From positions 208,624,709 through 208,688,708 of the forward strand of contig CM057009.1 in the NCBI GenBank assembly GCA_029891345.1: a stretch of 64,000 nt of DNA, given 5' to 3'. The notes below the pieces were generated by a model. That model was not told the origin of the DNA. It searched no databases and saw only the letters and a program-made list of their open reading frames with translations. Position numbers and translations under genes: made by a program. The DNA comes from Dryococelus australis. Lineage: Eukaryota; Arthropoda; Insecta; Phasmatodea; Phasmatidae. This document shows, piece after piece, positions 1 through 64,000 of this stretch; position 1 is the stretch's first letter; every line of letters starts with the position of its first letter.

Positions 1-2050
1 TATTTGCAATACAATCAATGAGGTAGTTGAATTGCACAATAGCATCTACAAGTCAATTAAACTGAAAGCCATATCTAGAGTGAACCAATAAACTGACAGA
101 TAGTGTCTTAAAATAACTAATCTGAAATTCTAACTGCCAACGAGTCAACACTTCATCTAGAATCCACTGTGCTTAACAACTTCTCACAGATTCTAGAGTA
201 ATATGTTTGTCTTCCTGCAACATCAACCAAATGTTCCCAGAACCTTGTTCCCAGAAAAGAAGATTGATTGTTTTTGTATATGTGAATAAATATTTTAAGA
301 AGAATGTGATTTTTGTATATGTAAATAAACATTGTGTTTGTTGGAAAAATGGGATATATTATAAGTGTATTTTAAAGAGAACGTGTGTTTCATTTATCTA
401 CAAACTGAGTGTATATCTGGAAATTTTATAAAAGATATTTATTAGATAAATGAGTGAGTGAGTTAATGTCATTCACACAAATAAAATATATTGATTTACT
501 TTATCAATCAAGGATTGTAGCTTTGCAGTTTGTTTCTACGAAGAAGATTTTTTTATTCATGGGTGTTACCTTTTTTTACAGATATACATTGAAAAACACA
601 TATCAACATAACAAAACCAACATTACCTGGTTAATTGATGTTTTAACTGAGCAGAAATATTTGGATGTGAACTGAATACGTACTCTTTCCTTCAGTTGGT
701 TTAACAAGTGTACATGTGTTCGCAACAATTGGCGAATCACTTTGTCTGAGCACTTTTCATAACACTGAACAATACTGTGTTGCTGTGAAATCAGTTTGTG
801 TGAATATCACCTAAAGATGGCGAAATCTTTGATACTTAACATAGTAAAGACTATGGCAATTCCCAATGAGTAAACGATTTTGTGTCTTAAAAGAAAATAA
901 GATGAAATAAATAATTCACTTACAGTATACGAGTTTTAAATAAAAATGCAAAATGCAGTTAATGGGTATTAACAAACACAAATGATTTTCATGATATATA
1001 GAAATGTAATTTACTCAATATCTGCCTTCATTGTGTAAATCAGTTAATTTTGTGTTTGAAACTTTGCGCAAAGTCTGTAGGATTTCTACAGCTAGGATGT
1101 GTTCAAAACATGTATAATACTAAAGCATTGCTACAAGTCCTTGTCCCGAGGGAGACAGGCTGGTTGCATGAAGGCAGTTCGCCAGGGTTTGCATTTTACT
1201 TGACAAAGGAGTAAGGTCGTCCCTCATCAGCTAGTATTCTGATACAGGATAGAAAAACCAACAAAGTCGCACCAGTCTGTAGCAGTCACCTATCCTATTT
1301 ACGAATTCGCACCGATCCTGTGATCGTCTAGCTGCGACGACAACCCGCAACACTTGCTGGGTGATATCACCATCTATTTGCTCGAGGTTCACACCTTGCT
1401 CACAGTCTTCATAGCAGTATTTTTCATAATATTTCAGTTTTTTTGCGTATTTAACCTTCGTAACAAAACACAATAGGAGTTAGAATATTTTTACACATGT
1501 TAATAAATTTATTTCTTTTTTATTAATCATTTATTAACATTTCAATTCAATTTCTCTACTAGTGTTAACTACAGGAGTCACTAAGATTTTATTGCAGTAG
1601 CTTAAAGTGAAGAAATCTTTTCCATTATTTTTAAGTTTACACACATATATTATTTTTTTAAGTAAACCATGCATTATTCTTCTAGGATTCGTAAATGTGG
1701 ATTTCCAAAGCTACTCTTTGTGTGTTTACTACAAGAATTTTTTAAAACTCTGTCTGCGATACGTTTTCGAAGGAGTTTATGTTAAAATTATTCCAGATTG
1801 ATAAACTTCATTTGTGTTAAGTAACTTAGTATTGATTTCATCGTTTTTCTTCGACAAAGTGTGTGGACCATTTCATTCAAGTAATTTGGTTAGTATTCAT
1901 ACATTTATTCATTTTGTAACAAATTTATGTGGATTGTTCATTCAAGTTGTTCGCCTAAATCGGGATTAGTTAGTATTTGAACACTTTCTCACAAATTATG
2001 TGCAATAATTAAATAGTGAGATGTGTTAAAATATATTCATTTGCAGCAAA
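1..2050. other. Unassigned AT-rich DNA
   Basis: I recognise no gene here. The stretch is AT-rich with frequent stops in all frames. A less AT-rich patch at about 1137-1480 has an 80-codon minus-strand frame (1231-1473) that stays readable for about 30 codons past its stop. That hints at a decayed coding relic, but I cannot name a family. Confidence 0.4.
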
Positions 2051-2053
2051 CAT

Positions 2054-2760
2054 TCAAACACTCGAGAGTCTAATGTGAGAATTTTTCAAACATTTGATGC
2101 TGCAAAGGTTTGAAGGTTGTTGGCCAGCTCTAGAAATGGTGATTAAGGGGAAGGGGCATGTGGGGAAATAACTATTCCTTTCACAGAACAGGATATTGCA
2201 TATTTTCGGGAGAGTCCCCAATTTGTCCGTAAACCGTGGCTGTGCAAACAAATAAACACTTTGGAAGAGTCGAACTTGGAGTCTTGAGGGGTGTCTGGTA
2301 GGTGGAGAGTCCCTGAAGTTGTTGGACAAAATACACGTTCTAGGCTAGCGATGAAGGGATGGGGGTTGGGGCTGCATGGTCTTGGATCGACAGCGAGGGT
2401 GCGTGACAATGGATAGAGCAGACCACCAGCAAGCAGAAAATAATTTCTGCATTGGAGGGGAGGAGGAACACATCGTCGATGCACTCTGGGGGGATTGTTG
2501 CATGACCTTGGACAGGAGGTCTCTTTTCGCACAAAGTCATCTTCTGGACAACGGGTTGGGGGAGGGCAGCAACGACGTTAACAGTTCTCGAGGGGTCATG
2601 CCATTTTAGTTTCACGCCAACCCTCACCCTGCATAGATGTGCCACTGGACACCAGCTCTCTCGACTTCACCGAGCATGGTAGGCTTCGTGACGTGACACT
2701 GAACCTCACCAGTCACTGCGGCCAGCAGGCTTTGGAGAGTGCTGGCAGCAATTCACGTTA
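2054..2760. other. Unassigned GC-richer block
   Basis: This block is clearly less AT-rich than its flanks, so several overlapping minus-strand frames (2054-2645) stay open by composition. None has a recognisable domain and they overlap one another in different frames. It may be a fragment of an unrecognised repeat. Confidence 0.3.
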
Positions 2761-4240
2761 AGCAATTCTGGTTTTAGTATAAAAACATTTTTTATAAGTT
2801 TTTTAGTTTATCGGGAAAAATTATTTAACGGGAAAAAATAATTCTCATGTACACCCCCTTTCTGAGATCCATCTACGAAACTTGCTAGCATTTTCAACTA
2901 TTGTTTCGGTAACTAGTGCTGTGAATTTCACAGACTTAACGGGAAAAATTTTTGTAGTACATCCGTTATTTTAAATAATAATTTATGGTAAATTTCTATA
3001 CAGTGTTGCGGAAATGGAAATTATCATTACAATAGTGAAATGCATTAAAAATCAGGGTTAGTTAAAAAAAAATCATTGTTTGGTTGTCTGTTGTAGTACG
3101 AATAGTGTAATCAAGTCGTTAATAGTAGCTTGGTAGGGAAATAGGTTCTGTCAGTCATAAATTTCAACCTAGCCATGCTCCATGTATATAAGAGCTTATA
3201 ATCTGGTGCACATCATACTCTCCACTCATTCATTCACCAGCCTCTGAGGCAGATGGGTGTTTTTTGGGGGAGCTCCTGGTGTGATTTCATTAGGTTTTTT
3301 TATTCATTGAGTCATTTTCATGTACTTGTGTTCATTATCCATTTGATTTATTTGGAAACATTGGTTTTGTATTTCCCTTAAAATTTCCGAGTTTTTCACC
3401 CCAGTCTATAATCAAACGTAGGCAGACACAAGTTATAAAATGACGTAAGTGCTATATCCAAGTCAGTGGTGCAGTGACCTCCCGAGTGAATGGACGTATA
3501 TTAAATGTTTTCTTTCTTAAGTGTGTGAATCAATTAATTTCTTTTAATGTGTAGATTCCATTTCTAAAGTTCCTCACCAATCTGACAGGCATATGGACAT
3601 GTTTTAAAGTCATGTCAGGTATGTGCGAGAGGCATCAAGTAGTGTCACATTTTTCATATATATTGTGTTTAGGAAGACTGCAGTTTAATTTATAGGGGCA
3701 TTTTTGCTTCATTAATTAATTAATTGTATACTGCAGAGCCATGTAAATGTGATCATTTACCGTTTATCGACACCAGGTGTTATTCATGTAGTTGTGTTCA
3801 TTTGAAATTTGCAATTCGATGAGTCCTTCATGTAATTTATTCATATGTAGAACTTGTTTAAACACACTGAAATGTCTTCTCTCATGTATAATGTTTAGTT
3901 GCATTCGGAAACAGTCGTCGTCTATTTAATCGTTTGTCATTACTAACATACAGCACGTAAATCGCATCTTAAAAAATCGCCTATCTCCCATCTCCATCTA
4001 TGAGACACAACATTTACACTTATGCTACTCTTGCACAAAACTCACCACATCTATACCCTGTCCCCAACACGCCACACCTGATCGACTACCAGAGCTCCAA
4101 GGGTGAGGACATACCAGAGCTGCTCCTCACAAAAAGAAAGAAAGAAAATTGGCCCTTAGTATGCTCTTGCACCAAACACAAAACAAATTGGATAAAAAGC
4201 ATTGGATTAAAATCGCATTAAATATTTTGATCCGTTTAAT
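2761..4240. other. Unassigned AT-rich DNA with short GGGAAAAA repeats
   Basis: I see no gene. The motif AACGGGAAAAA or a close variant occurs three times between about 2808 and 2950, too few and too scattered to call an element. A promoter-like TATA box is listed separately. The segment 4000-4150 is less AT-rich but shows no family signature. Confidence 0.35.
3185..3220 (+). promoter_or_regulatory. TATA box with possible initiator
   Basis: TATATAAG at 3185-3192 is followed 28 bases later by TCATACTCTC (from 3213), the spacing and look of an arthropod TATA/initiator core promoter. No downstream gene was recognised, so this could be a retroelement promoter or chance in AT-rich DNA. Confidence 0.22.
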
Positions 4241-4254
4241 CCGATTAAAAACTA

Positions 4255-4380
4255 ACCCTTTCAACACATTTAACCCTTTCAATACATTTAATCATGTCAA
4301 TACATTTAACCCTTTCAATAAATTTTACTCTTTCAATCAATTTTATAAGTCCTTTGATATCAATTGAACTCTTTCAATCA
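4255..4380. repeat. Short degenerate tandem repeat (unit about 18 bp)
   Basis: Units close to CATTTAACCCTTTCAATA recur head to tail about six times with substitutions. The open frames here (4149-4367 and 4294-4509) come from the repeat and read as N/F/S-rich repeats, so they are not called genes. Confidence 0.6.
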
Positions 4381-4442
4381 ATCAGAAGTGGCGTGAAACC
4401 CCAACGCCGCTACTACTTACACTTCGTTTTTTTCGCTTGCAA

Positions 4443-4684
4443 ATGTAGTATCATGAAAGTAATATGCGAGATTAATTTGGATACCTGCATTGACTATGAT
4501 TTTAACTGATAGAGTTGTACAAATGGTCATGATCCGATGGATGGTCAAGGGGGGAGAAAGCGTTTGTAATATCATGAAAGTAATATGCTAGCTCAATTTG
4601 GATACCTGCATCTACTATTTTTTTTACTGATAGAGTTGTACATATGGCCATGGTGCGACGAATGGCTAAGGGGGAAAAAAGTGT
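4443..4684. repeat. Two tandem copies of a 121-bp unit
   Basis: The segment starting near 4443 recurs 121 bases later. Matching landmarks are ATCATGAAAGTAATATGC at 4450 and 4571, then GGATACCTGCAT, then ACTGATAGAGTTGTACA, each with the same offset. The copies differ by scattered substitutions, so the duplication is not very recent. Confidence 0.75.
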
Positions 4685-5141
4685 TTCCTACATATTGAAG
4701 GTATGAACTTTACCCAATTAAATTTTGAGCACGAAACTTACCCTACTGTAGCTTTATTCGCCTGGAAATATAATTGAACATCGGAAATATAACACGGAAG
4801 AATGCCTCTTCAAAATATCACTCCGAGTAAAATGATGTCAGCAAAATTTGCACTGAAATATCATACTTGAAGTTTTCATCCTGCAGGCAGTTGCTTCATG
4901 TTGTTGCAAATTGCGCAAAGCTGTAAACACTTTACCACAGAAGCGACAAAAGAGGTCCATAATTAGTACTTTACGTCTCTACTGTTCCAAGTCTACAATG
5001 ATACTGAAACAAAAATGTATTAAAGGAGCCAATTGATAAGTTTTTAGGTCAGTCAGAGCAATATTTTGAAGAGGCAAGACCATAGTTGGAAGCGGGATCG
5101 TCGATATGCTGATCAATGATCTACAGCTAAGAGCTGTACAT

Positions 5142-5454
5142 TACCGGATACAATTTCTGTGGGCCGTGAACGAAGCTAGCTAAAAGGCTGGCACACTGTG
5201 AGACGGGCATCAACACACTGGACGAAGCGTGCAAGCAACATAACATCGTTCACTCCCTGAACAAATATCTGGACACCATACACCAGGCAGACAAGAAGCT
5301 TGTACAAAAATCCGACGAGATAAGAAAATCGTCAGATGCTGGACTCCGATAAAAAATAGCCGCTTGGGGCGTTTCTAACGTGACGAAAGCCAAGGAAGAT
5401 AGGCATGGGTGCAAAGAGCAAGTGGACGGCATAAGTGAAATGAAACCTTATTGA
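5142..5454 (+). pseudogene. Polinton phospholipase A2-like protein, decayed
   Basis: The plus frame shows GYNFCGP (calcium-loop-like), then an in-frame TGA at 5167-5169, then TGINTLDEACKQHN with the C-x3-H-[DN] arrangement of the active-site helix, then an alpha-helical tail broken by TAA at 5350. PLA2-like domains of this type occur in parvovirus VP1 and in Polinton/adintovirus-like elements, where they are thought to help the particle cross membranes. The same motif order appears in the second Polinton at 54265. The base usually giving Asp after the catalytic His reads Asn here. It lies just upstream of the hydrophobic and protease relics on the same strand. Confidence 0.6.
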
Positions 5455-5700
5455 AAAGGGAAGAAAAGTGTGCAAGACCAAGAAAATATCTATGGGCGGA
5501 TTTTCCACCACGTTTGCCTGCACTCGTGGTCCTCGGGGGCCTAACGGTACCACGAGCGACATCGTCTGAGATGTCAACACAGCATCGAACGGAAGTAGTT
5601 GACCGATTCCTAAAGGCACAATGCAAATATGGAAGCTATCACCATAGGCAAAAAAAAACTTTTAAGACCTCTACATAAGGCCATATTCAGTAGGAAGTGG
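5451..5700 (+). pseudogene. Small hydrophobic capsid-associated protein remnant (possible)
   Basis: A 75-codon frame has basic ends around a short hydrophobic, glycine-containing stretch (LPALVVLGGLT). In the better preserved Polinton on the right, a small protein with a glycine-rich hydrophobic segment lies in the same place, between PLA2 and protease. Position and composition are the main evidence; sequence similarity is weak. It may instead be decayed spacer. Confidence 0.3.
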
Positions 5701-5733
5701 TGTGCAAAAGCGATGCAGCAGTGAGAGGAGATA

Positions 5734-6057
5734 ATGAAATCTCTACCGAAACGACCATTTACGAACATGGATATGGAAATGTTTGCATACAGATGTGTCG
5801 AATGTGCCAAATGTGACGAACGTGCCGTAATCAATCTGGACACGACCGCTAGGCCCACTACTCACTGGGTAACTTATGTGAAATGTGGGAAATGTGCTGA
5901 CTACTACGAACGTTTTGAAAATTTGCATCCTCCGCCCGAGCTACGACTTTACCTGAAAGATTGCAAACTGACTTACAACTACGAGATCGAGCAGATGCTG
6001 AATACACAGAACTGCAGGCACTTGTATTTTCGCTTCCTTGTTCGGTCGTTCAAGTAA
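5734..6057 (+). pseudogene. Adenain-like cysteine protease of an old Polinton
   Basis: A 107-codon frame carries the hallmarks of the adenovirus-type protease of Polintons, which matures capsid proteins. THWVTY contains the catalytic His. A segment around LHPPPELRLYL follows the position of the acidic residue. NTQNCRHLYF contains the nucleophile Cys, but the usual Gly after it is Arg and the second Cys is Tyr. The segment corresponding to YFDSFG is damaged (YYERFENL). These changes argue for a dead relic although the frame is open. The gene order PLA2, hydrophobic, protease matches the second Polinton at 54.2-55.3 kb. Confidence 0.62.
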
Positions 6058-6059
6058 TT

Positions 6060-8155
6060 GTATAAAATGACTATAAATATACAGAAAGCCATCAGCCATG
6101 TCGATAACCAGTGGCGTATTAAAGTGTAGCGGAAGAGGGGGAAAGCCTCCACCCCCCGGCCGGCAATGCAAGAGCACGAGAAAATTATGTTTTTAAACAG
6201 CATTTCCTGGCATTAAAATGTATGCAGTGAAAGTATTATACAGTTGCAAACAAATATTTGGAAGTTAATCACTATGTGCATCTATTTACGGTCACACAAA
6301 CACATATATTATAAACACAGAAGCTCTCACACCCATTTTAATTTTTATCACGTCGCCAATATTTCGGCTAAGAATTTTGAATGAAAATATTAAGCTGTTA
6401 AGTATAACCATTTAATAGTGGCGATATAATGAGGTAAGTCACAAAAAAAAAAAACATGTACATGTGAGTCTGCGCTTATGTTCCTACAACAGTTTTAACA
6501 CCAGCAATGCAACATAACTGATGCATTGCTCCTCTCGACTGAGATAACCACTATTCACTTGAAGATGGGTCTTTTTCACCATGATGTATTTATTTGTGCT
6601 TGTTGATTTAAGATTTTTAAGAATTTACTTTTAGGAAATCCTCTTGAGTCATGGTGTGTAGCGCAGGAGTAACATAAAAATTATTAATCTATACTTAATT
6701 CACAATATAATAATATAAATATTACTTCTTTAAAGAAAACTCATTAGTGTACAAAAGAAGAGCACGTGGTCGGCTAAAAAATATTTACTTGTTTAAGAAT
6801 TCGATTCATTTAAGAATTTTTTGTGGAAAACATCCTAATGTTTCTCTGAAATATGAGACAGTTCGAAACATGTATCAAGAAAATTGTTAAAAATTTATTT
6901 ATCTGAATTGAGGTATGATTAAATTTCTTTGAAAAACTCTATCCTCTACAACCCCGATTGTCGTGTTATTAAATTGCATGTGTCACTCATCTATCAAACT
7001 GTCTCTTATAGTGGGTATGTTTATAACAGCCTCATAAAAGACAATTTTGTTGTTTATTGATTCGAAGAAACAAGGGTAATTATTATCATCACTAAGTAAA
7101 TGTTAACAAGAGCACTAACAAGAATCCACGAGCAGCTAGAAACCACTAATTGGTGTAAGGCCATATGAGGTGGTTTTCAGTATGTTACATGATTTAAATA
7201 TACATATAATAGGTCGTACTGGAATCGCAAAAGACAAATGCACGAATGACTTCAGGACTCAGTGGTGGTTTTCAATAATTTCAGAGAGTAGCGATCATGT
7301 AGTTCATGTCGCGAATTTGTCAATATCCAAATCCCCAACTGTTCAAAGCATCAGGAATTGTGTTGTAATAATATTCAAAGCTATTTATTTTTTTACTGCA
7401 TTTTCAATAGAAATTATGTTTTATTTCAATACTTTTGAGGACTATTAAGGACACTGTGCGAGACTTGTTGGACCAAACGACATACTGCAGTGTTACAGTT
7501 TAATTTCCAACTACACAAAGTAGCAGAAGCGTTGCAAAATGTTTTTAAATGGTAAGCATAGCAGGCAGCTGTTAATGTAAGGACACTTTTCATAGCAGTC
7601 AGTGATCTGACATTTATTTGTGACATTTACAAAATCGCAGTGACGTTTTATCACTAAAACATTTACTCATGCAGTTTCTCTAGAAGTAAAAGTTACACAG
7701 GCAGACTGCTTCCAATAGCATGGAAGAGAAAATAGTGTTTTGAGCGAGGGTAGAAATATGAAACCTTAGACTGTTGAGTATTTTAATACCCTTTTCGATA
7801 TAGCTGAAGAAACTGCAAAATCATTATGCGTGACTATCATTGTTCCTCGTACCATCAAACAAGAAACTTTGCACAGCAAAGTACCTGAAAATACTACTAA
7901 ACATTAGAATGTCCATGTTTAAAACCTCTACTGGCAGATGTTTCCAAATGCCGTTTCCTAATTCAGGTATATAGGTACAAGTGTACATACACCCTTGTAT
8001 ACTTCACAGACCCTTGGTGCCATACGTGATGAATTCGGACTGGCAACCTTGTTGACTTCACCACATCTAATAGCCAGTAAATTCCTTTCATTGATCATGT
8101 ATCTCGATAAAGATTATATCCCCATAATTATTAAAGTAGTATAGTAATGTTCAAT
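6060..8155. other. Unassigned AT-rich DNA
   Basis: I recognise no gene, repeat family or terminal repeat. An A-run lies near 6445. A frame at 7170-7448 (92 codons) has no domain signature and is probably chance. Confidence 0.4.
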
Positions 8156-8159
8156 TTGG

Positions 8160-10215
8160 CGCCGGCATACTGGCGAAGGATTCGTGATACGTCCGCCATC
8201 TTGGATGATATCACGAATTAACACATTTCCACATAAATATTTCCCGGTTTTCCCTTAAAACACTCATAATTCCTAGAAATTCGCTCGAAATTTACCCTTT
8301 TCACTAAAAAAAAATAAGATCCATTCACCAAATTGCAAAAATGATTCCCCAGACAGGCAATTTTCGAGTCACTGCAGCATTTGGGTAGCTCGCTGAGGAT
8401 CAGCAGACATGACACCCTCACCCCCACCTCTAGCCAAGCTCACCTCACTCCCTTCCTATCCCCACACTCTAGAAATTATTATAAAAAATTGCAAAAAATT
8501 TAAAAACTCTAAAAATCGTAGAACATATCATTACCTTACCCACCACCCTCACCTCACCACCTCTCCGACCACCATCACCAGGCAATTATTATAAAATGAA
8601 GAAAATAAATAAAAAATTATAAAAATCGAGGAACATATAATATTAACCTCACACTCACCCCACAGCCCTAACCAACCACCCACCCCCTCACCTATATCCA
8701 TCCAGTTACAAAAATTCTAAAAATTGAGGAACATATAATATTAACCCACCCTCCCACCGCTCAATCCCATCACCCTAACCATCGACCCCTGCCCCTACCT
8801 AAACATATTCCACTTATAAAAAATCGAGAAAATGCAGCAAAATAATTCTAAAAGTCAAGGAAAATCTTACATTAATTACCCTGTACTACCATATTGGATG
8901 CTGGTGGCCTTGACCTTGACTTTGACCGAAATGATCTTAAATTCAAAAATCGAGAAAAAATGAAAAAAATTCGAATCAATTACAAATATACAAAAGCGAA
9001 TTATTGCGTTACATAACCTACGTAGCTCCCTCCTCCTAAACCCTCGGTGACCCAGGCCATCACGTCTCGTCGCTCCACTTCCTTCGACATTTACCAACCA
9101 TAGCACAGCCGCCTCGAAATTTATTATATTTTTAAAGATTTTTCGAGTTGAAAGTTAATGGGGTCAAGTTTATAGCCGCCAACATTCAACACGAATGCTG
9201 GAGTCAGTCACATAATCTGTTCGACGATTTTTTTTTTAAATTTATTCGAATATCTTACATTTTTAATCGATTTTTGAACTTAAGATTATTGGGGCTAAGG
9301 TTACGGCCACTGGCATCCAACATGATGGACGGGGGTTGCCAATGTAAGATTTTCCTTGGTTTTTAAAATTTTTTCATTTTGTATTTTTTTTTCGATTTTT
9401 TACTATTGGAAGGTTGGTATGTAGGGGTAGAGGTTGATGGTTAGGGTGATGGGGTTGAGAACGGGAAGGGTAGGGTTAAATTATGTTCCTCATTTTTTAA
9501 TTTTTATTTTTTTTCTCGATTTTAAATCAATGGCCCAAGGGTAGGCGTGAGTGAGTTGGGGGGGGGGGTGGATGTGAGGTTAATGTTGCAAGGTATTCTT
9601 CCTTTAGAATCAATTATTCCATTTTTTAAATATAATTATCAAATTTGTGATCGGGTGGATATTGGTAGGGGGTGGGTGGTTGGTTAGGGTGGTGGGGTAA
9701 GTATGAGATAAACACGATATGTTTCTAAACTTTTGATTTTTTTTCTTGATTTTATAATAATTGCCAGGGGGAAATCAGAGAGGTGGTGATGTGAGTGTGG
9801 TGGTGTACGGTATAATATATTTTCTTCAAATTTGTAAATTTTTTCGATTTTTTTTATAATAATTTAAAGGGCGTGGGGCTGGGAAAGGGGTGAAGTGAGC
9901 TTGGCTAGGGATGGGGCGAGGGGACCATTTCCGCTGATCCTCAGCGAACTCCCCAAATGCACCAATGTCTTGAAAATTTGCTGGAGGTGGCTGGTTTTTA
10001 CAATTTGGGGGCATGGATGTTTTTTTTTTTGAGGGAAAATGGGAATTTTTAAAGGGAAACGAGAAATTCTGGGGGGAAAGGGGAAATTTTCAGGGAAATC
10101 CTACGAATTTTGAGTATCTTTAAGGGCAAAACGAGAAATTTTGAGTTCAAACAGGACAATTCTTGATGTTAGCCAAGAAGGCGGATGAATCTTGAATCCT
10201 TCGCCTGTACGTCTG
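8160..10215. mobile_element. Fold-back element: 2-kb imperfect palindrome with repeat-filled arms
   Basis: The left arm (about 8160-9110) reappears inverted in the right arm (about 9200-10215). Examples are GGCGAAGGATTC at 8173 against GAATCCTTCGCC near 10195, the CTGAGGATCAGC segment near 8393 against GCTGATCCTCAG near 9933, and CATATTGGATGCTGG near 8891 against its inverted counterpart near 9310. Within the arms, units such as GAGGAACATATAATATTAACC alternate with pyrimidine-rich CACCC tracts, so the arms consist of imperfect tandem repeats. Long inverted arms of tandem repeats are the hallmark of fold-back (FB-like) elements, which usually lack their own transposase when small. No coding region is supported. 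The outer 380 bases of the right arm also belong to the large inverted repeat beginning at 9835. Confidence 0.65.
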
Positions 10216-11460
10216 CGCAAAAAGGAACATTCTTATACTATACTTATTAACTTAGTTCAAACTTCTATGCCTTCGAAGTAGTGATGTTCCAGATCACTTT
10301 TGATTAATTGGATTATCAATGTGATTGATAGGATTAATTAGGTCGATTAAATTTATTGGATTAATACGATCAAATTATTATATTAAGATAATATTAATCC
10401 GATAAAGCTTAACGTGCTGAAAAGTGATTGATAAGTTAATTTTTAAAACAATATTTTTTTAAAATTAGCATCATTGATTAGTTCGTATGTGTAAGTGTAT
10501 CATAAGGGTTCTTTATTTTTGGAGAGGAGCAGCAGCAGCTTCGATGTTGACTCTTGGACGTCTGTCAGTGGACTGAGGTGGGTAGGTGTGGGGGAAGGGG
10601 TATATATGTAATAATGTTATATATTTATGGGTTGAATATGGTTATTGGGGGGGGGGGGGGCAGTGGATATGAGTTCCTTCCCGTTTGCCGTCGTTGAAGC
10701 GACTGTGGCGATGGAGGGGGTGCCGGGAACATCAAGACACGTCCGCCTTGGGCGGTGTCAGAGAGTGTACTAAACTTTAGATAAGTGTTATGGCTGAGTT
10801 CGGAAACGCGTATTTGGAAATAATTGTTTAAGTATTGGATTGAATGTATTCTGGCAACGAGACGTTACAAACATACCACATTTAATTACAAATGAATAAA
10901 ACATAAAGAGATATGGATAGGATTTGTTGTGATTGACACACGACAGGCCAAATATTCAATTTTACTAATGCACTCTGGATTTTTGCAGACATAACGAAAT
11001 ACTAAGGAATCGCCAAGAGACAATCACTGTCACAATCACTCACCGATGTCACAAACCAATGAAGATGATTTACCCCTGCTTACGAATGGAGCACAAATTC
11101 AAAATATTTAGAAGTCCCAAAACTATTTCCCTACCAATTTCAGTTATGCCAAATAACCATATAAATCTACAATATAATTAGGAATCACACAGAATAAATC
11201 GCAAAAGAAGACGAAAAGTCTAACCAAAATCATTCATTTTAACACAGGAACGAATTATCCCAATTACACGAATCTACACACATATTAAATTAATGAAACA
11301 CAATAATTATCAGTTAATCCAGCCACTTACCCCATTTCCACGTTTTACCTAACCACACGTACACAATTAAAACTAAAAAATCACTTACCACCCTATGAAT
11401 ATAGGTGTCATTAAAACTCTTTAGTAAAATTATGTTTCACCCTCATCAGCTCTCATGTCT
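9835..11460 (+). repeat. Left arm of an 11-kb inverted-repeat structure
   Basis: This segment is the reverse complement of 19085-20805. Identity is mosaic. The part around 10250-10980, which includes a G-run at 10647-10660, looks almost perfect by eye. The inner part (about 10980-11460) shows frequent substitutions and length differences, and the outer part is intermediate. The inner end carries a TTCACCCTCATCAGCTCT segment. The arm has a TA-rich region with many GATTAAT/GGATTA words (10290-10440) and a region near 10680-10770 that is less AT-rich. No open gene is visible in it. Confidence 0.8.
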
Positions 11461-13270
11461 AGGATGACCAAATGTGTACGTCAAATGTATTTATGTTTTC
11501 TGAGCTTGTACATAGTATGTGTGTCAGACCAAACTCCAGATGCAACCGCAGACATATTTGTGTTAACTCACAGCCATAGTATATTTTATGTTAGTTTATA
11601 AGTTTTTTTTAATGGAAAAAACACCAAATGTGTCGAGTGACTGATAATTACGTGTTCCCTTATAAAATAATTTTCATTTTCTTCGAAAGTGATTCATAAT
11701 ATATTAGTTTGCTTAAAATTACAAGACAAAGTTGCTGTGTGCCGTCACGTAGTTTTGCAGGGCGAAGGCTGTTGTGCAGCATCAGTATTCCTTAGCCCCA
11801 TTATCCGGGAAAGAGGTCTTTAAATTTATACCTGGCTGTATACATCTCACTGCATTTCTCTCCCAAACAGTGTTCTCTCCCAAACAGTGCCTTCCAACAC
11901 ATTATATCCAGCAACAAAACACATTGTGAGGACCTGATCCCCTAGTCCTAGTTTACCTCCCGCTCCCCTCGGACATCCATAGGCTTGGCCTGTTGCGTCC
12001 CTCCCTTCGACAAACAAGTGTACTGTTGAACGACGTACTACGCATCCTGCAAACATTCCACTGACGACTTCAAACATAAGTGTTTGAAAAGTACATCAAC
12101 ACGTCTATCGCTGACACTTTTGTTTTGTAGCACAGTTTGTTGCGCGCCAGTGTGTGGTACTAGATGTTCTGGGTTTAAGTCCCGGACAAAGCGTAGATGT
12201 ATAAATTTTTTCAGCTACGCGTCTTTAAACATTGTATTTCGCATTAATACGAAATTATTACAAAGGTGAGTGGGGATAACATTAATATCATAGTCAGTAC
12301 TAGAAATGAATAAGTCAATTTTGCTCAGTCTGGAAAAATATTTTATTGAGTATCAAGTGCTATCAACAAAAAGCAATTTAACATAAATAAAATAGGTTCA
12401 CTGTAATTGCATGATTGTATTTAAACTACACATTAAGATTAAAAACCAGTAAGCGAGACAATTGTGCGAAAATATGGTTTGCAGGGGTTGATGATACAAT
12501 CTACAGACATATCGTTACGAAGTTAGTTAACTTATTTGTTCGCCAGAGTCAGTAACATGAATAGTTAACAACACTAATTTACATGTGTTACACTAGAAAG
12601 CTTTAAAATTTCTCACCATAGATTTAATAGACAGTGGACGATGAATAAAAATAAAGAAATCATTAGCCTAAAAAACACAAAATTTTAAAATTGCAGTGAC
12701 AATCAGTTAAAATCCACCAATTTACAAGTATTTTAATTTAAAAGTAATTACCAATTGAACACAGTTTGATAGTATATTTTTAGGACATGATGATAATACT
12801 TAACAATAAATGACCCAAGATTATGATGTGACAAATAAGCATAACTAATGAAAAATACTTAGGTACAAGTATTCAGTTGTAACGAATTATTATTGAACAA
12901 GATGTGAGCGTATAATGTTACGGTACACAGTGACTATAAGAATGAACCGTGTTACCAAGATCATGGCGTGGGGAACAAAAAGTCAAAATAAGGGAAAATA
13001 TACTGAAATGTTCAGCTTAAATTTACTTATTTACAAGTATTCAGAATTAAAACTATTAATTGTTCAAATGACACAACGTAACATTCACGATTCCAGTTGC
13101 TTCGACAAAAAAGGATTTATGTAATAGTATAATTAAAAATAAAAGAAAAATAATGTAACTAACTGAATAAGTACAAATAAAAGTGGATAGAAATTTTACA
13201 AACTGATAACACATACTACGAATATGACTAAACATAGCATTGTTAACAAGGTTTATTCCTAGTTTTAATA
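11461..13270. other. Spacer between left arm and transposase, with a tRNA-like SINE trace
   Basis: This is mostly AT-rich with no recognised gene. Around 12130-12215 the segment CTGGGTTTAAGTCCCGG resembles a tRNA B box preceded by tRNA-like sequence, as in a tRNA-derived SINE head. I could not trace a full element. The minus frame 11847-12077 has no recognised domain. Confidence 0.35.
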
Positions 13271-14999
13271 TTTACAATGGCTGAGCTAAGCAAGAGCTGT
13301 CACTATCACATTCACTAAATATTTCTTGCTCGCTGCAGCTGTCATGGTGTGAATTTTTTTCGCTTTCATCATCTGTGTCGTCACTGTCCAGTTTGATTAA
13401 GAATTCATCTACTGCTAACTCAATGAGGCAGTCGTTCTTCCAGTACTCTTCTTCAATTCCTTCAACGTGTTTGCAATATCCCAATCAGTCTTCCTTTGTT
13501 ACGGCTTCTATGGCTTCTGTTGTTAACCTCTGTAAGACTTGCAGTGATAAATCTCCAGTCGTGTCGTGAGCTCTGATATTACGTTTAATCTTAGCCCAGG
13601 CTAGTTCTATGGCATTGAAATCGCACATATAAGGGGGCAATCTAAATACAGTATGGCCATGTTGCTGGAATACCCTGTCAACAGCGAATATTTTCTCTCT
13701 TGGTTGATGGTTTTCAAGCAATTCAATGAGAGTAGCTTCTCTCATTGTTTCGTCGCAAGAGATCCCTTTTCCCTGTAGCCACGCCACGATTTCTTTCTTT
13801 GCGTCATATTTTGACGGTGGCCTTCTTACTTTCTTCGAATGATATGGTGCATTGTCCATAACTATCACGGACTTTGGTGGCAGATTTGGTAAAACTTGCT
13901 GCGAAAACCACTTCTCAAAATTCAGGGCATTCATCTGCCCGTGATAATCACCTGTCGGCGAATTTGCCTTGTATATGAACAGCCCACTCGGAAGGAAGCC
14001 TTCTTGCGACCCGATGTGCACAACAATAAGTCTGTTTGCTGCATTACCACTTTCTACTAATCCTTCAATGTCACCTTTCTTTTGCCAGCACTTCTTAAAT
14101 GTCAAATTAGTGCCAATCCACGTTTAGTCAATGTAAAATATGTGTCTGCATTCTCTTCTCAGCTGTTTCATTGTTGTCAAATACTTTGAACGCCACACGA
14201 CGATATCAGCTCTTTCAACACTAAACACCCATTTCTTTTGTGATCTTTTCCACAAGAAACCAATGTCTTTGAGCAGTCTTCGTAGAGACGACTAACTCCA
14301 ATTCCACCCAATCTTTTCCCGCAGAATCGGCATACGTTTGCCTACAGTTGGTACGATATTCTTGACAACATAAAAGTCTCTAATAGTGTCCCTTATCACA
14401 TGCCTGTCAAAGCTATCGATAACAATTTTCGTAGTTTTTTTGGGCTGAAATGGCAGAAAAATATATACATAAACTTCTTTTTATGCACTTTTTTAAGGTT
14501 TACTACACACAATATAAACATATAAATATATACCGGTAATGCACGTCCCAATGTTTCTGGACAGTAAGTAAATGAAAGAATGAACGAATTTGACTTATCT
14601 CTGAATATATTCTCTTTGAAATACTCGAATTTATTACTATATTTCTTTGTTTAATATATGTAAAAGTTGTTCATGGTAAAGTGAGCACTTTTGAGGCCCT
14701 AGTAACTTTTTGCTTTCAGCCATCTTTTATCCCATAACCACATTTCTAAATAAATATTGCCTGTTGAGTAATAAACAGTGTGTGTAAATTCCACTGCACT
14801 CGGAAGTTTACGTCTAATGCTAAAATAAATAACATTTTTTTACCCTTATTCCAGATGAGAGTGATTTACCATGAACAGCATATAAAACAAAATATCGAAG
14901 GCCTTTTCTTTAAATAATATGCTTTAAGTTAAATTTCGATGTGCGCTTATAACAACACAAACTGTATATGTAAAAGTACCAAAAAATTATTTTTTTTCG

Positions 15000-16641
15000 T
15001 CTATAAATATATGTGGGGCGTCGGAGCACGGAGCACCTCCTGCTGTGTCATTTTGATCGGATGGCGGCCATATTTTTTCCCTCGAAATTTTCCTTGTTTC
15101 CTCAAAATCTACTAAATTTCTCTGAGCAGAATAGGCGAACTCATGGCTCAGGAGAGGCGGATTTGTGACTCTGAGCCAGGAGAGCAGGACTGAGGACTCG
15201 GAATCCTTGACCAATGATCTTTGACCCCAAAAAATTAAATACATATATTTTTAAAAATTAATTCACAAGTCTAGTTCCGCAGCCATCATTTCCCCCTAAC
15301 AATTTCCTTTTTATCTCTAAAAATTTCCCTTTTTCCCCTAGAAATGTCCTTTTTTCTAATTTCTATTTTCCCTTAATATTCTTATTGTTTCTCAAAAATT
15401 TTAAAAGTCGCGAAAAATTCATAAAAGTCAACGAGAATATTATGTTACTGACTACTACCGCCATATTGGATGCATATGACAGTGACCTTGACTCCATGAC
15501 CTTGAATGATATTGAAAGCAAAGCTCGGGAAAATTTTTATAAAAATCAATAAGCATATTACGTTCACTACTACCTTTACATTGGATGCAGGTGACCTTGA
15601 CTTCATGACCATGAATGACCTTGAAAACAAAAACTCGAAAAATGCATATAAGTCAGAAAGCAAATTACTTTACTGACAACTACCGCCATTTTGCATGTAG
15701 GTGACCTTGACCTTTACCCCATGACATTGAAAACAAAACTAGAGAAAATATCATAAGTAAACAATCATATTGCGTTACGACTACTTCCACAATATTGGGT
15801 GCATGTGACCTTGACCTTGACTCCATGACCTTAAATGACCATGAAAACAAATCTCGAGGAAATGCATAAAATTCAGCAAGCATATTACATTACTGACAAC
15901 TACTGCCATACTGGATTCAGACGTAGCGACAGTTTACTCAGACATGCAAATGCCTGTAAAGGCGAAGAGCATTTCTCATCAGTACCTTGGTACTAGGTTC
16001 ACTACAAACAGGTCTCTTGTGACTTCGGTACATATCCTCAAAACTGTAGTTACCTTCATAACCCGCCCTAAACAGTGTGTCGGTGTAATAAATGTTGCGA
16101 TATTTTCGCAGAAGGACAACACAAGTGTGACTAGCGAGATGCATAAAAGACTATCACCTTCAACAAAGTTGCATGTATTGAGATGCATACATTTGATATT
16201 GTTTTCGGATTTTTATTTTTTGGGTTTAAGGCCACAGGGTCAATGTCATCTACATTCAATATGACGGTAGTTGTCAGTAATGTAATACGATTGTTGACTT
16301 ATATAATTTTTCCTCGAGCTTTTGTTTTCAAGGTAATTTAAGTCATGAGGTCAAGGTCACGGTAACCTGCATCCAATATTGTGGTAGTTGTCAGTAAAGA
16401 AATATGATTGCTGACTTTTATGAATTTTTTCTAGAGTTTTGGATTTTTGGAGTCAAAGATAAAAGGTCAACGGCCCTGAGTCCTCAGTCTTGCTCTCCTG
16501 GCTAGGAGTCGCAAATCCACCTTTTCCGAGTCAAAAGTCCGCCTCTCCTGCTCTGGGAAAAATGGGATTTTTTTAAGAAAAAAAAGGAACATTGTTAGGA
16601 AAAAGGGACATTGTTTAGGGAAATTTAGTCGATTTTGACGT

Positions 16642-16645
<4 letters not shown>
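15000..16645. mobile_element. Second fold-back element with tandem units rich in TGACCTTGA
   Basis: The outer arms match in inverted orientation. The left arm at 15130-15230 (AGGAGAGGCGGATTTGTGACTC, then GGACTCGGAATCC) pairs with the right arm at 16460-16560. The inner arms are built of units of about 110-125 bp, each reading roughly AGCAAGCATATTAC, then CTACCGCCATATTGGATGC, then GGTGACCTTGACC and a second ATGACCTTGAATGACC. About four and a half units lie at 15415-15920 and about two inverted units at 16190-16440. The central loop (15920-16190) is unrelated to the arms. The TTGGATGC..GACCTTGACC word is shared with the first fold-back element (8891-8920), so both belong to one family. Confidence 0.65.

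Positions 16646-16691
<46 letters not shown>
16645..16691. repeat. (AT)n microsatellite
   Basis: This is an uninterrupted AT dinucleotide run of about 47 bases at the outer edge of the fold-back element. Some transposons insert preferentially into such runs. Confidence 0.95.
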
Positions 16692-16693
<2 letters not shown>

Positions 16694-18004
16694 ACTGCCG
16701 ATTGCGCAATTAACATTAATATAAAAATTTCCATATTTAGTAATTTTTAACAGAAACTTCTAATATTCAAACACAATAACGAGTAACTTCAACACGTACA
16801 TTGCAAAATGCAGTTAAATTTGAGGACTTCACCAAATTTACAATTTTTAAATAAAATCTGTCGAATGGTTTGTTTGACCGAAAATAATACTTGCATATTA
16901 CTGAGAAGTCACTGATGACTCTTTACTATTGGTGCAATATTTTAAAAGCATACCAGTTCAGTCACGAAAATAAACCTTGCCTTTTATGCTGTTACGTTAG
17001 GTATTAATTTTCCTCTTTCAAAGTAACTAGAAATTAATACAAATTCATCACATTGCAGATGTAATACGGGCTCCGAATGGCTGGCTCATTAAGTGCATTA
17101 CAAGGGTTTGGTACAAAATACATTATTCCAAAACTGCTGGATATTTTGTTGTGGCGTCCACACACATTGTTTTCATTCAAATTTCAAGAATTATTTTTTG
17201 AAATGAGAATGGCTAAAACGGGTGCTTTTAGAAACATATCGTACTTCTTTCTTATTAGGGTGCCTTTAAAATAAATAGGTTCACTGCTGAAAGTCATGCG
17301 TAGGCGAGTCGCTGGTAGAGATACAGCATGCTAGTTGGGCACCTTGTGGGTACAGGTGACGAAGCTATTGAGAAGTGAACAAGAGTTCGCTTTACAGTCC
17401 GCCCGTTTCGAGGACTCGATTGCATAAAATAATTGCAGGTAGTCGGAACCCTTAATAGAATATACGGTGAACAGTGTAAGCATTGTGTTCGTACCTTCGC
17501 TTTCCTGGAATTGTTTGAGGCTCGCCAGGTCTCTCTCTGCTTTGTTTGCGAATTCTCTTGATAGACGCCTTACTTACTCCCGTGTACTTTGCAGCTCTCG
17601 CTGTAGCTTTGTTAATAGGTACCAACAAATATTTATTCCTTGCCTCTGCATCACAAGCATCTATAACACTCCTGGTGACTTCTCTTTCCTTGCTGTGAAT
17701 AACTTGTTTATACCTCTTGGGCCGCGTGCTAATAGCCATTGTTCACAGTCCGTCACTACCGCGAGGAACTAGGGCTAATGTGTTTTGTAAGGCACGTAGC
17801 ACGGCGCGGAGGCGTGGCCAATTTCTTTCTAAACCCCTAACCACCCTTGACATGCGCCTTCCTCACCCCCGCGCTACGAGCCATAACGACTCTTGGCGAC
17901 AACAGTGCATCTCTTTCTTACCAAATCAACGAACGTTTAATTTCAAAATATAAATGTATTGGTATGTTGTATAGATAAATTATGTCTTGTATGTAAAATT
18001 TATT

Positions 18005-18220
18005 TAAGTGTAGTTAGCATGCTAGCCTCTCACCAAAGCGATCCAGGTTTAATCTCCAGCTGGGTCGCCAACAGATTTGTTACCTGATGTCAAGTTTTCG
18101 CGGGCTTCTCCTTTTCCCTGTCTTTTCATTTCCGCACTGTTCCATACTTAATCACCCTCATCGACTCTCAAGACCTCTCAAATTGTCTAAACCATGTTAG
18201 TGTTGTATAAAAAATAAATA
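18005..18220 (+). mobile_element. tRNA-derived SINE (probable)
   Basis: GTAGTTAGCATGCTAGCCTC resembles a tRNA 5' half with an A box. CCAGGTTTAATCTCC, 30 bases further on, resembles a B box. A tRNA-unrelated body follows, ending in CACCCTCATCGACTCTCAAG and an A-rich tail (ATAAAAAATAAATAA near 18210). A similar CACCCTCATCAGCTCTCA word lies at the inner ends of both inverted-repeat arms. Such SINEs are copied by RNA polymerase III and moved by a LINE. Confidence 0.5.
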
Positions 18221-19084
18221 AGCAAGCACTTCATCTTCGCATTCACGTCATCACCATTCATTCACATTTAAACACACAATATACTACACCTAAACGACAT
18301 AAGAAACTAAAACTATCAAATAACAAGAGACATGATTCTCTTTACCAATGAATTTAATTTCCTTAGATGTTTTTTTCTTACCAAATCGAAAAAAAACATT
18401 AATTACGCAGGCAGCTAACGCCGCTCTTCCAGTACTGCGGCAGAGCTTGGATTGAGTGGACGGCAGTCAGAGCTCTGGAGAGTGATCATGTTTAAACCTT
18501 CCTTCGTACCCTAAATCCAGTTCACAATCATATAAGAAACTCGATTCGTTTTTTTTTTTTTTTGAAAAAACGTGAGTGTGAATTACATTTCTGAGGCCGA
18601 CCTACGTCTGGATAAAGTGTTTGCAGTTTTTGTATGCCACACGAAGCAAGACTCGGTAAGTTTGTTGCGTTAGGCTTTAACGGAAGTTATATTAAAAGCG
18701 AAATATATATTTTTATTCTTTTCTCATGCTTAGGAAATTATACAGGACGATAAACTACGTTTGTGCATCGATAATTTATATATCTCATTCCTACAAATGG
18801 TTTGTGAATAATACATTTTTGATACAAGTGAATTAATTATTTTTTTAAATTAATTTTTTTAGGGAAGTGAAATTGTGCGCTATTAATTTAAAGTGTGGAA
18901 ATGGGGTAAGTTGTTCATTTTGTGTGCGATTACATGAATTGACTTGTTTGTGATTTACTACAAAGTCTTCAGGGTAAATCGTGGTTAGCTAGTATTTCAG
19001 TCCAGTTAATTTGTACATTTCTCAGATATTTACTAATTATATGGGATAGTTAAATAACTTTATACGTACTTCAAATGTTGCATT
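18221..19084. other. Spacer before the right arm, with one exon-like stretch
   Basis: This is AT-rich sequence. At about 18580-18655 a plus frame reads SEADLRLDKVFAVFVCHTK and ends at a strong donor (ACTCG|GTAAGT). I cannot assign a family and found no matching acceptor or next exon, so no gene is called. Confidence 0.3.
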
Positions 19085-20805
19085 GTAGAGCTGACGAGGG
19101 CGAAGCATAATTTTACTAAAGAGTTTTTATGACACCTAGATTGGTAGGGATTCTTTTTTTGCTTTGTTAATTACTTCGTTGTAGGAATAACTCATAATGC
19201 ATCGTTCCTTGATTCTTTTGTTAATAAGTGTGTAATTCATTTGGGTAATTCATAAGGATAATATTTTTTTTGTTAATTACTTCGTTGTAGGTATAATTCA
19301 GGATGCGTTGTTCTTGTGTTTACGGCTATTGTGAGATTTAATCAATATTTTTGCTTTACATTAGTGTCATTTAAAATGCGAGTGGTTTCGTGGTATTGGG
19401 ATAATTCATTCCTGTGCTAAAATGAATGCTTTTGGTTAGTCTTTTCGTCTTTGTTTGCGATTTTATCTGTGCGATTCCTAATTATATTGTAGATTTATAT
19501 GGTTATTTGGCATAACTAAAATTGGTAGGGAAATAGTTCTGGGAGTTCTAAATATTTTGAATTTGTGCTCCATTCATAAGCAGGGGTTCTCATTGGTTTG
19601 TGACATCAGTGAGAGATTGTGACAGATAGTTGTCTCTTTGTGATTCCTTAGCATTTCGTTATGTCTGCAAAAATCCAGAGTGCATTAGTAAAATTGAATA
19701 TTTGGCCTGTCGTGTGTCAATCACAACAAATCCTATCCATATCTCTTTATGTTTTATTCATTTGTAATTAAATGTGGTATGTTTGTAACGTCTCGTTGCC
19801 AGAATACATTCAATCCAATACTTAAACAATTATTTCCAAATACGCGTTTCCGAACTCAGCCATAACACTTATCTAAAGTTTAGTACACTCTCTGACACCG
19901 CCCAAGGCGGACGTGTCTTGATGTTCCCGGCACCCCCTCCATCGCCACAGTCGCTTCAACGACGGCAAACGGGAAGGAACTCATATCCACTGCTCCCCCC
20001 CCCCCAATAACCATATTCAACCCATAAATATATAACATTATTACATATATACCCCTTCCCCCACACCTACCCACCTCAGTCCACTGACAGACGTCCAAGA
20101 GTCAACATCGAAGCTGCTGCTGCTCCTCTCCAAAAATAAAGAACCCTTATGATACACTTACACATACGAACTAATCAATGATGCTAATTTTAAAAAAATA
20201 TTGTTTTAAAAATTAACTTATCAATCACTTTTCAGCACGTTAAGCTTTATCGGATTAATATTATCTTAATATAATAATTTGATCGTATTAATCCAATAAA
20301 TTTAATCGACCTAATTAATCCTATCAATCACATTGATAATCCAATTAACCAAAAGTGATCTGGAACATCACTACTTCGAAGGCATAGAAGTTTGAACTAA
20401 GTTAATAAGTATAGTATAAGAATGTTCCTTTTGTGCAGACGTGCAGGCGAAGGATTCAGGATTCATCCGCCTTCTTGGCTAACATCAAGAATTGTCCGGA
20501 TTGACCTCAAAATTTCTCGTTTTGCCCTTAAAGACACTCAAAATTCGTAGGATTTCCCTGAAAATTTCCCCTTTCCCCCCAGAATTTCTCGTTTCCCTTT
20601 AAAAATTCCAATTTTCCCTCAAAAAGATCCATGCCCCCAAATTGAAAAAATCAACCCCCGCCAGCAAATTTTCAAGTCATTGGTGCATATGAAGAGCTCC
20701 CTGAGGATCAGCGGAAATGGTCCCCTCGGCCCATCCCTAGCCAAGGTCACCTCACTCCTTTCCCAGCCCCACGTCCTATAAATTATTATAAAAAAATCGA
20801 AAAAA
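19085..20805 (-). repeat. Right arm of the 11-kb inverted-repeat structure
   Basis: This is the reverse complement of 9835-11460 (see that entry). Its inner end (GAGCTGACGAGGGCGAAGC at 19089) pairs with the left arm near 11450. The C-run near 19996 pairs with the left G-run at 10647. The outer end (20440-20805) corresponds to half of the first fold-back element. Two TTTGTTAATTACTTCGTTGTAGG copies near 19165 and 19270 mark a local duplication absent from the left arm. Confidence 0.8.
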
Positions 20806-21258
20806 ATGAATTCTTTTGGTTAGTCTTTTCGTCTTCTTTTGCGATTCGTTCCCAACGATTCCTAATTAAGTTGTATATTTATACGGTTCTTTGGCATAAC
20901 TAAAATTATTAGAAAAATCGTTTTTGGAGTTCTTAATTTTTTTAATTTGTGCTCTATTCGTAAGCAGGGGTAAACAATTTTCATTGATTTGTTATGTCGG
21001 TGAGTGATTATGACAGATTGTTATCTCTTTGAAATTCCTTAATATTTCGTTACGTCTGCGAGAATTCAGAGTGCATTATTAAAATTGAATATTTGTTCTG
21101 TAGTGTGTTAATCGCGATAAATTATATTCGCCTCTCCTAACATTTTATTCGTTTGTATTTATGTTATGTTTGTAATGTCTGATCGCCAGAATACACTCAA
21201 TCCTATACTTAAACATTTATTTCCAAATATGCGTTTCCGAATCCAGCCGTTACACTTA
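20806..21258 (+). repeat. Third copy of the arm sequence, first part
   Basis: This is a direct repeat of about 19420-19872. Shared landmarks are GGTTAGTCTTTTCGTC, ATTCCTAATTA, GCATAACTAAAATT and ATACACTCAATCC. Substitutions are frequent, so it is older than the pairing between the left and right arms. It is interrupted at 21258 by the Tigger element and resumes at 23882. Confidence 0.75.
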
Positions 21259-23881
21259 GGGTAAGGAAAGTTATTATCGCGATATAGTTATTACCGTGAT
21301 AAAAGTTTAGCGAGCCACCGCGACTTTGCCTGCCCACGAAATCTAGTTCACCATATAGCCGATATATAGCAAACAATGTATTCTTTGCAACTGGGCTGTA
21401 ACCTACACCACAGAAGCTCCCTAGAAAGTGGCAAATAAATGGTCTCTAATCAGCAGATTGTTTCGCATCATTTACTGAAATAACGTAAGTATAAAGATAT
21501 AGTGTTGTTTTAAAATATTTAGTAATTAAATAATGGTGTTTTTTCTACTTGTTTCGAATTTTTTGTTTTGTTAAGAGCTTGCAAGGTTAAAATTAAGGAT
21601 TTGAAGATTACTTCTGTACAAAAATAATTGAAATATTTTATTTAATAACGTGTTTTGAAAGAAAAAATAATTTGTTGTTTCACAACACTTGAGGTGTACA
21701 GTTTAATGTATTTACTATTTCCCTGTAAAACCCGTAGCTATAAATTATCCCGACATTACCTGTCTACTTTGTTGAAAATGTCACGATATTAGCTAGTTAT
21801 TGTTTTAGATCATGTGATTCGCGATCAGCATGAATTGTTGTCTAATATATTCTGTTTATTTGGTTTTCAGGCCTATTCTGCAGCATGTCTCCTACTAAGG
21901 ACACGAACGAGGAGCTCGGAAAGGGACAACTTGGTGGTGTTAAATGCAAGAAACATATTGAAAAGGCAAAAACCAAATGTCGTTTTCAGTATGAATGCAA
22001 AGCATTGGTTGCAGCTGCAAGTAAGGTAAGGCGGCAAAATATCTCTTTATATAAAGTATCCAAAGAGTTTTATGTCCCATGGTCCATTCTGAAAGATTTT
22101 CGGGCCAAAATGATGATATATAGGATTTACATACACCCAAATTGGGCCACCCATTTTCCTTGGCAGCTGAGGTAGAGCAACGTGATTATCACAACATAAT
22201 TTAGATGCAGGAATTAGGCTTTGGTCTTATGGTTTGGCAAGTGCGAAAATTGGCTTATGACTTGGCCAAAGCACTGGAAGGGAAAAATACTTCAATCCAG
22301 AAAAAGGAACAGCTAGCAAATGTTGGTTGTCTCGATTTAAGACTCCTTACACTTTAACACTGAGAACAACAGAAAACCTTTCTGCTTATCGAGCATCCAT
22401 GGCCAATCCCACAATGATTAGGGACTATTTCTACAAATTAGACGCCCTCTTGAAAAAATTGGGAATTAAAGACAAACCTTGCCGAATATTGAATGTGGAT
22501 GAAACCGTCATGTCATGTGTGGTCAAAGCTGGCAAAGTTGTATCAAAGATTGGTAAATGCTTTGTTTACAAATGAACATATGAAGATAATAGAGACACTC
22601 ACACCTTATTTGGCTGTGCATGTGCTGAGTGTTCATTTTTACCGCCTTTTGTAATCTTCAAAGGTATAAGGTGGAATTATGATCTGACTACAGGTTCTTT
22701 GCCTGATTCAAAAACAAAATTATCACCCAAAGGGTGAATAAATACTGACTTTTTTTTGGAATGGTTTAAGTTTTTCATTGACAGTGTTCCTGCTGCAAGA
22801 CCGATAGTTTTACTTCTTGACTCTCACAGCTCACACATCACTCCTGAAGTTTTAAATATTGCTCGGAGAAGAGCCATTTATTTATTTACTTTCCCTGCTC
22901 ATATTTCTCATTTGTTACAACCATTGGGCATTGGAGTGTACAGGTCTCTTAAGAGTAATTGGAACAAGGAACTAAATGTGTACATGTTGCAAAATGCATT
23001 GGAGAAGCCAAACAGATATGACTTTTACAAAATAATTAATCCTGCTTTCTTGAACAGTTTCACCTGTATGCACATCAAAAATTTATTCAGAAAAGCAGGA
23101 GCATGTTCACTGAACTATAATGCTGTTTCAAGTGAAGCTCTCTCACCTTCTAAACTAACAGACACAATACTAGGAGTCCCTGAATCATCGCCTCAACAGC
23201 TTAGTGTTTTACACGATGGAAACTCCCCATGCACAAAGGAGATGTTTGTTTAAGAAAGAGTGGACAGTATTCTCAAGACTCCCTCAGCTCAGAGAACAAG
23301 ACCAGCACGCAAGAGGAAAGCCGATTTTCAGCAAAATGCTTAATGCCACCTGAAGAAATAGGTGCTGGCCCCTCAACACATAAAGACAGTGATGGTGACG
23401 ACTGGGTGTGTGAACATTGTCATGGAAAGTACTCGACAGATGTCAAAAAACGTTCAGGAGATGCTTGGATTCAGTGTTCTTTTTGTCTAACACCATACCG
23501 TGTACGTTGTCAAAACAGTCCAACAGATGATTATGTATATATGTGTGACAACTGTGCTGAAGATGAATCAGTGTGTGAAAAAGATTAGCTGGGTATAATA
23601 CGAGAAGCAATGTAGGTTCTACTGAGCTTCTTTTGTATCACAATATTAGCTACCTACTATCACAATATTAGCTACCCTATCATGGTATTACCTGTCCATG
23701 TTGTAGTGATTTAAAATGTTTTTATTAGTTACTCTTTTCAATATAACAACTCACTATGCTCTGTAAAATGTGTAGAAAGTATCAAATATTGATATCTAGA
23801 ATTTTGTTTTGGTTCAATGTACTTCATAAATATTTTGTATATATTTTCATAAGAATGTTACCATAATACCTTTACTTGCCC
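21259..23881 (+). mobile_element. Complete Tigger/pogo-type transposon with TA target duplication
   Basis: Its ends are defined by comparison with the uninterrupted copy at 19872. There the sequence reads ACACTTATCT; here ACACTTA is followed by GGGTAAGGAAAG, and TATCTTAAG resumes at 23882. The duplicated TA is at 21257-21258 and 23882-23883. The terminal inverted repeats pair imperfectly over about 20 bases (GGGTAAGGAAAGTTATTAT with the inverse of ATAATACCTTTACTTGCCC). Length is 2,623 bp, within the usual Tigger range, and it carries one decayed transposase gene. Confidence 0.85.
21885..23588 (+). pseudogene. Tigger-type transposase with C-terminal PHD-like finger, decayed
   Basis: The frame starts MSPTKDTNEELG and has a pipsqueak-like helix-turn-helix (ISLYKVSKEFYVPWSILKDF). 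It then breaks near 22175 and resumes at 22327 and 22756. The DDE_1 core shows the first Asp (ILNVDET) and second Asp (LLLDSHSSHIT). The third position in HLLQPLGIGVYRSLK is Gly where the family has Asp, so this copy should be inactive. The last part (23229-23588, in another frame) encodes a cysteine-rich finger: DDWVCEHCHG, WIQCSFC, CDNC, with PHD/zf-like C-x2-C spacing. The finger also occurs in the relative at 28 kb, so it is a family trait. The promoter and start were not determined. Confidence 0.8.
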
Positions 23882-24390
23882 TATCTTAAGTTTAGTATAC
23901 TCTCTGACACCACCCAAGGTGGACATGTCTTGGTGATCCTGGCACTCTCTCCACCACCTCAGTCGATCCTACGATGGCAAATGGGAAGGAACTCCTATGC
24001 ACTGCTCTCTCCCCCTCTTCGATACCATATTCAACCCTTGAATATATAACACTATCACATATATACCCCTTTCCCCACACCTACCCACCTGAGTCCATTG
24101 ACAGATGTTCAAGATTCAACATCAATAATGCTGCTGCTCCTCTCCAAAAATAAAGAACTCTTATGACACTCTTACACAAACCAAATATACAATCATACTA
24201 ATTGGAATTCTTTTAAAATTAATCAATCAATAAATAAATCAATAAAATTCCAGCACGTTAAGCTTTATCGGATTAATATTATCTTAATATAATAATTTGA
24301 TCGTATTAATACAATAAATTTAATCGACCTAATTAATCCGATCAATCAAATTGATAATCAAATTAATCAAAAGTGATCTAGAACAGACCC
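23882..24390 (+). repeat. Third copy of the arm sequence, second part
   Basis: This continues the direct repeat of 19872-20380 after the Tigger insertion. It has AGTTTAGTATACTCTCTGACACC, the CTGCTGCTCCTCTCCAAAAATAAAG word and the GGATTAATATTATCTTAATATAATAA region, with more substitutions than between the two main arms. It ends near AAAGTGATCTAGAACA. Confidence 0.75.
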
Positions 24391-27300
24391 GTACCTACTA
24401 CCGATGTTACTATATTAGTCTTTAAATAAAATAGTCTTATCGAAAATCAATTGTAAACTACAAAATGATTCTCAAAATGGCGGCGCATGTAGGCCGTAAG
24501 ACTAAGAGAGGTATACATGTTCGTTTACTTATACACTTGCATGCTTAATTCACTGCCTTTCGAACAGCACTGATGATATCACTTTTGGTGACAGGTACGA
24601 ATGAGTATGTACATACTTTAGGTGAATCCGGATACCGCATAAGATTTCAAATCCCGTTTCTCTAGTATGTTGTTCATGCAAAGTATTTTTTATGAACTCC
24701 TATCTATCCATAGATATCAGATATAATAACGAAAATCTTGAAACATTTTGCATGTAAATATTGTATTTTTGTGAAAACGATCTGCAAAACCACCTAAAGC
24801 AGAGTTTTCATTGTGAAAAGCTAAATATAAATCTGCAAGGTAAAAATGGATGTTTTGCAGAGTTTTGAAGTGGAACAAGTGCGTACTACATTCGAAGATT
24901 TCTGTTTAAACTTCCGTCTTGTACGTCAGTTAGTGTTGTCAGTCCCGAGCACACGTGGTCCATATTGCACATAATTAAAACATCATTCCTATCACACTGT
25001 CGATAGAAACATATCAATGGGCTTGCTTTAAAGGACGTGCATCGGGATATTCCAACTTACAAGAGAAGGTAGCTAATCTTTTGCACAAGGAGCTGCATGT
25101 GAAGAGAGCTTCAATTGTAAAGTAATGCAGCAGCTGTCGCTGACCTACTTCAGTTAAGCACAACAGTACTGTTTTATTTGCGTTGATTTAGAAAACTTGT
25201 CAAGGAAATGTGTTCAGAATATAATAAGAATCTTACACTCGTATAATGTAATTTATTTATAAATTAAAATATTACTATTTTTTAACGACATCTTTCTATT
25301 GGAATAATTTAAATAAACAATATTGTTTATCTTGGTATAAATTATAAACAGGTGTAAGAGATTTCATTGGTATTGTAAAACGAAATGTTGTTTTAACTTG
25401 CTGGTACATACATTTTTGTTTCTAAAAGAACTTTGCCACACCGACAATTGCTGCAAATATCTCGTCTACACATATCGAATTATAAAAAAAAAAAAGGAAT
25501 GTCATACAAAAACACTAAATACTATTTTTCAGAAAAGTTTTATTACATTGAAAAGTCTGGAACATTGTCAATCTAAAATTTATGATAGCCATTTTCATAA
25601 CAGAATGATAAACACTAAATACGTTTTTTTTCCTCCATCAAATGCACAAGAACATTTGTACTGAGAAGGCAGCTCAACATCCTCAGATTTCCCTCGCTAA
25701 TTGCATCTTAAACTCTTCAAAGTTTTGTGCCTAGGAATTCGTCTTGTAAAACTAATGTTTAAGAAAGTCTTTTTTTTTTATGGGAAGGACCTTTCCAACG
25801 TACTCGTTCTTATTTACTTTATCGTAATGTGTATTTTATACTCATTTTTTTTCACAGATACCCTTTCCGTTGATAAAAATTCCTGTTTCCAGTTCATTCA
25901 CAGTTAATGAAACCAGAATGTTTTTGCAGGTTTGGTAACCATACACAATAAAATAGTTTGTTCGTTTTCCCAGTGGCGGCTCCAAGGAGTATTTCAAAGG
26001 AGAGAACGAAGTTAAAAATCAATATAATACTTTCTGAAGATACAACGAACTAACAAACCTCTAAACACACCGAGTTTTCACTTTTAGCAGTTTCATCATG
26101 ATCTAAAAGACTCGACTCAAAAAATCCACAAAATAAACTGCATTCTTTATTGTAGAAATTATGTAGCCTATATGTTATTTCTACTATATCATTCTGTATT
26201 TTATCTAAACTTCTGTATACCTACTGCATTCAACTGATTTATTCTATCTACCTGCCCCAGCGTTACAATTTTCATTTAATTTAATTTCGTGTTTGTTCCC
26301 TAAATGTTTTTTCTGTATTGTCATACAAATGTTTTAGGCCAACAACACCTGTAGTCACTCACGTTTCGTCAGAACCAAGAATAATACAACACAAACAATA
26401 AAATGCGGTTTCATCATCGTATCCTGCAACCAAAATAGTTTTATGGATTTTTTAAAACTCAAATTACATTTACAATTTCTCTTTTGTATGTGATAGGTTC
26501 GCGTTAGAAAAAGTTGTGGTTACGGAGGGCCAAGATTTTTAATTGAATACCGGTCGTGATACACTAAGTGCTTCCCTAAAATAATTAGATTTTGTTCACT
26601 TTGTTTTTTGAATGAATATAGCATGGGACACGTAGTTTCTGGAGAGGCCTGTCAACAATTGCGCTATCCCAAACTTTGTCTTACGACAAAGATACGATGA
26701 TTGGTGTACATGGTCCACTTGAAGTCACGACGCTTTCCCAACCTCCTGTGTCCCAAATCAACCTGTGTTCCAAGTCAAAGCATTCAGAAAACAGAACTTT
26801 TGTCCCAAGTTGTGTTCTGAGATGATAGAAAAATAAGATTACATATACTTTCGCGCATTCGTGGAAAGTTCACATTGCAAATATAAACAATGGAAGTGCA
26901 ACGTCGATTTCCTAGAGACGAACGTGATGAAACGCTTATTAGCGCAGTCTGCGTTCGGTCTGAACTATTTGATATGAAGGACGAACATTATAAAAATATA
27001 AAGTTTAAATAAAATTCTTGGATGTCAGTTGCTCAGCTTACTTAAACTAAAATATTTAGGGCCTATATCATACAGATAAATGAATATTTATGTCACACAT
27101 CTCGCAAACTTTATATAATCAACAATTCAGCAATATGAAAATCATTACATAACAACAAATAATGTACCGAATTTACTGCGAGTTTGATCTAATGTCATAT
27201 TTTGAAAGCTCACTTTCGGACAATGTATTTGTAGACAATATTCGGACTGCGTGAATGCGACGTCATTTGGTGTGAAGATTCGGACACGTCCACAGGTACG

Positions 27301-28010
27301 TCTGATTGTAGACAGGCCTTAAAACACAACAAAATCACCATGTATAAACATTAAAAACTGAATAATATGAAAACTTTGAAAACTATTATATCATGCACTG
27401 TTATTTTCAAAATATTCACAAATTCTCAAGCCTCAAATATAATACTTCAACAGTAAACCCTGGCAATTTTGTGATAATTTTAATTTTTTCAAAATTGGAA
27501 ATAGTTACACTTAAATTTTACATTGTATTATTGGCATATTAAATTAACTTGACATTTCTCTGTAAGAAAACATAGGGTAGAATTACAATTAGTGGATTAA
27601 AGTGATTGCAATTTAGAGTTCTTCTTTCATAAAATATATGTAAGGTATTTCGTGATATCCTGAAAAATTCCGCGATGATACCTTAGTAAGTCCGCGAGAA
27701 ATTCTAAACACCGCAATTAAAAAGACAAATTTAAGTAAAACAATGCAATTATTATTTTGATATTGTAGTAAAATTTACACAGAAACATCGTTGTTCAGAA
27801 AGACAGAATCGTTGAATTCTATTCTGAAATCATATTTTCCCTCTACAAATGTTTTAGCAGTACACACAAACTCACTAGTTTAAGAAAATATTGCACCAAC
27901 AAAAATCGTATTCTTAAATGCTATTTATAAGCCCCTTCACATTATCTATTATTAGCTAGGCCTTTAGCCTAATTAAAAACTGGCATAAAGTATAAATTAC
28001 ATCTGTGTTT
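24391..28010. other. Unassigned AT-rich DNA
   Basis: This is 3.6 kb without a recognisable gene. Frames at 25398-25664 and 25701-25907 are low in complexity and match nothing I know. A short stretch near 25050-25130 reads vaguely like coding sequence but is too short to assign. No terminal repeats or tRNA-like boxes were seen. Confidence 0.4.
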
Positions 28011-28019
28011 GTCCCATTG

Positions 28020-29872
28020 CATAAAATATTTGAGCTCAGTCTGAGTCAGAGCCAGGCATCTATCATACGTAAACACATTGTCGTCTTCATGAAATGATGT
28101 TTGGCAGTTTGTGTAGTACCACGCCCAACAACAACTGCACTGTAACCATTTGGCTCCATTTTTCCTCCGGACAACATTGTTGTAACTCTTGATGCATAAA
28201 GCACAATCCCAGTCATCGTCTTTCTTAGGCCTATGTTTTGTTCTGGAAGTACTCGGAGTCGATGGAATGCCTTGTATGCCTGTAATGATAATTATTTTAC
28301 TATAAAGACATTAACAATCACTTAAAAAAAACTACTTACAATAGGTCAGATTTAATGGTTAAGCCTGCTGAAAAGATTTGTAGTCTTACGTCTGATTCTT
28401 TCGGTGCTTTGATGGCTCTCAGGCGGATTCAGGCATTTGGCCCTGCGGTCTCTTTTCCTGCAATTTCTCCGTTTGTTGGTGATTTCGAACACTGGAATTT
28501 TGAGAAATCCTTCAGTAGGGTAATCAGACCTAGGCCTATCTGTATGCCCATCAGTTGTAGACACGTTACTGTATTCTGTCAGTTTAGAGGTGGATATGGC
28601 GTCATCTGTTACTGCTGAAAGATTGAATGGGTAATACCCGTCATCCTGAAGCTAGAGATGTTTGTTTCTGAGCTGAAGGCAGAGTAGAATGCTGGTTTTA
28701 TCAGCCGATGTAAATCACTTCCATTAGTTTTCTGACCTGGGCTCTGAGTCATGTGGTTGCTCATTCTTGCTTCCCCATTCTTGCTTGAAAGGGAGGTTAA
28801 CACCCACATCCAGAGGTTGCAACAGGTGGGTGGTAAGTGAAGGGAAAGTCAAAATGAACATCTCACTCGCATTTGACCCTGAAACATGAAATACTTGGGA
28901 GTCCCTAATAATGATAACTGGTCTAGCTGGTGGAATGGAAACAATGAAATGGTTGAACAATTCTAAGAATATTTCGCTGTTCATCCAGCGCTTTGCAGAC
29001 AGTTTTATTAATGTCCTTGGTAACCTATCCTTATGAAGGTCATCAGACATGCGATTTCCTTTGAAAATTACTATAGGTGGTATCTAGTGACCACTGGCAT
29101 TGATGGATGCAAGCGTAGTGTGGTTTTCCCCACGATCTGCACGTGTTTTCCTTTAAACATACTTTCTTACTATGGCTGTGACGGTTTTAGTGGGCTTCAC
29201 CACATAGGAGAGACCCATTTCGTCACAGTTCCATATCAGATCTGGACGATTTTCAATCCCCAGTCTTACGAGTAGGTCTTTCAGTTTGTCGTAAAAGTCA
29301 TTCAAAATTGTTCGGTCGGCCATAGATGCACGATAGGAAGCAATGTTTTCGGGAACTCTCAGACAAAGACCATATCTATTCTTAAAATCTTTACCCTACT
29401 ATTCTCCTGCAGCTTCTTCTTCCTTGTGGGAGGGATTGTTCTTTTCAGATGCACCCTTAATGGCTAACTTGTATGCAAGCTTTCGAATTTGTATTACTGT
29501 AAATCCAAACCCTAACTCCTACATACTAATGATTTACTTAACTATTTGTTGTTCCTGTTCTTTTCTAAGAGCAAATGGTTTTCCAAGCTTAGGAAAACAT
29601 TGCTCTACAACCACTTCATCTTCATTTCTTTTGAGAAAATCTTTCAAGGTCGACCAATGTACATTACATTCTTTCGATGCTTTATAAACCAAGTACTTTG
29701 CCTCTCTAACTAGTTTTGCAGCAATGAATAGGTCCCTGCCTTTGTATTGAAGATATTTCTTCGATGTCCTAAGAAAAAAAAGTATAGATGAAAATTTTGT
29801 GAGATCTTGGTAATTGCGTGATACCTTATTTACAGTGTGTAATAGGCTAAAAATTGTCATTTGTATTCTCAT
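28020..29872 (-). pseudogene. Second Tigger-type transposase with PHD-like finger, decayed
   Basis: Read on the minus strand from about 29830, a helix-turn-helix (YKASKECNVHWSTLKDFLKR) is followed by the DDE_1 core. All three acidic residues are kept: WNCDEMGLSYVV near 29210, IIIRDSQVFHVS near 28905 and HLLQPLDVGV near 28820. The tail (28564-28352) is basic and Ser/Thr-rich. A separated C-terminal part at about 28240-28040 reads DDWDCALCIKS, then WLQCSCCWAWYY, a PHD-like finger related to the one at 23.4-23.6 kb. A gap at about 28330-28240 may be an intron (an AG/GT context is present but unproven). Several frameshifts lie at 29050-29530. I did not find terminal inverted repeats. Confidence 0.7.
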
Positions 29873-30476
29873 GACAACTACAATTGATCAGAATATATAT
29901 TACATCATTCAGAGCATAAAAATGATTTCATTAAAAATTATGCGAAGGGATTCATAAAATGTCCTCTACAAACGTAAGATTTTCTACACATTTGGTAAGA
30001 GTTTTTAAAACAGAATTGTACTAACAAAATTGTTTCAACACTTTATTATAATACCTTAATACACTAATGTTTCGATTACAGTATATATTAAATGCTTACA
30101 TTATGCCAGAGTATTTTAATTAATTAATTTCAACACATTACACAAACATTCTCATAAGCAAAATACGCATTTTCTTTCAACTACACAAATATGTCGCTGG
30201 ACTCGTCGCAGCAGTAAATGGAAGCTCGGTGGAAAATTGTCCGAAAAGTGGTGTCTTCTGCTATCTGTGGACGAAATATGGAACTAGTACGACCATTTGT
30301 TTCTTCACGGTTGTTCAGCTAATATCTATCATGAAATTGCCTAAGTTCACTACATAATGTGTTACAATCGTCAGAAAACACATCGCAGACGAGACGCACC
30401 TGCCATCTATCGAGCTGTTATAGCACTGTCTGAAGAGCGTAACACTAGGGGATGGTATGTTATTATCCTACCAATA

Positions 30477-32117
30477 TGTGTGTGAACCTCGAGAATTTTG
30501 TAAAGACATCATAATCATACATTACTGCACGGAAACACATAACCATAACGTAACACTCTCAGGCGAACAGTGTTCGAGACTATGGACAAAATATATAAGG
30601 ATGTGATTAGTTGCCTTCCAGATATGCAACCCACTCTGCAATGCAAGTCGTACGAACACGGCTTGACTGCTGTGTGTGAATGCAGGTAATGGTGACAGGA
30701 CTGCATGTTCGTACGGTACAGGTTCTGCAGGTAGTTGTTATTCAATGGGGAAGACCTTAGAAGGTAACTGTATGAGAACGTTCCTTGCAAATATCCGTAT
30801 GTGTGTTTTACATTAACTGTTCAAAGTGGCAAACACCAGCTTCGATACACAAACGACCACGACACATGCTCGACTGTCTGGCACAGGCAAAGATGTGTGG
30901 GGTGTTGTGAGTGATGATACAGGCATCAGTAATCGGGGCGCGAAGTTCAGCTACCGTGCTGACTGGGGTCTCGTAAACCAATGTCTTAAGATGACCCCAC
31001 AGAAATAAATCAGGTGGCATTATGTCTGGGGAGCATGGTGCCACCTCACTCGTCCGCCTCTGCTCATCCTGTGCTCACCAAATGTGGCGGTAAGATGGTG
31101 ATGGGCTTCCAAACTGAAGTGTGCAGGGGCTCTGTTGTGCGGGTACCAAATATGCTGGAGTGTGTGCAAATTCACATCTTCCAACAGAAAAGGCGGTATG
31201 TCTTCTAAAAGCCCTCTATAAAGGTGGCCAATCAAATGCGGCAGTAAGAAGTACGGTCCAATGAGGTTGTCGCCAAACAATGTCGGCCCAGGCATTAACA
31301 GCAAATGTCATTTGATGGCAGAGTTAAACCATTGCATGTGAGTATAAATCATTTAAAAATTGGCGGTTTCGACTGTGTAAAAGCAGCCTCGTCTGTTCAC
31401 AGAATGTAGAGAGGAAAACCAGGTTCGTCTGCGTGGTGATGCATAAACCAATGGGCGAAACTAACACATAGCTGGAAATCAGCTGGGTGTAAGACTTGCA
31501 CCTTTTCAAGATGATACTGGTATAGCTGTTGTTTGTGCAGAACCCTCAACTCATTTTGGTGGTTCGCATACATTGTGCGAGCGATTCCACGTGAGCTACT
31601 TGATGGCTAATCGTCTATGCATTCCAATACTTCCTCTTCAAACTTGGCTGTCCGGATGTTAAGTACCACATCGGTGTCATACCAGTTCGCTGTAAATGTT
31701 CCGATGTCGCACAACCGCCTGTTCACAGACCTGAACATCCGGTGGCATGGATGACATCTTTTGGAAGGTCTGTTAATTCAGACGATGTGCTTCTATTGCA
31801 TGTCCACCCACAACACCATGCACAAGATGCATACCCGCCATTTCTGCTCATGTGTACTGTCTCTCCATGTTGCGATCCAGAAGTGCAATGCCACTATGTC
31901 ACACATGCTAGTGGTGATAACTCACAACTACGTGCGCAACTGTCTCATCACATAGTTGTGTACCTGGCAGGAAACAAAGTGCACCCTAACAAACTTTGTA
32001 TGTTCTCTCGCAAACTGTTAGCCTGAGAGTGTTACATCGTGGTAATGTTATTTGTGCATAAAGGTACTGAATATGTGATTATAAAATCTTAAAGAAATAC
32101 CCAAGGGTTACACACAT
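30477..32117 (-). mobile_element. Mariner-type transposon with TIRs of about 110 bp and TA target site
   Basis: TGTGTGTGAACC at 30477 pairs with the inverse of GGGTTACACACAT ending at 32117, and TA flanks both ends (30475-30476 and 32118-32119). The pairing continues inward with gaps (TAAAGACATCATAATCA against the inverse near 32080, then GTAACACTCTCAGGCGAACAG against its inverse at 32005-32035), giving TIRs of roughly 100-110 bases. Length is 1,641 bp. It holds one decayed transposase gene on the minus strand. Confidence 0.75.
30815..31990 (-). pseudogene. Mariner-like DDE transposase, decayed
   Basis: The N-terminal DNA-binding part (about 31990-31500) is read across several stops. The catalytic core shows TDEA near 31390 (first Asp). 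PHNRAPAHFS near 31125 is the second motif, where the family's Asp is Asn. SPDIMPPDLFLWGHLK near 31010 holds the third Asp. The C-terminal part ends ...EAGVCHFEQLM at 30808-30830. The family is common in insect genomes. The Asp-to-Asn change together with frameshifts and stops makes it non-functional. Plus-strand frames across this region are shadows. Confidence 0.75.
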
Positions 32118-32119
32118 TA

Positions 32120-33275
32120 GTAGGATACTAACATGCCATCCCGTATTTTCACACTACACAAGGATGATAGCACCCCACAACTTTTCGCAGGTTCCAGGTC
32201 TTGGTTAAAGAAAACATTATTTACAGAATTATTCTTCCATCTGATGTAGGTTTTATTATGTTCAGTTAACACCGTTTGACATACCGAATTAAAAGGGTGG
32301 CTACTTACCTTGAAATTTACTGTACGACATAGTTCGTATAATGTTTTCCATCCCATTTTGTATAGGGAATAGTGTCACACCATTGCTATATGTAGTTCAG
32401 GACAAACCTATATAAAAATAGCTGTAAATAAAATTAACAGAAAAAAATTAATTTTTATAAAATAAATTACGCTTACCCTAAGTAAAAAAAAGTATAATAG
32501 ATTTTTAAATAGCGCAAAACATAAATAAAAATAACGATAATTGCGAAGAGAAAAAAGCTGAGTTTCGAAACCATCCCTGTTAAAGCGCTAACTTAGAAAT
32601 CTGCAACTGTGCAGTATCTCTGGCGTAGAAATTATGTATAGAGTTTCGTACTCTACCTTCTGCACTTGCAGTATGAATGGATGTATTTTCAACCGAGGGC
32701 GTATAAAGCTTTCTTTACTTTTTATAGCGAGACAGCAAAACATATTTTTAATTTCATAAGCAGATAATGTCCTTATTAGCTGGAGAAGGGATGTGTCTTT
32801 GAAAAAATCGCTATTGAAAACTTTACTACAGATTTTACTGTTAAATTAAGTAAATTATATTTTTCTGTTAGTGGTGGCTAAATACATCGTAGCTGATGTG
32901 GCAGTTATAAGTGATATCGCAAATTTAATTTTTGCATCTATGATGGTTACAGATTTCACATTTCGTACATAAATTTTTCTGTCTTTGATAAAAAGTTTAA
33001 ATCTATAATTTTTTAATAGTAAAAAGATTAAAATTATAAAATTAGTGATTTTGAAAACTTCAAATCCATGTAATATATTGTTAGGGCTTGTGCTTTCCTG
33101 ACAAGAGCCAAGGACCACAATACATCATTATGTGAATGATGATCGATAAGGTCTAGTTTGGGAGTGGGTAATTGTATGTTTAAAATATGACTTCAGGCAG
33201 TATCGACTTTAATGTGATGGGCTATTCTTAACATTTTTACATTATTGTGGCTGGGTTCATGTTTAGTAGTTTAGA
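32120..33275. other. Unassigned AT-rich DNA
   Basis: I see no recognised gene or repeat. Small frames at 32117-32356 and 32855-33118 (minus strand) show no domain signature. Confidence 0.4.
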
Positions 33276-34315
33276 TTGATATTGGCCGAGGGGAAAGGCA
33301 GATCATCGCAGCAGGTTATGATGACTGGCATAAATACTACAGAGACTTCAGTCGTGGGTCAAGCAGAAGCAGTAGCGTCACTGACTGAGTTTCGAACGAT
33401 GCCATCGACTTCTTTGGTTGAGATGTCTTCACTTTTTTATGGAGTTATATGCAACTTAGGAAGCACTAATAGCACTAGTTCTTACTATGATATACAACCA
33501 TGTGACCATGCTTTTCTATTCTCATATAGTGCTCTTGGAATTAAGCCTTCCTGCACTATGACCGCCCAACCAGTGAGAGAAAGGGTTCACGCCCTTTCAT
33601 CGCAGGTGTCCCAGCTTAGCATGTGAGATGGACAGATCCAAAGTCCCAACCTGATTCACAATTATAGCAAGATCAATCTTACTACAAGTACTCAAACCGT
33701 CGTACTCAGTGCTAAGCGTGTAGTCTGGTTGGGGTGCTACCCAGACCACTAGTGTATCTCCAGGACACAACCAAAACAGGGAACTACTCACCGCCCAGCC
33801 TTTCTTCGAGCAGATGAATCTCTCCAGACCTACTCCAGTATACAGAGTTAACTACTGCCAGCACGAGCCCAACCTTACGATCGGGCAGCAGAGAAAACCT
33901 CTTAGTGGCACCAGCCAATAAGCCTGTGATCCTACTTACTTTCCTTGGCACTTGTGGGTTTTCAGAAATTGACAGCTCGACATATGGCGATCATTCAGGG
34001 GGAACAGAGGTAGCCCCACCCACTCCCTAGTTCGAAATGTTCCAAGAATGGCCGAGGACTCTTTAGAGCCTCACCAGGTGTAAGCCTTACACCCTTACGG
34101 GCCAGTTACTCTCCCAGTTACCCCACACCCATCTGCCCTTGTCAGCAGAGAATGTGTATTCCAGCATGTGCAGAAAGAGACAGCCACTTACCCTATTCAC
34201 ATTTCTACCAAAGCACATGGAAATAGGATCGAGTGAGGTTCCACCAACCTCTGTTAAAAAATAAAACACATTTCAGTTCTTACTGAAACATCTTTTTCTT
34301 CAGCTGTACCATCTA
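33276..34315. other. Unassigned, less AT-rich block
   Basis: Composition shifts towards GC here. The plus frame 33276-33626 (116 codons, Ser/Thr-rich) is open, but I do not recognise it and find no splice context. The neighbouring segment to 34260 has only short frames on either strand. It may be a fragment of an unrecognised repeat or gene. Confidence 0.3.
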
Positions 34316-34363
34316 GTTCTTTGGCTGACCCATCTTTACAGAGTTTGGGTCGTCGGTTTTATC

Positions 34364-35001
34364 ATCTCTGTAAGAGAAATCTTATCGCTGCAGCTATTGT
34401 GGCGAAGTTTTTGCGCACCAACACATTGCACAAAAACGTAAAATTCATTGCTGTATGAAAAATCCCCACCACATTAATCATCTGTGCTTACAGTACAAGC
34501 CATTGCTCTACCGCAACAATACTTTCTGCAGACATGTATGGTAATGCAAAGTTAAACTGCAGGTCTGTGCTTACAGTACAAGCCATTGCTCTACCCTCAA
34601 AAATAATTTCTGCAGACATGTATGGTAATGCAAAGTTAAACTGCAGGTCTCATCGGTACTTCCATGCCAATTATGGAAGAGAAAGTTCTTGCAGTCTGCA
34701 TCGGCGGTATGACAGACTGTGGTAACATGATTTCAATCCTATGGCCTATTTGATACCACCTGCTACGACCAATATGGATGAGAAACCCACTAACTCATCA
34801 CTGGGAATTTCAACAAAGGCACTGCAATCTCATGTTCGTGCTTCTTTCGACATGACGATGGCAATACTATCTGAGTTCACAAATGCATCAATTCCAGCAC
34901 TGTGTCGAAGTCACTTCTGCTGTGAAGATTTTGCATTTAAGCTAACTGCACAATGCTATGAAGTTTATGAGTGTGAAAAACAAAACTTGGATTTGGGTTA
35001 A
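34364..35001 (+). pseudogene. Zinc-finger (lola-like) coding debris
   Basis: At 34380-34450 a plus frame reads YRCSYCGEVFAHQHIAQ then KIHC, close to the C-x2-C ... C spacing of the C2HC fingers in the alternative exons of insect longitudinals-lacking proteins. Near 34910-34975 a second Cys-rich piece (HFCCEDFAFKLTAQCYEV then YEC) looks like another such finger with a lost His. Between them a segment of about 83 bp is duplicated. The pieces lie in different frames, so this is decayed. Function as a DNA-binding factor is inferred only from the finger pattern. Confidence 0.3.
34481..34647 (+). repeat. Tandem duplication of about 83 bp inside the zinc-finger debris
   Basis: TCTGTGCTTACAGTACAAGC at 34481 recurs at 34564, and CAAAGTTAAACTGCAGGTCT ends both units. 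Differences cluster at the centre (CCGCAACAATAC against CCCTCAAAAATAA). The high similarity marks a fairly young duplication. Confidence 0.9.
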
Positions 35002-35779
35002 TGGACTTTAGGTGATGTATAGACTTTGCACATACGAAATAAGTAATTTTATGAACATGTGCCAAGTATTATAAGATATAGGTTAAGAAAACCAAAAAAA
35101 AATTGAACATATTATTCTTTATTTTAACCCTTTATCTCGACCACCTTGCTATGCATCAAAACTGAGTGCATTAAAAACATTACTTTGCAAATAGGTTTTT
35201 AAAAATATTTAGCTTACCACCATGCCTACAATGATATAACCCCGCCAAGGCGAGTGGAGTCCCACACAGCATAGTGCCACTAGTATCGAACACATCAGTG
35301 CCGTACAGTCAGCCGAGGTTGAGCAACTGAATCGCTACACATCATGTACGCAGGTCAACGAGCATTACCATTATGGGAAATAGTAACTTTCTTTACAGTT
35401 TACACGTCCGTACATATGTAATGATATGTCAGGATAGTTACGTATGTAGGATGTAATAATTAGAAATGTAATCTGTTGAAAAACATGACAATACAAACAC
35501 AAACGAAAGCACTTTCGCTATTTTACAAAGAACCGATAAATAACAACTGAAACAGGAAACAGTGATGCCAATTACATCGTGTAACACACTCTGGAACAGT
35601 ATCAGTCTGGTAGTGATGATACACATTGGCGTATAAGCCACTGTTGAATTTATGTGTAGTCCACCGCAGACAAAGGTGACGAACACTGAAAGCACATGTA
35701 CACATTTTTTCTCTTCAGTGAAGTCGGGCATAAACGGCACGAGTGTCATTTTTTCAGCTATTTAATATTAACTCGGGTA
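35002..35779. other. Unassigned spacer
   Basis: AT-rich sequence, plus a less AT-rich stretch at 35215-35360. The minus frame 35438-35749 is hydrophobic but lies just past the transposase C-terminus and shows no domain. I cannot assign it. Confidence 0.35.
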
Positions 35780-37070
35780 TATCCTCCTTGTGTGCATCTA
35801 CATATTTGTGCTCTGTCCGCTGGCTGTGTCTGTCGCTGAATCAGCTGTTGCCATATCGTCTCCAGACTCATCGCTGCTGCTGTCGATTCCACTGTTACAT
35901 ATTCAATTATATTTCTCTTGTTAATGTTTTTAGTGTTGATAGAGAAACATGGTGGTCAATTTTCTCAGAAACTTTAGCTTTTATCCTGTTCCAGATTAGA
36001 TCGATGAGATTGAGGTCCGGATGATACGATGATAATTGCAGAAGTGTGAAGCCAGTGGCTTCAAATATCTTGTCAATGCAGTAAATAATTTTCGGTTGAC
36101 ATTAGTTTGCACGAATGAGAATTTCAGCCTTTGTAATTTCTTGGTCAAATAGTATATTGTTATCTCGCAGCCATGCTTGTGTGTCTAATTTAGATTGGTT
36201 GTTTGAAGGTGGTTTATTGTCTTCTCTGTTATTGTGGGGTACATTGTCGAGGACAACACTGCTTCTTTGCAATAATCCTGATATCAGTTAATTTTCATAG
36301 TTCATTTCTTTATAGTACTCAGACATGTTTCATTTTTAATCATAGAAGAGACCAGCACCATCTCCCCATCAGCATGCACAATAATAAGGTGCTGTCTAGG
36401 ACTGTTATTTACATACACTCCTGGAAAATCATCGCTCTGTCAACATTTGAAGACAGTATAATGAGTGAATACCCACATTTTATCCATGTACACAACCAGT
36501 TTATGTTCAACCTTTTCATTTATTTTTTGTGTTCTAAGAAACGGTGCACATTGTGCTACAATATCTGCGCGTTTGATCAATAAATATAGTTTATTATTAC
36601 ACTTTTTAAAATCTAAATACAGTTGACTTCACTATCTTTCGAAGCGTTTCTCTGCCTCCCATGAGTTGAATTTTTTGCTTAAAAAATTTGATAGTTTCCA
36701 CAATGTTGTAACTTCCTTACTGATCTCAAAATATTCCTGAAATACACCTATCCATATCGTGCTTTATAATATTATTTGTAGGTGGTTTGCTCGTTTCATG
36801 AGGTGACTTGATTGTACTCGTGCCACTTTCTTCACGTTGACCCTCCTTTTGTATTTTACATATTGTCTTCTTACTATAGCTGGTACAGGCAATAGCAAGT
36901 TCAGTGGCATTTGTAACTGGTATTGCTATCCCTTCCCTCTTTCCTCGATCATAAAACCTAATAACATTGGGAATAACACGATTAGCTTGTGCTTGGATAA
37001 CTTTGTTTCCATAACTTTCCATCATTAACATAGTAGATGCTCTGCGACCCAGCCGACAACTGCACTGCAC
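35780..37070 (-). pseudogene. Second DD82-type IS630/Tc1/mariner transposase, decayed
   Basis: Read on the minus strand, an N-terminal helix-turn-helix region (NATELAIACTSYSKKTI, 36726-37070) is followed by YMDKMWVF near 36480 (first Asp), VVLDNVPHN near 36240 (second Asp) and SYHPDLNLIDLIWNRIK near 36010. In the last of these the catalytic Glu position reads Asp. The spacing between second and third acidic residues is about 81, like the gene at 13.3 kb, so both belong to the same group. The C-terminus is acidic and Ser-rich (about 35870-35800). In-frame stops occur, for instance after EILIRAN. The two copies are clearly diverged. No ends were identified. Confidence 0.65.
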
Positions 37071-37151
37071 TATACGGTATTTCCCTGCTGTGCATATATG
37101 TCACCAGCCTAGTTCACATTCCTTCTGTGGATCCACTGGCCTTGGTGGGGT

Positions 37152-37190
37152 TACACACACACACACAAACACACACATATATATATATAC
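37152..37190. repeat. (CA)n(TA)n microsatellite
   Basis: A short compound run of ACACAC then ATATAT. Nothing suggests function. Confidence 0.9.
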
Positions 37191-38159
37191 ATTCTCGGGG
37201 ATATAAATGATACTTGCAAACTGAACCTCATGAGCCTGGCCCTAAGAGTTCGCAAATTATAGTATTCACCTATGTCTATGAAAATTCGTAGATAGCTACC
37301 ATGCTTATGACCCGATTTGTAAAAATGTGGTAGCTACATATTAAACTGACTTGGTTGGCTGCAAAACACTCTGCATAATTATTTGAATCGAATATAGAAA
37401 TTCAATGTATCTCTAGGTATAAGAACATGATCTGATTTAAGATTAAGACTGAAAAATTCGAGTTCTATGATAAGTCGATTGGCTTTTAAAAGAATTAGGA
37501 GTGCTAAAAAATTAAATATGAAAATAATTGAGGAAAATTAATATATAAAATATGTTAAATAGACTCAAAATTCAAGTATTTGTATAAATTAATGCGACAA
37601 GTAAGTTTGGTTATCTAATGTAAAACATTTAACCCTTTGAGGACCAAGAACTAAAATATTGTTGTAACTTTGGTATACTTGTGTTTGCAGCATCAAATGC
37701 ACATGTATAAACAGTCGCTATGATAACATACATTTTTTAAAATTGTTGAGAAGATTTTTTAACATGGTTACTTGATGAAACCACTGGGCCCGAGGAGGCG
37801 AAACTGCAAAATTTACTAACATTAAATAAACTATAGAAATCTTTATAAATTGTAAAATAACTTCCTCTCGCTTAACATGACATAACCTACACTTGAATAA
37901 CCTAACGTAATAGTATCTAATTATTCATAATGTCATATGACCTGACCTCTCTGAAGAAAAAAAACCACTATCTTTATGCAAGATAGCATTAATAACCAAA
38001 AACCCAAACCTAACCTATGCTAACATAACATAAGCTAACCCAGCAATATGAAAAACAACATTAGGGAACATGACATAACCTCAACTCGCCCAATCTCAGC
38101 CATACATTACCCAACATAACCTAAAACTTTGCCTTACCTTGCTAACAATACAGTAAATA

Positions 38160-40038
38160 TTAGGTTCTCATGTACCAATATTTCCTGTGCAAATAGTTAA
38201 TTCTTTTTTTGTGATACTTTGCAAAGCAGTTTTTTGTTTCATTCATGCAAAGTCCAAAATCACAATTTTCACAGCTCCATTTTGTTCTATGGGGTTGTGC
38301 TGCCGAACTGAATAAAGCACACCTGCGAGATGTACCTTTTACAGGTAAATGAGAAGCCTTGTCCAAACGCCTTTCAAGGGGAACATAAGGCTTGAAGGAA
38401 CATTGCTTCTTCACAGGCGTTTTAGTGCTTCGTGGAGAAGATTTTGATGCCCCTATAAGACCTGCAGTGACTGCAAGACGAAACTCCTTCAAGAATATTG
38501 ACCTTCTCTCACTTCTTTCCTGAAATAGAAATAATGAATTTACTACCGCTACATCCAAGAAGTGCCACATTATACGGACCCATCATTTCTTGCTTTTTCT
38601 TTCAATTTCATGTCTGCCTTGTCAACATCTCCCATATTGGCATTATAATCTTTTGCAATATGTGGGCATGGAATTTTCATCACTGATCCATAATTGGTTT
38701 TCCTTCCTACAGTGGAAACATCAATATCATGGCAATTTTACAAAAACAAAATGTATTTCTCGTCCTTCCACTGCAATGAAACAATCCCATCTTGGGAACA
38801 CCGAAACTGGAACTCTCCTTTCTTCATTTTTTTGTCAGAAACAAAATCTTTCAGCATTCCCACATGTCTTTGGTGTACTGTCCCACATGTATAAACCTGA
38901 TGTTGCAGCAGATACTTGAAAAGTGGCAATGAGTAAAAATAATTATCAAAAAACACCTGATGGTTTTTCCCTTGCAGGTTTTTAGCCAATACTTTTACTG
39001 CTCTTGCTGCCAAATTCTTTTCAGCTGTGTCTGCTACCCTCTCTGTGTATACCTGAAATTGGGATATGTAGCCATTTTCATAGGCACATGCCCACACTTT
39101 GTAACCCTGTTTAGTATGCTTGAGGGGTATGTATTGCTTCAAAGAATATCTGCATTTGAATTTGATCATCAATTCGTCTAAAGACTGCTTCTGAGAAGGT
39201 TTGTAAGATTGGCCAAATGTCTAGGATAGTCTATCCAGTAGTGGGCACACTTTGTATTATTTGTCGTACTTATCATGTCCTTTTATTTTGGTTGATGGTC
39301 ATTATCATTCAAAGGCATGTGACTTAGTATCCATGAAAATCTGTTACGCGACATCACAGAAGAATTATACATGTCTCCCATTGCAGGGTTAGATGACCAA
39401 TAGTCATTGTAGCCTGGCATTTTCTTTATCCCCATGATGAGGTTGATGGCAAGAAACTATTCTAGTTCTTCAACTCTTGTGTGTTGAAAATTGATTGAAT
39501 ACCCCATCCCCTCACACACTTTCTGCATGGCATACAGATTAGTCTGAAAAGAAACATTTTCTAAAAGATCCACAGGGAAAATTTGCAGGAACAGTTCTAC
39601 TGGGTTATCACAATCGTCTGGAAATTACAGAACCAACATCGCAAGTAAAATTTCTTATGCTATTGAATAATGGATATTGTTCCCAGGTAACAGATTCTTA
39701 CCCGAACACAGTGGCACTTGTCCTTCCATATCAATACACTGAATATCACCAACAACATCCTACACTATGGGTGCTGACACTTCAGGCTCAGGATCATCAT
39801 CTTCCTCTATCAGGGATGGGAGCTCGGGCTGGCTATCGTGGCCTTCACTCACACTTTCACAATCACTTCCCGATGAACACGGCTCATTTTCACTAAGGAT
39901 TTGGTCAAGTTCACAATCGCTGAAAGTTTTTTTGTGTGGTAACAATAGGCTACATGCCGATGGAGCTACATTTGATTTTAGGTGTTGTTCCTTTGCTTTC
40001 CTTGGATGATCTAAGATTTGTAAAGTCCTTGATGGCAT
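38160..40038 (-). pseudogene. PiggyBac transposase (DDE_Tnp_1_7), several frame breaks
   Basis: The minus-strand start at 40038 (MPSRTLQILDHPRK) leads into an acidic N-terminal region (40038-39760). The core follows at 39620-38540 across stops. It includes QSLDELMIKFKCRYS with the first Asp near 39185, FFDNYFYSLPL near 38935 with the second, and FLDVAVVNSLFLFQE near 38555 with the third. The C-terminus has a Cys-rich finger (KWSCENCDFGLCM, 38285-38235), as in full-length family members. Stops near 39460 and 39280 and shifts near 38740 mean this copy cannot make full protein. The catalytic acids are all kept, so decay is probably recent. In this family the enzyme cuts at TTAA and excises precisely. 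Confidence 0.8.
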
Positions 40039-40039
40039 C

Positions 40040-40530
40040 GTTATTGGTATCTGAAAGGAAACAACGAATATTCAATAAATAGGTATAGCACAAATATAGA
40101 GCATATTTCTGACACAGTGGTTTCATGGTTTAAACACATGTATTATTTAAATTGTAATTGAGACAATGTACCATTTTTATTTACTTTCATGGAAAACTCT
40201 AAGAATATTAAAGCCCCCAATTATATCTTTATTGGTATCTGAAAGAAAATCTCAAATACTGAAAAATAAAAATAGCATAATTTTAAAGCATATTTCAGAC
40301 ACAGTGGTTCCATGGTGAGACCACTAGTGTTTACATCGCGAATTTAGACATTATGCAATTTTTATCTACTTTCATAGCAATAGCTAAGATTTGATAAGTC
40401 GTTTATGGTATCTTTATCAGCATTTGGAATGAAATACCAAGAAAAAATTAGTATAAATGAAAAGCATATTTTAGACACAGTGGTTTCATGCTAAAACCAC
40501 ATGAATTTACAAGGGTAATTGAGACAAAAT
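40040..40530. repeat. Three diverged tandem repeats (about 180 bp) upstream of the piggyBac gene
   Basis: ATTGGTATCTGAAAG, AAAGCATATTTCAGACACAG and TGGTTTCATG recur in the same order near 40045-40135, 40230-40323 and 40410-40499, at spacings of about 187 and 176. They lie between the transposase start and the right end of the transposon. Each contains one copy of the 19-bp palindrome. Confidence 0.7.
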
Positions 40531-40866
40531 ACGGTTGTCAATTCAGTTTATATAATAAATGTACAGTTAGGTAACTAAACATTGATACTTGCCAGGTTAC
40601 ATAACGATATCCAACATATTACGACTTATGTAACAGAAAAACAGTGCAACCAAGGAGTACGAGAATATAAACACATGCCAGTCTGTTGTAATTCGCGTTT
40701 CTGAATATACAACCAGTGCAACTTTGAGCGAGTTTCATTTGCGTACACTAGACAGCAGCACGGGTCTCATGCTGCGCCATGGTTGTGCTGTTAAACCACT
40801 GATACACAAACAGGTCTAAAAATTGGCGTGGTTTCGTGATGTAACCACCAGGCCACAAAGGATTAA

Positions 40867-42491
40867 GCAACACCACCTAATGTTCGCTTGTATAGCAAAG
40901 TGAATAAGGTGCATGCCTAGGGGTTTTATGTGTTGGGAGTTAAAATCCACTTGCCTGCATGTAAAATTTTTCTTTTTAAATGTTACCAGCTGTCATGAAA
41001 AAGCACAAATTCTACATAGTTTCAAATTCATAAATCGATTTGGAGTTAAAATTACACGTTCGATACATTAAATGGTATATTCAAAGATTTGGAAATTTTT
41101 CAAATGTTTAATAAAGTATTATTAAGATAAATGTTATTATTGATGGATGTATCGATTCCTAAACGTTGGAAAGTTCCACAATTTCTTTGTCAAGACTGGC
41201 TGTCTGCCTCGCGGGCCTATCTCACGAGCATTTTGGGAAGTATTTTGACAAAGGTCAGAGGAAAGAGAGGAGGTCGGTGCAATTTGCGGGAGCGAGGAGG
41301 AGGGTTTCATGAACATGGTATGAGTGGTGAGTAGTGCCTTGTGACGGCCCGGGGGGGGGGGGGGTGTGATTTCTGAAGTGTTGCATGCATATTGTCCTGA
41401 TTTTACCTTCAGTACATTTCCGATGCTCGGGAACATGCATGGCATGGTGTTATAAATATCTTCTTTTTTGTGCTTTATAAAAGTAAAATTATACAATATG
41501 ATGGATGGGGTGGGTTTTGGCAGAGCGGAAAGGGGAGAGGGGGATGAGAGGGGTAATTGTAATGTGAGAAAATGGGACTCGGTTGTAGTTGGGGGGTGGG
41601 CGAAGGAGAGGGACATAGGTCTACATAATAAATCCAATATGGCAGTCATAATGTTTACTACATCACTTTCATATTCGCCTTGAATAGACAGTTGCTACAT
41701 GTGTAGCAACTGTATAATTTCACCTATAAAATTTTAAACTATAAAAAGTTAATTAGAATATACGTAAATAATTTCGAAATTATTTTCTTATGTTGACATT
41801 TCAGTGTGGTTGACATTTTAACACAACGTTTGCTGATATTCAGCCACACTGAGGAGCCTCTGAGCTACATTGAGAAGGAAGCATGATTTTTTTTGGATGC
41901 GGTGGTTGGGGGGTGGGGGTAGGGTAATTGAGAAAAATTTCGGGGACGAAACAGGCATTTTCGAATGCCAAATGAGCCATTTTGAGTGGAAAACAGGTAA
42001 TTTCGAACTGTCAGGCGACCCCAGCTGTGACGTCAATCGAGTTGGCAGGCGAGTCCTGAACTGTAGTTTCTGATACCAGCTCCAGATCTGTCTAAACCCT
42101 TGTACTGATGAAATATAGTCAGTAAATCAGGTGCTTCTATACAGTTTTGTGGGAGATATTTTCATAATACATCATTAGCTTGTAATTGTCGATGTGCCTC
42201 ATGTTTCAGTAGAGTAATTAAAGAAAATAAATATCAGCATTAAAAAATCACATCCAGAAAAAAGCAGATTGATGATTGATAAATAATTTACTTCATATGA
42301 AGAACATATTTCTGATTGCTCTATTTACATGTTTAAAAATTTTCTGGAACAATTTCGCAATAAAGATGTTCTTTTTTTATAATGCCACTTGTTTGTATCA
42401 TTAGTAAGATGACTGAAATTTAAAAATAGTTGTATCCCATAATGTATAATATTTAATAACCTAATCGCTTATATATGTTTATATTTTTCAG
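40867..42491. other. Unassigned; includes a G-rich block and a short perfect hairpin
   Basis: Near 40905-40965 GGTGCATGCCTAGGG and GGAGTTAAAATCC resemble tRNA A and B boxes (weak SINE trace). At 41260-41600 and 41900-41925 one strand is strongly purine-rich with G-runs. The 170-codon minus frame at 41137-41649 is Pro/Ser/Thr-rich because of this composition, so I do not call it a gene. CAGTTGCTACA and its inverse form a hairpin at 41690-41713. A CRE-like TGACGTCA lies near 42029. Confidence 0.35.
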
Positions 42492-42580
42492 ACACTACCA
42501 TGGAAAGAAATACATTAATGTCTCAGTGTTATCCGAAGCTTAAAGAATATTGCAGAGAAAAACATGGTCTAGAATTTCAG
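42492..42580 (+). CDS. Internal exon of a NACHT/WD-repeat (NWD-type) protein
   Basis: The 89-bp exon is framed by ATATTTTTCAG and CAG|GTGAGC. Its only open frame reads, in two pieces, DTTMERNTLMSQCYPKLKE then YCREKHGLEFQ. This pattern (DT..ERN.L....YP.LK.YC....GL.FQ) is the conserved segment before the NACHT ATPase in NWD1/NWD2-like STAND proteins, which act as cytoplasmic signalling or scaffold ATPases. The exon enters in phase 1 (the first Asp codon is split) and leaves in phase 0. Neighbouring exons were not found in the window, so large introns filled with transposons lie on both sides. All codons are intact, unlike almost every other coding stretch here. It could in principle be an orphan exon, but the splice sites and frame are clean. 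Confidence 0.7.
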
Positions 42581-45500
42581 GTGAGCTAGTTAGTATACCA
42601 GATAAGTATCCTCAGTAAGATCTTTAAAATATCACTGTTTTCACTCAGTATTTATGTATGTATGTGTATGAATGTACGTCTGGCCATTTATATTTCGGTA
42701 TTCCATATTTTTCCTAAATCACTCAGGGCGAATGTTGTAACAATAACAGTAACATGGACGATTTCTTCTCCACTCATGGCTATCCAAACTTCTTGCGTTG
42801 TCTGTACTGACCTCGCTGTCGACAACACATTGAACCCAACCTAATTATCGACATGCTCACCTTCTCACATAACCTACCGTTTTTAAAATGGGAATACGTT
42901 GCAGTGAATTCAGAAATGTCAGAATATTTATCCTATGTTTTTATAATGGCAGAATGTATTTATTTTAATTTTTTAAAAATAGATTGCAGCTACTCGCACT
43001 AGTTGTTCGTCTGGCCCTGATGATGTGGGTTCGGCTGTAGAGTGAGTTCGACTGTAGACCTGCTGACAGAGTGAAGAAGAAGAATTGGTTGGGGGGCTTT
43101 GGCAATTCTCCATTTAGGCACTGGCTATATAAGCGAAATATGCAGTTTCTTCATTATTGTTTCCTGGGGTGAGGTTTGTGCAGCTGGTCTTCCCTTATGC
43201 CAATAATTTTTCATCGGATTATGAATGTCCTAGTATTTCTACGGGACGCATAGAGATGTGTTTGTGCCCTGGGTACATATTAAGATTTTGGCTGACCAAG
43301 TGAGAATCAGGGGAACAGCGTTGTTACACCAGGAACAATGCAGGGAAATGAATACTGACATGACATGTACACTTTTCTGGTGGACGACCTAAGTGTATTG
43401 GCAAGCGATGATTAGGAAAAGTAAACGTGTATCTGGCCCCATAAAAACAGTTTAGTCATATTAAGAAGTGTTAGTTCTTCGTTAATTTTCATTTGTTCCA
43501 TCGAATTGTTCGTTAGTTCCGAAGTTGTTAAAAGATTATTTACATAAATAACTTGGTAGGTCCAAGTTCATACAGCTCCACCTCAATTGAACTCCACAGA
43601 TACATCCAACATTGAACACCTCTAAGTTTTAATATGTTCTCTTATAAAATAGGTAGTTCGAATTTAAGCACCCAATTATTAAATAACAAAATGAGGGGTC
43701 ATACCGTCACAATCATCATAAGTTCTGGCTTTATTAACAAAATCTTAACTAACAAAATGTGACGTCATTAAACAAATGCAAAGATATTGTTACAGTTCCT
43801 CAAAGTTAGTGGGTTTAGCCAGGTTCTTTAAGGGATGGAGGTTTTATATAAATAAAGGAGTTTGTTGATGCAAGTAGTTCCTGCTTGGTGCACTAAACCC
43901 AACCATGAGGTTCAGGCATCAAGCCGGAACGAGCAGTAGCGTCCATGACAAGTGAGGGCATGGCTGCGTTTCTCGTCGCGCTCTGGAGGCCAGACAATTT
44001 TGAATGGCAATCATCTTAACTTAAATAGTGCAATGTTATATTGGAGCCCTTTCGTTTTTCTGCCACTGGAGATGACTGCACTCCGCCCCTGTGGTTTCCA
44101 TCGCCCAGGGGAGCATAATTATTTCACATTAACCATTTTTGTTGGCTTTGCGCCTTTTTTATTCTGTGTAGTTTTGTCCATCGGGCTGTACCCGGCAACC
44201 TGTACAAAGTTGCTTCCAGTAGAGAAGTATTAGCAAATGTACTAAGTATACCTGTCAAATAAACTCCGAGTGTTTTATTTACATGTGTAGCAACAAAACT
44301 TTTCAGGGCACGTGCCCCTACACCCCCATTCTAGTGTCATGTAATTTGCACGTGTTCGTGTAATTCTACTGATTTCATATGTGTGTTCAATGCGTAATTC
44401 TGTTATTAAGGGCGTGTGGTCAGGCAATAGGATACCGGTTAGAGAACTGTCTGATATTTGCATAAATTAGTTTGAAAATAATTGAAGCGTGTAACCCATC
44501 ATAAGAGGTTACCGTGTAGGACACAACGTAATTATTATACAGCATCTATGCGAGGAGATTATTCACACTAACTACAGGAAAATTATGTCCTCTGATGAAC
44601 GGCCCATGACCCAGAGTTCAACAGAGTCTGCTCTCCAAGAACTTCATTGGTACTGCTCTAATGAGCGATGCCTGGTGCCTACCAGGTAGAATCATTGCCA
44701 ATAAATCCTAACCTGAAATTTCACCACCATCAAAATACACGTTCAACCTTCATGGCCAAACCACATGGCGTCAAATAGGCTTGCCCGAGCGTGTTGCAGA
44801 ATTCCTACCACCTCTCCTTTGACAATTGACCCAGTTTCACCCAGCCTTATGGTGTCAAATTGAGCCCTTCTGTATGGCATAATTTTTCTTCATGTTGATT
44901 CCTGAACAAGTGCTCCATAATCCACCAAGGAAAACCATTACAGCTAACATTTTCCTGCAGCAAAAATTTCCCTGCTACAAAAATATTCCTGTCAGTATAA
45001 TTACCGTAATATTTACTGCCTACCTGCAACGGGGTCGTCGGGAATGAAGATCCAGAACAATGCCAGTGCCACGACGCCTCCCAGACGCCGTCGGGATGAC
45101 GGAAAACCTTCCACGTGGTCTGACCAGAGAAACGTGCCTGAACAACAGGGCAGCCAACATTGCTTCGGCAAGGGCAGGCATGCACAGCAGAGCAGCCATT
45201 TTTGGACTGCGGCGTGACATCACCCACCCACTGCCCACCACACAGACAAAGGAGAGGAAGCACGCCAGCATCACATTACTCTCTCCCTCCCACGCCGGAC
45301 AGCTGCTGAGCGGAGCATCGATCGTCATGAGCGTGGGACACATGAGCATGCCCCACCCCCGCTCCTACGCCGGCCAGTCGGTGCCTCCTTCGGCACGCGC
45401 AGAGGGAGTCTGCCACAAGAGGTGAAGGTGCTTCCTCCTCCCTCGAATGCCGCTCATCCATGCATCACCTGGTCTCCCGTGAACATGGTCTTCTGTTGGT

Positions 45501-46430
45501 AAACAATGGCTGGCAAGATGCCGAAAGCCACACCAGCACCTTTGTATCTTCAGTGCTTGTGTCCAATCCCACAGGACACCACAGCAAAGTATTAACTTGC
45601 CACTTAGTACTTTTGTTACAGCTGTAAGCCTAGCCCATCGCACAACTTCGCCGCGAACAACTGGGTAAAAGACAAAGACAGTGAAGAGGGAAAATCATAT
45701 CAGGAGCAAACAGTGTAAAATTTAAACACTACAACATTAGAGATGCCACAGTTTCCAAATTATCAATTGCCTAACTGGTGCAGCAATTTATTATGCAGAA
45801 GTCAAAGAACAATTACTCTCAAATGCAAGTAGTCAACATGATATATCACCGGGAATACTTAAGTGAAACCTATCTCGTTACCGTGACAGGACTAGAATTT
45901 ACGTGCCACCAGAGTAATGTCAGTGAAGGCATACATTATACATTCAAGATAGTGCAATATTTCCAGATAGGGTGTGAATAGCAAGTCAATGCAGGTAGTA
46001 ACATGAACTGTCAATGGGAGAAGAGCAACCACACAAGGCAGCAATGAACAAGAGGGATCCATGTACCGAGACTGCACTCAGGTGGTCGACGACACACAGC
46101 TGTCACACGCCCACAATGCACACAGGGCCAGCATAAACAAACTGGCAGCATCCGCCCACCAGTCCATACCATCGCATCACAATGCAACTGAAACGTCTAT
46201 TATGTTGCTGCCACTCGCTTCATATTACCCACAGTTAGAGGCATTCTATCCTACCCCACTATTTCAACCAATACTACAAACTGTTGCTACACTATACCTA
46301 TCCATACAGCTCGTGACACCATACGCAGCAAGCAATTTTGTGACACCACCTGTCAGCGAACAGCTATGAGAGTATGGAAGGGGAAATGAAACCATTGCAA
46401 CCGTCACTACAACACAAGCACCAAGGCCGA
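42581..46430. other. Unassigned, probable intron or retroelement upstream region
   Basis: No further NWD exon was found. A TATATAAG-type box lies at 43126-43132. A GC-richer block at about 44980-45500 keeps several overlapping frames open by composition. If the gypsy element to the right has a 5' LTR, it should lie in the 44.5-46.4 kb part, but I could not define its ends or a primer-binding site. Confidence 0.3.
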
Positions 46431-46439
46431 CTGCAATGA

Positions 46440-47090
46440 AAACCCTGGCAAATTCCAGACTTTGCCAACATTTTCCACTACACTAATAGAGGATCAGACT
46501 TCCTTCATGAATGATTGCTCATCGATACTTACCAGATGCGGTGTGTGTGAGGAAAATTGGGCAAGTTGCATTGGAGGGCAACTCCAAGGAGAAGCCCATT
46601 GTTGGTGGAATTCTCTTAACTATTACAGATTGCAGAGGGGGGAATTTCTCTAGTCTTTTCAGTTCTGTTTTGGGGATGTGTTCACATCGCTAAAAGCACG
46701 AAGCAAGCTTATGTTAGAAGACCAACAACCCAATGAATCCTTCATTGCATTCATAACATGCAAGACATATTTTGTGCCACAGTTTCACCACCATCTGCCA
46801 GAATACGAAGTGCTTGAGGTCGTGGCAGAAACCGCTCGCCCAGAATACAGTGCTGCAGTAATTCCATTCCTTAATGGGACATTGGAAAAACTTACATGAG
46901 CGGCCATCGTCCTGGAATGAAATATGTGCCAACTGCATCACAATCCAAGATATGCATGATGGTGCTATGAGCAACCGACCGTCAGACCCTTGCGAAGCCC
47001 TTGAACTCAAGGACATTGCAAGACTGGAACTATGGCAATCCCACACAAATCTGAACACTAAACAATGGCAAAAAAATGACAGCAATTAAA
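46440..47090 (+). pseudogene. Gypsy gag, N-terminal and middle part, frameshifted
   Basis: Frames at 46462-46653, 46678-46899 and 46874-47089 together resemble the retrotransposon gag core, with LQGEAHCWWNSLNYY and FTSLKARSKLMLEDQQPNESFIAF in the expected order. The protein would form the capsid of virus-like particles. Frame changes near 46650 and 46880 break it. The zinc-knuckle end is displaced to 48740. Confidence 0.55.
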
Positions 47091-47094
47091 ATCC

Positions 47095-48490
47095 ATTGAG
47101 CAGGGCAGGAGTATTATTATGTGAAATGTTCAAAACTGTATAAAAACTCATGAAGTATGTATGAAACTTGATATTTATTATTTTCATTTTTTATTTTGTT
47201 TTAACAAACTCCACATTAATGGGAAAAATCACCATATACAAAAACATCCATACAGAGTAACACAGTAACTGGAATGTGTATATAAATATCTTTACAAATA
47301 TTCTCGAAAATTACTCGCAATATTTTCTGCCACATTTGACATCACAATTAATTTTGCCATTTCATATCTCGCATTTTCAGTTATGGCAACAGTAAAAACA
47401 TTTTAAAAATATTATACCTCCAGGCTGGGTGGACATGCCTGCCTTTCAAATTTTATACCTCACAAAGCATTATTTAAAAAATTTCCTTTCATCTGACCGA
47501 TAAAAAGCAATTACTCATGAATGACGAGCATTAACTTCCGAGAGAAATTCCCTGTTTGAAAATCATCAGGTTCCTGTTCAAAAACGACTGCTTTGAAAGC
47601 ATTCTAAAAAACTGTATGATGTTTTCTTGTCATATTCCAATTCGAAACATATTTGCAAATTCATTAATACATAGTTGGAAATTTAAGCACTCTCAGGCAT
47701 CTATCCTTACATAAAAGTGACGCCATGACCTATACTCGCTTGAAGAGCCTAACATTTTTTGGAGTTATATTTACAGCTATGTAACTTATATAGATGGTGC
47801 TCCCTCGAGGCCGAACGTCTGGCCCTCAACCAAGCATTTTCATACAATGTGTATACAACATTAACTCAATTGCTTGTTACAGGGGGGAACATAATTCAGT
47901 CCCCAATAACAAACCATTATTATTCTCCTTTAAATGAATCCATCAATTTGCCCAAATAAGGAGACAACACAAATTTCACTTGGTAGTGGGGTGTTCTAAA
48001 GTTCATTAGGCTGTAGAGGGATCTTCATTGGAATGGCCAATAACAGCCATTTTCTCAAAAAAATTTCCAAATAAGGGAGACATTGCATCACTCGGCAAAA
48101 AGATCGTCAGTTTGATCTGCACACTAGCTAAGGCGCACGTGATGTCACAGCTGCCGGCTGGCGAAGACTGAATGCTAGCGCGCCATGCTCCTGCACATGC
48201 GGGAGTTGGATCTACAGCCCCCAGTGTTACCAGAGCCATAGATCAGACCTGATGCAGCGACGCAGAGCGTAAATAAATTATTAAAATGTGCAGTGAAAAC
48301 GTGTTTCCAGCTGTGCTGGGTCACACCAGAATCAGCGTGAAACAAACATGTTTGCAAAATTGTAATTTTAAGTATATTCCACAAACTCCAATATAAACTT
48401 TCACTATTCAAACTTCCTGTAGTTTTCCATACATGCAGCAGACGAACTTCGAACGTTGTCATGTTGGTTGGGTTGAAGGGGGCAGACAGG
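47095..48490. other. Insertion or unrelated sequence splitting the gag gene
   Basis: Between the end of the gag core (47090) and the gag C-terminal traces (from about 48510) lies AT-rich sequence with no recognised coding similarity. A GC-richer patch occurs at 48110-48230. It is probably an insertion, but I could not define its ends or class. Confidence 0.4.
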
Positions 48491-48515
48491 AGACAACAAA
48501 ATCACATAGTTTTAG

Positions 48516-48870
48516 ATGCAGTTGTTTCAAGTGGAAGCAGGAAAGAATAGAAAACCGAACAACGTGGTCAAACTCAAAAATATTTCGGACAATAGCATGA
48601 CAAAATTTACCAAAACCATCCGAAAACTGATAATCAGGCAAAACAGGACCGAATTCCTCCTAATGAACATCGCAGTGTGGAAAGTGCGGGAAATTCAAGT
48701 CCAACTGCAAGGTGGGATAAAAGTCAACAGTCAGCATGTGTGTGTCGGTATTGTGAAGGAGAAGTTTACCATTGGAGTAACCAACGACCCAACAACCCTC
48801 ATTTGAAGTGATTGCAAAACAACAACGAGCAAAGGGAAACAGGATGCGGGGGTGAGGGAGCCGGGCGCTC
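48516..48870 (+). pseudogene. Gypsy gag C-terminal part with zinc-knuckle remnant
   Basis: A basic stretch is followed near 48742-48830 by a frame reading CRYCEGEVYHWSNQ, a CCHC-like knuckle missing its last Cys, and a stop. Such knuckles bind RNA. It lies 80-100 bases before the protease, as expected for gypsy. Confidence 0.45.
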
Positions 48871-48949
48871 CTGACACCCTGATCCCACAGTAATATAAAT
48901 AACAACGATTGCCACACAACAAACCCTCATCAACTAGGTTAGTAACACA

Positions 48950-49390
48950 ATGGCAAAATTAATTCATATTCTTGTCACAGTAAATGGTAATTATTGTCAC
49001 GCAGTGATTGATACAGCAGCTTCCCATAACTTCATTCAGCTGCACTTTGTAAGTGAAACCGATGTTATACCTACTAATCACCTAATCAGGCTAGCCATGA
49101 GTCAGCATAGCAGCAAAGCGATAGGGCAAGCAGTAGTCACTGAGTGTATGTGGGATATCGAAACAACCACAACTGCCATAATTTCGCCGGACATTAGAGA
49201 ATATGTCATTCTTGGTATAAAGTGGCTGACAGAGCAGAATACCACAGCAGAACCCATAGCATGTATAACTTACTTCAGTACGAAAGAGTGGTGTACAGTC
49301 TATGCTTTAGATCATCGCCCAGAAGATAGTGCTCCCTCAGTTCCCTCAGGGAAATTGATGACATACTGCCAGAACACCAGACCATCTTCC
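48950..49390 (+). pseudogene. Gypsy aspartic protease
   Basis: The frame starting at 48950 contains VNGNYCHAVIDTAASHNFI, with the active-site D-T-A of a retropepsin (here DTAA), and EYVILGIKWL further on as the flap/helix part. The enzyme would process Gag-Pol. The frame stays open to 49537 but loses similarity after about 49330, where the reverse transcriptase continues in another frame. Confidence 0.7.
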
Positions 49391-50190
49391 AACAACTGTT
49401 GGACGAGCATCGGGACGTTTTTGCCGCCCATTATGCCTTGCGTCGCACCACTGCCACAGAACATGACATCCCGTTCGATAAAGAAGGGCCTATCTGCACT
49501 TCGCTGCGGAGTTATTTGCGACACCAGGCAAAAATAATCCACCAGAAAATCCAGAAAATGTTGGGAGAAGGCATAATCGTACCAACAAATAGCCAGTACA
49601 AGACGGCAATAACACTAGCCCCAAAGAAAGATGGTACCTGGAGGTTCTGCGTGGAATTCAGGCAGCTTAGTCAGGAGATGAGTAATGCACTCCCGCCATA
49701 CAACAGCGTGAATGATGCACTCAGTTCACTTGGCTGAGCCAAAATCCTCACATCACTGGACTTGAAAAGTGGGTATTGGCAAGTCCTCGTAAAATTAGCG
49801 AACTGTCATAAAACAGCATTTACGGCCCCAGACGGGCGTCGGTTTCTATTTTGTGCGATGCCATTTGTACTTAAATGTGCCCCGGCAACTTTCCTGTCAA
49901 TGATGGTCAGAATACTGGACGGCCTCATCGGAGAGTATACACTTGCATACCTAGACGACATAATTGTATGGTCGACCAGCTGGGAACAGCATTTGAAACA
50001 CCTGTCTGTTGTGTTGGAAGTACTGGCCATAAATGGGGTAACCTGTGCAATGGGGAAATATTACACAAGGAAAACCAGCCTCGATATCCAGGGACATGTT
50101 GTGAATGAAACAGGAAACAAGCCAAACCCGGAACAACTCTGGTTAATAGCGCACCCGAAAACCACTACGAAATTTTTTTGGGTTGATTAA
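49390..50190 (+). pseudogene. Gypsy reverse transcriptase
   Basis: Frames 49399-49737 and 49762-50190 cover the fingers and palm: HDIPF, then KKDGTWRFCVEFRQL, LTSLDLKSGYWQV with a catalytic Asp, and LAYLDDIIVWS with the YxDD box near 49945. A TGA at 49735-49737 separates the two parts in the middle of the domain. It would copy element RNA into DNA. The catalytic residues are kept. Confidence 0.85.
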
Positions 50191-50199
50191 TTGGCTGAG

Positions 50200-50785
50200 A
50201 AAACAAATACAAAGTTTCGCAGTGATAACAGAACCACTGACGGACTTGCTGTCACCACAACATTGTATGCAGTGGACCAGTGACACAAAAAAAAAGCATT
50301 CGAGGAAATTAAGGAAAAATTAAATCCTTCCCCATGCTTACTAGGTATAACACAAGCAGTCTTTTGTACCTGCAAACGAACGTAAGTCAAGAAGGCCTAG
50401 GAGCAGTCCTTTATCAGTACGATGACACTGGAAATCGACATGTAATCCATTTCGCTAGCGTCAAGCTCAGCATTACAGAGCGCGGCTACGACATCAATGC
50501 CTAGGTGTCGTGAGGGCCGTAAAGAAATACAGAGCGTACCTAGAGTACCAAAGTTCACCCTCCGTACTGATAATGTGTTTACTGTGGTTCCACAGTATGC
50601 ACGAAGCGCGCAGCAGGTTGAAAATATGGGCCTTACTGTTGCAAGCATACGACTTTGCCGTAGAACATGTGCCGGGAAAAGAGAACCAGTTGATAGATGC
50701 TCTCTCGTGCGCTCTCATCGCTGACTTCATCATGAAAGATGACACGGAATGGGACGACATACTGCCTCCAGTGATGCAGGAATAG
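50200..50785 (+). pseudogene. Gypsy RNase H
   Basis: From about 50350, LQTNVSQEGLGAVLYQYDD (the first acidic position is Asn where Asp is usual) and VIHFASVKLSITERGYD are read in one frame. The 50510-50785 frame continues with KIWALLLQAYDFAVEHVPG then KENQLIDALSC. Frames change near 50340 and 50500. The Asp replacement and shifts indicate loss of activity. Confidence 0.7.
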
Positions 50786-50829
50786 TCCAAAGATATCAGT
50801 GTATAACAGCTCGACGAGTAATATAATGC

Positions 50830-51140
50830 CTTTTCTCATTCATGAACTTTACCGCGAGGTGGAATGCGTGCAGCAGGGATGTGCATTCACTCAAAACAAA
50901 AATAATACATACCAACAATAAGGTATAGAAAATTGGCACATCGTAGACGAGCGGTTAGAGAGATCTTCACCAACTGTCTCCACTAAATGCCGACTGTTTG
51001 TCCCCACATGTGCGAGGGAACTAGTGCAAGCCTATTCGCACAGTGGCAACATTTCGGGGCATCCAGAGTGCGACCAGACAGAGCGAAACGAACGTGAACA
51101 TTTTTTCTGGCCCGGTCTGACAAAAGACGAGTAGATATAT
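50830..51140 (+). pseudogene. Gypsy integrase, N-terminal fragment only
   Basis: Near 51010-51130 a frame reads QAYSHSGNISGHPECDQT then EHFFWPGLTKDE, the zinc-binding N-terminal region of gypsy integrases in which His/Cys positions are already partly lost. Similarity ends abruptly near 51140 and no catalytic core follows. The next recognisable gene belongs to the Polinton, so truncation by that insertion is the simplest reading. Confidence 0.55.
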
Positions 51141-51857
51141 AGGGAAGTTCTGGACCAACCCTTATTTTCATCTAAATATCGAGGCTTTTTGCATCAAAAT
51201 CAAGGTTTTTAAAGCTGAATTTAGGCTGTAAAATTTTTTAAACAGGAGCTGTCCAAAACAAGCAATTTTCTCCGAAAATCAAGCAATTCTAGCCAAAACC
51301 AAGCAAGATTTTCAATTTCTCCAAAAATACAGTTTAAATTTGTGCCACTTAAAAAAATCAAAATTTAAGCAAAACATGCAAATTTCTCGCTTTTCAAGCA
51401 ATTTTTCACATTTTTTTTAAATCTGAAGCATAACGATTACTGAATCCTTAATGCCAACCAACACAACATTCCAAATCATAAACATCTTTAAAATTAGAAA
51501 CTTTATCTGATATTAAATAATTTTTATTGATTTTTAAAACAATTTTGAAATGGACAATATTCAATTATTTATCAATGAAAGTTGCTGTTTTTATAATGTC
51601 ATTTCCAATATCACAAAGTTCTAAAATACCTATAATTTTATCCGTTTATAATATTAAAAAATTTATAAATGTTGTATAAAAAAGTGGTTCTATGATAAAA
51701 TTTTAATTAGAAATACGATTTTTTATTCGATCAAATAATTCATATATATTTCTAAAAATTCGTAAAAAATTTTAAGGCAACCACTCAACTATGAGTCTAA
51801 AATATTATATTAAAATATGGAACCAATTTGTTGCTTCTACCATTTAATACAAATTTT

Positions 51858-53141
51858 TTATATATTTTCAGTAATCCTCTTTTTAAAATAATCATAAGTT
51901 AAATTCCGTTGGCTAACTAGAACAACATTACAAATCGTATGTGCTTCAACAGCTTTGTTAAAATCAACACAAATTTTTATGTTTGTTTTATCTTTAGCTA
52001 GAGTGGTTTTTTTATATGAACAATCAATTTTTGCCCCCAAAATGAACAAAAATTGGTTTTACCATCAAAGTTCACAGTAGGTTTATAATAACGTTAATTA
52101 TTTCTATAGTCGGTATATGGTTTGCTTTTTGAATTTCAAAAATCATTATAAACAGGAAACTGTTTACTACAAAGACCCTTTTCAATATCTAGATTCCAAT
52201 TTTTCTTTGGAAAGATCTCATTTCGTCCATTTTCAACATAAATATTTCTTACATTACAGTGATAAAACATATAAGCATGCACTTCCTGATTAGCGCGATT
52301 TTTTATATTAATTTGAAAGCCTACAATTACAAAATGGGGTATGGCAAATTGAAATTACTGAACTTATCTTTTATATCAAAGTTAAAAGTTGTTACTTCAG
52401 GTAATTCTTTTTCTAAAAATTGCCAATAATTAAATTTAATAGGAATTTTAGGCTATTTGTACATATTTAGTTTTATTGTAATTGCTGTGTTAGTTTCGTA
52501 TTCAACAATAGGACACATAACTTATAGTTTTTGAATATCAGTTCTACCTGGATCGGCAAAACTTGTCGGAGGTGTGACAACTTCGTCCTCATATAATATA
52601 AAAAATTGTTATCAGATGAATTACGGAAAAAAGTGAATTTATAACCACCTTTCCAGTAAACTTCAGCATTATCTCTGATAAAGCCAAACTGATATCTCAG
52701 TGGGTAAATTCATTCATTTAGTCTATCACTATGTACAGATTTTACTCGGTATTTATTATCCAAACCAGTAGCCTATAAATAATTTTGCTCACCTTGAGAT
52801 ATTAACAAAACATTCATCATTGCAGAAGTTAATCCAGGACTATCAACAGCTTCAATAATATTACCATGTTTTGAGATTTCTACTTTAGAAAACTCAAATT
52901 GGAAAAAGTTAGAACAAACATCTATATTGTCTTCTTTTTCACATTTTGCATCAGCTCCAACCTTATCTCTCTTTAGTAACATAAATTGCTCAAAAATATA
53001 AGCATCATTTGGGAAAAAAAAGCCATCTCCTATAAGAATATCAAACTCGAATCTATTATTGTAAATATTTAAATTCCCCCATGTTTGAACTGTTGGAGGA
53101 AAAGTTTGCCTCTCGAAGTTCTCAATACTTTTATAACTCAT
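51858..53141 (-). pseudogene. Probable Polinton major capsid protein (double jelly-roll), decayed
   Basis: Starting at 53141 on the minus strand, the first 122 codons read open (with NNRFEFDILIGDGFFFPND, then VEISKHGNIIEAVDSPG) before a stop at 52773. Similarity traces continue in shifting frames (YWKGGYKFTFFRNSSD near 52650) to a last open part at 52049-51858. The total of about 430 codons fits a capsid protein but is on the short side. The fold is inferred, not visible. The Trp/Gly-rich and N-terminal patterns resemble what I know of Polinton capsid genes. It diverges from the plus-strand gene at 53167 with only about 25 bases between starts. Confidence 0.5.
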
Positions 53142-53166
53142 TTATAAGTAAAAAATTTATATATAA

Positions 53167-54215
53167 ATGGCAGAATCAAAGGGAGTTTCTCGAGTTAAAT
53201 TATTCATTGAACGATATAAGAAATATCAAAAACCCCATGAAAAAGATTATGAAAAAAATGAGAAGAAAGGACAACCCAACTGACGAATTACGAAATATTG
53301 GTAAAAAAGTAGAAAAAGTAAGTGAAGAAAATTAAAATTTAATACCAACACTAGTTCCTGTTGTAGCAAAAAATTAGATTATCCACCAACACCACAAGAA
53401 ACATCATTTGAAAGAGAATTATTTTCAGAACAAGAATCTCCTAATCTGGAGAGCAAATGGATACTATTCCATTAAAAGATTTGCCACTTATAGCAGGTGT
53501 TTCTAATATAAATCTCGAAATAGAAATTGCAAAAAGAATGAATGGTATTGACGAAAAATTTGATTTACGTATAATTGGGGAAAATGTTTACATTGGTGAA
53601 TTAAAAGTAACGATAAACAAAGATACGAAAAATAAATATACGCTATTTTATACACTATTTGTTAAATATAAAGAACATAGATTAATACCAGGACTGTTAA
53701 ATGTGTTAGCAAAAATAGTACAGAAGAACTTGAAGTTAAATACAATGTTAATGATAATCAAAATTACACAGACATTGTTTTATTAACCAATGCTGCATTC
53801 AAACAATATAATCCTAATAAAAATGTAGCTTAGAGTGGAGGTTGAAAGTACGAAAAAATAATTGGACCACTTTATTACAAATACATATAAAACCTCAATT
53901 AACATCAACATCAAGCACACCCAAAAGTGAAATTTTTACATGTACTTTTAAATCTGGAGATAGCTTAAAAAAATACAACAATTTGCCGAAAGAATATGTC
54001 TAGATGGATGATGTTAGATAATCAATCAAAAGTTTCTAATTATTTATGGTGAAGAAAATGCCGGTAAAAACAATTATTGCAATTAAAAAGTAAGCATAAT
54101 GAATATGGTAAACAATAAATGTTCTGATTTTGTTGTTAGTAATCCAAAAGGGAATTCCATATCTTATAAGAGTTTTAAATGTAATTCCACACTCATTTTG
54201 TAATCCTGAACATCA
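53167..54215 (+). pseudogene. Conserved Polinton gene of unknown function, broken
   Basis: A frame from 53167 begins MAESKGVSRVKLFIERYKKY and stops near 53282. A second open part (53457-53786) has FDLRIIGENVYIGELKV. Later pieces in other frames (KYEKIIGPLYYKY near 53845, YGEENAGKNNYCN near 54050, NPKGIPYLIRVLN near 54150) look like a protein found next to capsid genes in other Polintons. I know no function for it. It may be one gene or two adjacent ones. Confidence 0.4.
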
Positions 54216-54264
54216 TGGCTAAGGCATTAAAAATTGGACATTAAATAATTAAAATTTCCCCGAA

Positions 54265-54558
54265 ATGCACTTGCCTGGTTATAATTATTGTGGACCATTT
54301 ACAAAATTAAACGAAAGACTAGAAAGAGGAAACACAGGAATAAATAAATTATATGAAGAATGCAAATATCACGATATTGCTTATAGAGACCACAGAGATT
54401 TAGAATCTATACAAGAAGCTGATAAAATTTTACAAAAGGAAGCTAAGGAGATTATGTTAGATAAAAATACTCCAATTGGAGAAAAAATTGCTTGTGCTGC
54501 TTTTGCTTCAACTATGTTTACAAAAAGAAATTTAGGATGGATCATTAAATGTTATTAA
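54265..54558 (+). CDS. Phospholipase A2-like protein of the Polinton
   Basis: This 97-codon frame is uninterrupted. It has GYNYCGPFTKL (calcium-loop-like) and ECKYHDIAYRDH with the catalytic His-Asp pair, then a helical second half rich in Lys/Glu. PLA2-like domains in parvovirus VP1 open endosomal membranes during entry, and related domains occur in Polinton/adintovirus-type elements. That role is inferred here. The same motifs appear in the relic at 5142-5454. It is followed by the hydrophobic protein and protease on the same strand. The start at 54265 is the only Met before the motif. Confidence 0.65.
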   Translation: MHLPGYNYCGPFTKLNERLERGNTGINKLYEECKYHDIAYRDHRDLESIQEADKILQKEAKEIMLDKNTPIGEKIACAAFASTMFTKRNLGWIIKCY

Positions 54559-54581
54559 TTATATATTTTTGTACTTGTAAA

Positions 54582-54877
54582 TGAAGATAACAAATATAAC
54601 TTTCGATATTCCCTACGAGGAATTAAAAGATTTGGGTATAGATAAATTTTTAACAAAATATCAAATTGAAAAAAAAATCGAAAGAAGGTAGACGTTTCAG
54701 ATTAACTTTATCAATGCCAACAGTTAAAAAGATGGCCAAAGAGAAAATGACAGTTGTTTACATCATGGAGGAATTATACCAATTATATTGGCTGCTTTAG
54801 GTGCACTTGGTGGTTTAGCAGGTGGAGCTACTGCAATTTATAATTATGTTGAACAAACAAAAAGAAATAAAAAATAA
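54582..54877 (+). pseudogene. Small hydrophobic capsid-associated protein (pX/pVI-like)
   Basis: A frame from 54582 (MKITNITFDIPYEELKDLGI) shifts, and near 54760-54870 reads HHGGIIPIILAALGALGG with a Gly/Ala-rich hydrophobic segment, then a basic tail ending NKK. Proteins of this shape between PLA2 and protease in Polintons are compared with adenovirus core or minor proteins. Traces of a basic extension (RPGSGIKKRKAKKFAYIP) continue to about 54940. The gene contains stops. Confidence 0.45.
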
Positions 54878-54949
54878 TTAGACCTGGAAGTGGAATAAAA
54901 AAGAGGAAGGCCAAAAAATTTGCATATATACCCACTATATAATATCGAT

Positions 54950-55350
54950 ATTGAAAAATATGTTAAAATATTAAATATAAAATTGTCAGAAATATTTATA
55001 TAATTGATGAATTACCAAAAAATATGCACAAAAATGAATGTGCTGTAGTACATTTTGACATTAAAAATCCCGGAACTCATTGGGTTTGCTACTTTAAAGA
55101 AAACAACAATGTTTACTATTTTGATTCATTTGGAGGCAATATTCGTAGTAATCGAATTAATTATTTCAAAAATAGCAATTTTTATTACAATGATGATCTA
55201 ATTCAGAATTTTAATTCAGTTATCTGTGGACATCTATGTTTAATAGTTTTACATCTTTTTTCGAAAGATTTTAAGTTTAACTATATACTTTCTTTGTTAT
55301 TAAATTATGGATATATTCGGAAAACCATTAATCAAATCATTAAATGAATA
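54950..55350 (+). CDS. Adenain-like cysteine protease of the Polinton
   Basis: The open frame 55024-55347, extended upstream in the same frame to about 54985 (IYIIDELPKN), encodes a C48/C5-type protease that would mature capsid proteins. Seen motifs are PGTHWVCYFK with the catalytic His, YYFDSFGG with the acidic residue, QNFNSVICGHLCLIV with an oxyanion Gln and the nucleophile Cys. All catalytic residues are intact, and the domain's key half is unbroken. The C-terminus overlaps the start of the fibre-like gene by about 40 bases in another frame. Confidence 0.75.
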
Positions 55351-56309
55351 CATTGACAATTTTTCTGAAGATTTAAAAACATACATAGATTCAAAATGCA
55401 ATTCGAGTGTTTCTACTTTACAGAGTAAATTAAGCACTTGTTTTGATTTAACAAAATCTTATATTTCTTTTTTAGGACATAGGCTTGTTAATATAGGTGA
55501 ACCTGTAGATAATAAAGATGCAGTCAATAAAATATATTTCGAAATATATGTAGCAGATTATGCTTTAAAAAAGGATGTCGATTCGAAAAATAAAACTATT
55601 GTTTCTGATCATGCTTTAAAAGAAGATACAAATTTACAATTCTGTAACACTATTGTTGATTGTATAAAACGAATAAATAATGCAAAGCAGGCACCAAAAA
55701 ATGAAGTAGATTCAAAATATAAAACAATTGTTTCTGACAAGGCATTAAAAAAAATGTAGATTCAATAAACAATTTCATTGTTTATGATTTAAAACATGTA
55801 GAATCGCAATAGAATATCATTGTTCCCGCTTTACAAGATCAACTTAGCAAAGTTTTTGTTTATACAACAGAGTATATTTCTCTTCAAAATCGTAGAATTA
55901 ATAGTATGGCTGATCCTGTAGATGGAAAAGATGCCGTAAATAAGAGCTATTTCGATAAAGAAATAGCTGATAAATTGCAAAATTTTAACAAATCAGTGTT
56001 GAATTATTGTGATACACTCGTTAACTTGGAAGTTGAAGAAAATATCATATATATTTATTTACCTGCAAAGAGAAATAAAAAAAATTGAATTTTTTTTTCA
56101 TTTAGAAGATCTATTTTTATTACTGTTTATAAAATAATTTAGGATAATTTACCTGATGATACTCGTTAACTGTTTTAAGGATTAGAAAAAAACATAGTAA
56201 TCCATTTGATGTTAAAAGATGAGATAAATTGGTTTTTAAAATAAAAAAATCTGAACATTCTGATACGTTTATGACTATAATAGGAATATTCGTGAAATAT
56301 AAAGATTAA
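55307..56309 (+). pseudogene. Fibre-like protein with repeated DAVNK-Y units
   Basis: The first part (55307-55759) is open. It is helical and contains RLVNIGEPVDNKDAVNKIYF, then repeats with KKDVDSKNKTIVSDHALKED and EVDSKYKTIVSDKALKK. After stops, a second part (55906-56088, extended upstream) has RINSMADPVDGKDAVNKSYF. The P-x-D-x-x-DAVNK-x-Y unit is typical of shaft regions of trimeric phage and virus fibres. Further coding traces (IKKSEHSDTFMTIIGIF, about 56240-56305) may be a C-terminal head. The role, a spike or receptor-binding fibre, is inferred from repeats and position after the protease. Confidence 0.5.
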
Positions 56310-56333
56310 CTATATATATTTTTTCACTATTCA

Positions 56334-56465
56334 ATGGAACACACTTGGTGTTTGAAGTGCAAGAAAGTCACTAAAAATAATAATATAAAAACTGACAATA
56401 CTGAAAATGGGCGATTAGTTCAGAAAAGTAAATGTTCTATTTACAATTCTAATAAATCAACATAA
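56334..56465 (+). CDS. Small zinc-ribbon-like protein
   Basis: A 43-codon frame starts MEHTWCLKCKKVTKNNNIK and ends with SKCSIYNSNKST. It has one C-x2-C pair and a second half-pair in which the last Cys is Tyr. A small zinc-ribbon protein directly before the integrase is common in Polintons. It may bind nucleic acid. The lost Cys suggests decay. Confidence 0.4.
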   Translation: MEHTWCLKCKKVTKNNNIKTDNTENGRLVQKSKCSIYNSNKST

Positions 56466-56469
56466 AAAA

Positions 56470-57410
56470 AAACTTAATGTAAGAGAAGGCCTAATCAATG
56501 AACTATATAAACCTGCACAAAAAAAAATCCCCAAAATGAAAGTAATATCATATGGAATCGATGATTTATGGTAAATTTATATTGTTGAAATGGATACTGG
56601 CAATTTGAAAGGCATATCACATATAAAGAATAAAGAATGGATATAACTCTATTATGACAATTATCAATGTACTTTCAAAGTTTGTATTTGCTGTAGCTAT
56701 TAAAGATAAAACAGCTAAAAACATAGCAATTGCTTTATAATCTAAATTGAAGTAAAGCAAGCCACATAATTTACAAAGCGACAATGTGTTCAGAATTTTA
56801 TAGTAAATAATTTAAAGAACTTGCAAAAATTTAAAATCAGTCATTATTCTACATTCAGTGTACTAAAAGCCAGTGTTGTAGAAATATTTAATCGAACAAT
56901 GAAGAATAAAATGTGGAAGAAATTTGCTTTGAATGGCAATTACAAATGGACAAAAATATTAGATAATTTAGTCAAAGAATATAATACAAAGCATAGTACT
57001 ATAGGTATAAAACCAACTGACGTTAATAAGGCCAACAAAAAATATTTAATGCAAACAAATTTTGTAGAAACAATTACTAAACCGAAATACAAAGTTGGCG
57101 ATGTTGTCCGTGTCAGCGAACTTAAATGAATGTGTAATAAAGGATATACTGGAATTGGACCACAGAATTATTTACTATTGTTAAAGTGTTAAATTATTAT
57201 ATACCAACTTACAAGCTGAAAGACACAAAAGGAGAAGAAAGAATGGGTTGATTTTATGAATATGAAATTATGAAAACTGACTATCCAAATTAATATTTGG
57301 TTGAAAAAGTCTTAAAAATTAAGGATAATAAAATTTATGTAAAATGGTAGGGGTTTCGATAACTCTTGTCTCTCTTGGATTAGTAAAACAGATGTTTTGT
57401 AAATTTAAAA
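56470..57410 (+). pseudogene. Polinton integrase (rve core plus chromodomain), broken
   Basis: Coding traces begin at 56475 (LNVREGLINELYKPAQKK). The first catalytic-Asp region near 56570 is damaged by a TAA (GIDDLW then stop). LQSDNVF near 56777 keeps the second Asp, and SVVEIFNRTMKNKMWKK (56875-56930) keeps the Glu in the long open frame 56821-57129. Downstream are an SH3-like region (YKVGDVVRVSELK) and, at 57292-57400, a chromodomain trace (YLVEKVLKIKDNKIYVKW). The enzyme would insert element DNA into host chromosomes, and the chromodomain may steer target choice. Several stops make it inactive. Confidence 0.8.
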
Positions 57411-57459
57411 ATAAAAATTAGCTTCTTACACAACTCAATAAAGATTATTAATATCATTA

Positions 57460-58338
57460 ATCAATTGATGTTGAGTATAATTATTGCCAAAAATATAAAA
57501 ATAGTTGCGAAAACACTCAATGTGGCCATTCAATGTTTCTTTCATTCTTTGATATAAATTTACAGAATCTGGAGTTTAATTAAATCTCAATAGTTCTTTG
57601 CAATTTGGATGTCTATCTTAATTTTATACAATTGACTTTAAACATATTTCCTTTGAGTTCTTATGACATGGTAATTATATTCAAAATCATCACCAAATAA
57701 TTTTAAAAGAACATAATTTGGTTTTAAATTTTGTGTTTGTGTTACAACATGAGGAGACACTTATCTGATTTTGTCATTTCTGCGATTTATTAAATCGACG
57801 CCATATTGACAGATTCTCATAAATTTTCTATACATTCATGTTTAGTTTTATTTATATCTTTTAAATGATTAACTTGAATTTCGTTCATTTTTCTTATATG
57901 ATTAACTTTATGTACGTTCATTTTTATATGCTTTATTTGGCCTTTGTATAAATGCATTACATCTTTTTGAATCTTATATTCACCATGTTTTCTAATTGGT
58001 GGTAAAACTTCTTAAGTTACCCATTTAGTAATTTTTTCAGATAGAGTCATGCTTGATCTAAATATTACTTTATACAGCGCTGATTCATTGATAAATAAAG
58101 CATTTGGTTGCATATTTGAAGGTGTCCCTTCAGCAGTGGCACCTTTGAGTTCAGTAAATTTATTTTTATCATCATTATCAACAATATAATATAAAGCATT
58201 TCTTTGTTTTCTGTATTACAAAAGTGTAGTTTCATTAGTTCCTCTAAACCAAGGATTACTTTCCTCATAAATAAGCATAAAAACTTGACTACCTTTGTAA
58301 ATGAGTTTGTTATTATTTATGTCTAGAATTGACTCCAT
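57460..58338 (-). pseudogene. BRO-family protein (Bro-N domain), cargo of the Polinton
   Basis: Starting at 58338 on the minus strand (MESILDINNNKLIYKGSQV), the frame shows the Bro-N pattern: ESNPWFRG, a TAA at 58216-58218, RNALYYIVDNDDKNKF, NALFINESALYKVIFRSSM, WVT, a TAA at 58012-58014, then EVLPPIRKHGEY. Later traces (FEYNYHVIRTQRKYV near 57680) look like a second conserved region found at the C-terminus of insect-virus BRO proteins. BRO proteins bind DNA and occur in baculoviruses, entomopoxviruses, other insect large DNA viruses and phages. Two clean nonsense codons in an otherwise well-kept first half indicate fairly recent loss. It is tail-to-tail with the integrase. Confidence 0.75.
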
Positions 58339-58609
58339 TTTTAATATGCGAAATTATACACAAGTGAATTTGGCGAGTTATATTGTCTTTCTATTAATTT
58401 TCTTTTTATAAAGAAAATAATATTAAATAATATAGACCAAAATCATTGAATTATGTAGCTCTTAAAGAGTTAAATTTTCTAAGTCATTAATTATACGTTT
58501 CATTTTGTTTATAATTTCTTTATAATATTCACATGTTATACCAAACAATGAAAGGCAATTGTTACCAATTCTAATCCGTTTCTTTGTACATTAACTATAT
58601 TCACTAACA

Positions 58610-59931
58610 GTATCATTAGTGAACAAAATAATAATAAGCAATTTGTATATCCAAATAGACTATCGTATTTGGTAAATAAGAAAATTTATCTCTAAATTGA
58701 CTCTCTTTTATCTGGAAATGACATTGGTCTATTTCAGCATAATACAACTTTTCATAAAAGATGAAAGTTTTACCTGAATATGAATTAAAAACAGCAATTA
58801 TTTTATAATTATCACCTATTCCAATCGAAGAAAATCCTTTCGGATATCCATTAACAAGTTTATATGTAGGGTAATTAAACATATACATTTTACTATCTAC
58901 AAACAGAAATAACTCACCTGATGGTCTTTGATATATAAAAAGTTATTGAAATCGCTTGGTAAAACTGAAACTTTTTTTTATCAAAATTGGCATATTGATT
59001 ATTTTGTTGTTATTAGACTTTTTGTCCAAACATTTTTATTGTAAAAAATATACAATTTATTATCAATAATTAAATTAGTTTTTATATGTCTGTCTTTGCA
59101 TATAGCAATTGGTTCATTGCCATTAAAATTATTTTGTTAGGATGGTCCATAAAAGTTTTGAATGCTTTGGATGTCATCTAGTTGCAGATCAAACAAATCA
59201 TTGTTAAGAATGGAATACATGACCCCATTTTTATAACTTATATGTTGAAGACCTAATGCATGGCCGATTTTGTTTATCAAAACTGTTAATAAATTAACTT
59301 TATTTCCAGGAGAGTTTTTTCTATCATCATACCAGTGTTTCTGATCATTGATATTAATTTCAACAAGACTGTTTTGCTGATTTGGAAAAAAATTCATGTG
59401 CTAGTGCACTACCATGTGGATATAATCTAGTTTGACAAAACCCAGATAATTTATGATATTTATGTTGACCTTCTTTGTATGATATAATAATGTATAGAAA
59501 TTTTGTATCATAAACAAATTTCAAATTTGTGTGTTTTTGTCAAATGCCTAAAGCCTCATCAGCTAACTTAGTAATTGATTTATTTGCATATGCATAATTA
59601 TATTTTAATGGGTTGTTTAGTCCATTTTGTGGTTAATGAAATGTCAACATGTATCTCATCTTTTACACCACATCTTGGTTTGTTGATTGAACTAAGCGTT
59701 CCTTTATTCAGTTTACCCTCAACTGAAGAAGTGTTATGATATTCTTTAAATATTCTTAAAGAACTTTAGAACTTTCAAATTTTTCTTTGTAAATTTTTGA
59801 AAGTGAATTTGAATCACCTCTAGATATCGATATTTATTTAAAAAATTGATAGCACATTCTGTCTGATTCTCTTTACTGGACACTGCAAAATTTATATTTG
59901 TGATAGCAAGAATAATTATATAAATCTTCAT
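58610..59931 (-). pseudogene. Matrix metalloproteinase with hemopexin domain, cargo of the Polinton
   Basis: The start at 59931 gives a signal-peptide-like N-terminus (MKIYIIILAITNINFAVSS). A peptidoglycan-binding-like propeptide follows (INFLNKYRYLEV). At 59678-59658, in a shifted frame, lies the cysteine switch PRCGVKD. The catalytic domain continues through ITKLADEALGI and ISYKEGQHKY, then the open frame 59397-59137 (WYDDRKN, INKIGHALGLQH, GVMYSI Met-turn, DDIQSIQNFYG). The zinc site keeps two His, but the first His is Asn and the catalytic Glu is Lys. Hemopexin-like repeats follow (NKLYIFYNKNVW; 58910-58616 with FLFVDSKMYMF and GYPKGFSSIG). About 440 codons match a full host-type MMP. MMPs cut extracellular matrix outside the cell. 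Stops and shifts break this copy. Confidence 0.85.
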
Positions 59932-60009
59932 TTATATACAAAAAGGTTAAAAATTAAATATAATCCTTAATTTTATTTCAATAATTTTCTTCTTTTATTT
60001 TCCTAATAA

Positions 60010-60539
60010 AATCTAAATAAAGCCAAAATATTCATCGCAACATTTTGCACAAATCTCTTTAAAATATGCATAAAAAAGTTGTATTTATCTCTTGTCAATT
60101 GTTTTGGTACTTTTGAATAAGTTTGAGCTAAATAAAAAATCTAAATTTTCATTTCTTCCTCTACTAAAACAATCGCGAACTATGTCTTGATTGTCTAAAA
60201 TAACATAGTCGAATTCAATTAGAGATTCGTCTTCACACTGATCTAATGGGACCATTTTATCAGTATTATTAAACAAATATACCATTTTTCTTTAACTTTA
60301 AGCTTTTGGTTAGAATATTAAATTTATTTTGTAACTCAGTATATTTTGAACAAACATACAATTTATTAAAAATTATCCATCCAATATTACATATAAAATT
60401 AATCATCCAATTAGTTTTTCAAATTGCTTGTACATACTATTATAACCCTTGTATTATCAGGCAATAATTGGCCATTCTTTCTAATTTTGGAATGATCTCC
60501 ATGAATTAAAGCACCGACACCCCATTTAACTTTCTTCAT
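60010..60539 (-). pseudogene. Polinton packaging ATPase (FtsK/HerA type), Walker A degraded
   Basis: The start at 60539 (MKKVKWGVGALIHGDHSK) leads to RVIIVCTSNLKN near 60430, the P-loop position, in which the Gly-x4-Gly-Lys-Thr/Ser signature is lost. After shifts, the open frame 60285-60085 has SLIEFDYVILDNQDIVRDCF (Walker B-like, with the second acidic residue replaced) and FSRGRNENLDFLFSSN (sensor region). Traces of the C-terminus continue to about 60010 (FKEICAKCCDEYFGF). The family pumps DNA into capsids. Loss of Walker A means inactivity. Its start is only about 25 bases from the start of the plus-strand gene at 60564. Confidence 0.65.
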
Positions 60540-60563
60540 TTAATAAGATAATTTTTGTAATAA

Positions 60564-61269
60564 ATGTATAATAAGGTACTTAAATTAACAAATAATGATT
60601 CTATTAAAAATAGTAATGATAACATCCATAATGAAAAATCGATTGCTTTGGTTAGTTTTCATACAAAATTTTTATCTCCAAATATAAATTATAATACTAT
60701 AATGACAAATGAACACATGATTCCTAATGTTGATTAAAATGAAGTTACAACTGTTTCTAGAGGTCAATACAATATTGAATTGTTAAAGGAAACTATAAAC
60801 TTAATTGATCCATTATCAACAAATAACATTGATTCAACAGCAGATCATGTAAAAAAATTGAATATCTATGAAATCAAAGTTTGATATTAAATTTGTCGAT
60901 CAACTATCTGATATCCTTGGTTTTAAAAGAAATATTACTATTGGAAAAGACAAAGTTGTTGTAGGTATTAAATCACATAATTTTAAACTATTTAAAACAA
61001 TAAATGTTCACTGTATCTTAGCATATGATATGTTTATCAAATATGATGAATCTAATCATTTAGAAACAGATATAATTGCTAGTTTTCCACCAAAAACTAT
61101 GTTTGGTTTTGAAGATTATATTAGCTATTCGCCAACATATCAATTTTCTTATCAAATTAATAATGAGCAGTTTAATCACATTGTTTTTTAATTGAGGGAT
61201 GGAAATGGTAAACTGACTGATTTTGATGGTGCCGACATCGACATTGTTTTAGAAATTATAGATTTATAA
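60564..61269 (+). pseudogene. Penton/minor capsid protein candidate of the Polinton
   Basis: A frame from 60564 (MYNKVLKLTNNDSIKNSN) has a TAA near 60735, then VTTVSRGQYNIELLKETI, and shifts by one base near 60860 into the open frame 60868-61191 (FDIKFVDQLSDILGF, NVHCILAYDMFIKYD). After TAA at 61189-61191 it continues in frame with GNGKLTDFDGADIDIVLEI to 61269. The pattern resembles the Polinton protein taken as the penton (single jelly-roll) capsid component; the fold itself is not visible. Its 3' end overlaps the PolB 3' end on the other strand. Confidence 0.5.
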
Positions 61270-64000
61270 TGTTCTCTGTTTCGATAACCATATGGCACTG
61301 TGTCTATTTTATTTTCTAGTATAATTCTCTTGCCATAAGGACGGAATGCCATTTTATTACCTTCTACTGAATATATTTTATGCTTTTCACTTCTTATTAA
61401 ATTCATTGTTCTATACTCCATTCTTTCATAAACCAAGCAATTCTTATAATCGTAAGAAATAATTCACTTGTTAGAAACACATTTCTTTACACCTTTAGAT
61501 TTTTTGTTTTCTTTATCATCAACTAAATCTATATGCATACATTTTTGCTCTTAAACCAACAAATTATTTTATTATTTTGACATTACAGCAGTCTTTTATT
61601 TTTTCTAAAACTTTTATTTATTTGAGGCATGTTATATATATTATCATTTGAATAATCACTTGTATCAAATTTTTCTATCGTTGTTTTCATATCTTCATAA
61701 GAATGTTATATTATATATATATATATCTTTATCTTGATAACATAAATCAATTTCATCTCCATATTTTGGTTTTATAACTTCACAATGGAACTCGTACATC
61801 AATTCTTTTGATATATCTAAGATTGACATGCCAACATAAATAGGCTTATTAAATTTTTAATTAATTTTATTCATATTTATAGCTGCAGGGTTTTCATTAA
61901 ATAGAGTACTTTTCTTAAAATTTGGTTTTGCAATTAATTTTTTTCATTTTTTTTCATTTGCTATCAGTGTTATATCCACTGTTTCTTATATTTTCCATAG
62001 TTTTGTCGAACACAGAATTATGCATGAGCTTATGAAAATCTTTTGCGTAGTTGTTTTTAGCATTATATCTCATCTCTTTATTTAAATAGATATATTTCTT
62101 CAACCAATCAGACTTATTAAACTTCAACATTCTATGTCTTTTAGTAAGTTTTAATCCATTTCTGCAGGCATTGTTTTAAATAAAGATAGTGTATTACATA
62201 GTAGTTTCTTAGGATATTTCAAATCAACTTCGAAAATGTAACCATGTGGCAAATCATCATCAAATTTAATAATATTCATTGTAAAAATGAAGTGCTGTAT
62301 AATTATCCTATTCGAAACCACCATATCGTAAAAATTGTGGTATTGCCCAACCATATAAATTATTAGCATCAAGATATGCTAAATAGTTGGACTCCTGATT
62401 AGAGTCCAATAATATTAATATTCATTATTTGCTTTAACATATCATTTACAGCATGCGATATTCCACCTCTAATTTCCTTTCCTATCATTAAAATCATATC
62501 AGAATTGTGTAATAAATCTAATGGTTGTTTAGTCATTTTTAACATTGCATCCCAAGATAATCCTGGTGCTGACAAATACTACGATGGATCTAAATTGTAT
62601 GCATTTATGCATGTATTTCTAAAGTTTTCAAATATATCTGCTAACAGTAATACATTACTTTTTAAATATAAATGTTCATATTCACCAAGATTCTTAATAT
62701 TAAATTGATTACATGCAAGCTTTGCAAGATCATAATCATCGTAAGTTATATCAGATTCATTTAGTTTATTATAAAATTCACTTTTTGGTGGAAGATCGAT
62801 TTTGCTCAATTTTTCCCAACTATCCATATAATCGAATCGATAAGCACCCTTTCTCATAACTAAATTACTTTATCTTTAAGAAAATGTTTTTTTTTTGTGT
62901 GTATCATTTTATTTTTACTTAAATTCGGCGATAATTTACCTAAACTACTGGCCATAAATTTAAATTCGTCTATAACTTTCATTTTTAAATTTTCTGTTTC
63001 TTTCCCAAAAGTAATAAACTTTTCTTCATTACTTGGAACTAAATCTATATTTTTTTCATCATAAATAAAGTTCTTAAATAAATGATGATCATCCCCAGCT
63101 AACTCATGGAAATAAATTAGTACAAAGTTGTGTAATTTTAATTGTAGAGTACAATTATTACATAAAGGATTAATAAATTTTCCACTTACGTGATCATGAT
63201 GGTGTACATTTTTATTCGCTTCTTTATTTGCGCATTTGCATAGAGTTCATTTTTTTATTTACTATATAACACTTTTCTTCTTTTGTTAGCGGATGCATTG
63301 GTTCAATTTGTAAATATATTTCCCCAATTTCTTCTACTTCCCTTTTAAATGATTGTATAAAAATTTAATGAGCATTTGGACCTGGATATAGAATTGGTGG
63401 CTTATAATCACCATAACTAGATACAATATAATAACAAAAACCAGATGCTTCGTGTAATTGATATTTCATAGTATATGATTCATTGTTTAACTTTAAATCA
63501 ATGTTATTTATTTGATAATTGGTAAGACTGTATATTTCTTTAAGTATCTCCTTATAAAGGTCATTATCGATATCATCTTCTGTTAAAACAGAGAATTTTT
63601 GGGTTAATTTAAATTTATGTGTTTCTCTTAGATTTTGCTTAACTGTTAATATTTTCTTTAGAATTGACTCAAAATCGGCATATATTGCAAAAGGAACCTT
63701 CATTGTTTGTTTATAATTTCTGAAAAACATTTTCTTTCCTTTCGAGGGTAAAATATAACAAGACTGCTTCATTTTTAGAGCAGTCTTCTGTATGTTTATT
63801 TAATTTTTTCTTGCGAATAAAAGAATCGAAGACACGTATCACATATATAAGTTTTACCATGCTTATTATTTTTTTGCATTGAAATCAGTTCGATAAGTCT
63901 ATAATCCAACAGTAATGTGAATTATCACCTTCTTTGAAATAAAGTAAATTTATATGTTTATCCTTTAATTTTTCGCAAGTTTGAGTGGATATACCATGGA
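61190..64000 (-). pseudogene. Polinton DNA polymerase B (protein-primed type), broken, 5' part outside window
   Basis: Read right to left: a C-x2-C finger (YICDTCLRFFYSQEK near 63840), then the open part 63772-63365 with VPFAIYADFESIL (exonuclease motif). Next is 62857-62579 with DYMDSWEKLSKIDLPPKSEF and YLKSNVLLLADIFENF. LDANNLYGWAI near 62350 is polymerase motif A. The C-motif region near 61740 reads YQDKD. The C-terminal region (61436-61260) has YRTMNLIRSEKHKIYSVEG. This is the DNA_pol_B_2 type, which replicates linear DNA with a protein primer. Stops and frameshifts lie between all these pieces. The gene enters from beyond the right edge of the window. Confidence 0.85.

Follow-up and report, generated by a model that had tools for sequence, protein, structure and literature searches.

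The matrix metalloproteinase gene

A decayed matrix metalloproteinase (MMP) gene lies on the minus strand between positions 59931 and 58619 of the window, the whole stretch of 64,000 nucleotides of Dryococelus australis DNA that was analysed. The gene is read from eight open pieces in three frames (in order, frames 0, 1, 2, 2, 0, 0, 2 and 2). Neighbouring pieces share 17 to 38 bases or sit one stop codon apart, and the tiling used has four changes of frame and three in-frame stops that break the gene. The MMP locus is a pseudogene. Intron-size gaps are absent from the tiling, which bears out the preliminary description of the locus as free of visible introns; the host-type introns that it had named as grounds for abandoning its interpretation were not found. 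A host gene with introns was ruled out by the gapless tiling of the pieces.

The order of the pieces follows the order of domains in an MMP. The gene begins with an ATG at 59931 and a hydrophobic stretch (59931-59749, frame 0), which was judged by eye to be signal-like and matched no Pfam family. The cysteine switch of the propeptide, KPRCGVKD (KPRCGVKDE), is carried by the next piece (59765-59601, frame 1). This piece had no credible Pfam match, and all five of its matches in PDB (E≤10) were to pro-MMPs, the best with E=0.011. Two pieces in frame 2, 59632-59543 and 59539-59363, were placed by eye at the start of the catalytic domain; neither matched a Pfam family and the second had no PDB match. 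The matrixin catalytic domain continues with its second half at 59400-59140 in frame 0 (PF00413, E=1e-14, profile positions 78-159 of 159). Searches of PDB with this catalytic piece returned 81 distinct sequences at E≤0.001, the best MMP among them being MMP-16 (2.5e-7), and the 60 of the 81 that were listed comprised 58 named MMPs and two entries for karilysin, a bacterial protease.

The piece at 59136-59002 (frame 0) matched no Pfam family, and none of its three PDB matches was an MMP. The first hemopexin blade was expected in this stretch, where Pfam and PDB searches gave no MMP or hemopexin match. The following piece, 59035-58946 (frame 2), was placed by the tiling. Hemopexin blades were recognized in the last piece, 58942-58619 (frame 2; PF00045, E=1.6e-5), for which all six PDB matches at E≤0.1 were MMP chains (best gelatinase A, 4.2e-4). 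The hemopexin domain was recovered in part, as one significant Pfam stretch. Counted from the coordinates of the pieces, about 133 codons lie between the switch Cys and the position where the first zinc His would stand; in MMP-3 this distance is about 126.

The zinc site of this copy reads NKIGHALGLQH and departs from the consensus HExxHxxGxxH in that the first His is replaced by N and the Glu by K. The catalytic piece still has the other two His, the Met and the DD-IQ-YG end, as seen in an alignment that includes it (A1). Since the first His and the Glu have been replaced, the copy should be inactive as a protease, given the known role of these residues, and because the gene is a pseudogene it is classed here as an MMP remnant and not as a working MMP. 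The preliminary description had reported an MMP of full architecture at this place and had proposed a search with MMP and hemopexin profiles. Both profiles proved significant and, together with the pro-MMP matches in PDB, confirm an MMP at this position on the minus strand. The domain order also held; the full architecture did not, as the gene is decayed, HExGH reads NKIGH and hemopexin is incomplete.

Chance matching was ruled out as the source of the MMP signal. When 120 M10 proteins, chosen (not blindly) through A1, were compared with the DNA by tblastn at E≤0.01, all 120 matched 59000-59500 on the minus strand, and the one other row of the 121 fell at 60000-60500 on the plus strand. Markov-random copies of the element (n=20) gave no tblastn rows. 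The Pfam and PDB results are independent of the way in which the proteins were chosen.

Near the end of the gene a hydrophobic stretch was seen in frame 1 (near 58685-58539) that may be a membrane anchor, although AT-rich frames often read as hydrophobic.

An AT-rich block with Polinton-like genes

The MMP gene is part of a block that is set apart by its composition. From 52001 to the end of the window, the GC content of 2-kb windows is 0.245-0.284, compared to 0.376 for positions 1-50000. The block is cut by the window end, and the right end of the element lies beyond it.

The gene adjacent to the hemopexin end of the MMP is a decayed BRO gene (57820..58353, minus strand). Bro-N matched 58015-58215 with E=2.5e-11 and the remainder was assigned by adjacency; the end piece of the gene (57820-58011) had no match. 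On the other side of the MMP are decayed pieces that resemble a packaging ATPase (60006..60418, minus strand). The label was given to 60418-60006 from motifs, which we take to be those of the FtsK/HerA type. The ATPase-like pieces that were compared gained no support from Pfam, PHROGs or NCBIfam, and a search of the viral contigs with one piece gave no relative. The MMP does lie between the two neighbours named in the preliminary description, on the strand of both; the BRO gene is supported by its profile and the ATPase is named from motifs.

Further along the minus strand, 61698..63884 is occupied by a decayed gene that resembles a protein-primed PolB. Matches to Endonuclease_7 (0.0074) and DNA_pol_B_2 (0.042) were found on 62863-63246, both below the cut-off, and profile searches with the remaining pieces were blank. 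No relative was found in the protein search with one piece or in the viral contigs with two. The gene is presumed to be PolB from gene order and motifs. At the opposite end of the block, a decayed gene resembling a double-jelly-roll (DJR) capsid gene (51861..53141, minus strand) matched PF21738 on 52139-52354 (E=1.5e-4; 21.5 bits relative to a cut-off of 27), and its other pieces had no match.

Three features lie on the plus strand between the DJR and BRO genes. The first is a phospholipase A2 (PLA2)-like gene at 54265..54558 (PF08398, E=1.2e-12). The second is an adenain-like protease frame at 55024..55347, in which we recognized what is presumably the motif of an adenovirus-type protease; it had no Pfam match, and its best PDB match was the adenoviral proteinase (E=0.021), closely followed by unrelated antibody chains, which begin at 0.027. 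The third is an integrase-like region at 56310..57126, named for a motif in the piece 56770-57126 that we take to be of the retroviral type; profile and PDB searches gave no integrase match.

Two other observations were made on this strand. DUF5679 matched 56310-56462 (E=3.7e-6, 27.4 bits relative to a cut-off of 27), adjoining the integrase-like piece. A fibre-like protein is encoded at 55304-55971, with an internal repeat of two stretches that are 42% identical, and a match to the N-terminus of a T7 tail fibre was found on 55813-56085 (E=5e-4, below cut-off). The product of 55304-55971 may be a fibre, or a protein that the element used for attachment.

None of the core Polinton genes in the block reached its curated cut-off. 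The block is nonetheless most likely a decayed Polinton/Maverick. That the MMP was carried by a Polinton, as the preliminary description had it, agrees with the Polinton-like genes of the block and with its matching composition, but is not secured by a core gene above cut-off.

Relatives and origin of the gene

Searches of the viral contigs, a collection that may include few animal Polintons, with the M10, hemopexin and PLA2 pieces gave no relative. The pattern HExGHxLGLxH was present in at least 120 stretches of these contigs, and a PRCG-like switch accompanied it in 3 of the 124 open frames with the pattern in the loci listed (L047, L073 and L110). Alignment A1 matched nine loci in the viral contigs with 27-59% identity; hemopexin was absent by eye from the open frames of eight of the nine (L127 was left out). 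When five viral matrixin frames (L047, L073, L110, L121 and L128) were compared with Pfam, all five matched M10, none matched hemopexin, and L047 and L073 also matched a peptidoglycan-binding domain. These viral matrixins have the M10 domain in common with the MMP locus, as well as the PRCG-like switch in the three frames named above, but differ from it in being without hemopexin and, in two cases, in having the peptidoglycan-binding domain. The phage collection gave no match. A protein search with the M10 piece alone also gave no match, while the search with A1 returned 589 proteins at E≤0.001 of 596 candidates. The best 120 of the 589 all contain an M10 Pfam domain and share 33-43% identity with the piece from the window.

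Metalloproteinases are known from DNA viruses of insects. The metalloproteinase of granuloviruses has a role in spread, and baculovirus MMPs have been proposed to help in crossing basement membranes. Systemic baculovirus infection has been associated with MMPs, with caspases and with a viral growth factor in work cited in PMC11865517; in its discussion, the same paper presumes that hemocytes infected with an alphabaculovirus recruit or activate MMPs and so breach the basal lamina. In the nudivirus HzNV-2, Hz2V068 is described as an MMP of 789 aa with a signal peptide, a zinc site and hemopexin repeats (PMC3280521). Compared by description, it resembles the gene reported here in being an animal-type MMP with hemopexin, and it belongs to a DNA virus of insects; it differs in its large circular virus genome, its intact zinc site and its virus lineage (PMC3280521). 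A betabaculovirus genome report lists a metalloproteinase among the genes found only in betabaculoviruses (PMC3496565); by description this too is a gene of an insect DNA virus, but of a different virus class.

Vertebrate Mavericks and insect-associated adintoviruses are described as having PolB, ATPase (FtsK), capsid, protease and integrase genes (PMC8097293, PMC8363768), and accessory genes are also described in the former (PMC8097293). The terms metalloprotein-, metalloprotease and hemopexin are absent from the main texts of both (PMC8097293, PMC8363768) and have no occurrences in a further adintovirus paper (PMC11071296). An MMP in a Polinton, Maverick or adintovirus was not found in the open-licence PMC literature, judged in part from listings. 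Both insect-virus MMPs and Maverick accessory genes are already known; their combination, seen here in one dead copy, is new as far as this literature goes.

In our view the locus is probably what is left of a Polinton/Maverick-type element with a secreted MMP gene of its own, represented here by a single dead copy. The MMP domains are in the right order without an intron-size gap, the neighbours are BRO and PLA2-like genes together with a DJR match below cut-off and faint traces of PolB and adenain, and the GC content at third codon positions (GC3) is like that of the block. Against this, there is one dead copy, no MMP relative in a Polinton was found in the viral contigs checked, and the zinc site has lost its first His and Glu, which leaves any activity of the ancestor presumptive.

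The total GC of the MMP (0.265) is inside the range of its neighbours (0.230-0.292). Its GC3 is 78/370 (0.211; five pieces), compared to 163/848 (0.192) for eight further block pieces (p=0.48), with the catalytic piece having the highest value among the block pieces compared (0.29). The GC3 of the MMP is lower than the overall GC of window positions 1-50000 (p=1e-11), although that value, 0.376, was taken from all bases of this stretch and not from host genes, and leaves room for an AT-rich host gene. None of 487 windows of equal size in 1-50000 was as AT-rich as the MMP (minimum 0.301), and the GC3 of three other transposon frames in the window was 0.42-0.48. Its agreement in GC3 with the block, and its lower value than elsewhere in the window, favour a long-standing element gene over a host retrocopy.

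The main rival is that a host MMP message was retrocopied into an integrated, dying Polinton and was never an element gene, which we regard as unlikely. Such a copy would fit the missing introns and the lack of an MMP in a Polinton among the viral contigs, and a reverse transcriptase (RVT_1) remnant is nearby (49738-50187, plus strand, E=3.8e-16). A retrocopy would, however, have needed an AT content as high as that of the element from the outset, and would drift toward the higher GC seen elsewhere in the window, whereas the GC3 is as low as that of the block. The ATG of the MMP is 74 bases past the last ATPase-like open piece, on the same strand, which also speaks against a retrocopy. No run of A or T of 8 or more marks the end of the MMP (57501-60600 contains one such run, a T8 within the gene). 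Direct repeats shared by the flanks that were compared reach at most 10 bases, the longest being a low-complexity 10-mer.

We give little credence to a second alternative, that the block was left by some other DNA virus (e.g. a nudivirus-like or other insect virus) with BRO and MMP genes. BRO genes occur in baculoviruses, and the ATPase, integrase and PolB labels in the block are weak. MMP genes are also present in HzNV-2 (PMC3280521) and betabaculoviruses (PMC3496565). The traces of DJR and PolB argue against such a source, as does the adenain-like frame; together they are Polinton features that nudiviruses and baculoviruses are not known to have. That a decayed host MMP gene had Polinton fragments inserted around it, or was joined to them by assembly, is very improbable: the one point in its favour is that the window has several other mobile elements, while the pieces leave no intron-size gap, the composition is the same as that of the flanking genes and the MMP is tightly packed between the ATPase-like and BRO pieces.

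If the element did carry the gene, an ancestor of the element would have captured an animal MMP message as cDNA and held it as a coding gene until its third codon positions were as AT-rich as the element, which would then have integrated here and decayed. Secretion as a zymogen is the most likely fate of the intact enzyme, which would then have cut the extracellular matrix around infected cells. By analogy with baculovirus MMPs, this might have eased the passage of virions or infected cells through basement membranes. That there was an animal Polinton lineage with a functional secreted MMP as a standing gene, opening basement membranes outside the cell, is a real possibility that we put forward tentatively.

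It is still debated if animal Polintons are only transposons or are infectious viruses too. According to PMC8097293, particles of animal Polintons had not been observed. A secreted enzyme that degrades matrix makes little sense for a nuclear transposon, and it suits a virus that travels from one tissue to another. If the element maintained an MMP as one of its genes, this would point indirectly to a phase of Polinton life outside the cell, and would add to the MMPs known from granuloviruses and nudiviruses. A functional, standing MMP in a Polinton lineage would indicate that these elements once passed among tissues as infectious viruses, and may represent a capture independent of those in granuloviruses and nudiviruses.

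Other features of the window

Three transposon remnants were found outside the block, in addition to the reverse transcriptase remnant: DDE_3 (13485-14123, minus strand), DDE_1 (22738-23250, plus strand) and DDE_Tnp_1_7 (38738-39220, minus strand), the last of which we take to be of the piggyBac type. No tRNA was found within the window, and no host genes were recognized in it on unsystematic inspection.

A second, more decayed PLA2-like stretch is present at 5131-5388 on the plus strand; it shares 41% identity with its counterpart at 54.3 kb (E=2e-16 by tblastn). It is followed on the same strand by a frame (5725-6054) for which Pfam and PDB gave nothing credible and which reads by eye like an adenain-type protease. 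The stretch 5131-6054 is possibly a second Polinton remnant in the window.
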